Part shown: piece after piece, positions 1 to 64,000 of the stretch
How positions within the stretch are numbered: the first letter of the stretch is position 1
Layout of the letters: the number at the start of each line of letters is the position of its first letter
Source: Agromyces cavernae
GTDB lineage: Bacteria; Actinomycetota; Actinomycetes; Actinomycetales; Microbacteriaceae
Length of the DNA stretch: 64,000 nt
Assembly: GCF_021044935.1 (NCBI RefSeq)
Contig: NZ_JAJNMP010000002.1
Span: 434,001 to 498,000 of the forward strand
Reading direction: 5' to 3'
Notes under the pieces: generated by a model
Database searches by the model: none
What the model was told of the DNA's origin: nothing
Seen by the model: only the letters and a program-made list of their open reading frames with translations
Translations under genes and position numbers: made by a program

Positions 1-1176
1 ATCGCGCACACCCGACTCGCCGGTGAGCGCGGTGCCGCCGCGCACGCCGAGTGGCAATCCGCGTTCGACGCCTGGGCCGCTGCGAACCCCGAGCGCAAGG
101 CGCTGCTCGACCGCCTCGAGGCGGGCGAGTTGCCCGACGACATCGAGTCGGCGCTGCCGGTCTTCGAGGGCGGCACCGAGCTCTCGACGCGTGCCGCGTC
201 GGGCAAGGTCATCAACGCGCTCGCCGGTGTGCTGCCCGAGCTCTGGGGCGGCTCCGCCGACCTCGCCGAGTCGAACCTGACCACCATCAACGGCGCGCCC
301 TCGTTCATCCCGACCGAGTGGTCCACGCACGAGTTCGCGGGCAACCCCTACGGCCGGGTGCTGCACTTCGGCATCCGCGAGCACGCCATGGGCGCGATCG
401 TCAACGGCATCGTCCTGCATGGGCCGACGCGCGCGTTCGGCGGCACGTTCCTGATCTTCAGCGACTACATGCGTCCCGCGGTGCGCCTCGCCGCGCTGAT
501 GAAGGTGCCGTCGATCTTCGTGTGGACGCACGACTCCGTCGCGCTCGGTGAAGACGGCCCCACCCACCAGCCGATCGAGCAGCTCGCGACCCTGCGCGCC
601 ATCCCCGGCTTCACGGTCGTGCGCCCCGCCGATGCGAACGAGGTCGCGTATGCGTGGCTCGAGGTCCTGAAGCGATCGGATGCCCCGGCCGGCATCGCCC
701 TGACGCGACAGAACATCCCGGTGTTCGAGCGGGGCGACGGTGACGCGTCCGGCGACACGCTCGCCGCGGCATCCAACCTCTCGAAGGGCGCCTACGTACT
801 GGCCGAGGCGGCCGACGGAACGCCCGACGTGATCATCATCGCGACGGGGTCCGAGGTGCAGCTCGCCCTCGCGGCGCGCGAGACGCTCGCCGCCGAGGGC
901 GTGCGCGCCCGCGTGGTGTCGGCGCCGAGCCTCGAGTGGTTCGAGGAGCAGCCCGCCGAGTACCGCGAGCAGGTCCTGCCCGCGGCGGTCACCGCTCGCG
1001 TGTCGGTCGAGGCCGGCGTCGCACTCACGTGGCAGCGCTACATCGGCGACCGCGGCCGCGCGGTGTCGATCGAGCACTTCGGCGCCTCCGCCGACTACAA
1101 GACCCTGTTCCGCGAGTTCGGCATCACGGCGGACGCCGTCGTCGCGGCCGCCAAGGAATCGCTCGCGTCGGCCTGA
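1..1176 (+). CDS. tkt: Transketolase, C-terminal part (5' end outside window)
   Basis: Transketolase moves two-carbon ketol units between sugar phosphates in the non-oxidative pentose phosphate pathway, using thiamine diphosphate in the cytosol. The reading frame is open from base 1 and gives the last 391 residues, so the N-terminal diphosphate-binding domain is cut by the window edge. The visible part holds the pyrimidine-binding domain with the segment [16 protein letters not shown], whose Glu activates the cofactor, and then the C-terminal domain ([18 protein letters not shown]). It is the first visible gene of a tkt-tal-pgi-zwf-opcA-pgl operon. The gap to tal is 26 bases. The identification is secure; only the start cannot be placed. 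Confidence 0.97.
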
Positions 1177-1202
1177 CGCGAGCCCGAAGAGGAGACATCC
1201 AC

Positions 1203-2309
1203 ATGACCAACTCCCCCACCGCTGCCCTCTCCGAGGCCGGCGTCAGCATCTGGCTCGACGACCTCTCGCGCGAACGCCTCGTCACCGGCGACCTCGAGCG
1301 GCTCATCGCCGACCGCAACGTCGTCGGTGTCACCACCAACCCGACGATCTTCGCCGCGGCGCTCAAGAGCGACACGTACCACGACCACCTCCACGAGCTC
1401 GCCGTCGCCGGCGCCGACGTCGACACCGCGATCTTCGACATCACGACCGACGACGTGCGCGCCGCCGCCGACGTGTTCCGGCCCGTCTACGACCGCACCG
1501 GCGGCGTCGACGGCCGGGTCTCGATCGAGGTCGCCCCGGGCCTGGCCCGCGACACCGCGGGCACGATCACGGAGGCGAAGGCCCTGTGGGCGAAGGTCGA
1601 CCGCCCGAACGCGCTGATCAAGATCCCGGCGACCGTCGAGGGGCTCGAGGCGATCACGGCGGCGACGGCGGCCGGCATCAGCGTCAACATCACGCTCATC
1701 TTCAGCCTCGACCGCTACCGCGAAGTGATCCACGCGTACCTCTCCGGGCTCGAGCAGGCCGAGGAGGCGGGCATCGACCTCTCGACGATCCACTCCGTCG
1801 CGTCGTTCTTCGTCTCGCGCGTCGACACCGAGATCGACAAGCGACTCACCGCGATCGGAACCCCCGAGGCCCTCGCGCTCAAGAGCAAGGCCGGCGTCGC
1901 CAACGCCCGCCTGGCCTACCAGCTCTACGAAGCGGAGTTCGCCACCGAGCGGGCCACCGCGCTGCTCGCCGCCGGCGCGAACCGCCAGCGGCCGCTCTGG
2001 GCCTCGACCGGCGTCAAGGACCCGAGCCTGCCCGACACCCTCTACGTCACCGAACTGGTGGCGTCCGGCGTCGTCAACACGATGCCCGAGAAGACCCTCG
2101 AGGCGACGTTCGACCACGGCGTCATCGCGGGCGACACCGTCACGGGCGCCTACGCCGACGCCGGTGCCGTGCTCGACGCGCTCGCGGCCGTCGGCGTCGA
2201 CTACGACGATGTGACCCTCACCCTCGAGAACGAGGGCGTCGAGAAGTTCATCGTCTCGTGGGGCGAGCTCATCGACAGCGTCCGCACCGCACTGGAGGCG
2301 GCTCGATGA
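1203..2309 (+). CDS. tal: Transaldolase
   Basis: Transaldolase transfers a dihydroxyacetone unit from sedoheptulose 7-phosphate to glyceraldehyde 3-phosphate. The 368-residue length fits the actinobacterial form. The Schiff-base lysine lies in NALIKIPAT, and the N-terminal segment [12 protein letters not shown] and the GVTTNPTIF loop are typical. The ATG at 1203 is preceded by GAGGAGA at a good distance. The stop overlaps the pgi start in an ATGA arrangement, which suggests translational coupling. It works with the upstream transketolase to link pentose phosphates with fructose 6-phosphate, which the next gene product isomerises. Confidence 0.97.
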
Positions 2310-3910
2310 GCTTCCGCATCTCGGTGTCGGGCGCCGCCGCCGACGCGGTGCGCCGAACCGTTCCCGGGCTCGTGAGCGACCTCGTCGCGAGCGGCATCAC
2401 CGCGCAGGACGCGACGCTCTGGGGCCCCGAGGCCGAAGCCGAGTCGGCGAAGCGTCTCGGCTGGACCGAGGCCGTGGCCGTGTCCCGGCCGCTCGTCGCC
2501 GAGATCGAGGCGCTCCGCGAGCAGCTCGAGGCCGACGGCGTCCGCCACATCGTCCTCGGCGGAATGGGCGGATCCTCGCTCGCGCCCGAGGTGATCACCC
2601 GCACGGCGCGCGTCGGCCTCACCGTGCTCGACTCCACCGAGCCCGGGCAGGTGCTCGCCGCGCTCGGCGACCGGCTCGAGGCATCCGCCCTCGTCGTCTC
2701 GTCGAAGTCGGGCTCGACCGTCGAGACCGACAGCCAGCGACGCGCGTACGAACAGGCGTTCCGCGACGCCGGAATCGACCCGGCGAAGCGCATCATCGTC
2801 GTGACCGATCCCGGCTCGCCGCTCGACGAGTCGGCGCGCGCCGCGGGCTACCGCGTGTTCAACGCCGACCCGAACGTCGGCGGCCGCTACTCGGCCTTGA
2901 CCGCCTTCGGCCTCGTGCCGTCGGGACTCGCCGGCGTCGACATCTCCGAGATCTTGGACGAGGCCGAGACGATCGAGCTCTCGCTCGCCGTCGACACGCC
3001 TGAGAACCCGGGCCTCGTGCTGGGCGCGGCGATCGCCGCGACCGCGCCGCTTCGCGACAAGCTCGCGATCGTGGCCGATGGCACGCACATCGTCGGCTTC
3101 GCCGACTGGGCCGAGCAGCTGATCGCGGAATCCACCGGCAAGGAGGGCACCGGCATCCTGCCGGTCGTCCTCGACACCGACGCACCCGAGTTGACGGCAG
3201 ACTTGCCCGACGTCCAGGTCGTGCGACTCGTCGACGACGCGGGCGACCAGATCTTCAGCCATCACGACACCGGCGAGATCCGGGTGTCCGGAAGCCTCGG
3301 CGCGCAGCTGCTCGTCTGGGAGTACGCGACCGCGGTCGCCGGCCGCATCCTCGGCATCAACCCGTTCGACCAGCCCGACGTCGAGTCGGCGAAGATCGCG
3401 GCGCGTGGCCTGCTCGACGCCCGCCCCGCGCCCGAGCCCGCAGCGTTCGTCGCGAACGGCATCGAGGTGCGTGGCACGCCCGAGGTCATCGGGGCGTCGA
3501 GCGACCTCGAGTCGGCGATCGACGTGCTGCTCGAGGAGCTGCCCGAGAACGGCTACATCTCGGTGCAGGCCTACGTCGACCGCGTCGCGCACCCCGAGGT
3601 CGCCCGTATCCGCGACCTTCTCGCCGCGCGCTCGGGCCGCCCCGTCACGTTCGGCTGGGGCCCCCGTTTCCTGCACTCCACCGGTCAGTTCCACAAGGGC
3701 GGCCCCGCCGTCGGCGTGTTCCTGCAGATCACGCAGTCGCCGGTCGAAGATCTCGCGATCCCCGAGCGTCCCTTCACGTTCGGCCAGCTCATCGCCGCGC
3801 AGGCGTCCGGCGACGCCAGCGTGCTCGCTGAACACGGCCGACCGGTGCTCACTCTGACGCTGACCGAGCCCGCGACGAACGTCACGGCCCTGCTCGACGC
3901 CGTCGGCTGA
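2306..3910 (+). CDS. pgi: Glucose-6-phosphate isomerase
   Basis: This enzyme interconverts glucose 6-phosphate and fructose 6-phosphate. The 534-residue protein has the SIS-type phosphosugar segments [12 protein letters not shown] near residue 80 and [11 protein letters not shown] near residue 135, and later [20 protein letters not shown]. It is the divergent form often found next to tal in Actinobacteria, shorter and less conserved than the E. coli enzyme. The same reading frame is open far upstream through tal, but the ATG at 2306, overlapping the tal stop, gives the correct N-terminus (MSFRISVSG). It lies between tal and zwf, so it feeds fructose 6-phosphate back to the oxidative branch. 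Confidence 0.95.
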
Positions 3911-3926
3911 CCTTCGAAGGAGACGC

Positions 3927-5468
3927 ATGCAACCGGTCTCGATCACCGCAGCGCACAACCCGCTGCGCTCGCCGAAGGACTACCGGCTCAATCGCATCGC
4001 CGGCCCGTCGAGCCTCATCATCTTCGGCGTCACCGGCGACCTGTCGCGCAAGAAGCTGATGCCGGCGGTGTACGACCTCGCGAATCGAGGCCTGCTGCCG
4101 CCGGGCTTCGCGCTCGTCGGTTTCGCCCGGCGCGACTGGGCAGACCAGGACTTCGAGCAGGTCGTCCACGATTCGGTGAAGCAGTACGCCCGCACCGAGT
4201 TCCGTGAGGATGTCTGGCGCCAGCTGGCGCAGGGCATCCGGTTCGTACCCGGCGACTTCGACGACGATGCGGCGTTCGACCGGCTCCGCGATGTCGTGCA
4301 GGAACTCGACCGCGAGCGGGGAACGATGGGCAACCATGCCTTCTACCTGTCGATCCCGCCGAAGTCGTTCCCGCTCGTCACCGAGCAGCTGAAGCGCTCG
4401 GGCCTCACCGAGCAGCGCGACGACCAGTGGCGTCGCGTCGTCATCGAGAAGCCGTTCGGCAGCGACCTGAAGACGGCGCGCGAGCTGAACGACGTGGTCG
4501 CGTCGGTGTTCCCGCCCGACTCGGTCTTCCGCATCGACCACTACCTCGGCAAAGAGACGGTGCAGAACATCCTGGCGCTCCGGTTCGCGAACCAGTTGTA
4601 CGAGCCGATCTGGAACGCCAACTTCGTCGACCATGTGCAGATCACGATGGCCGAGGACATCGGCGTCGGCGGTCGGGCAGGCTACTACGACGGCATCGGC
4701 GCAGCGCGCGACGTCATCCAGAACCACCTGCTGCAACTGCTCGCCCTGACGGCGATGGAGGAGCCGATCTCATTCGAGGCCGGCGACCTGCGCGCCGAGA
4801 AGGAGAAGATCCTCGCAGCGGTGCGCCTGCCCGACGACCTCGCGACGGGCACCGCCCGTGGCCAGTACGCCGGCGGGTGGCAGGGCGGCGAGAAGGTCGT
4901 CGGCTTCCTCGACGAAGACGGTATGAATCCCGAATCGACGACCGAGACCTACGCGGCGATGAAGCTCACCATCGGCACGCGCCGGTGGGCGGGCGTGCCG
5001 TTCTACCTCCGCGCCGGAAAGCGCCTCGGCCGCCGCGTCACTGAGATCGCCGTCGTCTTCAAGCGGGCGCCGCAGCAGGTCTTCGCCGACAGCCAGACGT
5101 CGCAGCTCGGCCAGAATGCGCTCGTCATCCGGGTGCAGCCCGATGAGGGCGTGACGATCCGCTTCGGCTCGAAGGTGCCCGGCGCAGGCATGCAGGTGCG
5201 CGATGTCACGATGGACTTCGGCTACGGCCATGCGTTCACCGAGGCGAGCCCCGAGGCGTACGAGCGGCTCATCCTCGACGTGCTGCTGGGCGACCCGCCG
5301 CTGTTCCCCCGCCAGGAGGAGGTCGAGCTCTCCTGGAAGATCCTCGACCCCATCGAGGAGTTCTGGGCGACGCAAGGACAGCCCGAGCAGTACCGCCCCG
5401 GAACCTGGGGGCCGAGTTCCGCAGACGAACTCCTCGCCCGCGATGGCCGAACCTGGAGACGCCCATGA
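3927..5468 (+). CDS. zwf: Glucose-6-phosphate 1-dehydrogenase
   Basis: This enzyme catalyses the first oxidative step of the pentose phosphate pathway, giving 6-phosphogluconolactone and NADPH. The 513-residue protein has the N-terminal dinucleotide-binding motif IIFGVTGDLSRKKLMPA near residues 31-47 and the active-site signature RIDHYLGKETVQNI near residue 200. A GAAGGAGA ribosome binding site lies just upstream of the ATG at 3927. The stop overlaps the opcA start (ATGA). OpcA, encoded next, is needed for assembly or activity of this enzyme in Actinobacteria and cyanobacteria, so the coupling fits stoichiometric synthesis. Confidence 0.98.
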   Translation: MQPVSITAAHNPLRSPKDYRLNRIAGPSSLIIFGVTGDLSRKKLMPAVYDLANRGLLPPGFALVGFARRDWADQDFEQVVHDSVKQYARTEFREDVWRQLAQGIRFVPGDFDDDAAFDRLRDVVQELDRERGTMGNHAFYLSIPPKSFPLVTEQLKRSGLTEQRDDQWRRVVIEKPFGSDLKTARELNDVVASVFPPDSVFRIDHYLGKETVQNILALRFANQLYEPIWNANFVDHVQITMAEDIGVGGRAGYYDGIGAARDVIQNHLLQLLALTAMEEPISFEAGDLRAEKEKILAAVRLPDDLATGTARGQYAGGWQGGEKVVGFLDEDGMNPESTTETYAAMKLTIGTRRWAGVPFYLRAGKRLGRRVTEIAVVFKRAPQQVFADSQTSQLGQNALVIRVQPDEGVTIRFGSKVPGAGMQVRDVTMDFGYGHAFTEASPEAYERLILDVLLGDPPLFPRQEEVELSWKILDPIEEFWATQGQPEQYRPGTWGPSSADELLARDGRTWRRP

Positions 5469-6424
5469 TCGTCGACCTCCCCGACACCACCACCAGCCTC
5501 GTCTCGAAGACGCTCGTCAAGATCCGTGAAGAGGGCGGCGTCGTCGCGCTCGGTCGCGTGCTGACCCTCGTGATCGCCACGGCGCCCGGAGACGAGGAGG
5601 AGGCCATCGAGGCCGCCAACGACGCCTCCCGCGAGCATCCGATGCGCGTCATCGTGGTCTCCACCGAGCCGGGCACCGACACCTCCGAGGTGCCGCCGCG
5701 CCTCGACGCCGAGATCCGCGTCGGGGGCGACGCGGGTGCGAGCGAGGTGATCGTGCTGCGTGCGTGGGGCGATGCCGCTCGCGACGAGGAGAGCCTCGTC
5801 ATGGGCCTCCTCCTGCCCGATGCACCCGTCGTCACGTGGTGGCCCGGCGCGGCTCCCGAAGTGCCGGGCACGTCGCCGCTCGGGCGCATCGCACAGCGGC
5901 GGATCACGGATGCCTCGACCCAAGCCGACCCGCAGGCGGCGCTCCATGCGCTCTCGGCGAGCTACCTGCCGGGCGACGCGGACTTCGCATGGACGAGACT
6001 CACGCTCTGGCGCGCCCAGCTCGCGGCCGTGCTCGACCAGCCGCCCTATGAACCGGTCACCGGAGTCCATGTCACCGGAGCGATCGACTCGCCGTCGACG
6101 ACGCTGCTCGCGGCGTGGCTCCGGCTGCAGCTCGGCGCCCCGTCGGCGTGCCGGCTGACCGGCGTGGAGGCCGGTTCGCACGGCATCCACGGGGTGCGGC
6201 TCGAGCGCGCGAGCGGCACCATCGACCTCGTGCGGGACGTCCCCGGCGTCGCGACGCTTCGCCAGCCGAGCCAGCCGACGCATGACGTCGCACTCCCCCG
6301 TCGAACCCTCCGCGACTGCCTTGCCGACGAACTGCGGCGTCTCGACCCCGATGAGCTGTACGGTGAAGTCATCAGGAGCGGACTCGCTCAGCTCGCGGAC
6401 GGTGTCGAGGAGGTCACTGCGTGA
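5465..6424 (+). CDS. opcA: Glucose-6-phosphate dehydrogenase assembly protein OpcA
   Basis: OpcA is an accessory protein that promotes assembly or activity of glucose-6-phosphate dehydrogenase; it is not itself an enzyme. The 319-residue product starts MIVDLPDTTTSLVSKTLVKIREEGG and has the conserved core ARDEESLVMGLLLPDAPVVTWWPG around residues 100-125. The position directly after zwf and before pgl is the standard actinobacterial arrangement. The start overlaps the zwf stop by four bases, and the stop overlaps the pgl GTG start, so all three are probably translated as a coupled set. Confidence 0.96.
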   Translation: MIVDLPDTTTSLVSKTLVKIREEGGVVALGRVLTLVIATAPGDEEEAIEAANDASREHPMRVIVVSTEPGTDTSEVPPRLDAEIRVGGDAGASEVIVLRAWGDAARDEESLVMGLLLPDAPVVTWWPGAAPEVPGTSPLGRIAQRRITDASTQADPQAALHALSASYLPGDADFAWTRLTLWRAQLAAVLDQPPYEPVTGVHVTGAIDSPSTTLLAAWLRLQLGAPSACRLTGVEAGSHGIHGVRLERASGTIDLVRDVPGVATLRQPSQPTHDVALPRRTLRDCLADELRRLDPDELYGEVIRSGLAQLADGVEEVTA

Positions 6425-7191
6425 CGAACGAACGGCGCGTGCTCGTCCACCCCGACAAGGTGAGCCTCGCGGGCTCGGTCGCGGCTCGCTTCATCACCAA
6501 GACACTCGACCTGCTCGACGCACAGGCCGTGGTGCATGTCGTCCTGACCGGCGGCTCGATGGGCGCCGCGGTGCTCGAGGCGGTCGCAGCGTCGCCCGCG
6601 CGCATGTCGATCGATTGGTCGCGCGTGCACTTCTGGTGGGGTGACGAACGGTGGGTGCCGGCGCGAGACGCAGAGCGCAATGATGAGCAGTCGCGCGTCG
6701 CCCTGCTCGACGATCTCGACCTGCCCGAGGGGAACCTGCATCCCTTCCCGACCTCCGACTCGGGGCTCACGCTCGATGAGGCCGCCGTCGACTATGCGGC
6801 CGAGCTCGCCGATCACGGGGTCGACGGCCTGCCCCACCCGATCTTCGACATCACGTTCCTCGGCGTCGGGCCCGACGGGCACATCGCGTCGCTGTTCCCG
6901 CACCGTTCGGGAATCCAGGTGACCGACCGCACGGTCATCGCCGTGCGCGATTCACCGAAGCCTCCGCCGGAGCGGCTCAGTCTCACGCGTCCCGTGATCA
7001 ACGCCTCGCAGCGTGTCTGGCTGGTGCTGGCCGGCGCCGACAAGGCCTCGGCGCTCGGGCTCGCCCTCGCCGGCGCGAGCCGCGACGAGGTGCCGGTCGC
7101 GGGCATCAAGGGCCGTCGTCGAACTGTCTTCTTCATCGATCAGGACGCCGCGGCCGAGGTGCCCGAGTCGCTCATCGCGCGTGACTACTGA
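6421..7191 (+). CDS. pgl: 6-phosphogluconolactonase
   Basis: This enzyme hydrolyses 6-phosphogluconolactone to 6-phosphogluconate, the second step of the oxidative pentose phosphate pathway. It has 256 residues and belongs to the NagB/Pgl family. Conserved segments are LTGGSMGAAVLEAV near residue 42, VHFWWGDERWVP near residue 70 and DITFLGVGPDGHIASLFPH near residue 142. The start is a GTG that overlaps the opcA stop. It is the last gene of the operon and is followed after 22 bases by a strong hairpin. A separate 6-phosphogluconate dehydrogenase gene is not in this window. Confidence 0.96.
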   Translation: MTNERRVLVHPDKVSLAGSVAARFITKTLDLLDAQAVVHVVLTGGSMGAAVLEAVAASPARMSIDWSRVHFWWGDERWVPARDAERNDEQSRVALLDDLDLPEGNLHPFPTSDSGLTLDEAAVDYAAELADHGVDGLPHPIFDITFLGVGPDGHIASLFPHRSGIQVTDRTVIAVRDSPKPPPERLSLTRPVINASQRVWLVLAGADKASALGLALAGASRDEVPVAGIKGRRRTVFFIDQDAAAEVPESLIARDY

Positions 7192-7213
7192 TCGGTGCAC
7201 TGAGCTTCACGCC

Positions 7214-7252
7214 ACGAATGAGGGGGCGGCCACCGGCCGCCCCCTCATTCGT
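7214..7252. terminator. Bidirectional terminator between pgl and rbpA
   Basis: An 18-bp perfect inverted repeat (7214-7231 with 7235-7252) has a three-base loop and a GC-rich core. It lies between the convergent pgl and rbpA stop codons. On the plus strand it is followed by a T-containing tract. It probably ends transcription from both sides. Confidence 0.9.
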
Positions 7253-7265
7253 CGTTCCTTGCGCG

Positions 7266-7631
7266 TCAGTCCTTCGGAACCTGGCCGCGACGTGTGCGAA
7301 GCTGCGTGAGCGCGTCGTCGAGCAGCGCGGCGGCTTCGTCTTCGGTTCGGCGCTCCTTCACGTACGCGAGGTGCGTCTTATAGGGCTCGAGCTTCGAAAC
7401 CGACGGCGGGTTCTCGCGGTCGCGACCAGCCGGCAGACCCGTCGACGGACTGTCGATGACGTCGGGGATCTCTTCTTCGGGCAGGTTCGCCGCGAAGTAA
7501 CGGACAGTCTCGTTGCCGCGCGCGTCCCAGTAGCTGACGGCGACCCGATCCGCGTGGAAACCGCGATCCTGTTCGCCCATCGGACCGGCACCCACTCGCG
7601 AGCCGCGGATGGCGCTGTTGCCTGATGCCAT
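7266..7631 (-). CDS. rbpA: RNA polymerase-binding protein RbpA
   Basis: RbpA is an essential actinobacterial transcription factor that binds RNA polymerase and group 1/2 sigma factors and stabilises the open complex. The 121-residue protein has the family N-terminus (MASGNSAIRGSRVGAGPMGE), the central core (FHADRVAVSYWDARGNETVRYFAANL) and a C-terminal sigma-interacting helix region (TEDEAAALLDDALTQLRTRR). It has no cysteine, so the zinc site described for some RbpA proteins is absent. GGGGAGA precedes the ATG. It follows secG after 13 bases and probably shares its promoter at 7943-7948. Confidence 0.96.
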   Translation of the reverse strand: MASGNSAIRGSRVGAGPMGEQDRGFHADRVAVSYWDARGNETVRYFAANLPEEEIPDVIDSPSTGLPAGRDRENPPSVSKLEPYKTHLAYVKERRTEDEAAALLDDALTQLRTRRGQVPKD

Positions 7632-7644
7632 TGGTGTCTCCCCG

Positions 7645-7896
7645 TCAGATTCCGGAGTCGAACTTGGTGATCAGCCCGAGCACCACGATGCAGGTGATCC
7701 AGACGAGCCCGAGAATGACCGTGATCCGGTTGAGGTTGCGCTCAGCGACACCCGACGCCCCGAGGCTTGAGGTGACGCCGCCTCCGAACATGTCGGAGAG
7801 ACCGCCGCCACGGCCCTTGTGCAGCAGGATGAGCAGCGTCAGCAGGAGGCTCGTGAGACCGAGCAGCACCTGCAGGACGACCTGGAGAATCTCCAC
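7645..7896 (-). CDS. secG: Preprotein translocase subunit SecG
   Basis: SecG is a small membrane subunit of the SecYEG protein export channel and assists SecA-driven translocation. The 83-residue product has two hydrophobic helices (about 3-25 and 58-78) separated by the glycine-rich cytosolic loop HKGRGGGLSDMFGGG, which is the family signature. The GTG start at 7896 is preceded by AAAGG at six bases. It lies downstream of gap-pgk-tpiA, as in many Actinobacteria and Firmicutes. A TATACT -10 element upstream suggests it can also be transcribed alone with rbpA. Confidence 0.95.
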   Translation of the reverse strand: MEILQVVLQVLLGLTSLLLTLLILLHKGRGGGLSDMFGGGVTSSLGASGVAERNLNRITVILGLVWITCIVVLGLITKFDSGI

Positions 7897-7942
7897 GGTG
7901 AACCTTTCCGGGCACGACGCAGGGGGTCGATGCCGACAATCG

Positions 7943-7948
7943 AGTATA
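7943..7948 (-). promoter_or_regulatory. -10 element (TATACT) of secG-rbpA
   Basis: TATACT on the minus strand is a near-consensus SigA -10 element, in the 85-base gap between tpiA and secG and about 47 bases upstream of the secG start. No good -35 hexamer is visible. It would let secG-rbpA be expressed independently of the glycolytic genes. Confidence 0.55.
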
Positions 7949-7981
7949 GCCGCTCATCGCGGCGCACTACGGAACGACGCG

Positions 7982-8770
7982 TCAGGCGCCGACGTGCTTC
8001 TTGAATCGGACGATGCTCGAGAACTCGTCGATGTCGAGGCTCGCGCCGCCGACGAGCGCGCCGTCGACATTCGGCTCACGCAGGAACGAGGCGATGTTGG
8101 CGGCCTTGACCGAACCCCCGTAGAGCACGCGCGTACCCTGCGCGGTCTCATCGCCGATGAGCTCCACGAGCAGCGCACGAAGCGCCGCCGCGACCTGCTC
8201 GGCCTGGGCGGGCGTCGCCGCTTGTCCGGAGCCGATGGCCCACACGGGCTCGTAGGCGACGACGAGGCCCTTCGACCCGTCGATGCCGTCGAGTGCCGCA
8301 CGCAGTTGCGCCACCGGCACGGCCCTCGGGCCGTGCGCCTCGAGGTCCTCGGCCGTCTCGCCCACGCACACGACGGGGACGAGCCCATGGCGGTGCGCGG
8401 CCTTGATCTTGGCGTTGACGTCGGCATCGGTCTCACCGTGCAGCGTGCGACGCTCGGAGTGCCCGATGATCACGTAGCCGCAGTCGAGCTGCGAGAGGAA
8501 CGCTCCCGAGATCTCGCCGGTGTAGGCGCCGGAGTCGTGCGCCGACAGGTCTTGCGCGCCATAGCCGATCGGCAGCGAATCGGCGGCGACGAGGGTCTGC
8601 ACCGAGCGCAGGTCGGTGAACGGCGGGAAGACCGCCACCTCGGCGTCGGCGAAATCATGCCGTGCGTCGGCGAGCGACCACGCGAGCTTCTGCACGAACG
8701 CGATCGACTGCAGGTGGTCGAGGTTCATCTTCCAGTTGCCCGCGATGAACGGGGTACGCTTCACTGCCAT
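7982..8770 (-). CDS. tpiA: Triosephosphate isomerase
   Basis: This glycolytic enzyme interconverts dihydroxyacetone phosphate and glyceraldehyde 3-phosphate. The 262-residue protein has the N-terminal FIAGNWKMN with the substrate-binding Asn and Lys, the catalytic His in [10 protein letters not shown] near residue 105, the catalytic Glu in [11 protein letters not shown] near residue 178, and the GGSVKAANI phosphate loop. Its ATG at 8770 lies inside the end of pgk (10-base overlap), so translation is probably coupled. The gap-pgk-tpiA order is the standard triose phosphate operon. Confidence 0.98.
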
Positions 8771-9975
8771 CCGAGGACCTCCAGTCCGGGGAGTTTCTTG
8801 CCTTCGAGGAATTCGAGGCTCGCGCCTCCGCCGGTCGAGATGTGGCCGAATCGGTCATCGTCGAAGCCGAGTTGGCGAACGGCCGCGGCCGAGTCGCCAC
8901 CGCCGACGACGCTGAGGCCGTCGACATGGGTGAGCGCCTCGGCGACCGCCTGCGTGCCGGCCGCGAACGGTGCGAGCTCGAAGACTCCCATGGGTCCGTT
9001 CCAGAACACGGTCTTCGACTCGCGGATGTGCGCCGCGAAGACCGCGGATGTCTCGGGGCCGATGTCGAGGCCGAGGCCGGATGCGCCGAACGGGGTCTGC
9101 TCGATGGCGTCGGCCGCTGCGGTGACATGCTCGGCGTCGGCCGAGAACGATGCCGCCACCACGACATCCGTGGGCAGCACGATATCGACGCCGCGCTCCG
9201 CGGCCTCGGCGAGGTACCCACGGACGGTCTCTATCTGGTCGGCTTCGAGCAGGCTCGACCCCACCTTGTGGCCCTGTGCGGCGAGGAAGGTGAAGAGCAT
9301 GCCGCCACCGATCAGCAGCCGGTCGACACGGGGAAGCAGGTGGGCGATGACGCCGAGCTTGTCTGACACCTTCGACCCGCCCAGCACGACCGTGTACGGG
9401 CGTTCGGGCTTCTCGGTCAGCCGATCGAGCACGTCGAGCTCGGCGTCGATCAGGAGCCCGGCAGCGCTGGGTCGCGCCAGCTCGAGCTCGTAGACGCTCG
9501 CCTGCTTGCGGTGCACCACACCGAAGCCGTCGGAGACGACGGCGTCGGCGAACGCGGCCAGCTCGCCCGCGAACGCCGTGCGCTCCGGCTCGTTCTTCGA
9601 GGTCTCTCCGGGGTTGAACCTGAGGTTCTCGAGCACGAGCACCTCGCCGTCGCCGAGCGCGGCGACCTTGCCCGAGGCATCCGCACCGACCGTGTCGGTC
9701 GCGAACGCGACCGGCGCGTCGAGCAGTTCGCCGAGGCGCGCAGCGACCGGCGCGAGACTGTACTTCGCATCGGGCGCGCCCTCGGGGCGCCCGAGATGCG
9801 AGACCACGATGACGCGGGCGCCTTGGCGCACGAGGGCTTCGAGGGTGGGGACCGACGCCCGCACGCGGCCGTCGTCGGTGATGACGCCGTCCCGCAGGGG
9901 GACGTTCAGGTCACAACGGACGACGACGCGCTTGCCGGCGAGCGGACCGAGGGAATCGATCGTTCGCAGGGTCAC
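8761..9975 (-). CDS. pgk: Phosphoglycerate kinase
   Basis: This enzyme transfers phosphate from 1,3-bisphosphoglycerate to ADP in glycolysis. The 404-residue product shows RVVVRCDLNVPL near the N-terminus, SHLGRP near residue 60, the GGSKVSDKLGVI segment near residue 200 and the nucleotide-binding tail VVGGGDSAAAVRQ followed by STGGGASLEFLEGKKLPGL. The frame is open upstream across gap, but the GTG at 9975 gives the family N-terminus (TLRTIDSLGPLAGKRV). The gene lies 11 bases downstream of gap and overlaps tpiA by 10 bases. Confidence 0.97.
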   Translation of the reverse strand: MTLRTIDSLGPLAGKRVVVRCDLNVPLRDGVITDDGRVRASVPTLEALVRQGARVIVVSHLGRPEGAPDAKYSLAPVAARLGELLDAPVAFATDTVGADASGKVAALGDGEVLVLENLRFNPGETSKNEPERTAFAGELAAFADAVVSDGFGVVHRKQASVYELELARPSAAGLLIDAELDVLDRLTEKPERPYTVVLGGSKVSDKLGVIAHLLPRVDRLLIGGGMLFTFLAAQGHKVGSSLLEADQIETVRGYLAEAAERGVDIVLPTDVVVAASFSADAEHVTAAADAIEQTPFGASGLGLDIGPETSAVFAAHIRESKTVFWNGPMGVFELAPFAAGTQAVAEALTHVDGLSVVGGGDSAAAVRQLGFDDDRFGHISTGGGASLEFLEGKKLPGLEVLGWQ

Positions 9976-9986
9976 GGATGCTCGAT

Positions 9987-11087
<1,101 letters not shown>

Positions 11088-11714
11088 TTACGACAGTAGC
11101 AGCAGCCCTGAGGTCTTCTCAGCCGCGGCCTGGAACCGCCGCTGCACGTTGTCCCAGTTCGCAATGTTCCAGAACGCCTTGACGTAATCGGCGCGCACGT
11201 TCTTGTAGTCGAGGTAGTACGCGTGCTCCCAGACGTCGAGCATGAGCAGCGGAACGAGGCCGGCGGGGAGGTTGCCCTGCTGGTCGAAGAACTGCGCGAC
11301 GATCAGGCGCTGTCCGAGCGAGTCCCAGGCGAGGACCGCCCAGCCCGACCCCTGCACGCCGAGCGCCGTGGCCGTGAAGTGCGCCTGGAACTTGTCGAAC
11401 GAACCGAACTGGTCGTCGATGGCCGCGGCGAGTTCGCCGGTGGGCTTGTCGCCGCCGTCGGGCGACAGGTTGGTCCAGAAGATGGAGTGGTTGACGTGTC
11501 CGCCGAGGTTGAACGCGAGGTCCTTCTCGAGCTTGTTGACATTGGCGAGGTTGCCCGAGTCGCGGGCTTCGGCCAACTGCGCAAGCGCCGTGTTGGCACC
11601 GGTGACGTAGGCCTGGTGGTGCTTCGAGTGGTGCAGCTCCATGATGGTGCCGCTGATCGAGGGCTCGAGCGCCGAGTAGTCGTAGGCGAGATCGGGCAGG
11701 GTGTAGTCAGCCAT
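11088..11714 (-). CDS. sodA: Superoxide dismutase (Fe/Mn family)
   Basis: This enzyme dismutates superoxide to hydrogen peroxide and oxygen in the cytosol. The 208-residue protein has the N-terminal ligand His in [13 protein letters not shown] (about residue 28), the second His in [10 protein letters not shown], and the C-terminal [19 protein letters not shown] segment with the Asp and His ligands near residues 170-175. [10 protein letters not shown] and the overall pattern favour a manganese or cambialistic enzyme, but metal choice cannot be settled by reading. AAGGAGA precedes the ATG. It has its own promoter and terminator and is placed between whiA and gap. Confidence 0.97.
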
Positions 11715-11776
11715 TGCTTCTCCTTGTCAGATGCGCCGGGTACCCGGGCGTCTCCCCGGCATCCGCGGCTTTTCCG

Positions 11777-11782
11777 AGTCTA
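11777..11782 (-). promoter_or_regulatory. -10 element (TAGACT) of sodA
   Basis: TAGACT on the minus strand fits the TAnnnT actinobacterial -10 consensus and lies about 62 bases upstream of the sodA ATG. It would give a leader of about 55 bases. The leader contains a 12-bp palindrome (CCGGGTACCCGG), which could be an operator or a structural element. No clear -35 is visible. Confidence 0.45.
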
Positions 11783-11899
11783 TGCCCGTTGCGCGGACGG
11801 GTGTCCGCCGTTGACATCGAGCGGAAACGAGGGTCGGCGGATGTCCCGACCGATCACGATCATCGGCAGGTGAGCATCAGACGAATGAGCCGGTGACGC

Positions 11900-12880
11900 T
11901 CAGACCTCGTCGAGGTCGGCGGGCAGGCTCGCCTCGGTACCGGGAACGCCGAGGTCGGCGGCGCGCTTGTCGGCCATCGCCAGGAGACGGCGGATGCGCC
12001 CGGCGACGGCGTCCTTCGTCATGGGTGGGTCGGCGTGGTGGCCGAGTTCGTCGAGGCTCGCCTCGCGATGCGCGAGCCGCAGTTCACCCGCGTACTTCAG
12101 GTGCTCGGGAATGTCGTCGCCGAGCAGCTCCATCGCCCGCTCGACACGAGCGCAGGCGGCGACCGCGGCCTGAGCAGATCGGCGCAGGTTGGCGTCGTCG
12201 AAGTTCACGAGCCGGTTCGCGGTCGCCCGCACCTCTCGACGCTGCCGCAGCTCCTCCCAGTTGCGCACCGTCGCCGTCGCGCCCATGACCGCGAGCATCG
12301 CGCTGATCGCCTCGCCGTCGCGGATGACGACCCGGTGCACTCCTCGCACCTCGCGCGCCTTGGCGGAGATCCCGAGGCGCCCGGCGGCACCGACGAGGGC
12401 CATCGCGGTCTCGTTGCCTGGGCAAGTCACCTCGAGCGCGGCGGAGCGGCCCGGATCGGTCAGGCTCCCCTGGGCGAGGAACGCGCCGCGCCAGATGGCG
12501 GCGACCTCGTCGCGCGAACCCGTCGTGAGCTTGTTCGGAAGCCCGCGGACGGGGCGCCGCCGGGCATCGAGCAGTCCGGTCTGGCGCGCGAGGGTCTCGC
12601 CGCCGTCGAGCACCCTGACCAGGTACTGGTTCGAGCGTCGCATCCCCGACGGCGCGATGACCGAGACGTCGGGGCGCACGCCGTAGATCTCGCCGAGGTC
12701 GCGTGTGACTCGCCGCGCGATCGTGGGCGTGTCGAGCTCGGCCTCGATGGCGATCCGGTTCGAGATGATGTGCAGTCCTCCGGCGAAGCGCAGGACCGAG
12801 GCGAGTTCGGCGACCCTGACGCTCGTCTTCGATACCTCGACTCGCGCGAGCTCTTCTTTCACATCAGCGGTCAGTGCCAC
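11900..12880 (-). CDS. whiA: DNA-binding protein WhiA
   Basis: WhiA is a transcription regulator that controls sporulation-related septation in Streptomyces and is conserved in nearly all Gram-positive bacteria. The 326-residue protein has the LAGLIDADG-homing-endonuclease-like N-terminal part ([49 protein letters not shown]) and a C-terminal helix-turn-helix ([32 protein letters not shown]). A TTG four codons upstream (12892) is possible, but the GTG at 12880 gives the common VALTADVK start. It follows rapZ after 33 bases with no yvcK gene between, which is unusual. Confidence 0.95.
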
Positions 12881-12913
12881 CAGGTCGTCCAATCTGTGTT
12901 TCGGTCGTCGGCG

Positions 12914-13792
12914 TCATTCGCGGCCGAGGTCGCGGTGCTTGACGCTCACGGCGACGCCGGGCATCTTCGCGACGCGCTCGCTCAGTTCGCGCACGAGCGC
13001 GACCGAGCGATGCTTGCCGCCGGTGCATCCGATCGCGATCGTCGCATGTCGCTTGTTCTCGCGCTGGTAGCCGGCCATCACGGGCTCGAGCGCCTTCGCG
13101 TACGCGTCGAGGAACTCGCGCGCTCCCGGCTGGCCGAGCACGAATTCGCTGACCGCCTCGTCTTCGCCGGTGAGATGTCGGAGCTCGGGTGACCAGAACG
13201 GGTTCGGCAGGAACCTCGCGTCGGCGACGAGGTCGGCATCGGTCGGAGCGCCGTACTTGAACCCGAAACTCAACATGGTGACCCGCAGCCCGGCGTGGTC
13301 TTCGGGGGCGAACGTCTCGGTGATGAGCGTCGCGAGCTGGTGGATGTTGAGGTCGGAGGTGTCGACGACGATGTCGCTCGCCTCGCGGAGCGCCGCGAGG
13401 CGAGCGCGCTCGATGCCGATGCCGTCGAGCAGCGTGCCGTCGCCCTGCAAGGGGTGCGGGCGCCGAACCGACTCGAAGCGTCGTACGAGCACCGCATCGT
13501 TCGCATCGAGGAAGACGACCCGCACGTTGACGCCCGCCCGAAGGGCCTGGATGATGTCCTGCAACTCGTAGAAGAAGTCGCGACCGCGGATGTCGACGAC
13601 CGCCGCGATGCGGGGAAGCGAGGTACCGGCTCGTTCGACGAGCTCGACGAGCGGCCGCAGCATCTGCGGCGGGAGGTTGTCGACGACGTACCAGCCGAGG
13701 TCTTCAAGGGCGTTGCCGACCGTGGTTCGCCCTGCCCCGGACATGCCCGTGACGATCAGCATCTCCTGCTGCTCGGAGTCCCCCGCGGTCAT
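12914..13792 (-). CDS. rapZ: RNase adaptor / nucleotide-binding protein RapZ (YvcJ family)
   Basis: RapZ-family proteins are P-loop nucleotide-binding proteins. In E. coli RapZ guides RNase E to the small RNA GlmZ; the actinobacterial role is not settled. The 292-residue product has the P-loop [17 protein letters not shown] near residue 15, in which Arg takes the usual Lys place as in many actinobacterial members. It also has [12 protein letters not shown], the Walker B region [24 protein letters not shown] and the C-terminal [16 protein letters not shown] motif. GGGGAG precedes the ATG. It lies between uvrC and whiA. Confidence 0.94.
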
Positions 13793-13824
13793 CCTGCTCC
13801 CCTTCCGCGTGTCGACATCCCAGC

Positions 13825-15771
13825 CTAGCGGGGCACGGGCGCGCCGTCGGCGCGCAAGTGGCCGTGCACCGTCGTCGCGAGCGCCGGGCCGATGCCCTTC
13901 ACCTCGGCGATCTCGGCCTCGGACGCCGCGCGAAGTCGCTTGACCGAACCGAAGTGGCGCAGCAGCTCTTTCACCCGTGCAGGACCCAACCCCGGAATCT
14001 CGGAGAGCACCGTGCCGATGTCGCGCTTGCGGCGTTGACGCTGATGGGTGATCGCGAATCGATGCGCTTCGTCGCGGACGCGCTGAAAGAGGAAGAGCGC
14101 ATCGCTGTTGCGGGGCAGGATGACCGGGAAGTCCGCGTCGGGCGTCCAGATCTCTTCAAGCCGCTTGGCGATGCCGCACAGGTAGACGCCGTCGACGCCG
14201 GACTCGGACAGGGCGCGGGCGGCGGCGGCGACCTGCGGCTGGCCGCCGTCGACGACGAGCAGGTTCGGCCGATAGGCGAACTTCTTGCGCCGACCGGATG
14301 TCTCGGTGGTGTCCGTGCCGTTCACGTCGGCAGGCTCCGACGCCGCGCCCTCATCGTCATCGACGCCGGCCGGGCGGGCGAGGTACGCCAGCCGACGAGT
14401 GAGCACCTGGTGGATCGAGTCGGTGTCGTCACTCGAGCGGGGAATCGTGAACCGGCGGTACTCGTCTTTGCGCGGGAGGCCGTCTTCGAACACGACCATC
14501 GAGGCGACGATGTTCGTTCCGCTCAGGTGCGAGACGTCGTAGCACTCGATGCGGAGCGGGGCGTCGGCCATGCCGAGCGCCTCTTGAATGTCTTCGAGGG
14601 CTTGCGAGCGAGCGGTGAAATCGGCACTGCGACGCGTCTTGTAGAGCATCAACGTCTGCTTCGCGTTCTGGGTCGCCGTCTCGAGCAGCGCCGCCTTGTC
14701 GCCGCGCTGCGCGACACGGATGCGCACCTTGCGTTCGGCGAGGGTGCCCAGCCAGCTCTCGAGCGCCTCGGCGTCGTCGGGAAGCTCGGGCACGACGACC
14801 TCGCGCGGCGGCCGGATGTCGTCGCCGTAGGCGTTCTGCACGACGAAGTCGACGAGCTCGCCCAGCGGCACGTCGAGCTCCTTGTCGACCGTCCACGACC
14901 GCACACCTCGCACACGACCGCCGCGTACGATGAACTGCTGCACCGCGGCAGCGAGCTCGTCGTGTTCGATGCCGAACACATCGAGGTCGACACCCTCGCC
15001 GAGCACCATGGCGCTGCGCTCGAAGAAGGCGTTCGCGGCCTTCAGTTGGTCACGGAATCGCGCTGCCGCCTCATAGTCCTGGGCGGCCGCCGCGGTGAGC
15101 ATGCGATCGGTGAGCTCCCCCACGATGCGCCGGTCCTGGTTCTGCATGAACCCGACGAATCGATCGACGTTCTCGCGGTGCTCCTCGATCGTGACGCGAC
15201 CCGAGCACGGGCCGAAGCACCTGCCGATCTGACCGGCGAAGCAGGGCTTCCCGCTGGCGATCGCGCGCCGGTAGTCGGAGTCCTTGCATGTGCGGATCGG
15301 GAAGAGCTTCAGCAGGATCTCGAGCGTGTCGTTGATCGCCCACATCTTCGGGTACGGGCCGAAGTATCGCGCCCCCGGTATCTTGCGGTTGCGCGTGACC
15401 ACGGCTCGGGGTGCTTCATCGCCGAGCGTCACCGCGAGGTAGGGGTAGGACTTGTCGTCTTTGAAGCGCACGTTGAACGGCGGCTTGAAGTCGTTGATCC
15501 ACGTGATCTCGAGTTGCAGCGCCTCGACTTCGCTGCCGACCACCGTCCACTCGACCGATGCGGCCGTCGTGACCATGCGCCGGGTGCGCTCCTGCAGCGT
15601 GCGCAGCGGTGCGAAGTAGTTGGAGAGCCGCGACCGCAGGTTCTTGGCCTTGCCGACGTAGAGCACACGACGCTCGGCGTCGCGGAACCGGTACACACCG
15701 GGCGAGGTGGGGATCTCACCCGCCTTCGGCCGGTACGGGACGCCTTGGGTGCTCGACGGCGCTGTGCTCAT
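13825..15771 (-). CDS. uvrC: Excinuclease ABC subunit C
   Basis: UvrC makes both incisions around a DNA lesion after UvrA and UvrB have located it. The 648-residue protein has an N-terminal GIY-YIG nuclease ([26 protein letters not shown], residues about 20-45), a UVR helical pair near residue 210 that contacts UvrB, the RNase H-like endonuclease core starting [25 protein letters not shown], and a C-terminal helix-hairpin-helix tail ([30 protein letters not shown]-like). The frame is open upstream into uvrA, but the ATG at 15771 lies two bases after the uvrA stop and gives the family start. It is transcribed with uvrA. Confidence 0.97.
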
Positions 15772-15773
15772 CC

Positions 15774-18662
<2,889 letters not shown>

Positions 18663-18668
18663 CCTACG

Positions 18669-18691
18669 AGTCTAAAGAGACCCACCGACAT
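18669..18691 (-). promoter_or_regulatory. uvrA promoter: PafBC-type (RecA-NDp-like) DNA-damage promoter, leaderless
   Basis: On the minus strand ATGTCGGTG (18683-18691) is followed after exactly eight bases by TAGACT (18669-18674), and six bases later by the uvrA GTG. The mycobacterial LexA-independent damage promoter consensus is TTGTCRGTG-N8-TAnnnT, which matches at eight of nine upstream positions with the same spacing. Activation by PafBC is inferred from this match. Confidence 0.72.
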
Positions 18692-18717
18692 CGACGCCGG
18701 TGCCGCACCTGCTGAGA

Positions 18718-18733
18718 GCGAACATACGTTCGA
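18718..18733. promoter_or_regulatory. LexA (SOS) box upstream of uvrA
   Basis: GCGAACATACGTTCGA matches the Gram-positive/actinobacterial LexA palindrome TCGAAC-N4-GTTCGA at 11 of 12 positions. It lies four bases beyond the uvrB stop and about 55-70 bases upstream of the uvrA start, in the only intergenic space between the two repair genes. Confidence 0.8.
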
Positions 18734-18736
18734 TTC

Positions 18737-20803
18737 CTAACCGAGGTGGCCGGCCTTCTCCATCTGTCGGAGTTCCCGCTTGAGCTCGGAGACCTCGTCG
18801 CGCAGGCGCGCGGCAAGTTCGAACTTCAACTCGCCCGCCGCTTCGAGCATCTGCCCGTTGAGGTCGCGGATGAGCTCTTCGAGATCGTTGGCGCCCTCGG
18901 CGGCGATGCCCTCGCGTCGCAGGTTGGGCACCGGCGCCTTCGTGCGTGCATCGCGGCCGGCGAGGAACCGCGCGGTGTCGGCCTCTTCGCGCGCGAGCAC
19001 CTCGGTGATATCGGCGATGCGCTTTCGCAGCGGCTGCGGATCGATGCCGTTCACGCGGTTGTACTCGACCTGCTTCTCGCGGCGGCGGGTGGTCTCGTCG
19101 ATCGCGGACTTCATCGAGTCGGTGAGCACGTCGGCGTACATGTGCACCTCGCCGGAGACGTTGCGGGCGGCTCGACCGATGGTCTGGATGAGCGAGGTGG
19201 ACGAGCGCAGGAAGCCCTCTTTGTCGGCGTCGAGGATCGCGACGAGCGACACCTCGGGAAGATCGAGTCCCTCGCGCAGCAGGTTGATGCCGACGAGCAC
19301 GTCATACACACCCGCTCGCAGTTCGGTGAGCAGCTCGACGCGGCGCAGTGTGTCGACATCGGAGTGCAGGTACCGCACGCGCACGCCCGCCTCGGTGAGG
19401 AAGTCGGTGAGCTCCTCGGCCATCTTCTTCGTGAGGGTCGTGACGAGCACGCGCTCGTCACGCTCGGCGCGGATGCGGATCTCTTCGAGCAGATCGTCGA
19501 TCTGCCCCTTCGAGGGCTTGACGACGATCTGCGGGTCGACGAGCCCGGTGGGTCGGATGATCTGCTCGACGACGCCGTCGGCGATACCCATCTCGTAGCG
19601 GCCCGGCGTCGCCGAGAGGTACACGGTCTGGCCGACACGCGCCTTGAACTCGTCCCACTTGAGGGGGCGGTTGTCGAGCGCGCTCGGCAACCGGAAGCCG
19701 TGCTCGACGAGCGTGCGCTTGCGCGACGAGTCGCCCTCGTACATGGCGCCGATCTGCGGCACCGTGACATGCGACTCGTCGATCACGACGAGGAAGTCGT
19801 CGGCGAAGTAGTCGAGCAGGCAGTGCGGCGCCTCGCCCGCCTGTCGGCCGTCGATGTGGCGCGAGTAGTTCTCGATGCCCGAGCAGAACCCGATCTGCTC
19901 CATCATCTCGAGGTCGAACGTGGTGCGCATGCGCAGGCGCTGCGCCTCGAGCAGCTTGCCCTCGCGCTCGAGCTCGGCGAGTCGCTCTTCGAGCTCGATG
20001 CGGATCGTGCCGATCGCCCGTTGCATGACGTCGGTGCTCGCAACGTAGTGCGAGCCCGGGAACACCGGCACCGAGTCGAGCTTCGCGACGACCTGGCCCG
20101 TGAGCGGGTGCAGGCTGTAGAGCGCCTCGATCTCGTCGCCGAACATCTCGATGCGGATCGCGAGCTCTTCGTACACGGGGATGATCTCGATCGTGTCGCC
20201 CCGCACGCGGAACGTTCCGCGCGAGAAGTCGACGTCGTTGCGCTGGTACTGCATCGACACGAACTTGCGGATGAGCCAGTCGCGATCGACGCGCTGGCCC
20301 ACCTGGAGCGGCATCATCGCCCCGAGGTACTCTTCGGGGGTGCCGAGGCCGTAGATGCACGACACGGTTGAAACCACGACCACGTCGCGCCGGCTCAGCA
20401 GCGAGTTCGTGGTCGAGTGGCGCAACCGCTCGACCTCGGTGTTGATCGACGAGTCCTTCTCGATGAAGGTGTCGGTCTGCGGAACGTAGGCCTCGGGCTG
20501 GTAGTAGTCGTAGTACGACACGAAGTACTCGACGGCATTGTCGGGCAACAACTCGCGGAACTCGTTGGCGAGTTGCGCCGCGAGCGTCTTGTTGTGCGCG
20601 AGCACGAGCGTCGGGCGTTGCACCTGCTCGATGAGCCATGCGGTGGTCGCCGACTTGCCGGTGCCGGTGGCGCCGAGGAGCACGACGTCGGTCTCGCCCG
20701 CGTTGATGCGGCCGGCGAGCTCTGCGATCGCCTGCGGCTGGTCGCCGCTCGGTCTGTACTCGCTGACGACCTCGAAGGGGCGGACGGATCGAGTGGCCTG
20801 CAT
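18737..20803 (-). CDS. uvrB: Excinuclease ABC subunit B
   Basis: UvrB verifies damage by opening the helix with a beta-hairpin and then recruits UvrC. The 688-residue protein has the Walker A segment [14 protein letters not shown] near residue 40, the beta-hairpin region [28 protein letters not shown] near residue 95, helicase motifs in the second half ([54 protein letters not shown]) and a C-terminal UVR domain (about 640-685). The ATG at 20803 lies six bases after a TAGACT -10, so the mRNA is probably leaderless. Confidence 0.98.
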
Positions 20804-20809
20804 GCTCCA

Positions 20810-20832
20810 AGTCTAGGAGCGGCCACCGACAC
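20810..20832 (-). promoter_or_regulatory. uvrB promoter: PafBC-type DNA-damage promoter, leaderless
   Basis: GTGTCGGTG (20824-20832) is followed after exactly eight bases by TAGACT (20810-20815), and six bases later by the uvrB ATG, all on the minus strand. This fits TTGTCRGTG-N8-TAnnnT at eight of nine upstream positions. The element overlaps the coaE stop codon region. Confidence 0.72.
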
Positions 20833-21443
20833 TAGGCCCGGCTGCGCTCCTCGACGATGCGGGCCCAGAGTGCGTCGGCTTGGCTCATGGTGTGCGCCAG
20901 CGTGCCGTCGGTGTCGATGACGACGTCGGCGATCTCGAGTCGCTTCGTGTTGTCGACCTGAGCGTCGACCCGCGCCTCGGCCTGCAGCGCGTCGAGGCCG
21001 CGTTCCTCGACGAGTCGCTTCACCTGGGTGCGGCGCGGTGCGTTGGTCACGACGATGAGGTCGAACGGGTGGTCGACGGAGGCCTCGACGAGCAGCGGTA
21101 CGTCGTAGACGACGACCGCCGACGGGTTCTCGGCCTCGGCCTTCGCGATGAGGCGACCGGAGAGCTCGCGGACGGCGGGGTGCACGATGGCGTTGAGCCG
21201 CGCCCTCGCGGCGTCGTCGCCGAAGATGTGCTTGCCGAGTTTCTCTCGATCGAGTGTTCCGTCGGCGCGCAGGAATTCGGCGCCGAACTGCTCGACGATG
21301 GCCGCGAGCGCCGGTGTGCCGGGCTCCACCACGCGTCGGGCGAGGTGATCGGCATCGAGGTGCACCGCCCCGTGTTCGACCAGGCGCCGCGCGACCGTGG
21401 ACTTTCCAGAGGCGATGCCGCCCGTCAGACCGATGAGATACAC
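20832..21443 (-). CDS. coaE: Dephospho-CoA kinase
   Basis: CoaE phosphorylates dephospho-CoA at the ribose 3' hydroxyl, the last step of coenzyme A synthesis. The 203-residue protein begins MYLIGLTGGIASGKSTVARRL with the Walker A motif at residues 8-15, then HLDADHLARRVVEPG and VVYDVPLLVEA. It is a single-domain form of normal bacterial length; some mycobacterial CoaE proteins carry an extra GrpB-like domain, which is absent here. The GTG start at 21443 follows a TAGAGT -10 by six bases, which indicates a leaderless transcript. The gene lies directly upstream of uvrB. Confidence 0.96.
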   Translation of the reverse strand: MYLIGLTGGIASGKSTVARRLVEHGAVHLDADHLARRVVEPGTPALAAIVEQFGAEFLRADGTLDREKLGKHIFGDDAARARLNAIVHPAVRELSGRLIAKAEAENPSAVVVYDVPLLVEASVDHPFDLIVVTNAPRRTQVKRLVEERGLDALQAEARVDAQVDNTKRLEIADVVIDTDGTLAHTMSQADALWARIVEERSRA

Positions 21444-21449
21444 AGCACT

Positions 21450-21455
21450 ACTCTA
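21450..21455 (-). promoter_or_regulatory. -10 element (TAGAGT) of leaderless coaE
   Basis: TAGAGT on the minus strand ends six bases before the coaE GTG start, the spacing expected when transcription begins at the first base of the start codon. No TGTCGGTG element is present here. Confidence 0.55.
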
Positions 21456-21458
21456 ATC

Positions 21459-21686
21459 GTGACGATCTCGAGAGGATCCCCGGTCGCGACTCCGTCGCCG
21501 ACATCGCGCAGACCTCGTCCGTCCACCGCGGGCGCCGGAAGCTTCGCACTGGCCTTCGCGGCGATCCTCGCTCCCGTGCTCGTGATCCTCGGCATCGTGC
21601 TCATCGTGGTCGTCGTGATCCTCCTGGTGCGCAGGCGCCTGTCGCGGAGAACCGGGAGCACGGAGCATCCGTCGTCCGCTCGCTGA
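21459..21686 (+). CDS. Possible small single-span membrane protein (unrecognised)
   Basis: This is the only candidate gene in the 330-base gap between coaE and rpsA. A GTG at 21459 would open a 75-residue frame with a polar Ser/Pro/Arg-rich N-terminal part (about 1-25), one strong hydrophobic stretch (FALAFAAILAPVLVILGIVLIVVVVILLV, about 28-57) and a basic tail RRRLSRRTGS. The pattern suggests an Nout-Cin membrane anchor by the positive-inside rule. It is divergent from coaE. I see no clear ribosome binding site, and the GC-rich background makes chance ORFs common, so it may not be real. The rest of the gap holds only the rpsA terminator. Confidence 0.4.
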   Translation: MTISRGSPVATPSPTSRRPRPSTAGAGSFALAFAAILAPVLVILGIVLIVVVVILLVRRRLSRRTGSTEHPSSAR

Positions 21687-21723
21687 TCGCGAATCGGCGG
21701 CTCGGATGCCCCGAAGTCAAGCA

Positions 21724-21757
21724 CGAAGGCCGGCTCCCTGACGGGAACCGGCCTTCG
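21724..21757 (-). terminator. Terminator hairpin downstream of rpsA
   Basis: A 10-bp perfect inverted repeat (21724-21733 with 21748-21757), extended by an inner CTCCC/GGGA pairing, begins about 17 bases after the rpsA stop. It would also serve the plus-strand small frame ending at 21686 if that is real. Confidence 0.8.
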
Positions 21758-21773
21758 GAATCGCGGATCGCGA

Positions 21774-23225
21774 CTAGTTGTTGCTCGAGAGCTTCTCGCG
21801 CAGTGCCGCGAGCGACGCGTCGTCGGCGAGGGTGCCCGCGCCGGCCGAGTCGCTCGAGTACGACGCACCCGCCGAGGCGAACGAGTCGTCGGCGACCGCA
21901 GCAGCGTTCGCCTGGGCGACCTGCTTCTTGTGCGCCTCCCAACGAGCCTGGGCCGCAGCGTAGTCCTGCTCCCACTTCTCGCGCTGGGCCTCGAAGCCCT
22001 CGCGCCACTCGTTGGTCTCGGGGTCGAAGCCCTCGGGGTACTTGTAGTTGCCCTGCTCGTCGTACTCGGTGAGCATGCCGTAGAGCGCCGGGTCGAACTC
22101 GGTGCCCTCGGGGTCGACGCCCTCGTTCGCCTGCTTCAGCGAGAGCGAGATGCGGCGACGCTCGAGGTCGATGTCGATGACCTTGACGAAGACCTCTTCG
22201 CCGACCGACACGACCTGCTCGGCGAGCTCGACGTGCTTGCCGGACAGCTCGGAGATGTGCACGAGGCCTTCGATGCCGTCTGCCACGCGGACGAACGCAC
22301 CGAACGGAACGAGCTTCGTGACCTTGCCCGGTGCGACCTGGCCGATCGCGTGGGTGCGGGCGAAGACCTGCCACGGGTCTTCCTGCGTCGCCTTGAGCGA
22401 CAGCGAGACGCGCTCGCGGTCGAGCTCGACGGAGAGCACCTCGACGGTGACCTCCTGGCCGACCTCGACGACCTCGCTGGCGTGCTCGATGTGCTTCCAC
22501 GAGAGCTCGGAGACGTGGACGAGACCGTCGACGCCGCCGAGGTCGACGAACGCACCGAAGTTGACGATCGACGAGATGACGCCCTTGCGGATCTGGCCCG
22601 GGTGGAGGTTCGCGAGGAACGTCGAACGCGACTCGGACTGCGTCTGCTCGAGGAGCGCGCGGCGCGAGAGCACGACGTTGTTGCGGTTCTTGTCGAGCTC
22701 GAGGATCTTCGCCTCGATCTCCTGGCCCAGGTACGGCGTCAGGTCGCGCACGCGGCGAAGCTCGATGAGCGACGCCGGGAGGAAGCCACGGAGGCCGATG
22801 TCGACGATCAGGCCGCCCTTGACGACCTCGATGACCGAACCGGTCACGACGCCGTCGGCTTCCTTGATCTTCTCCACGTCGCCCCACGCGCGCTCGTACT
22901 GCGCACGCTTCTTCGACAGGATGAGGCGGCCTTCCTTGTCCTCCTTCTGGAGAACGAGGGCCTCGACGGTGTCACCGACGCCGACGACCTCGCTGGGGTC
23001 GACGTCGTGCTTGATGGAAAGCTCGCGCGAGGGGATGACGCCCTCGGTCTTGTAGCCGACGTCGAGGAGGACCTCGTCGCGGTCGATCTTCACGACGGTG
23101 CCCTCGATGAGGTCGCCGTCGTTGAAGAACTTCAGAGTCTTCTCGACCGCGGCGAGGAAATCGTCAGCAGATCCGATGTCGTTGATTGCGACCTGCTTGG
23201 GCGCCTTGGTCGTTGCGGTTGTCAT
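21774..23225 (-). CDS. rpsA: 30S ribosomal protein S1
   Basis: S1 binds mRNA on the small ribosomal subunit. The 483-residue product has four S1 RNA-binding domains starting near residues 33 (GDLIEGTVVKIDRDEVLLDVGYKTEGVIP), 120, 205 (RKGVISSIVNFGAFVDLGGVDGLVHVSELSW) and 290 (APGKVTKLVPFGAFVRVADGIEGLVHISEL), then an acidic, Ala/Ser-rich tail, as in other high-GC Gram-positives. It lacks the six-domain layout of E. coli S1. The frame is open upstream, but the ATG at 23225 gives the family start MTTATTKAPKQVAINDIGS. A leader of about 100 bases with a 10-bp inverted repeat precedes it. Confidence 0.97.
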   Translation of the reverse strand: MTTATTKAPKQVAINDIGSADDFLAAVEKTLKFFNDGDLIEGTVVKIDRDEVLLDVGYKTEGVIPSRELSIKHDVDPSEVVGVGDTVEALVLQKEDKEGRLILSKKRAQYERAWGDVEKIKEADGVVTGSVIEVVKGGLIVDIGLRGFLPASLIELRRVRDLTPYLGQEIEAKILELDKNRNNVVLSRRALLEQTQSESRSTFLANLHPGQIRKGVISSIVNFGAFVDLGGVDGLVHVSELSWKHIEHASEVVEVGQEVTVEVLSVELDRERVSLSLKATQEDPWQVFARTHAIGQVAPGKVTKLVPFGAFVRVADGIEGLVHISELSGKHVELAEQVVSVGEEVFVKVIDIDLERRRISLSLKQANEGVDPEGTEFDPALYGMLTEYDEQGNYKYPEGFDPETNEWREGFEAQREKWEQDYAAAQARWEAHKKQVAQANAAAVADDSFASAGASYSSDSAGAGTLADDASLAALREKLSSNN

Positions 23226-23256
23226 GTAGTGAATGCTCCGTAAAGGACAAAATCGA

Positions 23257-23298
23257 GCCCATCGCGCGGGAGAGCGTATGTTTGATTCCGCGATGGGC
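23257..23298 (-). promoter_or_regulatory. Inverted repeat in the rpsA mRNA leader
   Basis: A 10-bp perfect inverted repeat (GCCCATCGCG at 23257-23266 with its complement at 23289-23298, 22-base loop) lies in the predicted rpsA 5' leader, 31 bases upstream of the start codon. It could form a stable stem in the mRNA. A role in S1 autoregulation is only a guess, by analogy with other ribosomal protein leaders. Confidence 0.5.
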
Positions 23299-23331
23299 AT
23301 GCGGACAGGGATGTCACACGAGTGACGCTCC

Positions 23332-23361
23332 ATCCTAACGGAATCGCTCCCCCACCAGCAA
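23332..23361 (-). promoter_or_regulatory. rpsA promoter (TTGCTG-N18-TAGGAT)
   Basis: On the minus strand TTGCTG (23356-23361) is followed by an 18-base spacer and TAGGAT (23332-23337). The predicted start near 23325 gives a leader of about 100 bases before the rpsA ATG. It lies in the gap between the DUF885 gene and rpsA. Confidence 0.6.
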
Positions 23362-23374
23362 CCGCGCCGGATGC

Positions 23375-25048
23375 TCAGCCGAGCAGCGCCGACTTGAGCG
23401 TGTCGAGCCCGACCCCGCCGAGGCCCAGCGCCCGTCGGTGGAACTCGCGGATGTCGAACGATGCGCCCTCGCGTCGCGCGAACTCGTCGCGCAACTGCTC
23501 CCAGATGCGCTGCCCCACCTTGTACGACGGCGCCTGGCCCGGCCAGCCGAGGTACCGATTGACCTCGAAGCGCACGAAGCCATCGTTCATGTTGACATTC
23601 TGGGCGAGGAACTCGAAGGCGTAGTCGCCCGTCCACACGCCGTTGCCGTCAGGTCGTTGCTTGCCGAGGTGCACCCCGATGTCGAGCACCACGCGGGCGG
23701 CTCGCATGCGCTGGCCGTCGAGCATGCCGAGGCGATCGGCGGGGTCGTCGAGGTACCCGAGCGTCTGCATGAGCCGCTCGGCGTAGAGCGCCCACCCCTC
23801 GGCGTGACCCGACGTTCCGGCGAGCTGGCGGCGCCAGGTGTTGAGCTGCCCCCGGTTGACGACCGCCTGCCCGATCTGCAGGTGATGGCCGGGCACACCC
23901 TCGTGGTAGACGGTCGTGAGCTCGCGCCACGTGTCGAACTCGGTGACGCCCTCGGGCACCGACCACCACATGCGGCCGGGGCGCGTGAAGTCGTCGCTCG
24001 GCCCGGTGTAGTAGATGCCACCCTCTTGCGTGGGCGCGATCATGCACTCGAGCGAGCGGATCTCGGCGGGGATGTCGAACTGCGTTCCGGCCAGCTCGGC
24101 GACCGCGCGGTCACTCGTCTCCTGCATCCACCGTTGCAGGGCATCGGTGCCGTGAAGCTTGCGGCTCGGGTCGGCGTCGAGCACGGCGATCGCCTCGGCG
24201 ACGGATGCCCCCGGCTTGATCTCGTTCGCGATGGACTCCTGCTCGGCGACCATGCGCGCGAGCTCTTCCACGCCCCACTCGTAGGTCTCATCGAGGTCGA
24301 CCGCGGCACCGAGGAATCGGCGCGACTGCAGGGCGTAGATGTCTCGCCCGACCGCGTCGTGCTCGCCGGCGGCGGGCTGGAGCTCGACCTCGAGGAAGTC
24401 CGCGAGCCTGCCGTAGGCCGCCGATGCTTCGATCGCCCCCGCGCCGAGGTGCCGCTTGAGGGACTCGGGCAGCTCGGCGTCGCCGGCCTTCGCCGACGCT
24501 GCGAAGGTGGCGAAGAACCCGTCTGGCCGCGCGTGCTTGCGAACCTGCGCCGCAACCTCGCGCACCTGCCGTACGGCCGGGACGATTCCCTGACGAACAC
24601 CCTCGCGCAGGGTCTCGACGTACCCGTCGATCGCGCCGGGCACGGCGTTCAGGCGTGTGGCGATGCGTTCCCACTCGGCGGCGTCGTCGGTGGGCATGAG
24701 GTCGAACACTTCACGGACGTCTTGCGCCGGACTCGCGATGACGTTGAGGTCGCGCAGGTGCAGACCCGCCTCGTGCTGCTCGAGCTCGAGCTCGAGCTCG
24801 CTGCCGAGGTCGGCGATCGTGATGCGATCGACGTCGTCGACGGGGGTGGCGGCACGAAGCGCCGCGAGCGCCTCGCGCGTCGCGGCGATCGCACGTTCGT
24901 GCCCGGCCGGCGAGTAGTCGGCGAGGCGCTCGTCTTCGGAGGTGCGGCCGATGTAGGTGCCGATGCCGGGGTTGAGTTCGACGAGTGTGTCGACCCACCC
25001 CTCGGCGATTCGATCGACGTCGGTCGGGGTGCGCTCACTCGAAGACAT
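23375..25048 (-). CDS. DUF885 family metallopeptidase-like protein
   Basis: The 557-residue protein belongs to the DUF885 family, a group of predicted zinc metallopeptidases of unknown substrate. The key motif is YHEGVPGHHLQIG, a variant of HExxPGHH, near residue 375, followed by EGWALYAERL near residue 415, which supplies the third metal ligand region in this family. No signal peptide is visible, so it is probably cytosolic. An upstream in-frame ATG exists at 25078, but the ATG at 25048 sits seven bases after a TATGCT -10 and is preferred. The promoter has the same TGTCGGTG-N8 arrangement as uvrA, uvrB and polA, which links this peptidase to the DNA-damage response. Confidence 0.9.
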   Translation of the reverse strand: MSSSERTPTDVDRIAEGWVDTLVELNPGIGTYIGRTSEDERLADYSPAGHERAIAATREALAALRAATPVDDVDRITIADLGSELELELEQHEAGLHLRDLNVIASPAQDVREVFDLMPTDDAAEWERIATRLNAVPGAIDGYVETLREGVRQGIVPAVRQVREVAAQVRKHARPDGFFATFAASAKAGDAELPESLKRHLGAGAIEASAAYGRLADFLEVELQPAAGEHDAVGRDIYALQSRRFLGAAVDLDETYEWGVEELARMVAEQESIANEIKPGASVAEAIAVLDADPSRKLHGTDALQRWMQETSDRAVAELAGTQFDIPAEIRSLECMIAPTQEGGIYYTGPSDDFTRPGRMWWSVPEGVTEFDTWRELTTVYHEGVPGHHLQIGQAVVNRGQLNTWRRQLAGTSGHAEGWALYAERLMQTLGYLDDPADRLGMLDGQRMRAARVVLDIGVHLGKQRPDGNGVWTGDYAFEFLAQNVNMNDGFVRFEVNRYLGWPGQAPSYKVGQRIWEQLRDEFARREGASFDIREFHRRALGLGGVGLDTLKSALLG

Positions 25049-25055
25049 AGGTGCG

Positions 25056-25078
25056 AGCATAGGGCAGCGCACCGACAC
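25056..25078 (-). promoter_or_regulatory. DUF885 gene promoter: PafBC-type DNA-damage promoter, leaderless
   Basis: GTGTCGGTG (25070-25078) is followed after exactly eight bases by TATGCT (25056-25061), and seven bases later by the ATG at 25048. It matches TTGTCRGTG-N8-TAnnnT at eight of nine upstream positions. Confidence 0.68.
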
Positions 25079-25092
25079 CGCGCATCGGCGTG

Positions 25093-25110
25093 GCCGGTCC
25101 CGACACCGGC
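25093..25110 (-). terminator. Possible weak terminator after polA
   Basis: A six-base perfect stem (GCCGGT/ACCGGC) with a six-base loop starts about 23 bases after the polA stop. It is short and has no U tract. Confidence 0.3.
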
Positions 25111-25132
25111 GAGCTCAGCGGATCGGCTCGAG

Positions 25133-27829
25133 TCAGTGCGCCGCCGCGTCCCAGTTCGCACCGCGGCCGATCTCGACGTCGAGCGGCACGAGAAGATCCG
25201 CCGCGCGCGCCATGCGGTCGCGCACGATCGCCTCGAGCGCCTCGGACTCACCGTGTGCGACCTCGAAGATGAGTTCGTCGTGCACGGTGAGGAGCATGCG
25301 GCTGCCGAGCCCCTGCGTGGCGATCTCGGCCTCGACGCCGACCATCGCGATCTTCATGACATCCGCGGCCGAGCCCTGGATCGGGGAGTTCAGCGCGGCG
25401 CGTTCAGCGTTCTCACGAAGCACGCGATTGGGGCTGTTGAGGTCGGGGAACGGACGACGACGACCGAAGATCGTCTCGGTGTAGCCGTCGACCTTCGCCT
25501 GCTCGACGACACCGCGAAGGTAGTCGCGAACGGCGCCGAAGCGCTCGAAGTACTCGCGCATGAGCTGCTGCGCCTCGGCGCGCTCGATGCGCAGCTGCTT
25601 CGAGAGCCCGAACGCGCTGAGGCCGTAGGCGAGCCCATAGGACATCGCCTTCACCTTCGTGCGCATCAGGGGCGTGACATCGGCCGGGTCGACCCCGAAG
25701 ACACGTGCGCCCACGAATCGGTGCAGGTCCTCGCCCGCGTTGAACGCCTCGATGAGACCGGGATCGCCGGAGAGGTGCGCCATGATGCGCATCTCGATCT
25801 GCGAATAATCTGCGGTCAGCAGCTCGGCGAACTCGGGACCGTGCCGGAACGCCTTGCGGATGCGACGACCCTCGGCCGTGCGGATCGGGATGTTCTGGAG
25901 GTTCGGGTCGTTCGACGACATGCGACCGGTCGCGGCGCCGATCTGCCCGTAGGTCGTGTGGATGCGCCCATCGGCGCCGATCGCCTTGTCGAGCGACTCG
26001 ACGATCTGTCGGAGCTTCGTCGCGTCGCGATGCTCGAGCAGGTACCCGAGGAAGGGGTGCGGGTTGGACTCCTGCAGGTCGGCCAGCGCACTCGCGTCGG
26101 TCGTGTATCCGGTCTTTGTGGCTCGGGTCTTCGGCATGCCGAGTTGGTCGAACAGCACCTCTTGCAGTTGCTTGGGCGACCCGAGGTTGACCTCGCGGCC
26201 GATCTCGGCATAGGCCAGCTTCGCGAGCCCGGCGGCACGGTCGCCGAGTTCGGACGAGAGCTCCGAGAGTTCGGGGTGGTCGACGGTGACTCCGCGCAGC
26301 TCCATGGCGGCGAGCACGGGCACGAGCGGCATCTCGACCTCGGCGAGCAGGCGACGCGAGCTCTCGGACAGCGCCCGCAGCACGACCGGCGCAAGGCGCA
26401 ACGAGTACCAGGCGTATTCGGGCGCACCGGCGTCGCTGCCCTCTTCGGGTACGAGCAGCGACGGATCAGCCTGCGGAACGGTCTCACCGAGGTGGAAGCG
26501 AACGAGGTCGGCGAGCGACTTCTCTTGCAGCGCCGGTCGTACCATCCAGCCCGCGACGAGTGGATCGAGCACGAGCCCGCCGAACGCGAGGCCCGACGTC
26601 GACAGCGCCTTCAACTGCCCCTTGGCGTCGGTGACGACCTTGGGGGCATCGCCGGCGAGCCACGCCTCGAACGGTGCGAGCTCGGTTTGCCCCGCCTGCC
26701 ACGCAACCCGCACCGACTCGCCTGATGTGGCGATACCCGCCCCGATCACCCTGCCGTCGAGCACGTCGAGGCTGAGCCCGAGACCGGCGGGCTCGGCGGC
26801 GACCGCTTGCTCGAGCCAGCTCGCAAGCTCATCGCCGACCAGGGCGCGCGACTTCGGGGCTTCGGGCGCCGGCACGGCCTCGGCCGCGATGGGCTCGGCA
26901 GGTGCGGCAGGGGCGGCGCCGCCGTTGCCGTTGCCTTCTCCTGCCGCCAGCTTGGTCAGCCGCTCCATCAGCGTGCGGAACTCGAGCCGTTCGAAGATCG
27001 GCCGAACGGACTCGAGGTCGATCGGCTTGGCGATGAGCTCATCGATCTCGACGTCGAGTTCGACGTCGCGAACGAGTTGGTTGAGCTTGCGATTGCGTAC
27101 GGCGTTCTCGCGCCCGTCGCGCAGGTTCTGCCCGACGACCCCCTTGATCTCCTCGGCGTGCGCGAGGATGCCGTCGAGGTCGCCGTAGAGGCCGAGCCAT
27201 TTCACCGCGGTCTTCTCGCCCACCTTCGGGATGCCGGGCAGGTTGTCGCTGGTCTCGCCGACGAGGGCTGCGACGTCGGGGTACTGCTCGGGCCTGATGC
27301 CGTATCGCTCGATGACCGCGGCCGTGTCGTAGCGCTTGAGCTGCGAGACGCCCTGGGTGTTGGGGTACAGCAACGTGACGTCGTCGTTGACGAGCTGGAT
27401 CGTGTCGCGGTCGCCCGAGACGAGCAGCACCCGGTACCCCTCGGTCGCTCCGCGTGCCGCGAGCGTGGCGAGGATGTCGTCGGCCTCGAAGTCCTCTTTC
27501 TCGAGCGTGCGCACGCCCATGGCCTTCAGCGCGTCCTGCAGCAGCGGCACCTGGCCCTTGAACTCGGGCGGGGTCTCGCCTCGATTGCCCTTGTACTCGG
27601 CGTACTCGCGCGTGCGGAACGACTGGCGCGACATGTCGAACGCGACCGCGAGGTGGGTCGGCTTCTCGTTCGCGAGCAGCAGCAGCAGCATCGAGAGGAA
27701 TCCGTGGATCGCGTTCGTGTGCTGCCCGTCGCGGGTCGAGAAGCTGTCGACGGGGAGGGCGTAGAAGGCCCGGAAGGCCAGCGAGTGGCCGTCGATCACG
27801 AGGAGGGTTGGCTTATCTGCGTCCGACAC
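25133..27829 (-). CDS. polA: DNA polymerase I
   Basis: DNA polymerase I fills repair gaps and removes RNA primers. The 898-residue protein has an N-terminal 5'-3' exonuclease domain (VIDGHSLAFRAFYALP, then DFEADDILATLA and LVSGDRDTIQLV, residues about 10-300) and a central domain (about 320-490) in which the acidic 3'-5' proofreading motifs are not recognisable, as in other Actinobacteria. The C-terminal polymerase has motif A TADYSQIEMRIMAHLSGD, motif B KVKAMSYGLAYGLSAFGL and motif C LTVHDELIFEV. The GTG at 27829 lies six bases after a TAGTCT -10, so the transcript is probably leaderless, with a damage-type promoter. Confidence 0.98.
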   Translation of the reverse strand: MSDADKPTLLVIDGHSLAFRAFYALPVDSFSTRDGQHTNAIHGFLSMLLLLLANEKPTHLAVAFDMSRQSFRTREYAEYKGNRGETPPEFKGQVPLLQDALKAMGVRTLEKEDFEADDILATLAARGATEGYRVLLVSGDRDTIQLVNDDVTLLYPNTQGVSQLKRYDTAAVIERYGIRPEQYPDVAALVGETSDNLPGIPKVGEKTAVKWLGLYGDLDGILAHAEEIKGVVGQNLRDGRENAVRNRKLNQLVRDVELDVEIDELIAKPIDLESVRPIFERLEFRTLMERLTKLAAGEGNGNGGAAPAAPAEPIAAEAVPAPEAPKSRALVGDELASWLEQAVAAEPAGLGLSLDVLDGRVIGAGIATSGESVRVAWQAGQTELAPFEAWLAGDAPKVVTDAKGQLKALSTSGLAFGGLVLDPLVAGWMVRPALQEKSLADLVRFHLGETVPQADPSLLVPEEGSDAGAPEYAWYSLRLAPVVLRALSESSRRLLAEVEMPLVPVLAAMELRGVTVDHPELSELSSELGDRAAGLAKLAYAEIGREVNLGSPKQLQEVLFDQLGMPKTRATKTGYTTDASALADLQESNPHPFLGYLLEHRDATKLRQIVESLDKAIGADGRIHTTYGQIGAATGRMSSNDPNLQNIPIRTAEGRRIRKAFRHGPEFAELLTADYSQIEMRIMAHLSGDPGLIEAFNAGEDLHRFVGARVFGVDPADVTPLMRTKVKAMSYGLAYGLSAFGLSKQLRIERAEAQQLMREYFERFGAVRDYLRGVVEQAKVDGYTETIFGRRRPFPDLNSPNRVLRENAERAALNSPIQGSAADVMKIAMVGVEAEIATQGLGSRMLLTVHDELIFEVAHGESEALEAIVRDRMARAADLLVPLDVEIGRGANWDAAAH

Positions 27830-27835
27830 CCGACA

Positions 27836-27858
27836 AGACTACAAGCGGCCGCCGACAC
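27836..27858 (-). promoter_or_regulatory. polA promoter: PafBC-type DNA-damage promoter, leaderless
   Basis: GTGTCGGCG (27850-27858) is followed after exactly eight bases by TAGTCT (27836-27841), and six bases later by the polA GTG. It matches TTGTCRGTG-N8-TAnnnT at seven of nine upstream positions, the weakest of the four in this window. Confidence 0.6.
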
Positions 27859-27914
27859 TGCCTGACGACCATCGACTCCGGAATCCGCACGCGGACCGAC
27901 GAGGGCGGGAACGG

Positions 27915-27950
27915 CGGATGCCGCGACGAGACGTCTCGTCGCGGCATCCG
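27915..27950 (-). terminator. 36-bp perfect palindrome, probable terminator of the ANTAR regulator gene
   Basis: Bases 27915-27932 are the exact reverse complement of 27933-27950, with no spacer. It lies 43 bases past the stop codon of the response regulator and ahead of the polA promoter. As RNA it would fold into a long stem with a small loop. Confidence 0.75.
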
Positions 27951-27993
27951 ATACCTTGCCGTCACGTGGACCCGCACGAGCGGGCCCGACCGG

Positions 27994-28599
27994 TCACTTC
28001 TTCTGAGCGAGCTGCTCGATGATCGCCTGCGAGACGTCTTTCATGGTGAGGCGGCGATCCATCGAAGCCTTCTGGATCCAGCGGAACGCCTCGGGCTCGG
28101 ACAGCCCCATCTTCTCGTTGAGCAGGCCCTTGGCCCGGTCGACGAGCTTGCGCGTCTCGAAGCGCTCGACGAGATCGCCGACCTCTGCCTCGAGCGCGAT
28201 GATCTGCGCGTAGCGCGCGAGGGCGATCTCGATCGCGGGCAACAGGTCGTTGGGGGTGAACGGCTTCACGACGTAGGCCAGGGCACCGGCCTCGGTCGCG
28301 CGCTCGACGAGCTCCTTCTGGCTGAACGCCGTGAGGAGCACGACCGGAGCGATGTGGCCCTTCGAGAGTCGCTCGGCCGCAGAGATGCCGTCGAGCTGGG
28401 GCATCTTGACGTCCATGATGACGAGGTCGGGCCGAAGCTCGGTGGCGAGCGCGACCGCGGTCTCGCCGTCACCAGCTTCGCCGACGACCTCGAAGCCGTT
28501 GTCGCGCAGGATCTCGACGATGTCGAGGCGGATGAGCGACTCATCTTCGGCCACGACGACGCGGCGCGGTGCCGGCTGGGTAGATTCGGTGTCTGTCAC
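27994..28599 (-). CDS. pdtaR: ANTAR-domain response regulator (PdtaR-like)
   Basis: This is a two-component response regulator that acts on RNA rather than DNA. The 201-residue protein has a receiver domain with the phosphoacceptor Asp63 in LVIMDVKMPQLDG, the acidic pair in VVVAEDE, and Lys in YVVKPF. A short coiled linker is followed by a C-terminal ANTAR domain (about 140-195: LETRKLVDRAKGLLNEKMGLSEPEAFRWIQKASMDRRLTM). It closely resembles mycobacterial PdtaR, which works with the kinase PdtaS; no kinase gene is in this window. The frame is open far upstream, but the GTG at 28599 lies seven bases after a TAGGCT -10 and gives the correct start. Confidence 0.93.
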   Translation of the reverse strand: MTDTESTQPAPRRVVVAEDESLIRLDIVEILRDNGFEVVGEAGDGETAVALATELRPDLVIMDVKMPQLDGISAAERLSKGHIAPVVLLTAFSQKELVERATEAGALAYVVKPFTPNDLLPAIEIALARYAQIIALEAEVGDLVERFETRKLVDRAKGLLNEKMGLSEPEAFRWIQKASMDRRLTMKDVSQAIIEQLAQKK

Positions 28600-28606
28600 G
28601 GGTGAA

Positions 28607-28612
28607 AGCCTA
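28607..28612 (-). promoter_or_regulatory. -10 element (TAGGCT) of the leaderless ANTAR regulator gene
   Basis: TAGGCT on the minus strand ends seven bases before the GTG start of the regulator, the leaderless spacing. It is back to back with the tRNA-Leu promoter. Confidence 0.55.
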
Positions 28613-28615
28613 CGG

Positions 28616-28621
28616 TATTCT
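28616..28621 (+). promoter_or_regulatory. -10 element (TATTCT) of tRNA-Leu
   Basis: TATTCT lies 14 bases upstream of the mature tRNA 5' end on the plus strand. The predicted start would give a precursor with a short 5' leader. No strong -35 is seen. Confidence 0.5.
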
Positions 28622-28635
28622 GGGCGAGGCCTCTG

Positions 28636-28718
28636 GCCGGTGTGGCGGAATGGCAGACGCGGAGCACTCAAAATGCTTTGCCCGAAAGGGCGTGTGGGTT
28701 CGACCCCCACCACCGGCA
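28636..28718 (+). tRNA. tRNA-Leu (anticodon CAA)
   Basis: The sequence folds into a class II tRNA. The seven-base acceptor stem pairs GCCGGTG at 28636-28642 with CACCGGC at 28711-28717, then discriminator A. The D arm starts GCGGAATGGCAGACGC, and the anticodon loop CTCAAAA gives CAA, which reads UUG. There is a long variable arm (TGCCCGAAAGGGCG) and a T arm with GTTCGA. The CCA end is not encoded (ACC is followed by G), as is common in Actinobacteria. It is the only plus-strand RNA gene in a long minus-strand region. Confidence 0.96.
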
Positions 28719-28728
28719 CCGAACCCCG

Positions 28729-29637
28729 CTACGCGCCCCGCGCGGGCGGGTGATGCACGCCCCTGTGGATCTCGTACAGGCGGGCGTGTCCGGGTTCGTT
28801 CGGGTCGTCGACGATCGGCTGATCGGCCATGAACAGCCGGATGACGTGGGCGAGCTCCCCCGAGTGGCTGAAGTTGATCGCGTGTGCGGCGCCCTCGATC
28901 TTCACGATGAGCACATGCGTGTCGGTCTGGCTGGCGACCTCCTGCACCCGCGCCGGCCCGGGCATCAGCGGGTCACGGGCCCCGAGCACGACGAGCGTCG
29001 GGATATGCAGGTCGAGCAGGCGTTCGAGCGACGGGTACTGCGTGAGCGCGCGGAACATGCGAACCGTGCTCGAGACGCCGAACCGCAGGTAGTCGGGGGT
29101 CACCACGCCCATCAGCCGCGGCGGCTCGCGTGTGCCGTCACGACTGATCTGCGCCATCGCCCGTCGGAGCGGCTGGTTGTAGATGCCGCCCGCCGGTGAG
29201 ACGAGGACGGCGCGGTCGATGCGGTCGGGATGGTGGTAGGCGAACTCCGTGATGACGGGGCAGCCCATCGAGTTGCCGACGAGCGTGGCCCGCTCGACTC
29301 CCCGGTCGTCGAGGAACCTCGCCGCCGCGTGCGCGAGGTCGGGGACGTCGAGCGCGGCGGCGCCCTTGCCGCTGCGCCCGAATCCGGGCAGGTCGGGAAC
29401 GAGCGTGTGGAAGGCATCGGCCAGTCGCTCGGCGGTCGGCAGCAGGTATCGGCCCGAGAGCCCGAAGCCGTGGACGTGCATCATCGCCGGGGCGTCGGGC
29501 GGCTCGGGCGATTCCCGATAGAAGACGTCGACGCCGTCGATCTCGGTCCATCGCTCGGCGAGGCTCGAGGCGGCTCGTCGCGGGGTGCGTCGAGCACGAC
29601 GTCGTGATGCGCTCGACGTGGTGGGCTTCGTCGACAT
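28729..29637 (-). CDS. Alpha/beta-fold hydrolase
   Basis: The 302-residue protein has the alpha/beta-hydrolase layout: oxyanion segment MHVHGFGLSGRYLLP near residue 53, nucleophile elbow VGNSMGC with the catalytic Ser near residue 122, the acid in VVLGARDPLMPG near residue 232 and the His in IEGAAHAINFSHSGELAHVI near residue 262. It resembles meta-cleavage-product hydrolases and haloperoxidase-like esterases, but the substrate cannot be read from the sequence. The basic N-terminal tail (RRRARRTPRRAASS) is not a typical signal peptide. I chose the ATG at 29637 because GGGGGA precedes it at a good distance; an ATG two codons upstream is possible. Confidence 0.85.
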   Translation of the reverse strand: MSTKPTTSSASRRRARRTPRRAASSLAERWTEIDGVDVFYRESPEPPDAPAMMHVHGFGLSGRYLLPTAERLADAFHTLVPDLPGFGRSGKGAAALDVPDLAHAAARFLDDRGVERATLVGNSMGCPVITEFAYHHPDRIDRAVLVSPAGGIYNQPLRRAMAQISRDGTREPPRLMGVVTPDYLRFGVSSTVRMFRALTQYPSLERLLDLHIPTLVVLGARDPLMPGPARVQEVASQTDTHVLIVKIEGAAHAINFSHSGELAHVIRLFMADQPIVDDPNEPGHARLYEIHRGVHHPPARGA

Positions 29638-29773
29638 CGTCATCCCCCGATCCGCGCCCGACGCCCGAGCGTCGACGACTCGCACTCACATGCTCCTCCG
29701 AATCGCGGCCGTTCGCCATCCCCGGCAGAGGCATGGCGGCCGCGCGGCGACGGGATGCCGCACACCGGAATGC

Positions 29774-29809
29774 CGAAGGGAGCCGGCCCCCTCGGACCGA
29801 CTCCCTTCG
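29774..29809 (-). terminator. Terminator hairpin downstream of pyk
   Basis: A nine-base perfect inverted repeat (29774-29782 with 29801-29809) with a GC-rich 18-base loop lies just past the pyk stop at 29820. The loop itself can pair further (CCGG..CCGA). Confidence 0.7.
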
Positions 29810-29819
29810 AGGGACGTGT

Positions 29820-31235
29820 CTACAGCACGTCACCGACGACGTGCACGCGCACGTCGTTGGTGGTGCCCGGGATGCCGGGAGGGGACCCGGAGATGATGAC
29901 GACCTTCTCGCCCTTGACGGCCTTGCCGGTCTTGGCGAGCACCTCGTCGACCTGGCCGACCATCTGGTCGGTGTGGGTGACGCGGTCGACGATGAACGAC
30001 TCGACGCCCCAGTTCAGCGCCATACGGCGACGGATGGCCGGGTCGGGCGTGAAGGCGAGGATGGGGATCACCGAGCGGATGCGGGACATCCGTCGCACCG
30101 TCTCGCCCGTCTCGGTGAACACGCACAGGTACTTCGCCTCGACGAAGTCGGCCACCTCGACGGCGGCCAGCGTGATCGCGCCCGCCTGCGTGCGCGGCTT
30201 CGTGCCGAGCGGCAGGATTCGGTCGAGGCCGTGCAACTCGGTGGACTCGACGATGCGCGCCATCGTCTCGACGGTGACGACGGGGTACTCCCCCACGCTC
30301 GTCTCGCCCGAGAGCATGACCGCGTCGGCGCCGTCGAGCACGGCGTTCGCGACATCCGACGTCTCCGCCCGCGTGGGAACCGGGCTGTGGATCATCGACT
30401 CGAGCATCTGCGTGGCGACGATGACCGGCTTCGCGAGGCGGCGGGCGATCTCGACCGCGCGCTTCTGCACGATGGGCACCGCCTCGAGCGGCAGTTCGAC
30501 GCCGAGGTCGCCGCGCGCCACCATGATGGCGTCGAACGCCTCGGTGATCTCGTCGAGCGCGTCGACGGCCTGCGGCTTCTCGATCTTCGCGATGACCGGA
30601 ACACGTCGCCCGACCTCGTCCATGATCTCGTGCACCCGGGTGATGTCGGCGGCGTTGCGCACGAACGACAGGGCGATGAGATCGGCGCCGAGCTCGAGGC
30701 CCCAGCGCAGGTCCGCCTCGTCCTTCTCGGAGAGCGCGGGCACGTTCACGGCGACGCCCGGCAGGTTGATGCCCTTGTTGTTCGAGACCGGGCCGGCGAC
30801 CACGACCCGGGTCGTGACGACGACGCCGTCGGTCTCGACGACCTCGACGCGCACCTTGCCGTCGTCGATGAGCAGGTAGTCGCCGGGCTTCACGTCGTGC
30901 GGGAGCCCCTTGAACGTGGTGCCGACGATCTCGTTCGTGCCGAGGATCTCTTCGGTCGTGATCTTGAAGATGTCGCCCTCGGCGAGCTCGTGGGGTCCGT
31001 TCTCGAACTTGCCCAGGCGGATCTTCGGACCCTGCAGGTCGACCAGCACGGCCACGGCACGGCCCGAGTCGCTCGCTGCCTTGCGCACGTTCTGGTAGAC
31101 GCCCTCGTGCACGTCGTACGTGCCGTGGCTGAGGTTCATGCGGGCGACGTCGACGCCCGCATCGATGATCGCGCGGATCTGGTCGTAGCTCGATGTCGCC
31201 GGCCCGAGGGTGGCGACGATCTTCGCTCGTCTCAT
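29820..31235 (-). CDS. pyk: Pyruvate kinase
   Basis: Pyruvate kinase transfers phosphate from phosphoenolpyruvate to ADP, the last step of glycolysis. The 471-residue protein has the N-terminal RRAKIVATLGPATSS, MNLSHG with the phosphate-binding residues near residue 33, the catalytic Lys in IAKIEKPQAVDALDEI near residue 213, MVARGDLGVELP, and ATQMLESMIHSPVPTRAETSDVANAVLDGADAVMLSGETS near residue 275. The C-terminal allosteric domain is complete. It has a GGGAG ribosome binding site. It lies between gltD and a terminator and is probably a single-gene transcript or the end of the gltBD message. Confidence 0.98.
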   Translation of the reverse strand: MRRAKIVATLGPATSSYDQIRAIIDAGVDVARMNLSHGTYDVHEGVYQNVRKAASDSGRAVAVLVDLQGPKIRLGKFENGPHELAEGDIFKITTEEILGTNEIVGTTFKGLPHDVKPGDYLLIDDGKVRVEVVETDGVVVTTRVVVAGPVSNNKGINLPGVAVNVPALSEKDEADLRWGLELGADLIALSFVRNAADITRVHEIMDEVGRRVPVIAKIEKPQAVDALDEITEAFDAIMVARGDLGVELPLEAVPIVQKRAVEIARRLAKPVIVATQMLESMIHSPVPTRAETSDVANAVLDGADAVMLSGETSVGEYPVVTVETMARIVESTELHGLDRILPLGTKPRTQAGAITLAAVEVADFVEAKYLCVFTETGETVRRMSRIRSVIPILAFTPDPAIRRRMALNWGVESFIVDRVTHTDQMVGQVDEVLAKTGKAVKGEKVVIISGSPPGIPGTTNDVRVHVVGDVL

Positions 31236-31286
31236 GTGGTTGTGCTCCCGGTGTTCCGCGCCGAAGCGCTCGTGATGGTTGGAAGG

Positions 31287-31302
31287 CGCGCCGATCGGCG
31301 CG
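31287..31302 (-). terminator. Possible terminator downstream of gltD
   Basis: A 16-bp perfect palindrome (CGCGCCGATCGGCGCG) lies six bases past the gltD stop and upstream of pyk. Without a spacer its hairpin would lose a few central pairs to the loop. Confidence 0.55.
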
Positions 31303-31307
31303 TCGGG

Positions 31308-37335
<6,028 letters not shown>

Positions 37336-37436
37336 GGAGACCGTCCTCATCAACTAGTTTGCAGCGGGGGACGTCGTCGGCCCTTCAGGGATGTCGCAGC
37401 GCGTGGTGCGGCGCAGCTTCGGAGAACGTTGTCGGG

Positions 37437-38456
37437 CTACCTCGCCGAGGAGGTGGGACGGCTCGGGCTTGTGGCCGCCGTCTCGCCATGGGGATCGTTC
37501 TCGCCCTCGACGCCATCGTCGAGAGAGTCAGAGTCGGACTCGATTTCGTCCGATTCTACCTCAGCGTCGGGTTCCTTCCATTCACGTCCGGGAATGTAGG
37601 GGCTGGGCTCGTCGCCGGTGTGCCGGCGACGCTGCACGAGGTAGATCACGATACCGAGCACGACCGCGGCGAAGGAGGCCCAGACGTTCACGCGGATACC
37701 CAGGAACATCTCACTCGGGTCGAGGCGGATGGATTCGAAGAAGGAGCGGCCCAGCCCATACCAGATGAGGTACACCGCGAAGGCTTTGCCCCACCGGAGG
37801 TTGATGCGGCGCTCGAGCAACACGATCACCGCGGCCCCGGCGAGATTCCAGATCAACTCGTAGAGGAACGTGGGGTGGAACAGGGTGCCTTCGGCGAGAC
37901 CGGCCGGGAACGCGATGTTGTCGGACGGGATCTCGAGACCCCACGGCAGGTCGGTCGGCGAGCCGAACAGTTCGTGGTTGAACCAGTTGCCGAGTCGGCC
38001 GACGGCCTGGGCGACCAGCAGGCCGGGAGCGAGCGCGTCGGCGAACGACCAGAAGCGCAGTCCGGTGAACCTGCAGCCGATGATGACACCGATGGCGCCG
38101 CCGATGAGCGCGCCGTAGATGGCGTTGCCGCCCTCCCAGATGTTCCAGATGGCACCGGGCTGGAAGGGATTCCAGACATTGGCGCCCTCGAAGAAGTAGT
38201 CGTCGGGATGCGTGAGCACGTGGTAGAGCCGCGCGCCGATGATGCCGAGCGGCACTGCCCACAGGGCGACGTCGAGCACCACGCCCGGCTCGGCGCCGCG
38301 CTTGGTCAGGCGACGCGACGTGATGATGACCGCGAGGATGATGCCCACGAGGATGCAGAGCGCGTAGGTCTGAATCGTGAGGACACCCCACGGCACGGGG
38401 ATTTCGAGGGCACGCCACTCGGGGCCGGGACTCGGGATGCTGAACGGGGCGATCAC
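37437..38456 (-). CDS. lgt: Prolipoprotein diacylglyceryl transferase
   Basis: Lgt attaches diacylglycerol to the lipobox cysteine of prolipoproteins in the cytoplasmic membrane. The 339-residue protein has about seven hydrophobic segments, the Lgt signature region VGRLGNWFNHELFGSPTDLPWGL near residue 135, HPTFLYELIWN near residue 185 and LIWYGLGRSFFESIRLDP near residue 225. The last 65 residues form a cytosolic tail with a strongly acidic patch (EWKEPDAEVESDEIESDSDSLDDGVEGENDP), longer than in E. coli Lgt. The start is a GTG. It lies downstream of trpA, as in many Actinobacteria, after a hairpin. Confidence 0.95.
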   Translation of the reverse strand: MIAPFSIPSPGPEWRALEIPVPWGVLTIQTYALCILVGIILAVIITSRRLTKRGAEPGVVLDVALWAVPLGIIGARLYHVLTHPDDYFFEGANVWNPFQPGAIWNIWEGGNAIYGALIGGAIGVIIGCRFTGLRFWSFADALAPGLLVAQAVGRLGNWFNHELFGSPTDLPWGLEIPSDNIAFPAGLAEGTLFHPTFLYELIWNLAGAAVIVLLERRINLRWGKAFAVYLIWYGLGRSFFESIRLDPSEMFLGIRVNVWASFAAVVLGIVIYLVQRRRHTGDEPSPYIPGREWKEPDAEVESDEIESDSDSLDDGVEGENDPHGETAATSPSRPTSSAR

Positions 38457-38484
38457 TCGGCTTCTTGCCTTTCCTCGTGCGACG

Positions 38485-38503
38485 TCTGGCCGTGAAGGCC
38501 AGA
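38485..38503 (-). terminator. Hairpin between trpA and lgt
   Basis: A seven-base perfect stem (TCTGGCC/GGCCAGA) with a five-base loop starts about 12 bases after the trpA stop and lies 29 bases before the lgt start. It may end or weaken transcription from the trp genes. Confidence 0.5.
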
Positions 38504-38514
38504 GTCAGCGTACT

Positions 38515-39300
38515 TCACTCGCGCCGCGCGCCGCGCGCCAGCTCCGCGGCGAGCTCGCCGACGGCGGCGACGCCACCCTCGGCCAGGGCCTTCACGAGCG
38601 CGGAACCGACGATCGCACCGTCGGCGTACTCGAGCACCTCGGCGACCTGGGCGGCCGTCGAGATGCCGAGCCCGACGCAGCTGGCCGGCGATCCGACCGC
38701 GGCGAGGCGCGCGACGAGCGTGCGCGCCGCCTCGTCGACGTCGCTGCGAGCGCCGGTGATTCCCATGGTCGAGACCGTGTAGACGAAACCGCGGCTCGAC
38801 TCGACGGCGAGCTTGAGGCGTGCGTCGCTCGAGGTCGGGGCTGCGAGGAAGACGCGGTCGAGCCCGGTGCGCTCTGACGCCGCGATCCAGTCGGCGGCCT
38901 CGTCGGGGATCAGGTCGGGCGTGATGAGGCCCGCGCCGCCCGCCGCGGCCAGGTCGTCGGCGAACCGGTCGATGCCGTACTGCACCACGGGATTCCAGTA
39001 GGTCATGATGAGTACCGGCGCGTCGACGCGCTCGGTGATGCGACGTACCGCCTCGAAGCCGTCGGCGAGCCGGAATCCGCCTGCGAGCGCCTGCTGCGTG
39101 GCCGCCTGGATGACGGTGCCGTCCATCACCGGGTCGGAGTACGGCAGGCCGAGTTCGAGCACGTCGACGCCGTTCTCGACGATGGCGACCGCCGCGTCGA
39201 CGCTCTCGTCGAGGCTGGGGAATCCGACCGGCAGGTACCCGATGAGGGCACCGGATGCCTCGTCGTTGCGCCGCGCGATGACCGGCCCCACCGTTCTCAT
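38515..39300 (-). CDS. trpA: Tryptophan synthase alpha chain
   Basis: TrpA cleaves indole-3-glycerol phosphate to indole, which is channelled to TrpB. The 261-residue TIM-barrel protein has the catalytic Glu in [16 protein letters not shown] near residue 50, with the Asp in the same segment, [15 protein letters not shown] near residue 105, and the phosphate-binding loop [12 protein letters not shown]. The frame is open upstream within trpB, but the ATG at 39300 overlaps the trpB stop in an ATGA arrangement and gives the family N-terminus. It is the last trp gene of the cluster. Confidence 0.97.
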
Positions 39301-40505
39301 TCGCCCGCCTCCTGATCGTAGAGGCCGAAGTACGTCGCAGCCGTCTCCATGTCCTTGTCGCCGCGGCCCGAGAGGTTCACGAGGATCGTCGAGTCGGGGC
39401 CGAGCTCTCGCCCGAGTTCGAGGGCCCCCGCGAGGGCGTGCGCCGACTCGATCGCGGGGATGATGCCCTCGGTGCGGGTGAGCAGGCGAAGCGCCTGCAT
39501 CGCGGCGGCGTCGGTGACGGGTCGGTACTCGGCCCGTCCGATCGCGGCGAGCCACGAGTGCTCGGGACCGACGCCCGGGTAGTCCAGGCCCGCCGAGATC
39601 GAGTGCGATTCGATGGTCTGGCCGTCCTCATCCTGGAGGAGGTAGCTGCGGGCGCCGTGCAGCACGCCCGGGCGCCCCTTGGTGATGGTCGCCGCGTGCC
39701 GTTCGGTGTCGACGCCCTCACCGCCCGCCTCGAAGCCGTAGAGGCCGACCTCGGCGTCGTCGAGGAACGCGTGGAAGATGCCGATCGCATTCGAACCGCC
39801 GCCGACGCACGCGGCCACCGCTGTGGGCAGGCCACCGGTCAGCTCGAGTACCTGTGCCCTGGCCTCCTCGCCGATGACCTTCTGGAAATCGCGCACCATC
39901 TCGGGGAACGGGTGCGGACCGGCGACCGTGCCGAAGATGTAGTTCGTCGTCTCGACGTTGGTGACCCAGTCGCGCATCGCCTCGTTGATCGCGTCTTTCA
40001 GCGTGCGAGATCCGGCCTTCACCGCGATGACCTCGGCGCCGAGCAGACGCATGCGCGCGACGTTGAGCGCCTGACGCTCGGTGTCGACCTCGCCCATGTA
40101 CACGGTGCACTCGAGCCCGAACAGTGCAGCGGCCGTCGCCGTTGCGACGCCGTGCTGCCCTGCGCCGGTCTCGGCGATGACGCGCGACTTGCCGATGCGC
40201 TTGGTCAGCAGCGCCTGCCCGAGCACGTTGTTGATCTTGTGCGAGCCCGTGTGATTGAGGTCTTCGCGCTTCAGGATGATGCGAGCCCCGCCCGCGTGCG
40301 ACGCGAAGCGAGGCACCTCGGTGACGATCGACGGACGGCCGGTGTAGCTGCGCCCGAGTTCGGCGAGCTCGGCACCGAAGGCCGGGTCGAGCTTGGCCAG
40401 ATCGTAGGCCTCGCCGAGCTCATCGAGGGCGGCAACGAGGGATTCGGGCACGAAACGCCCGCCGAAGTCGCCGAAGTACGGACCGGTCTGCGCTCTGAGC
40501 GCCAT
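39297..40505 (-). CDS. trpB: Tryptophan synthase beta chain
   Basis: TrpB condenses indole with serine to make tryptophan, using pyridoxal phosphate. The 402-residue protein has the N-terminal [18 protein letters not shown], the cofactor Lys in [18 protein letters not shown] near residue 92, [21 protein letters not shown] near residue 115, and the phosphate-binding GGGSNAIG near residue 235. The ATG at 40505 lies one base after the trpC stop, which indicates tight coupling. The order trpC-trpB-trpA is standard. trpD and trpG are not in this window. Confidence 0.98.
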
Positions 40506-40506
40506 G

Positions 40507-41277
40507 TCACACCGCCAGGAAAGCTGAGAGGTTTGCGATGGGGTCGCCCGTGACGAGCGCCTCGCCGACGAGCACCACGTCGGCGCCCGACGCGCGATAG
40601 TGTGCGACGTCGGCCGGCGTGAGCACTGCGGACTCCGCGACGCGGACGGCGCCGTCGGGGAACCGGTCGGCGAGTCGCCCGAAGAGGTCGCGGTCGAGCT
40701 CGAAGGTCGACAGGTCGCGCGCATTGACGCCGATGAGCTGCGCGCCGAGTGCGGCCGCACGCTCGAGTTCGTCGGCGGAGTGCGTCTCGATGAGCGGGGT
40801 CATGCCGAGCGCGACGACGAGGTCGTACAGTTCGCGCAGGGTCTGATCATCGAGCGCCGCGACGATGAGCAGCACGAGGTCGGCGCCCGCCGCGCGTGCC
40901 TCGAAGACCTGGTAGGGCGTCGCGATGAAGTCCTTGCGCAGCACCGGCAGCGCCACCGCGGCACGAACGGCCTCGAGGTCGGCGAGCGATCCACCGAACT
41001 TGCGGCCCTCGGTGAGTACGCTGACCGCACTCGCGCCGCCGAGTTCATAGCTGCGGGCGAGCGCCGCCGGGTCGGCGATCTGCGCGAGTGCGCCGCGTGA
41101 CGGGCTCGAGCGCTTGATCTCGGCGATGATCTTGACGTGCGTCGCCGGCCGCAGGGCAGTGAGCGCGTCGAGTGCGGGCGAGCGGTCGAGCGCCGCGGCC
41201 TCGACCTCGGCGAGCGGTCTCGTCTCGCGGCGCACGAGTGCGTCGGCGACGGAGTTCGCCGTCAGGTCGGCGAGCAC
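40507..41277 (-). CDS. trpC: Indole-3-glycerol-phosphate synthase
   Basis: TrpC closes the indole ring from carboxyphenylaminodeoxyribulose phosphate. The 256-residue protein is the monofunctional form, with no fused TrpF. Family segments are [17 protein letters not shown] near residue 52 with a catalytic Lys, [20 protein letters not shown] near residue 82, [26 protein letters not shown] near residue 108 and [14 protein letters not shown] near residue 178. The GTG start directly abuts the stop of the upstream small membrane protein gene. Confidence 0.97.
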
Positions 41278-41508
41278 TCAGTGAGCCTTCTCGGCGACCT
41301 TCGAGCCGCCGACGCCGTAGCCGGCACGCGCCAGCACCCAACCCACGAGGGCACCGACGAGGAGGAGCCCGGCCGACGCCCACACGAGCCACTGCGTGTC
41401 GAAGAAGAACGCGATCGTACCGATCGTGAAGGCCACGAGCATGATCGTGACGGCGGTCCATGCCGCGGGCGAGTGTCCGTGGCCGGGATCTGCGGTCTCA
41501 ATGCTCAT
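41278..41508 (-). CDS. HGxxPAAW-motif small membrane protein
   Basis: The 76-residue protein has two transmembrane helices (about residues 16-35 and 40-60) and the N-terminal signature HGHSPAAW, which defines an actinobacterial family of unknown function that sits beside trp genes. GAAGGAG lies four bases before the ATG, and the stop abuts the trpC start. The C-terminal tail RAGYGVGGSKVAEKAH is polar. Position suggests a link to tryptophan synthesis or a membrane partner of its neighbour at 41545-42261, but no function is proven. A TAGACT -10 element sits 34 bases upstream. Confidence 0.88.
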   Translation of the reverse strand: MSIETADPGHGHSPAAWTAVTIMLVAFTIGTIAFFFDTQWLVWASAGLLLVGALVGWVLARAGYGVGGSKVAEKAH

Positions 41509-41541
41509 GATGCTCCTTCGTGCGCGGGGGTTTCGCCCGCA

Positions 41542-41547
41542 AGTCTA
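41542..41547 (-). promoter_or_regulatory. Possible internal trp promoter -10 (TAGACT)
   Basis: TAGACT on the minus strand overlaps the stop codon of the gene at 41545-42261 and would start transcription about 27 bases before the HGxxPAAW gene. It could drive trpC-trpB-trpA separately from trpE. Confidence 0.4.
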
Positions 41548-42261
41548 GCGGTTCGGTCGGGTCGGCCCGGTGCCATCGGCCGGCCCGGCACCATCGCCCG
41601 GCCGGGCACCATCGCCTGATTCGGTGTCATGGCCCGATTCGATGTTGTCGGTCGGGTCGTCGCCGCGGCTGAGCTCGTCCCAGTCGTCGATGGCGCGGTC
41701 GGAGGCCGGCAGGGCGGGCTCGCCCGGCCTGTGCTCCTCGAGGCGCGCGCCGCGGTAGCGGCGCGACGACGCCGGCCAGCGCGTTCCGGTCGCGAGCACG
41801 AGCACGCCGGCGAGGATCAGGACCGCCCCCGCGATGACCGCAGCCGCCGGCCAGAAGGTGGGCGTGACGCCCGCCACGAGCGCCGCGGTCGGCTCGGAAC
41901 CGGCCACCCCGGTGGCATCCGTCACTGCAGGCGAGACCGCCGTCACCGGATCGCCGATCGCGACAACGGCGGCGAGCACGATCGAGCCGCCGAGCAGCAC
42001 CTCGAGGACGCCGAGGATGATGCGGATGCCCGGTCCTGCGATCGCGAGGGCGGCCACGAGGGCGAGCCCGGCGAGTCCGAGGGCCGCGAGCGCCGGTGAC
42101 GCGATGCTGCCGAGGACCGCGATGGCGTCGCCGGATGCCGCGCCGCCGGCACTGCTCACGAGCACGAGGTCGTACCAGGTCTGGCTCCATGAGAGCAGCG
42201 CGAGCCCCGCCCCGACGACTGTGGCGAGGATCGCGGGCAGCTTCATGCGATCGGCGCTCAC
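41545..42261 (-). CDS. Trp biosynthesis-associated membrane protein
   Basis: The 238-residue protein matches the conserved actinobacterial family found next to trpE (tryptophan-associated transmembrane protein, PF09534 type). It has four hydrophobic helices at about 8-25, 48-70, 75-100 and 125-150, the segment LLSWSQTWYDLVL after the first helix, and a long charged cytosolic C-terminal tail rich in Arg, Glu, Asp and Gly with PGDGAGPADGTGP repeats at the end. The GTG start at 42261 overlaps the trpE stop. A later ATG at residue 6 is possible. The biochemical role is unknown. Confidence 0.88.
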   Translation of the reverse strand: MSADRMKLPAILATVVGAGLALLSWSQTWYDLVLVSSAGGAASGDAIAVLGSIASPALAALGLAGLALVAALAIAGPGIRIILGVLEVLLGGSIVLAAVVAIGDPVTAVSPAVTDATGVAGSEPTAALVAGVTPTFWPAAAVIAGAVLILAGVLVLATGTRWPASSRRYRGARLEEHRPGEPALPASDRAIDDWDELSRGDDPTDNIESGHDTESGDGARPGDGAGPADGTGPTRPNR

Positions 42262-43784
42262 GACGGGATCCGTCGCATCGCGTTCGCGACGGCGACCGCA
42301 CGCAGCGGCGCAGCGGCCTTGTTGCGGGACTCCTCGAACTCGGAGTCGGCGTCGGAGTCGGCGACGAGCCCGGCCCCGGCCTGTACGTGGGCGACGCCGT
42401 CGGCGATCGTCGCCGTGCGGATCGCGATCGCGAGGTCGGCGTCGCCGCCGAAGCCGAAGTAGCCGACGACTCCCCCGTAGAGCCCGCGCTGCGCCGGCTC
42501 GAGGTCGTCGATGATCTCGAGCGCGCGCGGCTTCGGCGCTCCGGAGAGCGTGCCGGCCGGGAACGTCGCACGGAACACCTCGACTGCGTTCGTGCCGGGT
42601 GCGAGGTCGCCCTCGACCGACGAGACGAGGTGCATGATGTGGCTGAACCGCTCGACGCGCATGAACTCCGTCACCTCGACCGATCCCGCGGCGCAGACCT
42701 TGGCGAGGTCGTTGCGGGCGAGGTCGACGAGCATCAGGTGCTCGGCCTGTTCCTTGGGGTCGGCGATGAGCTCGGCCTCGAGATCGGCGTCCTCTTCAGG
42801 CGTCGCACCGCGCGGCTTCGACCCCGCGATCGGATGCGTGAACACGCGCCCGCCCTGCACCTTGACGAGCGCTTCGGGCGAGGAGCCCACGATCCAGTAC
42901 GGCTCCCCCGCGACATCCTCGAGGTGCACGAAGTACATGTACGGGCTCGGGTTGAGGCTGCGCAGCACGCGATACACGTCGAGCGGGTTCGCCGTGACCT
43001 CGTGCTCGAACCGCTGGGAGATGACCACTTGGAACACGTCGCCGTCGTGGATGTGCAGCTTCGAGCGGTCGACGGCCCCGAGGAAGTCGTCGCGTTCGGT
43101 GCGGTGCCGTGGATCGGCGGCGCGCGACAGGTCGATGTCGGCGAGCCACGCCTCGGCCGGCTTCGCAAGGCCCTGCTGCATGCGATCGAGCCGGGCCTGC
43201 GCGCCCTGCCAGAGGACGTCGGCCGGCGCTCCGGCGTCGTTGAGCACCGATGCGATGAGCTGCACGGTACCCGTGCGGTGGTCGATGACGACGAGTTCGG
43301 CGACGAACGAGAACGCCTGGCCGGGGATCCTCGACTCGGCGGGCGGCCGGTTCGGCAGGTGCTCGATCTGCCGGACCGCCTCCCAGCCGATGAATCCCAC
43401 GAGCCCGCCCGTGAGCGGCGGCGCACCCGGAACGTCTTCGGTGCGCCAGCGCTCGAACATCGCCTCGAGGGCCCTCAGCGGGGGCAGACCGGCCGCGTCA
43501 CCCAGTGCCCGCTCCGCGTCGAGGCCGTAGTCGAGCCACTCGACCCGCTCGTCGGCCTCGGTGATGACGCCGTATGACGAGACGCCCACGAACGAGTACC
43601 GCGACCAGATGCCGCCCTGTTCGGCCGACTCGAGCAGGAACGTTCCCGGGCGCCCGTCGGCGAGCTTGCGGTAGATGCCCACGGGCGTCTCGCCGTCGGC
43701 GAACAGCTCGCGCACGACGGGCACGACGCGGCGCCCCGTGAGCAGTCGGGTGAATTCGTCGAACGTGGTCGTGGCAACGGCCAA
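42258..43784 (-). CDS. trpE: Anthranilate synthase component I
   Basis: TrpE makes anthranilate from chorismate, with ammonia from the TrpG subunit, which is not in this window. The 508-residue protein has the N-terminal feedback region (LLESAEQGGIWSRYSFVG, the likely tryptophan site) and the chorismate-binding core: SPSPYMYFVHL near residue 285, GSKPRGATPEEDADLEAEL near residue 335, DLARNDLAKVCAAGSVEV and FPAGTLSGAPKPRALEII near residue 430. The start is a TTG at 43784 with GGAGAG upstream. It follows hisI after 16 bases, so no room exists for a trp leader peptide. Confidence 0.96.
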   Translation of the reverse strand: MAVATTTFDEFTRLLTGRRVVPVVRELFADGETPVGIYRKLADGRPGTFLLESAEQGGIWSRYSFVGVSSYGVITEADERVEWLDYGLDAERALGDAAGLPPLRALEAMFERWRTEDVPGAPPLTGGLVGFIGWEAVRQIEHLPNRPPAESRIPGQAFSFVAELVVIDHRTGTVQLIASVLNDAGAPADVLWQGAQARLDRMQQGLAKPAEAWLADIDLSRAADPRHRTERDDFLGAVDRSKLHIHDGDVFQVVISQRFEHEVTANPLDVYRVLRSLNPSPYMYFVHLEDVAGEPYWIVGSSPEALVKVQGGRVFTHPIAGSKPRGATPEEDADLEAELIADPKEQAEHLMLVDLARNDLAKVCAAGSVEVTEFMRVERFSHIMHLVSSVEGDLAPGTNAVEVFRATFPAGTLSGAPKPRALEIIDDLEPAQRGLYGGVVGYFGFGGDADLAIAIRTATIADGVAHVQAGAGLVADSDADSEFEESRNKAAAPLRAVAVANAMRRIPS

Positions 43785-43800
43785 CGGTCTCTCCTCGTCG

Positions 43801-44178
43801 TCAGTCGGCGGGCGGGAAGCCCTGCACGACGTCGATCGGATCGCCGTCGAAGCAGGTGCGGGTACCGGTGTGGCAGGCGACGCCGATCTGCTCGACGCGT
43901 ACGAGGAGCGTATCGGCGTCGCAGTCGAGTGCGGCCGATCGCACGTACTGCGCGTGCCCCGACGTGTCGCCCTTGCGCCAGTACTCCTGCCGTGAGCGGG
44001 ACCAGAAGGTCACGCGCCCCTCGGTGAGCGTGCGGCGAAGGGCCTCTCGGTCCATCCATCCGAGCATGAGCATCTCGCCGGTGTCCCACTGCTGGATGAC
44101 CGCCGGCAGCAGTCCCTGGTCGTTGAACACGGCTCGCTCGACGGCCTCGGCTGCGGGCGAGGCTGCGGAGTTCGTCAT
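43801..44178 (-). CDS. hisI: Phosphoribosyl-AMP cyclohydrolase
   Basis: HisI opens the adenine ring of phosphoribosyl-AMP, the third step of histidine synthesis. The 125-residue protein is the monofunctional cyclohydrolase. It has [33 protein letters not shown] near residue 38 and the zinc-binding [26 protein letters not shown] with three cysteines near residue 85. The pyrophosphohydrolase hisE is separate, at 45846-46109. The frame is open upstream, but the ATG at 44178 overlaps the hisF stop. Confidence 0.97.
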
Positions 44179-44936
44179 CGCACGATCCTCCCATCGGCCG
44201 CCAGGGCGGCCTTCACCTCGCCGATGGTGATCTCGCCGTTGTGGAACACGGATGCCGCGAGCACGGCATCGGCGCCCGCAGCCACCGCCGGGGCGAAGTG
44301 CGCGACCGCGCCGGCACCGCCGGAGGCGATCACGGGCACCCGCGAGAGTTCGTGCATGAGCGAGGTGAGCTCGAGATCGAAGCCCGCCTTGGTGCCGTCG
44401 GCGTCGATCGAGTTCACGAGCAGCTCGCCCGCGCCGAGTTCGATGGCGCGCCGCGCCCACTCGAGGGCGTCGAGATCGGTCTCGGTGCGTCCGCCGTGCG
44501 TGGTCACGACGAAGCCCGATGTCGTGCGACCCGACCGCTTCACGTCGAGCGAGAGCACGAGCACCTGCGCGCCGAACCGGTCGGCGATCTCCGCGATGAG
44601 CGGCGGGCGGGCGATCGCGGCGCTGTTGACGCCGATCTTGTCGGCGCCGTGACCGAGCAGGCGCGCGACGTCTTCGGCGGAGCGGACGCCGCCGCCCACG
44701 GTGAGCGGGATGAAGACCTGCTCGGCGACGCGCTGCACCATGTCGTAGGTGGTCGAGCGGTCGTCGACGGTCGCCGTGACATCGAGGAACGTGAGTTCGT
44801 CGGCACCCTGATCGGAGTAGCGCGCGGCGAGCTCGACGGGGTCGCCCGCGTCACGCAGGTTCTGGAAGTTCACGCCCTTGACGACGCGACCTGCGGCGAC
44901 GTCGAGGCACGGGATCACACGGACGGCGAGTGACAT
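44175..44936 (-). CDS. hisF: Imidazole glycerol phosphate synthase subunit HisF
   Basis: HisF is the cyclase subunit that, with HisH, makes imidazole glycerol phosphate and AICAR. The 253-residue (beta/alpha)8 protein has the catalytic Asp in [18 protein letters not shown] near residue 11, [13 protein letters not shown] near residue 82 and the second catalytic Asp region in [21 protein letters not shown] near residue 176. It lies seven bases downstream of hisG and overlaps hisI. HisH and the other his genes are elsewhere. Confidence 0.97.
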
Positions 44937-44943
44937 GGCGTGC

Positions 44944-45801
44944 TCACAACCGCGCCGCGTGGATGGCGCTCACGAGGATCGCGCGGGCGCCCAGCGAGTA
45001 CAGCTCGTCCATGACGTGGTTCATGTCGACGCGCGGGATCATGACCCGCACCGCCACCCACGCCGGATCCTGCAGCGGCGAGACCGTCGGGGATTCGAAG
45101 CCGGGCGCCGCAGCGGTCGCGCGCTCGAGGTGCTCGACCGGGATGTCGTAGTCGAGCAGCACGTACTGGCGGGCCACGAGCACGCCCTGCAGGCGTCGTA
45201 CGAGCGTCGCGGTGCCGGGCTTGTCGATGCCCGAGCCGATGAGCACGCCCTCGGATTCGAGGATCACCGGTCCGAAGATCTCGAGGCCCGCCTTGCGGAG
45301 AGTGGACCCGGTCGAGACGACGTCGGCGACCGCGTCGGCAACGCCGAGGCGCACCGCCGACTCGACGGCGCCGTCGAGCTTCACGAGCTTGGACGGGGTC
45401 ACCCCGTGGCCGGCGAGGAAGTCGCCGACGAGGCCCGGGTAGCTCGTCGCCACCCGAACGCCCTCGAGGTCGGCGAGTTCCGAGAACGCTCCGGCGGGGC
45501 CGGCGAAGCGGAACGTCGAGTCGCCGAAGCCGAGCGGTGCGATCTCGGCGGCGTCGGAGCCGGAATCGAGGAGGAGGTCGCGGCCCGTGATGCCGACGTC
45601 GAGCGCGCCCGACCCGACGTACGTGGCGATGTCGCGCGGGCGCAGGTAGAAGAACTCGACGCCGTTCCTGGGGTCGGCGGTGTGCAGGTCGCGCGGGTCA
45701 CGGCGACCGGTGTACCCGGCCTCCCAGAGCATCTGCGCGGCGGTCTCGGCGAGCGAGCCCTTGTTGGGCACGGCGATTCGGAGTGTGGGCTGATTCGGCA
45801 T
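44944..45801 (-). CDS. hisG: ATP phosphoribosyltransferase (long form)
   Basis: HisG starts histidine synthesis by joining PRPP and ATP and is inhibited by histidine. The 285-residue protein is the long form: [18 protein letters not shown] at the N-terminus, GRDLLLDSG near residue 80, [19 protein letters not shown] near residue 160, and a C-terminal regulatory ACT-like domain (about 210-285, [28 protein letters not shown]). Two earlier ATGs would extend the protein, but the ATG at 45801 has GAAGG seven bases upstream and fits the family length. Confidence 0.95.
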
Positions 45802-45845
45802 TTCGCGGCCTTCGTGTCGACTGGTCTGATCGGTCATGGACGTGA

Positions 45846-46109
45846 TCAGAGATGTCGGTACACGTCGGCGGGTGCGAGGCCCTTCGCGAGCATGAGCACC
45901 TGCAGGTGGTAGAGCAGCTGCGAGATCTCTTCGGCGGTCTCGTCGTCGCCCTGGTATTCGGCGGCCATCCACACCTCGGCCGCCTCTTCGACGATCTTCT
46001 TGCCGATGGCGTGCACTCCCGCGTCGAGCTCGCGCACGGTGCCGGAACCCTCGGGACGGGTGCGGGCCTTGTCGCTCAGCTCGACGAAGAGCTCGTCGAA
46101 TGTCTTCAC
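45846..46109 (-). CDS. hisE: Phosphoribosyl-ATP pyrophosphatase
   Basis: HisE removes pyrophosphate from phosphoribosyl-ATP, the second step of histidine synthesis. The 87-residue MazG-like protein has [17 protein letters not shown] and the metal-binding helix pair [38 protein letters not shown]. The GTG start lies six bases after a TAGCCT -10, so this is probably the head of a leaderless hisE-hisG transcript that may run into hisF, hisI and trpE. Confidence 0.96.
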
Positions 46110-46115
46110 CCGTCT

Positions 46116-46121
46116 AGGCTA
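46116..46121 (-). promoter_or_regulatory. -10 element (TAGCCT) of leaderless hisE, overlapping the rpe stop
   Basis: TAGCCT on the minus strand ends six bases before the hisE GTG. Its first three bases are the rpe stop codon TAG, so coding and promoter signals share bases. Confidence 0.6.
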
Positions 46122-46790
46122 CCGGTGCGAATGCGGGTGCGCCGCCGCGGCGTCGCGGAGCTCGGCGATGCGCTGTGCCGGGTCGTCGCCGTTGTAGACC
46201 GCGGATCCTGCCACGAAGGTGTTCGCACCGGCTTCGGCGGCGATGCCGATCGTCTCGGCGGTGATGCCGCCGTCGACCTGCAGCCACACGTCGAGCCCGG
46301 CATCCTGCACGGCGTCGGCGATGCGAGCGAGCTTGGACATCGTCTCGGGGATGAACGACTGGCCACCGAAGCCCGGCTCCACCGTCATCACGAGCACCTG
46401 GTCGAACTCGGGCAGGAGATCGAGGTAGGGCGTCGCATCGGTGCCCGGCTTGAGCGCGATGCCCGCCCGCGCCCCGATCTGGCGCAGCCGCCGTGCGAGG
46501 GCGACCGGCTCGCCCGCGGCTTCGGCGTGGAAGGTCACGGAGTGCGCGCCCGCCTCTGCGTAGCCCGGGCCCCACCGGTCGGGGTCTTCGATCATGAGGT
46601 GCACGTCGAGTGGGATGGGGCTCACCTGTGCCAGCCGCTGCACCATCGGCAGCCCGAACGTCAGGTTGGGCACGAAGTGGTTGTCCATGATGTCGACGTG
46701 CACGAGGTCAGCAGTCGAGATGCGCCCGAGCTCGCGCTCGAGGTTGGCGAAATCGGCAGCGAGGATGCTCGGGTTGATCCGCGTCGTCAT
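46119..46790 (-). CDS. rpe: Ribulose-phosphate 3-epimerase
   Basis: Rpe interconverts ribulose 5-phosphate and xylulose 5-phosphate in the pentose phosphate pathway. The 223-residue TIM-barrel protein has INPSILAADFANLERE at the N-terminus, VHVDIMDNHFVPNLTFG with metal ligands near residue 35, LDVHLMIEDPDRW, VMTVEPGFGGQSFIPETM near residue 138 and QVDGGITAETIG near residue 172. The ATG lies six bases after a TAGGCT -10, so a leaderless transcript is likely. The rpe-rsmB adjacency is common in Actinobacteria. Confidence 0.97.
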   Translation of the reverse strand: MTTRINPSILAADFANLERELGRISTADLVHVDIMDNHFVPNLTFGLPMVQRLAQVSPIPLDVHLMIEDPDRWGPGYAEAGAHSVTFHAEAAGEPVALARRLRQIGARAGIALKPGTDATPYLDLLPEFDQVLVMTVEPGFGGQSFIPETMSKLARIADAVQDAGLDVWLQVDGGITAETIGIAAEAGANTFVAGSAVYNGDDPAQRIAELRDAAAAHPHSHR

Positions 46791-46796
46791 GTCGTC

Positions 46797-46802
46797 AGCC
46801 TA
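46797..46802 (-). promoter_or_regulatory. -10 element (TAGGCT) of leaderless rpe
   Basis: TAGGCT on the minus strand ends six bases before the rpe ATG. It lies in the 34-base gap after rsmB. Confidence 0.55.
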
Positions 46803-46824
46803 CCGATCGTGATCTGGCGCGGTG

Positions 46825-48309
46825 TCACGCGGTGCGTTCGAGCAGGGCGATGAACATCGCGTCGGTGCCGTGCCGGTGCGGCCAGAGCTGCACCGTCTCG
46901 GGCGCCCCGCCGAGGTCGAGCGGATGCCGCGACACGGCGCCGACTACGGCGTGCGTGTCGAGCTGCGCGACCGTTCCCGCGTGCCGCTCGAGCGCTGCGT
47001 TCAGGGCGCCGAAGGTCTCGGCCGTGTGCGGCGAGCACGTCACGTACGCGAGGACTCCGCCGGGCTTGAGCGATCGCAACGCGGCGTCGATCAGCTCGCC
47101 CTGCAGTCTCGTCAGCTCGGCGACATCGGCCGGCTGCTTGCGCCAGCGCGCCTCGGGTCGCCGGCGCAGTGCGCCGAGGCCCGTGCAGGGCGCATCGAGG
47201 AGGATGCGGTCGAACCCGCCCTCGGCACCGAGTGCCGCGGCGTCGATCTCACGACCGTCGAGTTCATGCACCGCGACGGGGAGCGGCACGCCGGCGATCG
47301 CCGTGCGCACGAGCTCCGCGCGAGCGGGGACGACCTCGTTGGCGGCGACCACCGCGCCGCCCGCGAGCGCCTCGGCCGCGAGGATCGCGGTCTTGCCGCC
47401 GGGGCCGGCGCACAGGTCGAGCCACCGCTCCCCCGGCACGATCGGGCGCGCCCGGGTCAGCGCGAGCGCCGCGAGCTGCGACCCTTCGTCCTGCACGCGC
47501 ACGCGGCCCTGCGACTGCTCGACGAGCGCGAGCGGATGACCCGCCGTGAAGCCGAGGGGCGAGTACTCGTTCGGCGTGCCGAGGTCGTCGGGGCCCGGGA
47601 TATCCGTTCCCGGAAGCGAGACGAGGTTCACGCGCGGTGCGGCGTTGTCGGCGGCGAGCAGCGCTTCGAGTTCGTCGTCGCGCTGCTCGTGGGCGAGGGC
47701 GGCGCGCAGGGCGCGGACGATCCACTTCGGATGCGACGACACGGCCGCGAGCTTCGCGTCGGCGCCGCCCGGGGTCTCGCGCACGACGTGCTCGCGCCAC
47801 TCGTCGGGCGACGTGCGCGAGATGGTGCGGAGCACCGCATTCACGAAGCCGGTCGCCCCGGGGGCGATGCGCTTGGCGAGCACGACCGACTCGTTGACCG
47901 CCGCGTGCGTCGGCACGCGCGTGGCGAGCAGCTGGTGTGCACCGAGCCTCAGGATGTCGAGCACGGGCGGGTCGATGCGATCGGTCGGGCGCCCCGCCGC
48001 GAGCGCGATGACGGCATCGTAGAAGCCCTGCATGCGCAGGGTGCCGTAGCCGAGCTCGGTTGCGAGCGCGGCGTCTTCGGGGCTGAGGCGCGACCGTTCG
48101 ATACGGTTCGGCATGAGCAGGTTCGCGTACGCCTCGTCGGTGCGCACCGCCTCGAGCACCTCGTAGGCGACGATGCGCGCGGGTGAGACACGCACCGGTT
48201 TCGGCTCGCGCGAGCCGTCGCGACGGGGTGGGCGCCGCCGGCCTGTGCGCCCGTCGCCCGCTCGCCCGCTGCCGGCGCTCCCGCCGCCGCCCTCGTGTCG
48301 GTCGTTCAT
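46825..48309 (-). CDS. rsmB: 16S rRNA m5C967 methyltransferase
   Basis: RsmB methylates cytosine 967 (E. coli numbering) of 16S rRNA. The 494-residue protein starts with a disordered Gly/Arg-rich tail (about 1-35), then a NusB-like RNA-binding domain (about 40-170, SPARIVAYEVLEAVRTDEAYANLLMPNRI) and a SAM-binding methyltransferase domain with LDLCAGPGGKTAILA near residue 300, ILLDAPCTGLGALRRRPEARW and LAYVTCSPHTAETF, whose two cysteines are the catalytic pair. I chose the ATG at 48309, which overlaps the fmt stop; an upstream start at 48345 is possible. Confidence 0.95.
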   Translation of the reverse strand: MNDRHEGGGGSAGSGRAGDGRTGRRRPPRRDGSREPKPVRVSPARIVAYEVLEAVRTDEAYANLLMPNRIERSRLSPEDAALATELGYGTLRMQGFYDAVIALAAGRPTDRIDPPVLDILRLGAHQLLATRVPTHAAVNESVVLAKRIAPGATGFVNAVLRTISRTSPDEWREHVVRETPGGADAKLAAVSSHPKWIVRALRAALAHEQRDDELEALLAADNAAPRVNLVSLPGTDIPGPDDLGTPNEYSPLGFTAGHPLALVEQSQGRVRVQDEGSQLAALALTRARPIVPGERWLDLCAGPGGKTAILAAEALAGGAVVAANEVVPARAELVRTAIAGVPLPVAVHELDGREIDAAALGAEGGFDRILLDAPCTGLGALRRRPEARWRKQPADVAELTRLQGELIDAALRSLKPGGVLAYVTCSPHTAETFGALNAALERHAGTVAQLDTHAVVGAVSRHPLDLGGAPETVQLWPHRHGTDAMFIALLERTA

Positions 48310-49232
48310 CGTGCCACCACCTCGTCGACGCCGAGCCCTCGCCACCAGTCCGCGGCCCCCATCGCGGTGCGTCCGGCGGGCTGCACCCGCAGCAGCTCGA
48401 CCGCGCCGTCGGCGGTGCCGACGAGGAGGTGCTTGCCTTCCGCGCGGACGACGCCCGCGTCGAGGTTCGCGCGACCGTCGAACGGTCGGGCCCCGAGCAC
48501 CTTGAGTCGCGCGCCGCCGACCTCGGTGAAGGCGCCGGGCTCAGGAGTGACTCCGCGGAACCTCGCGTCGACCGACGCGGTCGGCTGCGACCAGTCGAGG
48601 CGGGCGTCGTCGATCGTGAGCTTCGGGGCGAACGTGGGATCACCGGCCTGCGGGGTCGCGATCGCCGTGCCCGATGCGATCGCGTCGACGACGCCGGCAG
48701 TGAGCTCGGCCCCCGTCGTCGCGAGCGCATCGAGCAACTCGCCGGCGGTTTCGCCGGCCGCGACCGCGCGCTGCACGGTGGCGAAGACATCGCCCGCATC
48801 GAGCTCGGCGACCAGCTGGAAGACGGATGCCCCGGTGGCCGCGTCGCCCGCGATGAGCGCGCGCTGTACGGGTGCGGCACCGCGCCACGCCGGCAGCAGC
48901 GAGAAGTGCAGGTTGATCCAGCCGTGGCCGGGCAGCGACAGCAGCGGCTCGCGTACGAGCCCGCCGTAGGCCACGATGACGCCGAGGTCGGGTTCGAGGG
49001 CGGCGATCGCCGCGGTCGCCCGATCGTCGAGGCGCGCCGCGTCGATGACCGGGAGGCCGAGCCGCTCGGCGGCCTGCGCCACCGGCGACGGCGTCAGCAC
49101 CCGCTTGCGCCCGAGCGGCGCGGGCGGTCGAGTCACGACGCCGACGACCTCGTGTTGCCCGGCGACGAGGCGCTCGAGGGTCGGGACAGCGGGGGCCGGA
49201 GTTCCGGCGAAGACGAGACGCAAGCGGGGCAC
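48306..49232 (-). CDS. fmt: Methionyl-tRNA formyltransferase
   Basis: Fmt formylates initiator Met-tRNA using 10-formyl-tetrahydrofolate. The 308-residue protein has LRLVFAGTPAPAVPTLERL at the N-terminus, VVTRPPAPLGRKRVLTPSPV near residue 32, VIVAYGGLVREPLLSLPGHGWINLHFSLLPAWRGAAPVQRALIAGD near residue 88 (with the catalytic Asn, His and later Asp) and a C-terminal tRNA-binding domain. The frame is open upstream across priA, but the GTG at 49232 gives the family start. A CAGAAT sequence five bases upstream could be a -10, but this is weak. The gene overlaps rsmB. Confidence 0.95.
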   Translation of the reverse strand: MPRLRLVFAGTPAPAVPTLERLVAGQHEVVGVVTRPPAPLGRKRVLTPSPVAQAAERLGLPVIDAARLDDRATAAIAALEPDLGVIVAYGGLVREPLLSLPGHGWINLHFSLLPAWRGAAPVQRALIAGDAATGASVFQLVAELDAGDVFATVQRAVAAGETAGELLDALATTGAELTAGVVDAIASGTAIATPQAGDPTFAPKLTIDDARLDWSQPTASVDARFRGVTPEPGAFTEVGGARLKVLGARPFDGRANLDAGVVRAEGKHLLVGTADGAVELLRVQPAGRTAMGAADWWRGLGVDEVVAR

Positions 49233-49275
49233 ACTCCATTCTGGCGGATCGGCCGCACAGCCGACGTGCCCGCGC

Positions 49276-51240
49276 CTACGACACCTCGGCGTCGTCGAAT
49301 CGCACACGCAATGTCGGCGCCTTCCGCACGGGCTGCCCCGCGACCGGACGGCGGCGCTCGGTCGCGACCCGGATCTGCTCGGCCTTGAGGATCTCAGCCG
49401 CGCGCGTCGCGGCGCCGTAGTCGACGCGTACGATCGCGCGCTCGAGCCCGCCGTCTTCGGGTATCGGCCCGAGCACGTCGACGGCGTTTCCGAGCTCGCC
49501 GAGGGCGGAGAGTGCATGCTCGAGGTGCTCACGCCTGGCGCGCACGGTCGCGACCCGCACGGCGGGCGGGAACCGGAGCTCCCGACGCGCGGCGAGCTCG
49601 GCGGAGGCCCACCGGTCGTGCCGCCACGTCGCGAGGGCCGTGCCGATGGCGCCGCCGACCCCCACGAGGAACACGGGCGCCCCGGGCGCCGCGAGTGCAG
49701 CGGCGTTCGACCACCACCGCAGGCAGTCCTCGGCCACACGCAGCGACTCGCGCACCAGCATCCGTTCACCGTCGAGGAGGAGCACGGCACGGTAGCCGCC
49801 CTCGGCGATGGGCTCGGCGCCGCGCGTCGCGACCACGAGCTGCGGCGTCGCGTCGACGGCGAGCACCGGGCGCTCGCCGTCGGAGCGCACGATGCGAACG
49901 GCGGGGAACGCCCGACCGAGGTCTTCGGCGGTGCGCGCGGAGCCCACGGTCGCACCGCGAAGGCGCGTGCCGTCGCAGTTCGCGCAGCGCCAGTCGGCGG
50001 CGCTGCGGCCGCAGAGCCGGCAGTGCGGCGCACCCGCTGCGGTCGGTGATGCCAGCGCTCCCCCGCACGTCGTGCAGGAGGCGGGCTCACGACACGTCTC
50101 GCACACGAGCGACGGTGCATACCCGGGCTGCGAGACCTGCACGAGCACCGGTCCGGCGCGCAGTGCCTCGGCTGCGGCTGTCCACGCCGTCGACGGGATG
50201 CGTGCTGCTCGAGCGCGTTCGTCGGCAGCCGCCTGGTTCTCGGTGAGGACGATGTGCGGGCGAACGGCGCGGGCACGCGCCACCACACGCACCCAGCCGA
50301 TCTCGACGAGCCGTTGCACGTCGACACTGCGGGTGTGCCCCAGGAACAGCAGGGCGGCACCCGACTGCTCCTGCCGAACGAGCGCCGCGTCGCGGGCGTG
50401 CACGCCCGGTGCGAGCGGCTCGGCCTGCAGCGCATCGCCGTCGTCCCAGACACCGATGAGCCCCAGTCGGTGCGCAGGCGCGTAGACCGCCGACCGGTTG
50501 CCGACGATCACGCGCGCGACCGGCTCGCCCGCACGCAGGAATCCGCGGTAGCGCTCGGCTCCGGGCTGGCGTGCATCGGTGCGGATGACCCGACTCGGGT
50601 CGACCCGATCGGCGAGGGCGGCCTCGACCTGCTCCTGATCACGGTAGTCGGGAACCACGAGGATCGCACTGCGATCGTCGGCCAACGTGCGCACGGCCGC
50701 GTCGGCGAGGGTCACCGCCCACGCGCCGACCCAGGCTCCGCTGTCGAGGCGCACCGGTTGCGGGATCGCGGCGAGGGTCATCCGCTCGCCGTCGCGGATG
50801 CCCTGCTCGACGGCGCCTTCGTCGTACCCGGTGATCGGCGGCGGGTCGACGGGCAGCGGCGCGGGCTGCGCCGTATCGGCGATCCATGCCTTCTCGGCGC
50901 GTACGTACCGGCCCGGGATCGCGAGTCGTAGGATGTCGCTCGCCGTGCCCGCGGCGCGGTCGGCGAGGCGGCGAGCGAGCCGCCACACGTCGTCACCGAG
51001 CATCGGCACCTCGGAGACGACGTCGTCGAGTTCGGCGAGCCGGCCGCCGTAGTCGCTCGATTCGGCAAGCGCGACGATCCACCCCTGCGCGATGCGACCG
51101 CCCGTGCGCAGTGGGACACGGACCCGCTGCCCGGCCCGCACGACCGCCGAAAGGCGCTCGGGGACCGCGTAGTCGAACAGCTGGTCGAGCTGCGGCAACG
51201 GCGAGTCGACGAGCACCCTCGCGACGGGGCCGCCGCTCAC
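49276..51240 (-). CDS. priA: Primosomal protein N' (PriA), helicase-degenerate actinobacterial form
   Basis: PriA restarts stalled replication forks in most bacteria. The 654-residue product keeps the N-terminal 3'-DNA-binding domain (VLVDSPLPQLDQLFDYAVP...GQRVRVPLRTGGRIAQGWIV) and the zinc-binding cysteine pairs (CETC, CTTC, CRLC, CANC, about residues 385-440). It lacks a GxTGSGKT Walker A motif, and the DEEH box is replaced by WDDGD. Loss of the helicase motifs is known for actinobacterial PriA, so a structural loading role is likely. The GTG at 51240 follows the metK stop by one base. Confidence 0.93.
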   Translation of the reverse strand: MSGGPVARVLVDSPLPQLDQLFDYAVPERLSAVVRAGQRVRVPLRTGGRIAQGWIVALAESSDYGGRLAELDDVVSEVPMLGDDVWRLARRLADRAAGTASDILRLAIPGRYVRAEKAWIADTAQPAPLPVDPPPITGYDEGAVEQGIRDGERMTLAAIPQPVRLDSGAWVGAWAVTLADAAVRTLADDRSAILVVPDYRDQEQVEAALADRVDPSRVIRTDARQPGAERYRGFLRAGEPVARVIVGNRSAVYAPAHRLGLIGVWDDGDALQAEPLAPGVHARDAALVRQEQSGAALLFLGHTRSVDVQRLVEIGWVRVVARARAVRPHIVLTENQAAADERARAARIPSTAWTAAAEALRAGPVLVQVSQPGYAPSLVCETCREPASCTTCGGALASPTAAGAPHCRLCGRSAADWRCANCDGTRLRGATVGSARTAEDLGRAFPAVRIVRSDGERPVLAVDATPQLVVATRGAEPIAEGGYRAVLLLDGERMLVRESLRVAEDCLRWWSNAAALAAPGAPVFLVGVGGAIGTALATWRHDRWASAELAARRELRFPPAVRVATVRARREHLEHALSALGELGNAVDVLGPIPEDGGLERAIVRVDYGAATRAAEILKAEQIRVATERRRPVAGQPVRKAPTLRVRFDDAEVS

Positions 51241-51241
51241 G

Positions 51242-52435
51242 TCAGAGCCCGGCGGCGGCGCGCAGGTCGTCGACGCGGTCGAGCCGCTCCCACGTGAAGT
51301 CGGGCAGCTCGCGCCCGAAGTGGCCGTAGCTCGCGGTCTGCGCGTAGATGGGGCGCAGCAGGTCGAGGTCGCGGATGATCGCCGCCGGGCGCAGGTCGAA
51401 CACCTCGCGGATCGCGGCGATGATCTGCTCGTCGGGCAGCGCGCCGGTGCCGAACGTCTCGACGTAGAGGCCGACGGGCGACGCCGCGCCGATCGCGTAC
51501 GCGACCTGCAACTCGAGGCGGTCGGCGAGGCCCGCCGCCACGGCGTTCTTCGCGACCCAGCGCATGGCGTACGCCGCGGAGCGGTCGACCTTCGACGGGT
51601 CTTTTCCACTGAAGGCGCCGCCGCCGTGCCGGCTCGCGCCGCCGTAGGTGTCGATGATGATCTTGCGCCCGGTGAGGCCGGCGTCGCCCTGGGGCCCGCC
51701 GATCTCGAAGCGGCCCGTGGGGTTGATGAGCACCTTGAGGTCGGGCCGCGCCAGCTCGACGGTGTCGAGCACCGGCCCGATCACGAGCTCTTCGACCTCG
51801 GCGCGAAGCTGCTCGGTCGAGACCGATGGCGAGTGCTGCGTCGACAGCACGACCGTGTCGATCGTCTGCGGCCGCTGGCCGTCGTAGCCGACCGTGACCT
51901 GGGTCTTGCCGTCGGGCCGGAGGTAGTCGAGTTCGCCCTGCTTGCGCACCGCGGCGAGCCGCTCGGCCATGCGATGGGCGACCCAGATCGGCACCGGCAT
52001 GAGCTCAGGCGTCTCGCGAGTTGCGAATCCGAACATGATGCCCTGGTCGCCCGCGCCCTGCTGGTCGAGCAGGTCGTCGCTCGCACGCTCGCGCGACTCG
52101 AATGCACGATCGACCCCCTGCGCGATGTCGGGCGATTGACCGCCGATCGACACGGAGACGCCGCACGAACGCCCGTCGAACCAGACATCGGACGAGTCGT
52201 ACCCGATCGAGGTGATGCGCTCGCGCACGATTGCGGGGATCTCGACGTACCCCGACGTCGTCACCTCGCCGGCGACGTGCACCAGACCGGTCGTCACGAG
52301 GGTCTCGACCGCGACCCTGCTGCGCGGGTCGACCGCGAGCAGCGCGTCGAGGATCGCGTCGGACACCTGGTCGCAGATCTTGTCGGGGTGCCCCTCGGTC
52401 ACGGACTCGGAGGTGAAGAGGCGGAGTGCGCTCAT
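51242..52435 (-). CDS. metK: S-adenosylmethionine synthetase
   Basis: MetK makes S-adenosylmethionine from ATP and methionine. The 397-residue protein has [24 protein letters not shown] near residue 10, the [12 protein letters not shown] hexapeptide region near residue 122 and the phosphate-binding [23 protein letters not shown] near residue 272. It lies 64 bases downstream of coaBC. I looked for a SAM riboswitch in this gap and saw none. The metK-priA adjacency is conserved in Actinobacteria. Confidence 0.98.
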
Positions 52436-52499
52436 GTGCGGTCGGATTCCTTCGGAGTTGCTGCGGGTGCCGCGCGGTGGGCACGAGGTGGTGCGGGCG

Positions 52500-53723
52500 T
52501 CAGTTCAGCTTCGAGACAACCACGTCGAGGATGCCATCGGCCACCGACACCTTGCTTCCGTGAAGCCGTGTGACGATCTCGCCGTCGTCGCCGATGACGA
52601 CCGCCGAGTTCTCGTCGGTCGCGAACCCCTCGGTCCAGCCGACTCGGTTCACGACGAGCAGGTCGGCGCCCTTCGCCTCGCGCTTGGCACGCCCGAGTTC
52701 GAGGATGCGCTCGTCATCGGGTTCCGTCTCGGCGGCGAAGCCGACGAGCAGGGTGCCGTCGTGCGGAGCACGACCGAGCCCGGCGAGGATGTCGGGGTTG
52801 CGCACGAGTTCGAGCGTGAGTCCGTCGTCGGACTGGTCCTTCTTGATCTTCGCCTCGCTGACCGCGGCAGGGCGGTAGTCGGCGACTGCCGCCGCCATGA
52901 CGACGACGTCGGCGTCGCGCGACGCCTCGGTCACGGCGGCCTGCAACTCGAGTGCCGTCGAGACGCGGCGGATGTCGCACCCCGCCGGTTCGGCGACCTC
53001 GAGGTTCGCCGCCACCAGGGTGACGTGGGCGCCGCGGGCCCGCGCGGCCTCGGCGATCGCGATGCCCTGCTTGCCGCTCGAGCGGTTGCCGAGGAACCGC
53101 ACCGGGTCGAGCGGTTCGCGGGTGCCGCCGGCGGAGACCACCACGCGACGACCGGCGAGGTCGCCGCGTTCGGTCGACGAGTCGAGCCGAGCGGATGCCG
53201 CGACCGCGAGCGCGGCGTCGACGATCGCCTCGGGCTCCTCCATGCGGCCGGGGCCGCTGTCGGCGCCCGTGAGCTGGCCCACCGCGGGACCGACGACGAC
53301 GACGCCACGGGCCTGGAGCGTGGCGATGTTCGCCTGCGTGGCCGGGTGGCGCCACATCTCGGTGTGCATCGCGGGCGCGATGACGAGGGGCGCCTCGCTC
53401 GCGAGCACGGTGTTGCCGAGCAGGTCGTCGGCGAGCCCGGTCGCGAGCTTCGCGATCGTGTTCGCCGTCGCCGGTGCGATCACGATGAGGTCGGCCGACT
53501 GGCCGATCGCCACGTGGCGCACCTCGGCGACCCCCTCGTAGAGGTCGACGTGCACGGGGTTGCGTGAGATCGCCTCGAGCGTGGGAAGCCCCACGAAACG
53601 CAGCGCGCCCTCGGTGGGTACGACGTGCACGTCGTGGCCGGCGAGGACGAGCGCCCGCACGACGCCGACGGCCTTGTACGCGGCGATGCCGCCGGTGATG
53701 CCGACGACGATGTTGAGGGTCAC
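52500..53723 (-). CDS. coaBC: Bifunctional phosphopantothenoylcysteine decarboxylase / phosphopantothenate-cysteine ligase
   Basis: CoaBC performs two steps of coenzyme A synthesis. The 407-residue protein has an N-terminal flavoprotein CoaC domain ([20 protein letters not shown] near residue 5, [24 protein letters not shown] near residue 84, and [20 protein letters not shown] near residue 112) and a C-terminal CoaB ligase (about 190-407, [44 protein letters not shown]). The GTG start is preceded by GAGGG. It follows rpoZ after 13 bases. Confidence 0.97.
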
Positions 53724-53736
53724 GCGGCCCTCTGGC

Positions 53737-53994
53737 TCACTCGGCCAGCGGGCGGAGCCGGAGCTTGTCCTCGTTGATCTCGTGCATCGCCACCGACAGC
53801 GGCTTGTCGTCGATCGAGGAGTCGACGAGGGGCCCGACGTTGTCGAACAGGCTGCCCTCGTGGAGGTCGGCGTAGTAGTCGTTGATCTGACGCGCGCGCT
53901 TCGACGCGAAGATGACCAGCTGGTACTTCGAGTCGACCTTCGACAGCAGGTCGTCGATGGGCGGGTCGATGATGCCGGACTGCTTCTCAGCCAT
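53737..53994 (-). CDS. rpoZ: RNA polymerase omega subunit
   Basis: Omega helps fold and assemble the beta' subunit of RNA polymerase. The 85-residue product has [41 protein letters not shown], the conserved core, followed by [25 protein letters not shown] lies seven bases before the ATG. The gmk-rpoZ-coaBC order is widespread in bacteria; here it lies directly between the mIHF-Gmk fusion and coaBC. Confidence 0.97.
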
Positions 53995-54069
53995 GGATGG
54001 GCTCCTTGATCGGGGTGCGGCTCGTGGCTCGCGAAATCGTCGTGGCGAGGGCTTCTCGGCGCAGCTTCA

Positions 54070-54969
54070 CTACCGCCGGCCCTTGCGGGGTCTCATCAAG
54101 TCTACGACCTTCTGCGCCGCGTCGCCGACGTCGTGGTTCACGACCTGGTGGTCGAACTCGTCGACGGCCGCCAATTCGACCTTCGCGGTCTCGAGCCGAC
54201 GCTGCTGTTCCAAGGGGCTCTCGGTGCCGCGGCCGACGAGTCGTCGCACGAGTTCGTCCCACGTCGGCGGCAGCAGGAAGACGAGCGTCGCTTCGGGCAT
54301 GGCGCGGCGAACCGAGCGCGCGCCCTGGATGTCGATCTCGAGCAGCACGCTGTTGCCGGCCGCGATCGCCTCTTCGACGGCCTTGCGCGGGGTGCCGTAG
54401 CGCGACGCGTTGTGCACGGTGGCCCATTCGAGCAGCTCGCCCGCCTCGACCATGCGGTCGAACTCCGCGTCGTCGACGAAGAAGTAGCTCTCTCCCTCGA
54501 CTTCCCCGGGTCGCGGGGCGCGGGTCGTCGCCGAGACCGACAGTCGCACGTCGGGGTGGTGGCGTCGGATGTACGACGCGACGGTGCCCTTGCCGACCGC
54601 GGTCGGGCCCGCGAGCACGACGAGCCGGTCGCCCGTGCCGCCGTGCGCGGCGACCCAGTCGGCGACGAACTCGCGCAGGCGTCGACGCTGGAGGCGTCCG
54701 AGACCGCCGAGCCGCTTCGACGTCGAGATCTCGAGGTCGGTCATGATGCGGGCGGACTTCGTCGCGCCGATCGCGGGGATCGAGGTCAGGAACTCGGTGA
54801 CGCGCAGCCGACCCTCGACGCCTTCGGGCTGCTCGTACGCCTCGCGCAGCACGTCGAGCGGACTGCGAAGCCCGTCGGCGATCTGCGACTTGACCCCTGC
54901 GCGGGCGCGACGTGCCGCGACCGCGGCGCGGGATGCCGCGACCCGGTCGACCTCGGGGGGCGTGCGCAT
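54070..54969 (-). CDS. gmk: Fusion of integration host factor (mIHF) and guanylate kinase
   Basis: The 299-residue product joins two proteins that are separate in most Actinobacteria. Residues about 1-102 match the actinobacterial [19 protein letters not shown] helix, then a helix-two-turn-helix core with [38 protein letters not shown]. Residues about 114-299 are guanylate kinase, which makes GDP from GMP, with P-loop [13 protein letters not shown] near 118-130, [21 protein letters not shown] and [12 protein letters not shown]. No start codon suits a separate gmk at the join, and no stop lies between. The ATG at 54969 has no strong ribosome binding site and follows pyrF by 40 bases. Confidence 0.93.
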
Positions 54970-55009
54970 CGTGGCCGCACCCGACCGGGTGCTCGGATCA
55001 CTCGTGTGC

Positions 55010-55887
55010 TCAGGCAATTGCCGCTCCGTACTCGTCGACTCGACGGCTGATCGCATCGACCAGCCCGTCGGGACCCGCCTCGAGGATCGAGCGGGATTCG
55101 TTCGCGATGACACCGCCGGCGAACGCGCCGAACCGGGCGCGGAGCTCTCGGGGCTGGGCGCCCTGATGCCCGAAGCCCGGTGCCAGCACCGGCAGTCCGG
55201 GACGAGGGACGTCACCGTCGATGTCGATGCCGGCGAGCCCGAGATCGGTCGTCGCGCCGAACACGACGCCGATCGAGCCGAGCGCGCGTGTCGCGGCATC
55301 CGGTCGTCCGTGATTCCACCCGATGACACCCTGCGTGATGGCGTCGGCGACCGTGCTGCCCGCGCGCGACGATTGCGCCAGCACCGCGCGCTGGATCGCC
55401 GCGGCCTCGGGGTTCGAGGTGGCCGCGAGCACGAACAGCCCCTTGCCCGCCGCGTCGGCGGTCGCCATGACCTGTTCGATCGACCCGAGGCCCTGATAGG
55501 CGCTGATCGTCATGGCATCGGCCTCGAGCGGCGAACCGGGGCGCAGCCACGCCTCGCCGTATGCCTCGACCGTCGAGCCGATGTCACCGCGCTTGACGTC
55601 GGCGATCACCAGGAGCCCGGCGTCGCGCGCCTCGCGCAGCACGCGCTCGAGCGCCGCGTACCCCGCGGCCCCGTGTCGTTCGAAGAACGCGATCTGCGGC
55701 TTCACGATGCCGATGCGGTCGGCGGCGGCCTCGACCGTGCGCAGGCCGAGCTCGCGGGCTCCATCTGCGGAATCGGGCTGACCCCAGCGGGCGAGCAGCG
55801 CCGCGTGCGGGTCGATGCCGACGCAGAGGTGCCCGTAGGCGGCGAACACGGCATCGAGCCGATCGCCGAACGAGATCAGCTCTGCAT

Positions 55888-55891
<4 letters not shown>
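55010..55891 (-). CDS. pyrF: Orotidine 5'-phosphate decarboxylase (long type 2 form)
   Basis: PyrF makes UMP from orotidine monophosphate, the last step of de novo pyrimidine synthesis. The 293-residue protein is the longer mycobacterial-type form. It has [15 protein letters not shown] near residue 24, [12 protein letters not shown] near residue 66, the catalytic loop [19 protein letters not shown] near residue 95 (the Asp-x-Lys-x-x-Asp region) and [13 protein letters not shown] near residue 250. The ATG overlaps the carB stop, and the downstream gene is the mIHF-Gmk fusion. Confidence 0.96.
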
Positions 55892-59177
<3,286 letters not shown>

Positions 59178-59178
<1 letters not shown>

Positions 59179-60437
59179 CAGGCTTTGGACTCCTTGCTCG
59201 CGATGACCATGTCGCGGAACCGGTCGAAGAGATAGTTCGCGTCGTGCGGGCCGGCCGCCGATTCGGGGTGGTACTGCACGCTGAACGCGGGGATGTCGAG
59301 GCAGTTGAGGCCCTCGACGACGTTGTCGTTGAGGTCGACGTGGCTCACCTCGACGCGCCCGAAGCCCTCGCTCGACTCGCTCACCCGGTCGATGGGCGCG
59401 TCGACGGCGAAGCCGTGGTTGTGGGCGGTGATCTCGACGCGGCCGGTGGCCCGGTCGAGCACGGGCTGGTTGATGCCCCGGTGTCCGAACGTGAGCTTGT
59501 ATGTGCCGAATCCGAGGGCACGGCCGAGCAGCTGGTTGCCGAAGCAGATGCCGAAGTACGGCACCCCCTGTCGCAGCACGGTGCGCAACAGGTCGACATG
59601 GCGATCGGATGCCCCGGGGTCGCCGGGTCCGTTCGAGAAGAACAGCGCGTCGGGGTCGAGCGCGAGCACCTCATCGGCGGTGACGGTCTGCGGGAGCACG
59701 TGCACGTCGAAGCCGCGCTCGGCGAGGTAGTTCAGCGTCGAGGTCTTGACCCCGAGGTCGAGCACGGCGACCGATCCGACACGGTCGCCGGTGGCGTCGA
59801 CCGTGTAGCGCTCGGCGGTCGAGACGTCGCCCGAGAGGTTGCGACCGGTCATCTGCGCGCCCGACTGCACGAGGGCGAGCTGCTCGCCGGTGCTGAGGGC
59901 GGCGTCGTCGCCCGAGAAGATGCCGGCGCGCATGGCGCCCGCCGAACGCAGGTGCCGGGTCACGGCACGCGTGTCGATGCCCGAGATGCCGACGACGCCC
60001 GACGCGACGAGGTCGTCGTCGAGGCTGCGCTGCGCCCGGAAGTTCGACACGACCCGGGAGGGGTCGCGCACGATGAACCCGGCGACCCAGATGCGCGCCG
60101 ACTCCTCGTCTTCGTCGTTCATTCCGGTGTTGCCGATGTGCGGGGCGGTCATGAGCACGATCTGACCGGCGTACGACGGGTCGGTCAGCGTCTCCTGGTA
60201 GCCGGTCATGCCGGTGGCGAAGACGGCTTCGCCCAGGGTGCGGCCGCGGGCGCCGTAGGCGCGCCCCTCATAGCGCGTGCCGTCCTCGAGGACGAGCACG
60301 GCGGGCTCTGGCGTGCGGCCGATCGTGGGCACGGCGGGCTCGGTCGTGTCGACGGGCGCTGACGCGGTGCCGATCGTCGGCACAGCGGGCTCAGTCGTGC
60401 CGTCGGGCGCCGACGCGGTTGTGGGGGTCTCAGCCAT
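59178..60437 (-). CDS. carA: Carbamoyl-phosphate synthase small chain with repeat-extended N-terminus
   Basis: CarA is the glutamine amidotransferase subunit that supplies ammonia to CarB. The 419-residue protein has the CarA N-terminal domain starting [20 protein letters not shown] near residue 46 and the class I amidotransferase domain with the nucleophile Cys in [18 protein letters not shown] and the His-Glu pair in [15 protein letters not shown] near the end. The first 45 residues are unusual: two tandem 17-residue units ([14 protein letters not shown] type) encoded by a 51-bp repeat. The ATG at 60437 overlaps the end of the upstream gene; a later start that would skip the repeats is not obvious. 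Confidence 0.95.
60318..60419. repeat. 51-bp tandem repeat (two copies) in the 5' end of carA
   Basis: Copies at 60318-60368 and 60369-60419 agree at 45 of 51 positions, and a partial third copy lies just below 60318. Each encodes 17 residues in frame, so copy number can change without breaking carA. Confidence 0.9.
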
Positions 60438-60981
60438 CCGAGGCCTCGCTCTCGTGTTCCGGCCGCGGCACGGCGGGTGCCGCGGCGATGTCGTTGACGG
60501 CCCGGATGATCTCGGCCGCGTCGCCCGGATAGCGGGCGCGAAGGTAGCTGTCGACTCGGCGAGCCGGCTCGGTGTCGTCGGCTGCGCGCGGCGTCCAGGT
60601 GAGTGCGACGAGTCCGTCGGGTTCGACGCCGCGGTCGATCGCAAAGCTCGCGGTCGACGCACCGAGGAGCCGATCGGCCGGGATGAAGGTCGTCGACTCG
60701 CCTGCGACGCGGAGGATCACTCCCCCGGCGACGACCTCGAGGTGGGCGGCGCCGCGGAACGCGAGTCCCTGCACCGCGAGGCGCTCGAGCGGGTCGCCGA
60801 CCGGAGTGGTCGCGACGTACAGCGCCTCGGCCTCGAGGGTGGGCGCGCCGATCGACTCGGGCAGCGGATACGACGACAGCGTCTCGTCGCGCACCGTGCG
60901 GCGCCGCCACGATCGGTACATGAGCCACGCGATGACGGCGACGATGCCGACGGCGACGATTCCGCCGATCCACTTATCCAT
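60430..60981 (-). CDS. Membrane-anchored protein of unknown function in the pyr operon
   Basis: The 183-residue protein has one N-terminal transmembrane helix (about residues 5-25, [22 protein letters not shown]) followed by RRR, so the rest is probably cytosolic. The soluble part (about 50-165) is rich in beta segments ([38 protein letters not shown]) and looks like a small PH-type fold. A comparable gene lies between pyrC and carA in Mycobacterium (Rv1382 type) and other Actinobacteria. It overlaps pyrC by eight bases and carA by eight, so it is cotranslated with them. I do not know its function. Confidence 0.85.
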
Positions 60982-62308
60982 CGAACGCCTCCCGCGCGAG
61001 CACGGCGACCTCGCCGGCGTCGCGCACCGCGCCGTCCGCGAAGGTCGTGTAGCCGCCGTGGAAGGTCGCCACGACCCGCCCGGGCAGACTCCGTCCGAGA
61101 TAGGGCGAGTTGACGCTGCGACCGGCGAGCCGGTCGAGATCGAACACGGATGCCGCGGACGGGTCGTAGAGCGTCAACTCGGGCGCCGCTCCCACGGCGA
61201 TCGCCTCGCCGTGGCCACGGAGCCGCCCGATGCGTGCCGGCGCCTGCGACATCACGCGCGCGACATCCGCCCAGCTCAGGAGACCGGTCTCGACGACGGC
61301 AGCGTGCACGACCGACAGGGCCGACTCGAGGCCGACCATGCCGTTCGCCGCAGCGTCCCACTCGCTCTGCTTCGCCTCGACCGGGTGGGGCGCGTGGTCG
61401 GTGGCGACGATGTCGATCGTGCCGTCGGCGAGCGCGGCGCGCAGCGCGAGGGTGTCTTCTGTGCGGCGCAGCGGCGGGTTGACCTTGAACCGCGGGTCGT
61501 AGTCCTTCACGAGGTCCTCGGTGAGCAGAAGATGGTGGGGGGTGACCTCGGCGGTCACGTCGATGCCGCGGGCCTTCGCCCAGCGGATGACCTCGACCGA
61601 GCCCGCGGTCGAGACGTGACAGACGTGCAGGCGACTGCCGACGTGCTCGGCGAGCAGGACGTCGCGCGCGATGATCGACTCCTCGGCGACGGCCGGCCAG
61701 CCCGTGAGGCCGAGCTCGCCCGAGAGTGCGCCCTCGTTCATCTGGGCGCCCTCGGTGAGCCGCGGCTCCTGCGCGTGCTGCGCGATGACGCCATCGAACG
61801 CCTTGACGTACTCGAGCGCGCGCCGCATGAGGAGCGGGTCGGAGACGCAGAAGCCGTCGTCGCTGAACACGCGCACGTTCGCCCGCGATCGTGCCATGGC
61901 GCCGAGCTCCGCGAGCTCGGCTCCCTTGAGGCCGACCGTGACCGCGCCGATCGGCTGCACCGTGGCGTAGCCCGCGGCCCGGCCGAGGGTCGCCTCCTGC
62001 TCGACGACACCCGCGGTGTCGGCGACCGGGAACGTGTTCGCCATCGCGAAGACGGCGGTGAACCCGCCGGCCGCGGCCGCCTGGGTGCCGGTGAGCACGG
62101 TCTCGCTCTGCTCGTAGCCCGGCTCACGAAGGTGCGTGTGCAGGTCGACGAGGCCGGGGAGCGCGATGAGCCCGTCGGCATCGAACACCGTCGCGCCGGC
62201 CGCATCGGCGATGCTGCCGACCTCGCCGATGACGCCGCCGTCGAGCAGGATGTCGGCGCGCTCGCCCGTCGGCAGCGTCGCACCCGTGATGAGGTGGCGC
62301 TCGCGCAT
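60974..62308 (-). CDS. pyrC: Dihydroorotase
   Basis: PyrC cyclises carbamoyl aspartate to dihydroorotate. The 444-residue protein is a class I amidohydrolase with the metal-binding LPGLVDLHTHLREPGYE near residue 54, QAAAAGGFTAVFAMANTFP near residue 81, HVCHVSTAGSVEVIRWAKARG with a metal-ligand His near residue 230 and the catalytic Asp in DIVATDHAPHPVEAKQ near residue 305. Its ATG overlaps the pyrB stop by one base. Confidence 0.97.
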   Translation of the reverse strand: MRERHLITGATLPTGERADILLDGGVIGEVGSIADAAGATVFDADGLIALPGLVDLHTHLREPGYEQSETVLTGTQAAAAGGFTAVFAMANTFPVADTAGVVEQEATLGRAAGYATVQPIGAVTVGLKGAELAELGAMARSRANVRVFSDDGFCVSDPLLMRRALEYVKAFDGVIAQHAQEPRLTEGAQMNEGALSGELGLTGWPAVAEESIIARDVLLAEHVGSRLHVCHVSTAGSVEVIRWAKARGIDVTAEVTPHHLLLTEDLVKDYDPRFKVNPPLRRTEDTLALRAALADGTIDIVATDHAPHPVEAKQSEWDAAANGMVGLESALSVVHAAVVETGLLSWADVARVMSQAPARIGRLRGHGEAIAVGAAPELTLYDPSAASVFDLDRLAGRSVNSPYLGRSLPGRVVATFHGGYTTFADGAVRDAGEVAVLAREAFDG

Positions 62309-63255
62309 CAGGCTTCACCCCGCTCGCTCGACAACAGCAGATAGAGGGCGGCCATTCTCACTGATACTCCGTTCGCGACCTGCTCACGCACCGTCGATCG
62401 AGGCGAATCGGCTGCTCGTGCCGAGATTTCGAGCCCGCGGTTCATCGGACCTGGGTGCATGACCATCGTAGTGCCGGGCAGCCGGTCGAACCGGGCGTCA
62501 TCGAGGCCCCACGTCCTCGCGTACTCGCGGCTGTTGGGGAAGAACGCGGCGTGCATGCGCTCGGCCTGGATGCGGAGCATCATCACGACGTCGGGCGCCC
62601 CTGCGAGCGCGGCGTCGAGGTCGTAGCCGATCGTCGCCGGCCACGCGGCGGTGTCGACGGGCACGAGCGTCGGCGGTGCGACGAGTTCGACCTCGGCCCC
62701 GAGGGTCGCGAGCAGCCACACGTTCGAGCGGGCGACGCGCGAGTGCAGGATGTCGCCGACGATCACGACGCGAGCGCCGTCGAGTCCGCGGCCGCGCGAC
62801 GCCCCGCCGTGCAGCCGGCGACGCATCGTGAACGCGTCGAGCAGCGCCTGCGTCGGATGCTCGTGCGTGCCGTCGCCCGCGTTGATCACTCCCGCGTCGA
62901 TCCACCCGCTCGTGGCGAGCGTGTGCGGGGCGCCGGAGGCGTGGTGGCGGATCACGACCCCGTCGGCGCCCATCGCCTGCAGGGTCTGCGCGGTGTCCTT
63001 CAGGCTCTCGCCCTTCGACACGCTCGAGCCCTTGGCGCTGAAGTTGATGACGTCGGCCGAGAGTCGCTTCGCCGCCGCCTCGAACGAGATGCGGGTGCGC
63101 GTGGAGTCCTCGAAGAACAGGTTGACCACGGTCTTGCCGCGCAGGGTGGGCAGCTTCTTCACCTCGCGCTCCTGCACGGCCGCCATGTCCTCGGCGATGT
63201 CGAGCAGGTTGATCGCCTCGTCGCGCGCGAGGTCGCGGGTCCCGAGCAGGTGCAT
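62308..63255 (-). CDS. pyrB: Aspartate carbamoyltransferase catalytic chain
   Basis: PyrB joins carbamoyl phosphate and aspartate, the first committed pyrimidine step. The 315-residue protein has the carbamoyl-phosphate motif [27 protein letters not shown] near residue 50, [20 protein letters not shown] near residue 132 and [11 protein letters not shown] near residue 268. No regulatory pyrI gene is nearby. A GTG one codon upstream is possible, but the ATG at 63255, overlapping the pyrR stop (TGATG), is the better start. Confidence 0.97.
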
Positions 63256-63797
63256 CACTCGTCGCCCCCGTCGATCGTCACGGCGTCGTCGCCGTCGATC
63301 TCGACGAGTCGCACGTTGATGCGCTCGCGCGTCGAACTCGGCAGGTTCTTGCCGACGAAGTCGGCGCGGATGGGGAACTCGCGGTGGCCGCGATCGACGA
63401 GCACCGCGAGGCGCACCGCGCGTGCCCGGCCGAGGTCGGCGAGTGCATCGAACGCCGCGCGGATGGTGCGGCCCGAGTAGAGCACGTCGTCGACGAGCAC
63501 GACGGTCTTGCCGTCGATGCCGCCGGCCGGCACCTCGGTGGGCGCCGGGGTGCGGGTGCGCGTGCGGCCGAGGTCGTCGCGGTACATGGTGACGTCGAGC
63601 GCACCGGCCGGCGCGGCCGGCGCATCGGGTTCGATGCGGGCGATGATCTCGGCGATACGGCGCGCGAGGGCGACGCCGCGCGTGGGGATGCCGAGGAGGA
63701 CCAGATCGGAGCTTCCGCGATTGGACTCGAGGATCTCGTGCGAGATGCGGGTGAGCGCCCGCTGGATGTCAGCCTGACTGAGCACGGCACGTGCCAT
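63255..63797 (-). CDS. pyrR: Pyrimidine operon regulator PyrR
   Basis: PyrR is a UMP-sensing RNA-binding protein that represses the pyr operon and often has uracil phosphoribosyltransferase activity. The 180-residue protein has the PRPP-binding motif [23 protein letters not shown] near residue 98, [18 protein letters not shown] near residue 35 and [16 protein letters not shown] near the end. It heads pyrR-pyrB-pyrC-(membrane protein)-carA-carB-pyrF. The ATG at 63797 has AGGGAG seven bases upstream. A PyrR-type RNA hairpin lies immediately before this site, so autogenous translational repression is likely. Confidence 0.97.
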
Positions 63798-63813
63798 CAA
63801 CCGACTCCCTTCT

Positions 63814-63829
63814 CCGCCTCACCGGACGG
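63814..63829 (-). promoter_or_regulatory. PyrR-binding RNA hairpin in the pyr operon leader
   Basis: The transcript reads CCGUCCGGUGAGGCGG here. It contains UCCGGUGAGGC, which fits the PyrR-binding consensus ARUCCNGNGAGGYU at its core. It can form a stem (CCG/CGG, then CC/GG, with one bulged U) with a five-base loop. It ends four bases before the pyrR ribosome binding site (63805-63810), so bound PyrR would block ribosomes. Confidence 0.72.
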
Positions 63830-63853
63830 CCTTAAAGGTTGTCAACTCGCACG

Positions 63854-63859
63854 AGTCTA
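63854..63859 (-). promoter_or_regulatory. -10 element (TAGACT) of the pyr operon
   Basis: TAGACT on the minus strand would start transcription near 63847, giving a leader of about 50 bases that holds the PyrR hairpin and the ribosome binding site. No strong -35 is visible. Confidence 0.5.
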
Positions 63860-63903
63860 CCGTGTCCCGCGACTGCGGGCTGTCGCATGACCTCGTGAAC
63901 GGA

Positions 63904-63909
63904 TAGCGT
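63904..63909 (+). promoter_or_regulatory. -10 element (TAGCGT) of the leaderless gene at 63916
   Basis: TAGCGT ends six bases before the ATG at 63916 on the plus strand, the leaderless spacing. It is divergent from the pyr promoter. Confidence 0.5.
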
Positions 63910-63915
63910 GCGAGC

Positions 63916-64000
63916 ATGCGCGCGCACCCCTCTCGTCCGTGGGCCGTCGCCACGGCGCTCATCGCGGGACTCTGGGCGTTCTTCCTGCTGCCGCCGCAGC
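63916..64000 (+). CDS. Start of an exported or membrane protein (3' end outside window)
   Basis: Only 28 residues are visible: MRAHPSRPWAVATALIAGL followed by WAFFLLPPQ. A short basic start and a hydrophobic stretch (about residues 9-24) suggest a signal peptide or first transmembrane helix. It is divergent from pyrR and probably leaderless. I cannot name it. It could also be a chance frame, but the start and promoter spacing argue for a real gene. Confidence 0.6.
   Translation, partial: MRAHPSRPWAVATALIAGLWAFFLLPPQ

Follow-up and report, generated by a model that had tools for sequence, protein, structure and literature searches.

The uvrA, uvrB and polA genes of the window, the whole stretch of 64 kb analysed here, very probably belong to a DNA-damage regulon that is controlled by the activator PafBC through RecA-NDp promoters, with a mechanism of action taken by analogy from mycobacteria. 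The regulon is of a published kind, and the original prediction, which had seen four promoters of one layout in this DNA, was soundly spotted. The RecA-NDp/PafBC promoter system is itself known; its setting, in which the Pup ligase/Dop family (PF03136) was not found, is less expected. None of the papers listed in a literature search for PafBC together with Agromyces mentions Agromyces.

Promoter Elements in the Window

A pattern scan for TGTCGGYG-N8-TANNNT finds four exact matches in the window and no others. In 100 shuffled versions the mean count was 0.01 and the highest 1. All four elements are situated on the minus strand. They are listed below with the genes they precede.

15774-18662, minus strand: uvrA (Pfam UvrA_inter, UvrA_DNA-bind)
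18669-18690, minus strand: uvrA promoter of PafBC/RecA-NDp type; TGTCGGTG at 18683-18690, 8-base spacer, -10 TAGACT at 18669-18674, start codon GTG at 18660-18662
18719-18732, no strand assigned: LexA/SOS-type palindrome CGAACATACGTTCG upstream of uvrA, the sole CGAACN4GTTCG match in the window
18737-20803, minus strand: uvrB (Pfam UvrB)
20810-20831, minus strand: uvrB promoter of PafBC/RecA-NDp type; TGTCGGTG, 8 bases, TAGACT, ATG after 6
23375-25048, minus strand: DUF885 gene (PF05960, E 4.3e-162)
25056-25077, minus strand: element-like sequence before the DUF885 gene; TGTCGGTG, 8 bases, TATGCT, ATG after 7
25133-27829, minus strand: polA (Pfam DNA_pol_A, 5'-3' exonuclease)
27836-27857, minus strand: polA promoter of PafBC/RecA-NDp type; TGTCGGCG, 8 bases, TAGTCT, GTG after 6

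The elements are real and lie where they had been predicted, except that their ends had been set one base too far. The start codon was said to follow the -10 after six or seven bases, and the measured distances are 6 for uvrA (GTG), 6 for uvrB (ATG), 7 for the DUF885 gene (ATG) and 6 for polA (GTG). Other promoters of the window (coaE, hisE, rpe, ANTAR regulator, sodA) had been described as free of the element, in agreement with the scan; for hisE, rpe and sodA this is deduced from the scan having no further exact match in the window.

The -10 hexamer of a sigma-A promoter ends at -7. With the start codon six bases further on, the start codon itself would become +1, and the transcripts of uvrA, uvrB and polA are predicted to be leaderless, beginning on the start codon. 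Counted in the same way, the TGTCGG block is centred near -26, which is where PafB is reported to bind in an excerpt of PMC11804915.

Genome-Wide Targets

The genome of the window (4.07 Mb, 99.98% complete) contains 22 matches to TGTCRGYG-N8-TANNNT as compared to 1 for the reversed-pattern control. When the spacer was freed to 4-12 bases, 33 matches were obtained, with 22 at exactly 8 bases and 11 shared by the other eight lengths; across the whole genome only the 8-base spacer is enriched. Allowing one mismatch raised the counts to 167 versus 52 in the control, which hints at a regulon larger than the exact matches.

DNA repair or topology genes are situated downstream of 9 of the 22 sites, so that the fixed-spacer scan proposed earlier indeed gives matches rich in repair genes, recA and an adnB-like gene included. 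The nine are uvrA, uvrB, polA, recA (beginning 129 bases past its site), pcrA/uvrD, the adnB-like gene, whose product is a UvrD/PD-(D/E)XK protein, a RecB-like nuclease-helicase of TM0106 type, an AlkZ-like DNA glycosylase and a gyrase/topo IV A subunit gene (85 bases past its site). The name adnB is our assumption from domain make-up; no curated model gives it. NCBIfam likewise has no named family for PafB, PafC, the DUF885 protein or the AlkZ-like protein of this genome.

The remaining 13 sites precede genes with no known repair role or are of doubtful position. Their named products are the DUF885 protein, a DrrA-type ABC ATPase, an epoxide-hydrolase-like protein, another alpha/beta hydrolase, a GNAT protein, an LLM-type oxidoreductase and an MFS transporter; the rest are five short or unassigned frames (one HNH-like by eye) and one site, L046, inside a predicted gene. 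Some sites, for example L032 and L044, overlap the end of the preceding gene. An ATG or GTG gene start lies 6-10 bases past the -10 at 13 of the 22 sites, a count that leaves out L046, where an ATG 7 bases on opens a frame of 48 codons whose coding score is close to nil. The same holds for none of the four wrong-spacer matches looked at among the 11.

Conservation Among Relatives

Conservation was followed with the core TGTC-N12-TAnnnT, looked for in the 60 or so bases that precede the start. The core is kept in all 23 same-genus relatives at uvrA, and likewise in 23 of 23 at uvrB, with the strict form in 16 relatives at each gene; at uvrB it is also present in 4 of 6 loci of other families. 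For polA, the core is kept in 15 of 15 assessable relatives, with the strict form in 8. The DUF885 gene presents a different picture, with the core in 2 of 19 assessable relatives and the strict form in none of the 19. From each set of 20, 5 polA loci and 1 DUF885 locus were set aside as incomplete stretches or partial alignments.

Most DUF885 relatives have a TAGGCT-like -10 close to the start. Arithmetic from the base composition puts the chance probability of a strict block at a given -10 near 1e-4, so that finding one by accident among thousands of promoters would be no surprise. The DUF885 gene is rejected as a conserved member of the regulon, and its site is probably a chance or lineage-specific occurrence.

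The Regulator and Its Probable Mechanism of Action

The genome encodes eight WYL matches. Two of them are PafB and PafC, whose adjacent genes share a 4-base overlap. The best PDB match of PafB is the PafBC of A. aurescens, 6sj9 (E 8.1e-38), and PafC, with HTH_PafC, WYL and WCX domains, matches the same structure best (E 7.4e-44). PafB retains the recognition-helix pattern R-x-F-E-R both in the window's genome and in the six named relatives looked at; by our own reading of the alignment, this pattern would correspond to R44, F46 and R48 in an excerpt of PMC6789036. PafB is 97% identical in A. humatus, and the named relatives are of Agromyces and, further out, of Leucobacter, both of which we take to be Microbacteriaceae. 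The gene order is trmI-FKBP-pafB-pafC-tatA-tatC-helY, with names that we assigned partly from the domains and, for tatA, from the frame. The three genes trmI, FKBP and pafB are consecutive at 37 of the 38 named loci, at intervals of 30 to 553 bases; at the last locus, L304, trmI lies outside the stretch in view.

The original prediction held that the PafBC system of mycobacteria works here on all four genes. The adjacent pafB and pafC genes and the conserved core support this for uvrA, uvrB and polA; for the DUF885 gene, with its core in 2 of 19 relatives, it is not supported. Transferred from mycobacteria, the mechanism would begin with DNA damage giving rise to single-stranded DNA, which would bind to the WYL domains of the PafB-PafC heterodimer. 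The HTH of PafB would then grip the TGTCRGYG element centred near -26 and PafC would contact domain 4 of sigma-A, and RNA polymerase would fire from the TAnnnT -10 with no -35 being used. Activation by PafBC is described in this manner in excerpts of PMC11804915 and PMC8223512.

Distribution of the Element and of PafC

Among 120 genomes sampled from the family, 1575 motif matches face 118 control matches. For this survey PafC was graded as strong or weak at E 1e-10 within the family and at 1e-15 in other classes, cut-offs that were set after the lists had been seen. The 114 family genomes with a strong PafC contribute 1558 matches versus 106; 109 of them exceed their own control and 5 show no motif excess. 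Two genomes without PafC have 6 matches versus 5 and four with a weak PafC have 11 versus 7, together 17 versus 12 in a group of only six, mostly small, genomes.

Across the phylum, the 74 genomes of the same class or closer hold 2317 matches versus 119, and the 324 genomes of other classes hold 623 versus 379. In those other classes, 121 genomes with a PafC-like HTH give just 317 versus 142, which indicates that a PafC HTH is not by itself a predictor of the motif. One genome, G153, combines a strong PafC with no motif match whatever.

The targets were compared in the window's genome and four further ones, for which all 17, 15 and 14 exact matches of G073, G071 and G045 and 14 of the 16 of G076 were used. 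Sites are located before an adnB-like gene in 5 of the five genomes, before recA in 4, uvrA in 3 and uvrB in 2, and the absences mean little because exact matches alone were compared. Within the four further genomes, mfd, recG, ligA, MgsA/RarA, dnaX, an SbcD-like nuclease, ftsK and exonuclease- or endonuclease-type genes each appear once or twice, and many other sites precede genes with no repair role or short frames. In G076 one match has no open frame, and the gene starts are unreliable, because the codon scores came from the G+C-rich window.

LexA-Type Box and Probable Dual Control of uvrA

The palindrome CGAACATACGTTCG sits 41 bp upstream of the uvrA element. A CGAACN4GTTCG match is expected 0.14 times in the window, and 12 of 100 shuffles had one. 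Palindromes of this type are, we presume, the actinobacterial SOS-box consensus. Of 23 relatives, 17 have an exact GAACN4GTTC upstream of uvrA, and 16 of those 17 have it at a distance of 40 or 41 bases from the uvrA element. No such sequence was found upstream of uvrB (0 of 23 relatives) or of polA (0 of 15). Within the window's genome, recA has a LexA-type box, GAACATCTGTTC, 87 bases before its element, and none was found within 400 bases upstream at the other 20 of the 22 sites. We conclude that uvrA is probably under dual control of PafBC and LexA, like recA. The regulon had been called LexA-independent, a description that fits uvrB and polA and is not supported for uvrA. Mycobacterial recA, uvrA and uvrC are controlled by PafBC as well as by SOS, as stated in an excerpt of PMC8223512.

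clpX Promoters

The element was first met before clpX in two genomes and before clpP in one. Within the family, TGTC-N12-TAnnnT is present upstream of clpX in 74 of 110 genomes, and the same 74 have it within 150 bases. These 110 are part of the 119 genomes with a clpX match (one of the 120 had none); G028, G035, G048, G058, G064, G099, G103, G104 and G110 were left out. When the gap of 12 is changed to 6-11 or 13-18, 0 to 2 matches are obtained; when TGTC is replaced by any of 12 alternative four-letter words, 0 or 1 are obtained, with the exception of CGTC (10), a one-base variant. The strict form precedes clpX in 14 genomes, and at least two of the 74 cores (L169, L261) are placed differently from the rest. 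The core is absent from clpX in the window's genome and in its same-genus relative G073 (L191, L192). It is found in 1 of 6 genomes with no or weak PafC versus 73 of 104 others (Fisher p = 0.014, a rough value since the genomes are related and the split is post hoc). We also note that the clpX -10 region, GGGTTAGGCT, is itself conserved, so that the clpX promoter may be active without PafBC.

In mycobacteria the Pup system clears RecA after damage. In a Microbacteriaceae-type family without Pup ligase/Dop, PafBC might have taken clpX into its regulon in most genera, with ClpXP as the induced shut-off arm, a tentative proposal that we regard as somewhat doubtful. The clpX link is less expected than the promoter system itself, and its novelty is only putative: no PafBC-clpX link was found in an excerpt of PMC8165232, and PMC8151990 makes no mention of clpX.

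Alternative Readers of the Element

The clpX promoters bring in ClgR, the Clp gene regulator, which could read the element alone or together with PafBC. Recognition of the RecA-NDp motif by ClgR has been reported for M. smegmatis (Wang 2011, cited in an excerpt of PMC5656591), family clpX promoters often have the core, and one clpP site was found. We nevertheless consider such a role unlikely. The fixed distance to the -10, observed here as well as at clpX, suits a regulator placing RNA polymerase at -26, which is the role of PafBC according to an excerpt of PMC11804915, and the motif excess is small in the six genomes where PafC is absent or weak (17 versus 12).

Alternatively, the layout could be common to promoters of high-G+C actinobacteria in general, or follow from their composition, without any regulator specific to damage, a view that gains something from the TAGGCT-like -10 near the start of DUF885 relatives that lack the element. 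The reversed control (1 versus 22), the enrichment of spacer 8 alone, the repair or topology genes at 9 of 22 sites and the restriction of strict sites to exactly four in the 64 kb window make either reading very improbable, and the composition effect is rejected. The window promoters that lack the element had earlier been taken to make a general feature less likely.

Usual spacers between -35 and -10 measure 16-19 bases. An alternative (ECF) sigma factor with TGTCGG as its -35, to which a two-block promoter of strict spacing might point, is rejected as scarcely credible, since a block set off by 8 bases would sit near -26, closer in than a -35 should lie, and the TAnnnT -10 is of the sigma-A type.

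Comparison with Known Systems

Control by PafBC, as preferred here, places the promoters beside RecA-NDp/P1 of M. tuberculosis and M. smegmatis, which is PafBC-controlled and has the same block, 8-base spacer and -10. The RecA-NDp/P1 consensus, tTGTCRgtg-8 nt-TannnT, is that of Gamulin 2004 as quoted in an excerpt of PMC5656591. Mycobacterial targets of PafBC include recA, UvrABC and AdnAB (excerpt of PMC8223512), with uvrA, uvrB, recA and the adnB-like gene as their counterparts here; polA, which has a site here, was not found among the targets named in the excerpts. Two further differences from mycobacteria are the start codon located 6-7 bases past the -10, which predicts leaderless transcripts, and the position of pafBC directly after trmI-FKBP with no Pup ligase/Dop found.

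The RecA-NDp promoter type extends to other Actinobacteria (excerpt of PMC8223512). Streptomyces provides the same type outside mycobacteria, at recA and at the UV-inducible SCO6735 (excerpt of PMC5087735). In contrast to the present case, SCO6735 is a different gene and S. coelicolor has the Pup system (excerpt of PMC8223512). The PafBC of A. aurescens (6SJ9; excerpt of PMC6789036) is the closest solved relative of both PafB and PafC. It is one fused protein, unlike the two adjacent genes found here.

Search for Pup Ligase and Dop

The Pup-proteasome genes of mycobacteria are located between trmI and pafB. The original prediction suggested looking for pafBC next to them; pafB and pafC are present and adjacent, but no Pup ligase/Dop (PF03136) was found in the window's genome, nor in any of the 120 sampled family genomes. 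The same search is positive in C. glutamicum. It covered PF03136, the family of PafA and Dop. A literature search for Microbacteriaceae and Pup found nothing relevant. Within the same 120 genomes, HTH_PafC is matched in 118, in 117 of them over its cut-off, and the promoter motif is present in 119.

The dual arrangement at uvrA suggests a second actinobacterial lineage in which this gene, like recA, answers to SOS as well as to PafBC. By comparison of genomes (118 and 119 of 120 for PafC and motif versus 0 of 120 for PF03136), the PafBC damage response can exist independently of the Pup system. PafBC without Pup ligase/Dop makes the shut-off of the response without pupylation testable in this family, with the element before clpX as a candidate.

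Promoters and the pafBC locus

The 8-base spacer of the polA promoter (window 27836-27857; relatives in loci L082-L100) is GGCCGCTT-like and strongly conserved within the genus, more so than the spacers of uvrB and uvrA. Upstream of clpX, the TGTC-N12-TAnnnT core occurs in 74 of 110 family genomes (loci L161-L270); it was not found upstream of clpX in the window's own genome (L191).

The pafBC locus has the gene order trmI-FKBP-pafB-pafC-tatA-tatC-helY, and Pup ligase was not found near pafBC within this stretch, which also contains a gene for an SOS-response-associated peptidase (SRAP).

L031:1-18001 (G000:C3:328000-346000), pafBC locus
L031:15342-16040, SRAP gene

Frames and genes behind the elements

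A small frame follows the element in both same-genus genomes compared and may encode a small, uncharacterised damage-response protein; the Pfam scan of the L041 copy returned no match.

L041:3053-3301 and L114:2704-2955, small frame of 83-84 codons, 43-45 bases 3' of the element

Two further elements lie in locus L038, in a stretch where predicted genes are sparse.

L038:4203-4224 and L038:10447-10468, two TGTCAGTG elements, 6 kb apart

One adjoins a tRNA-like sequence and an HNH-like frame, both judged by eye, and the other is located 5' of a lysine-rich frame of 45 codons. The stretch is possibly a mobile island borrowing the damage promoter of its host.

In relatives (L144, L154, L104), elements are also situated 5' of a YhcG-type nuclease, an ApeA/HEPN defence-like protein and an HsdR-like helicase, a possible tie between the damage response and phage defence.
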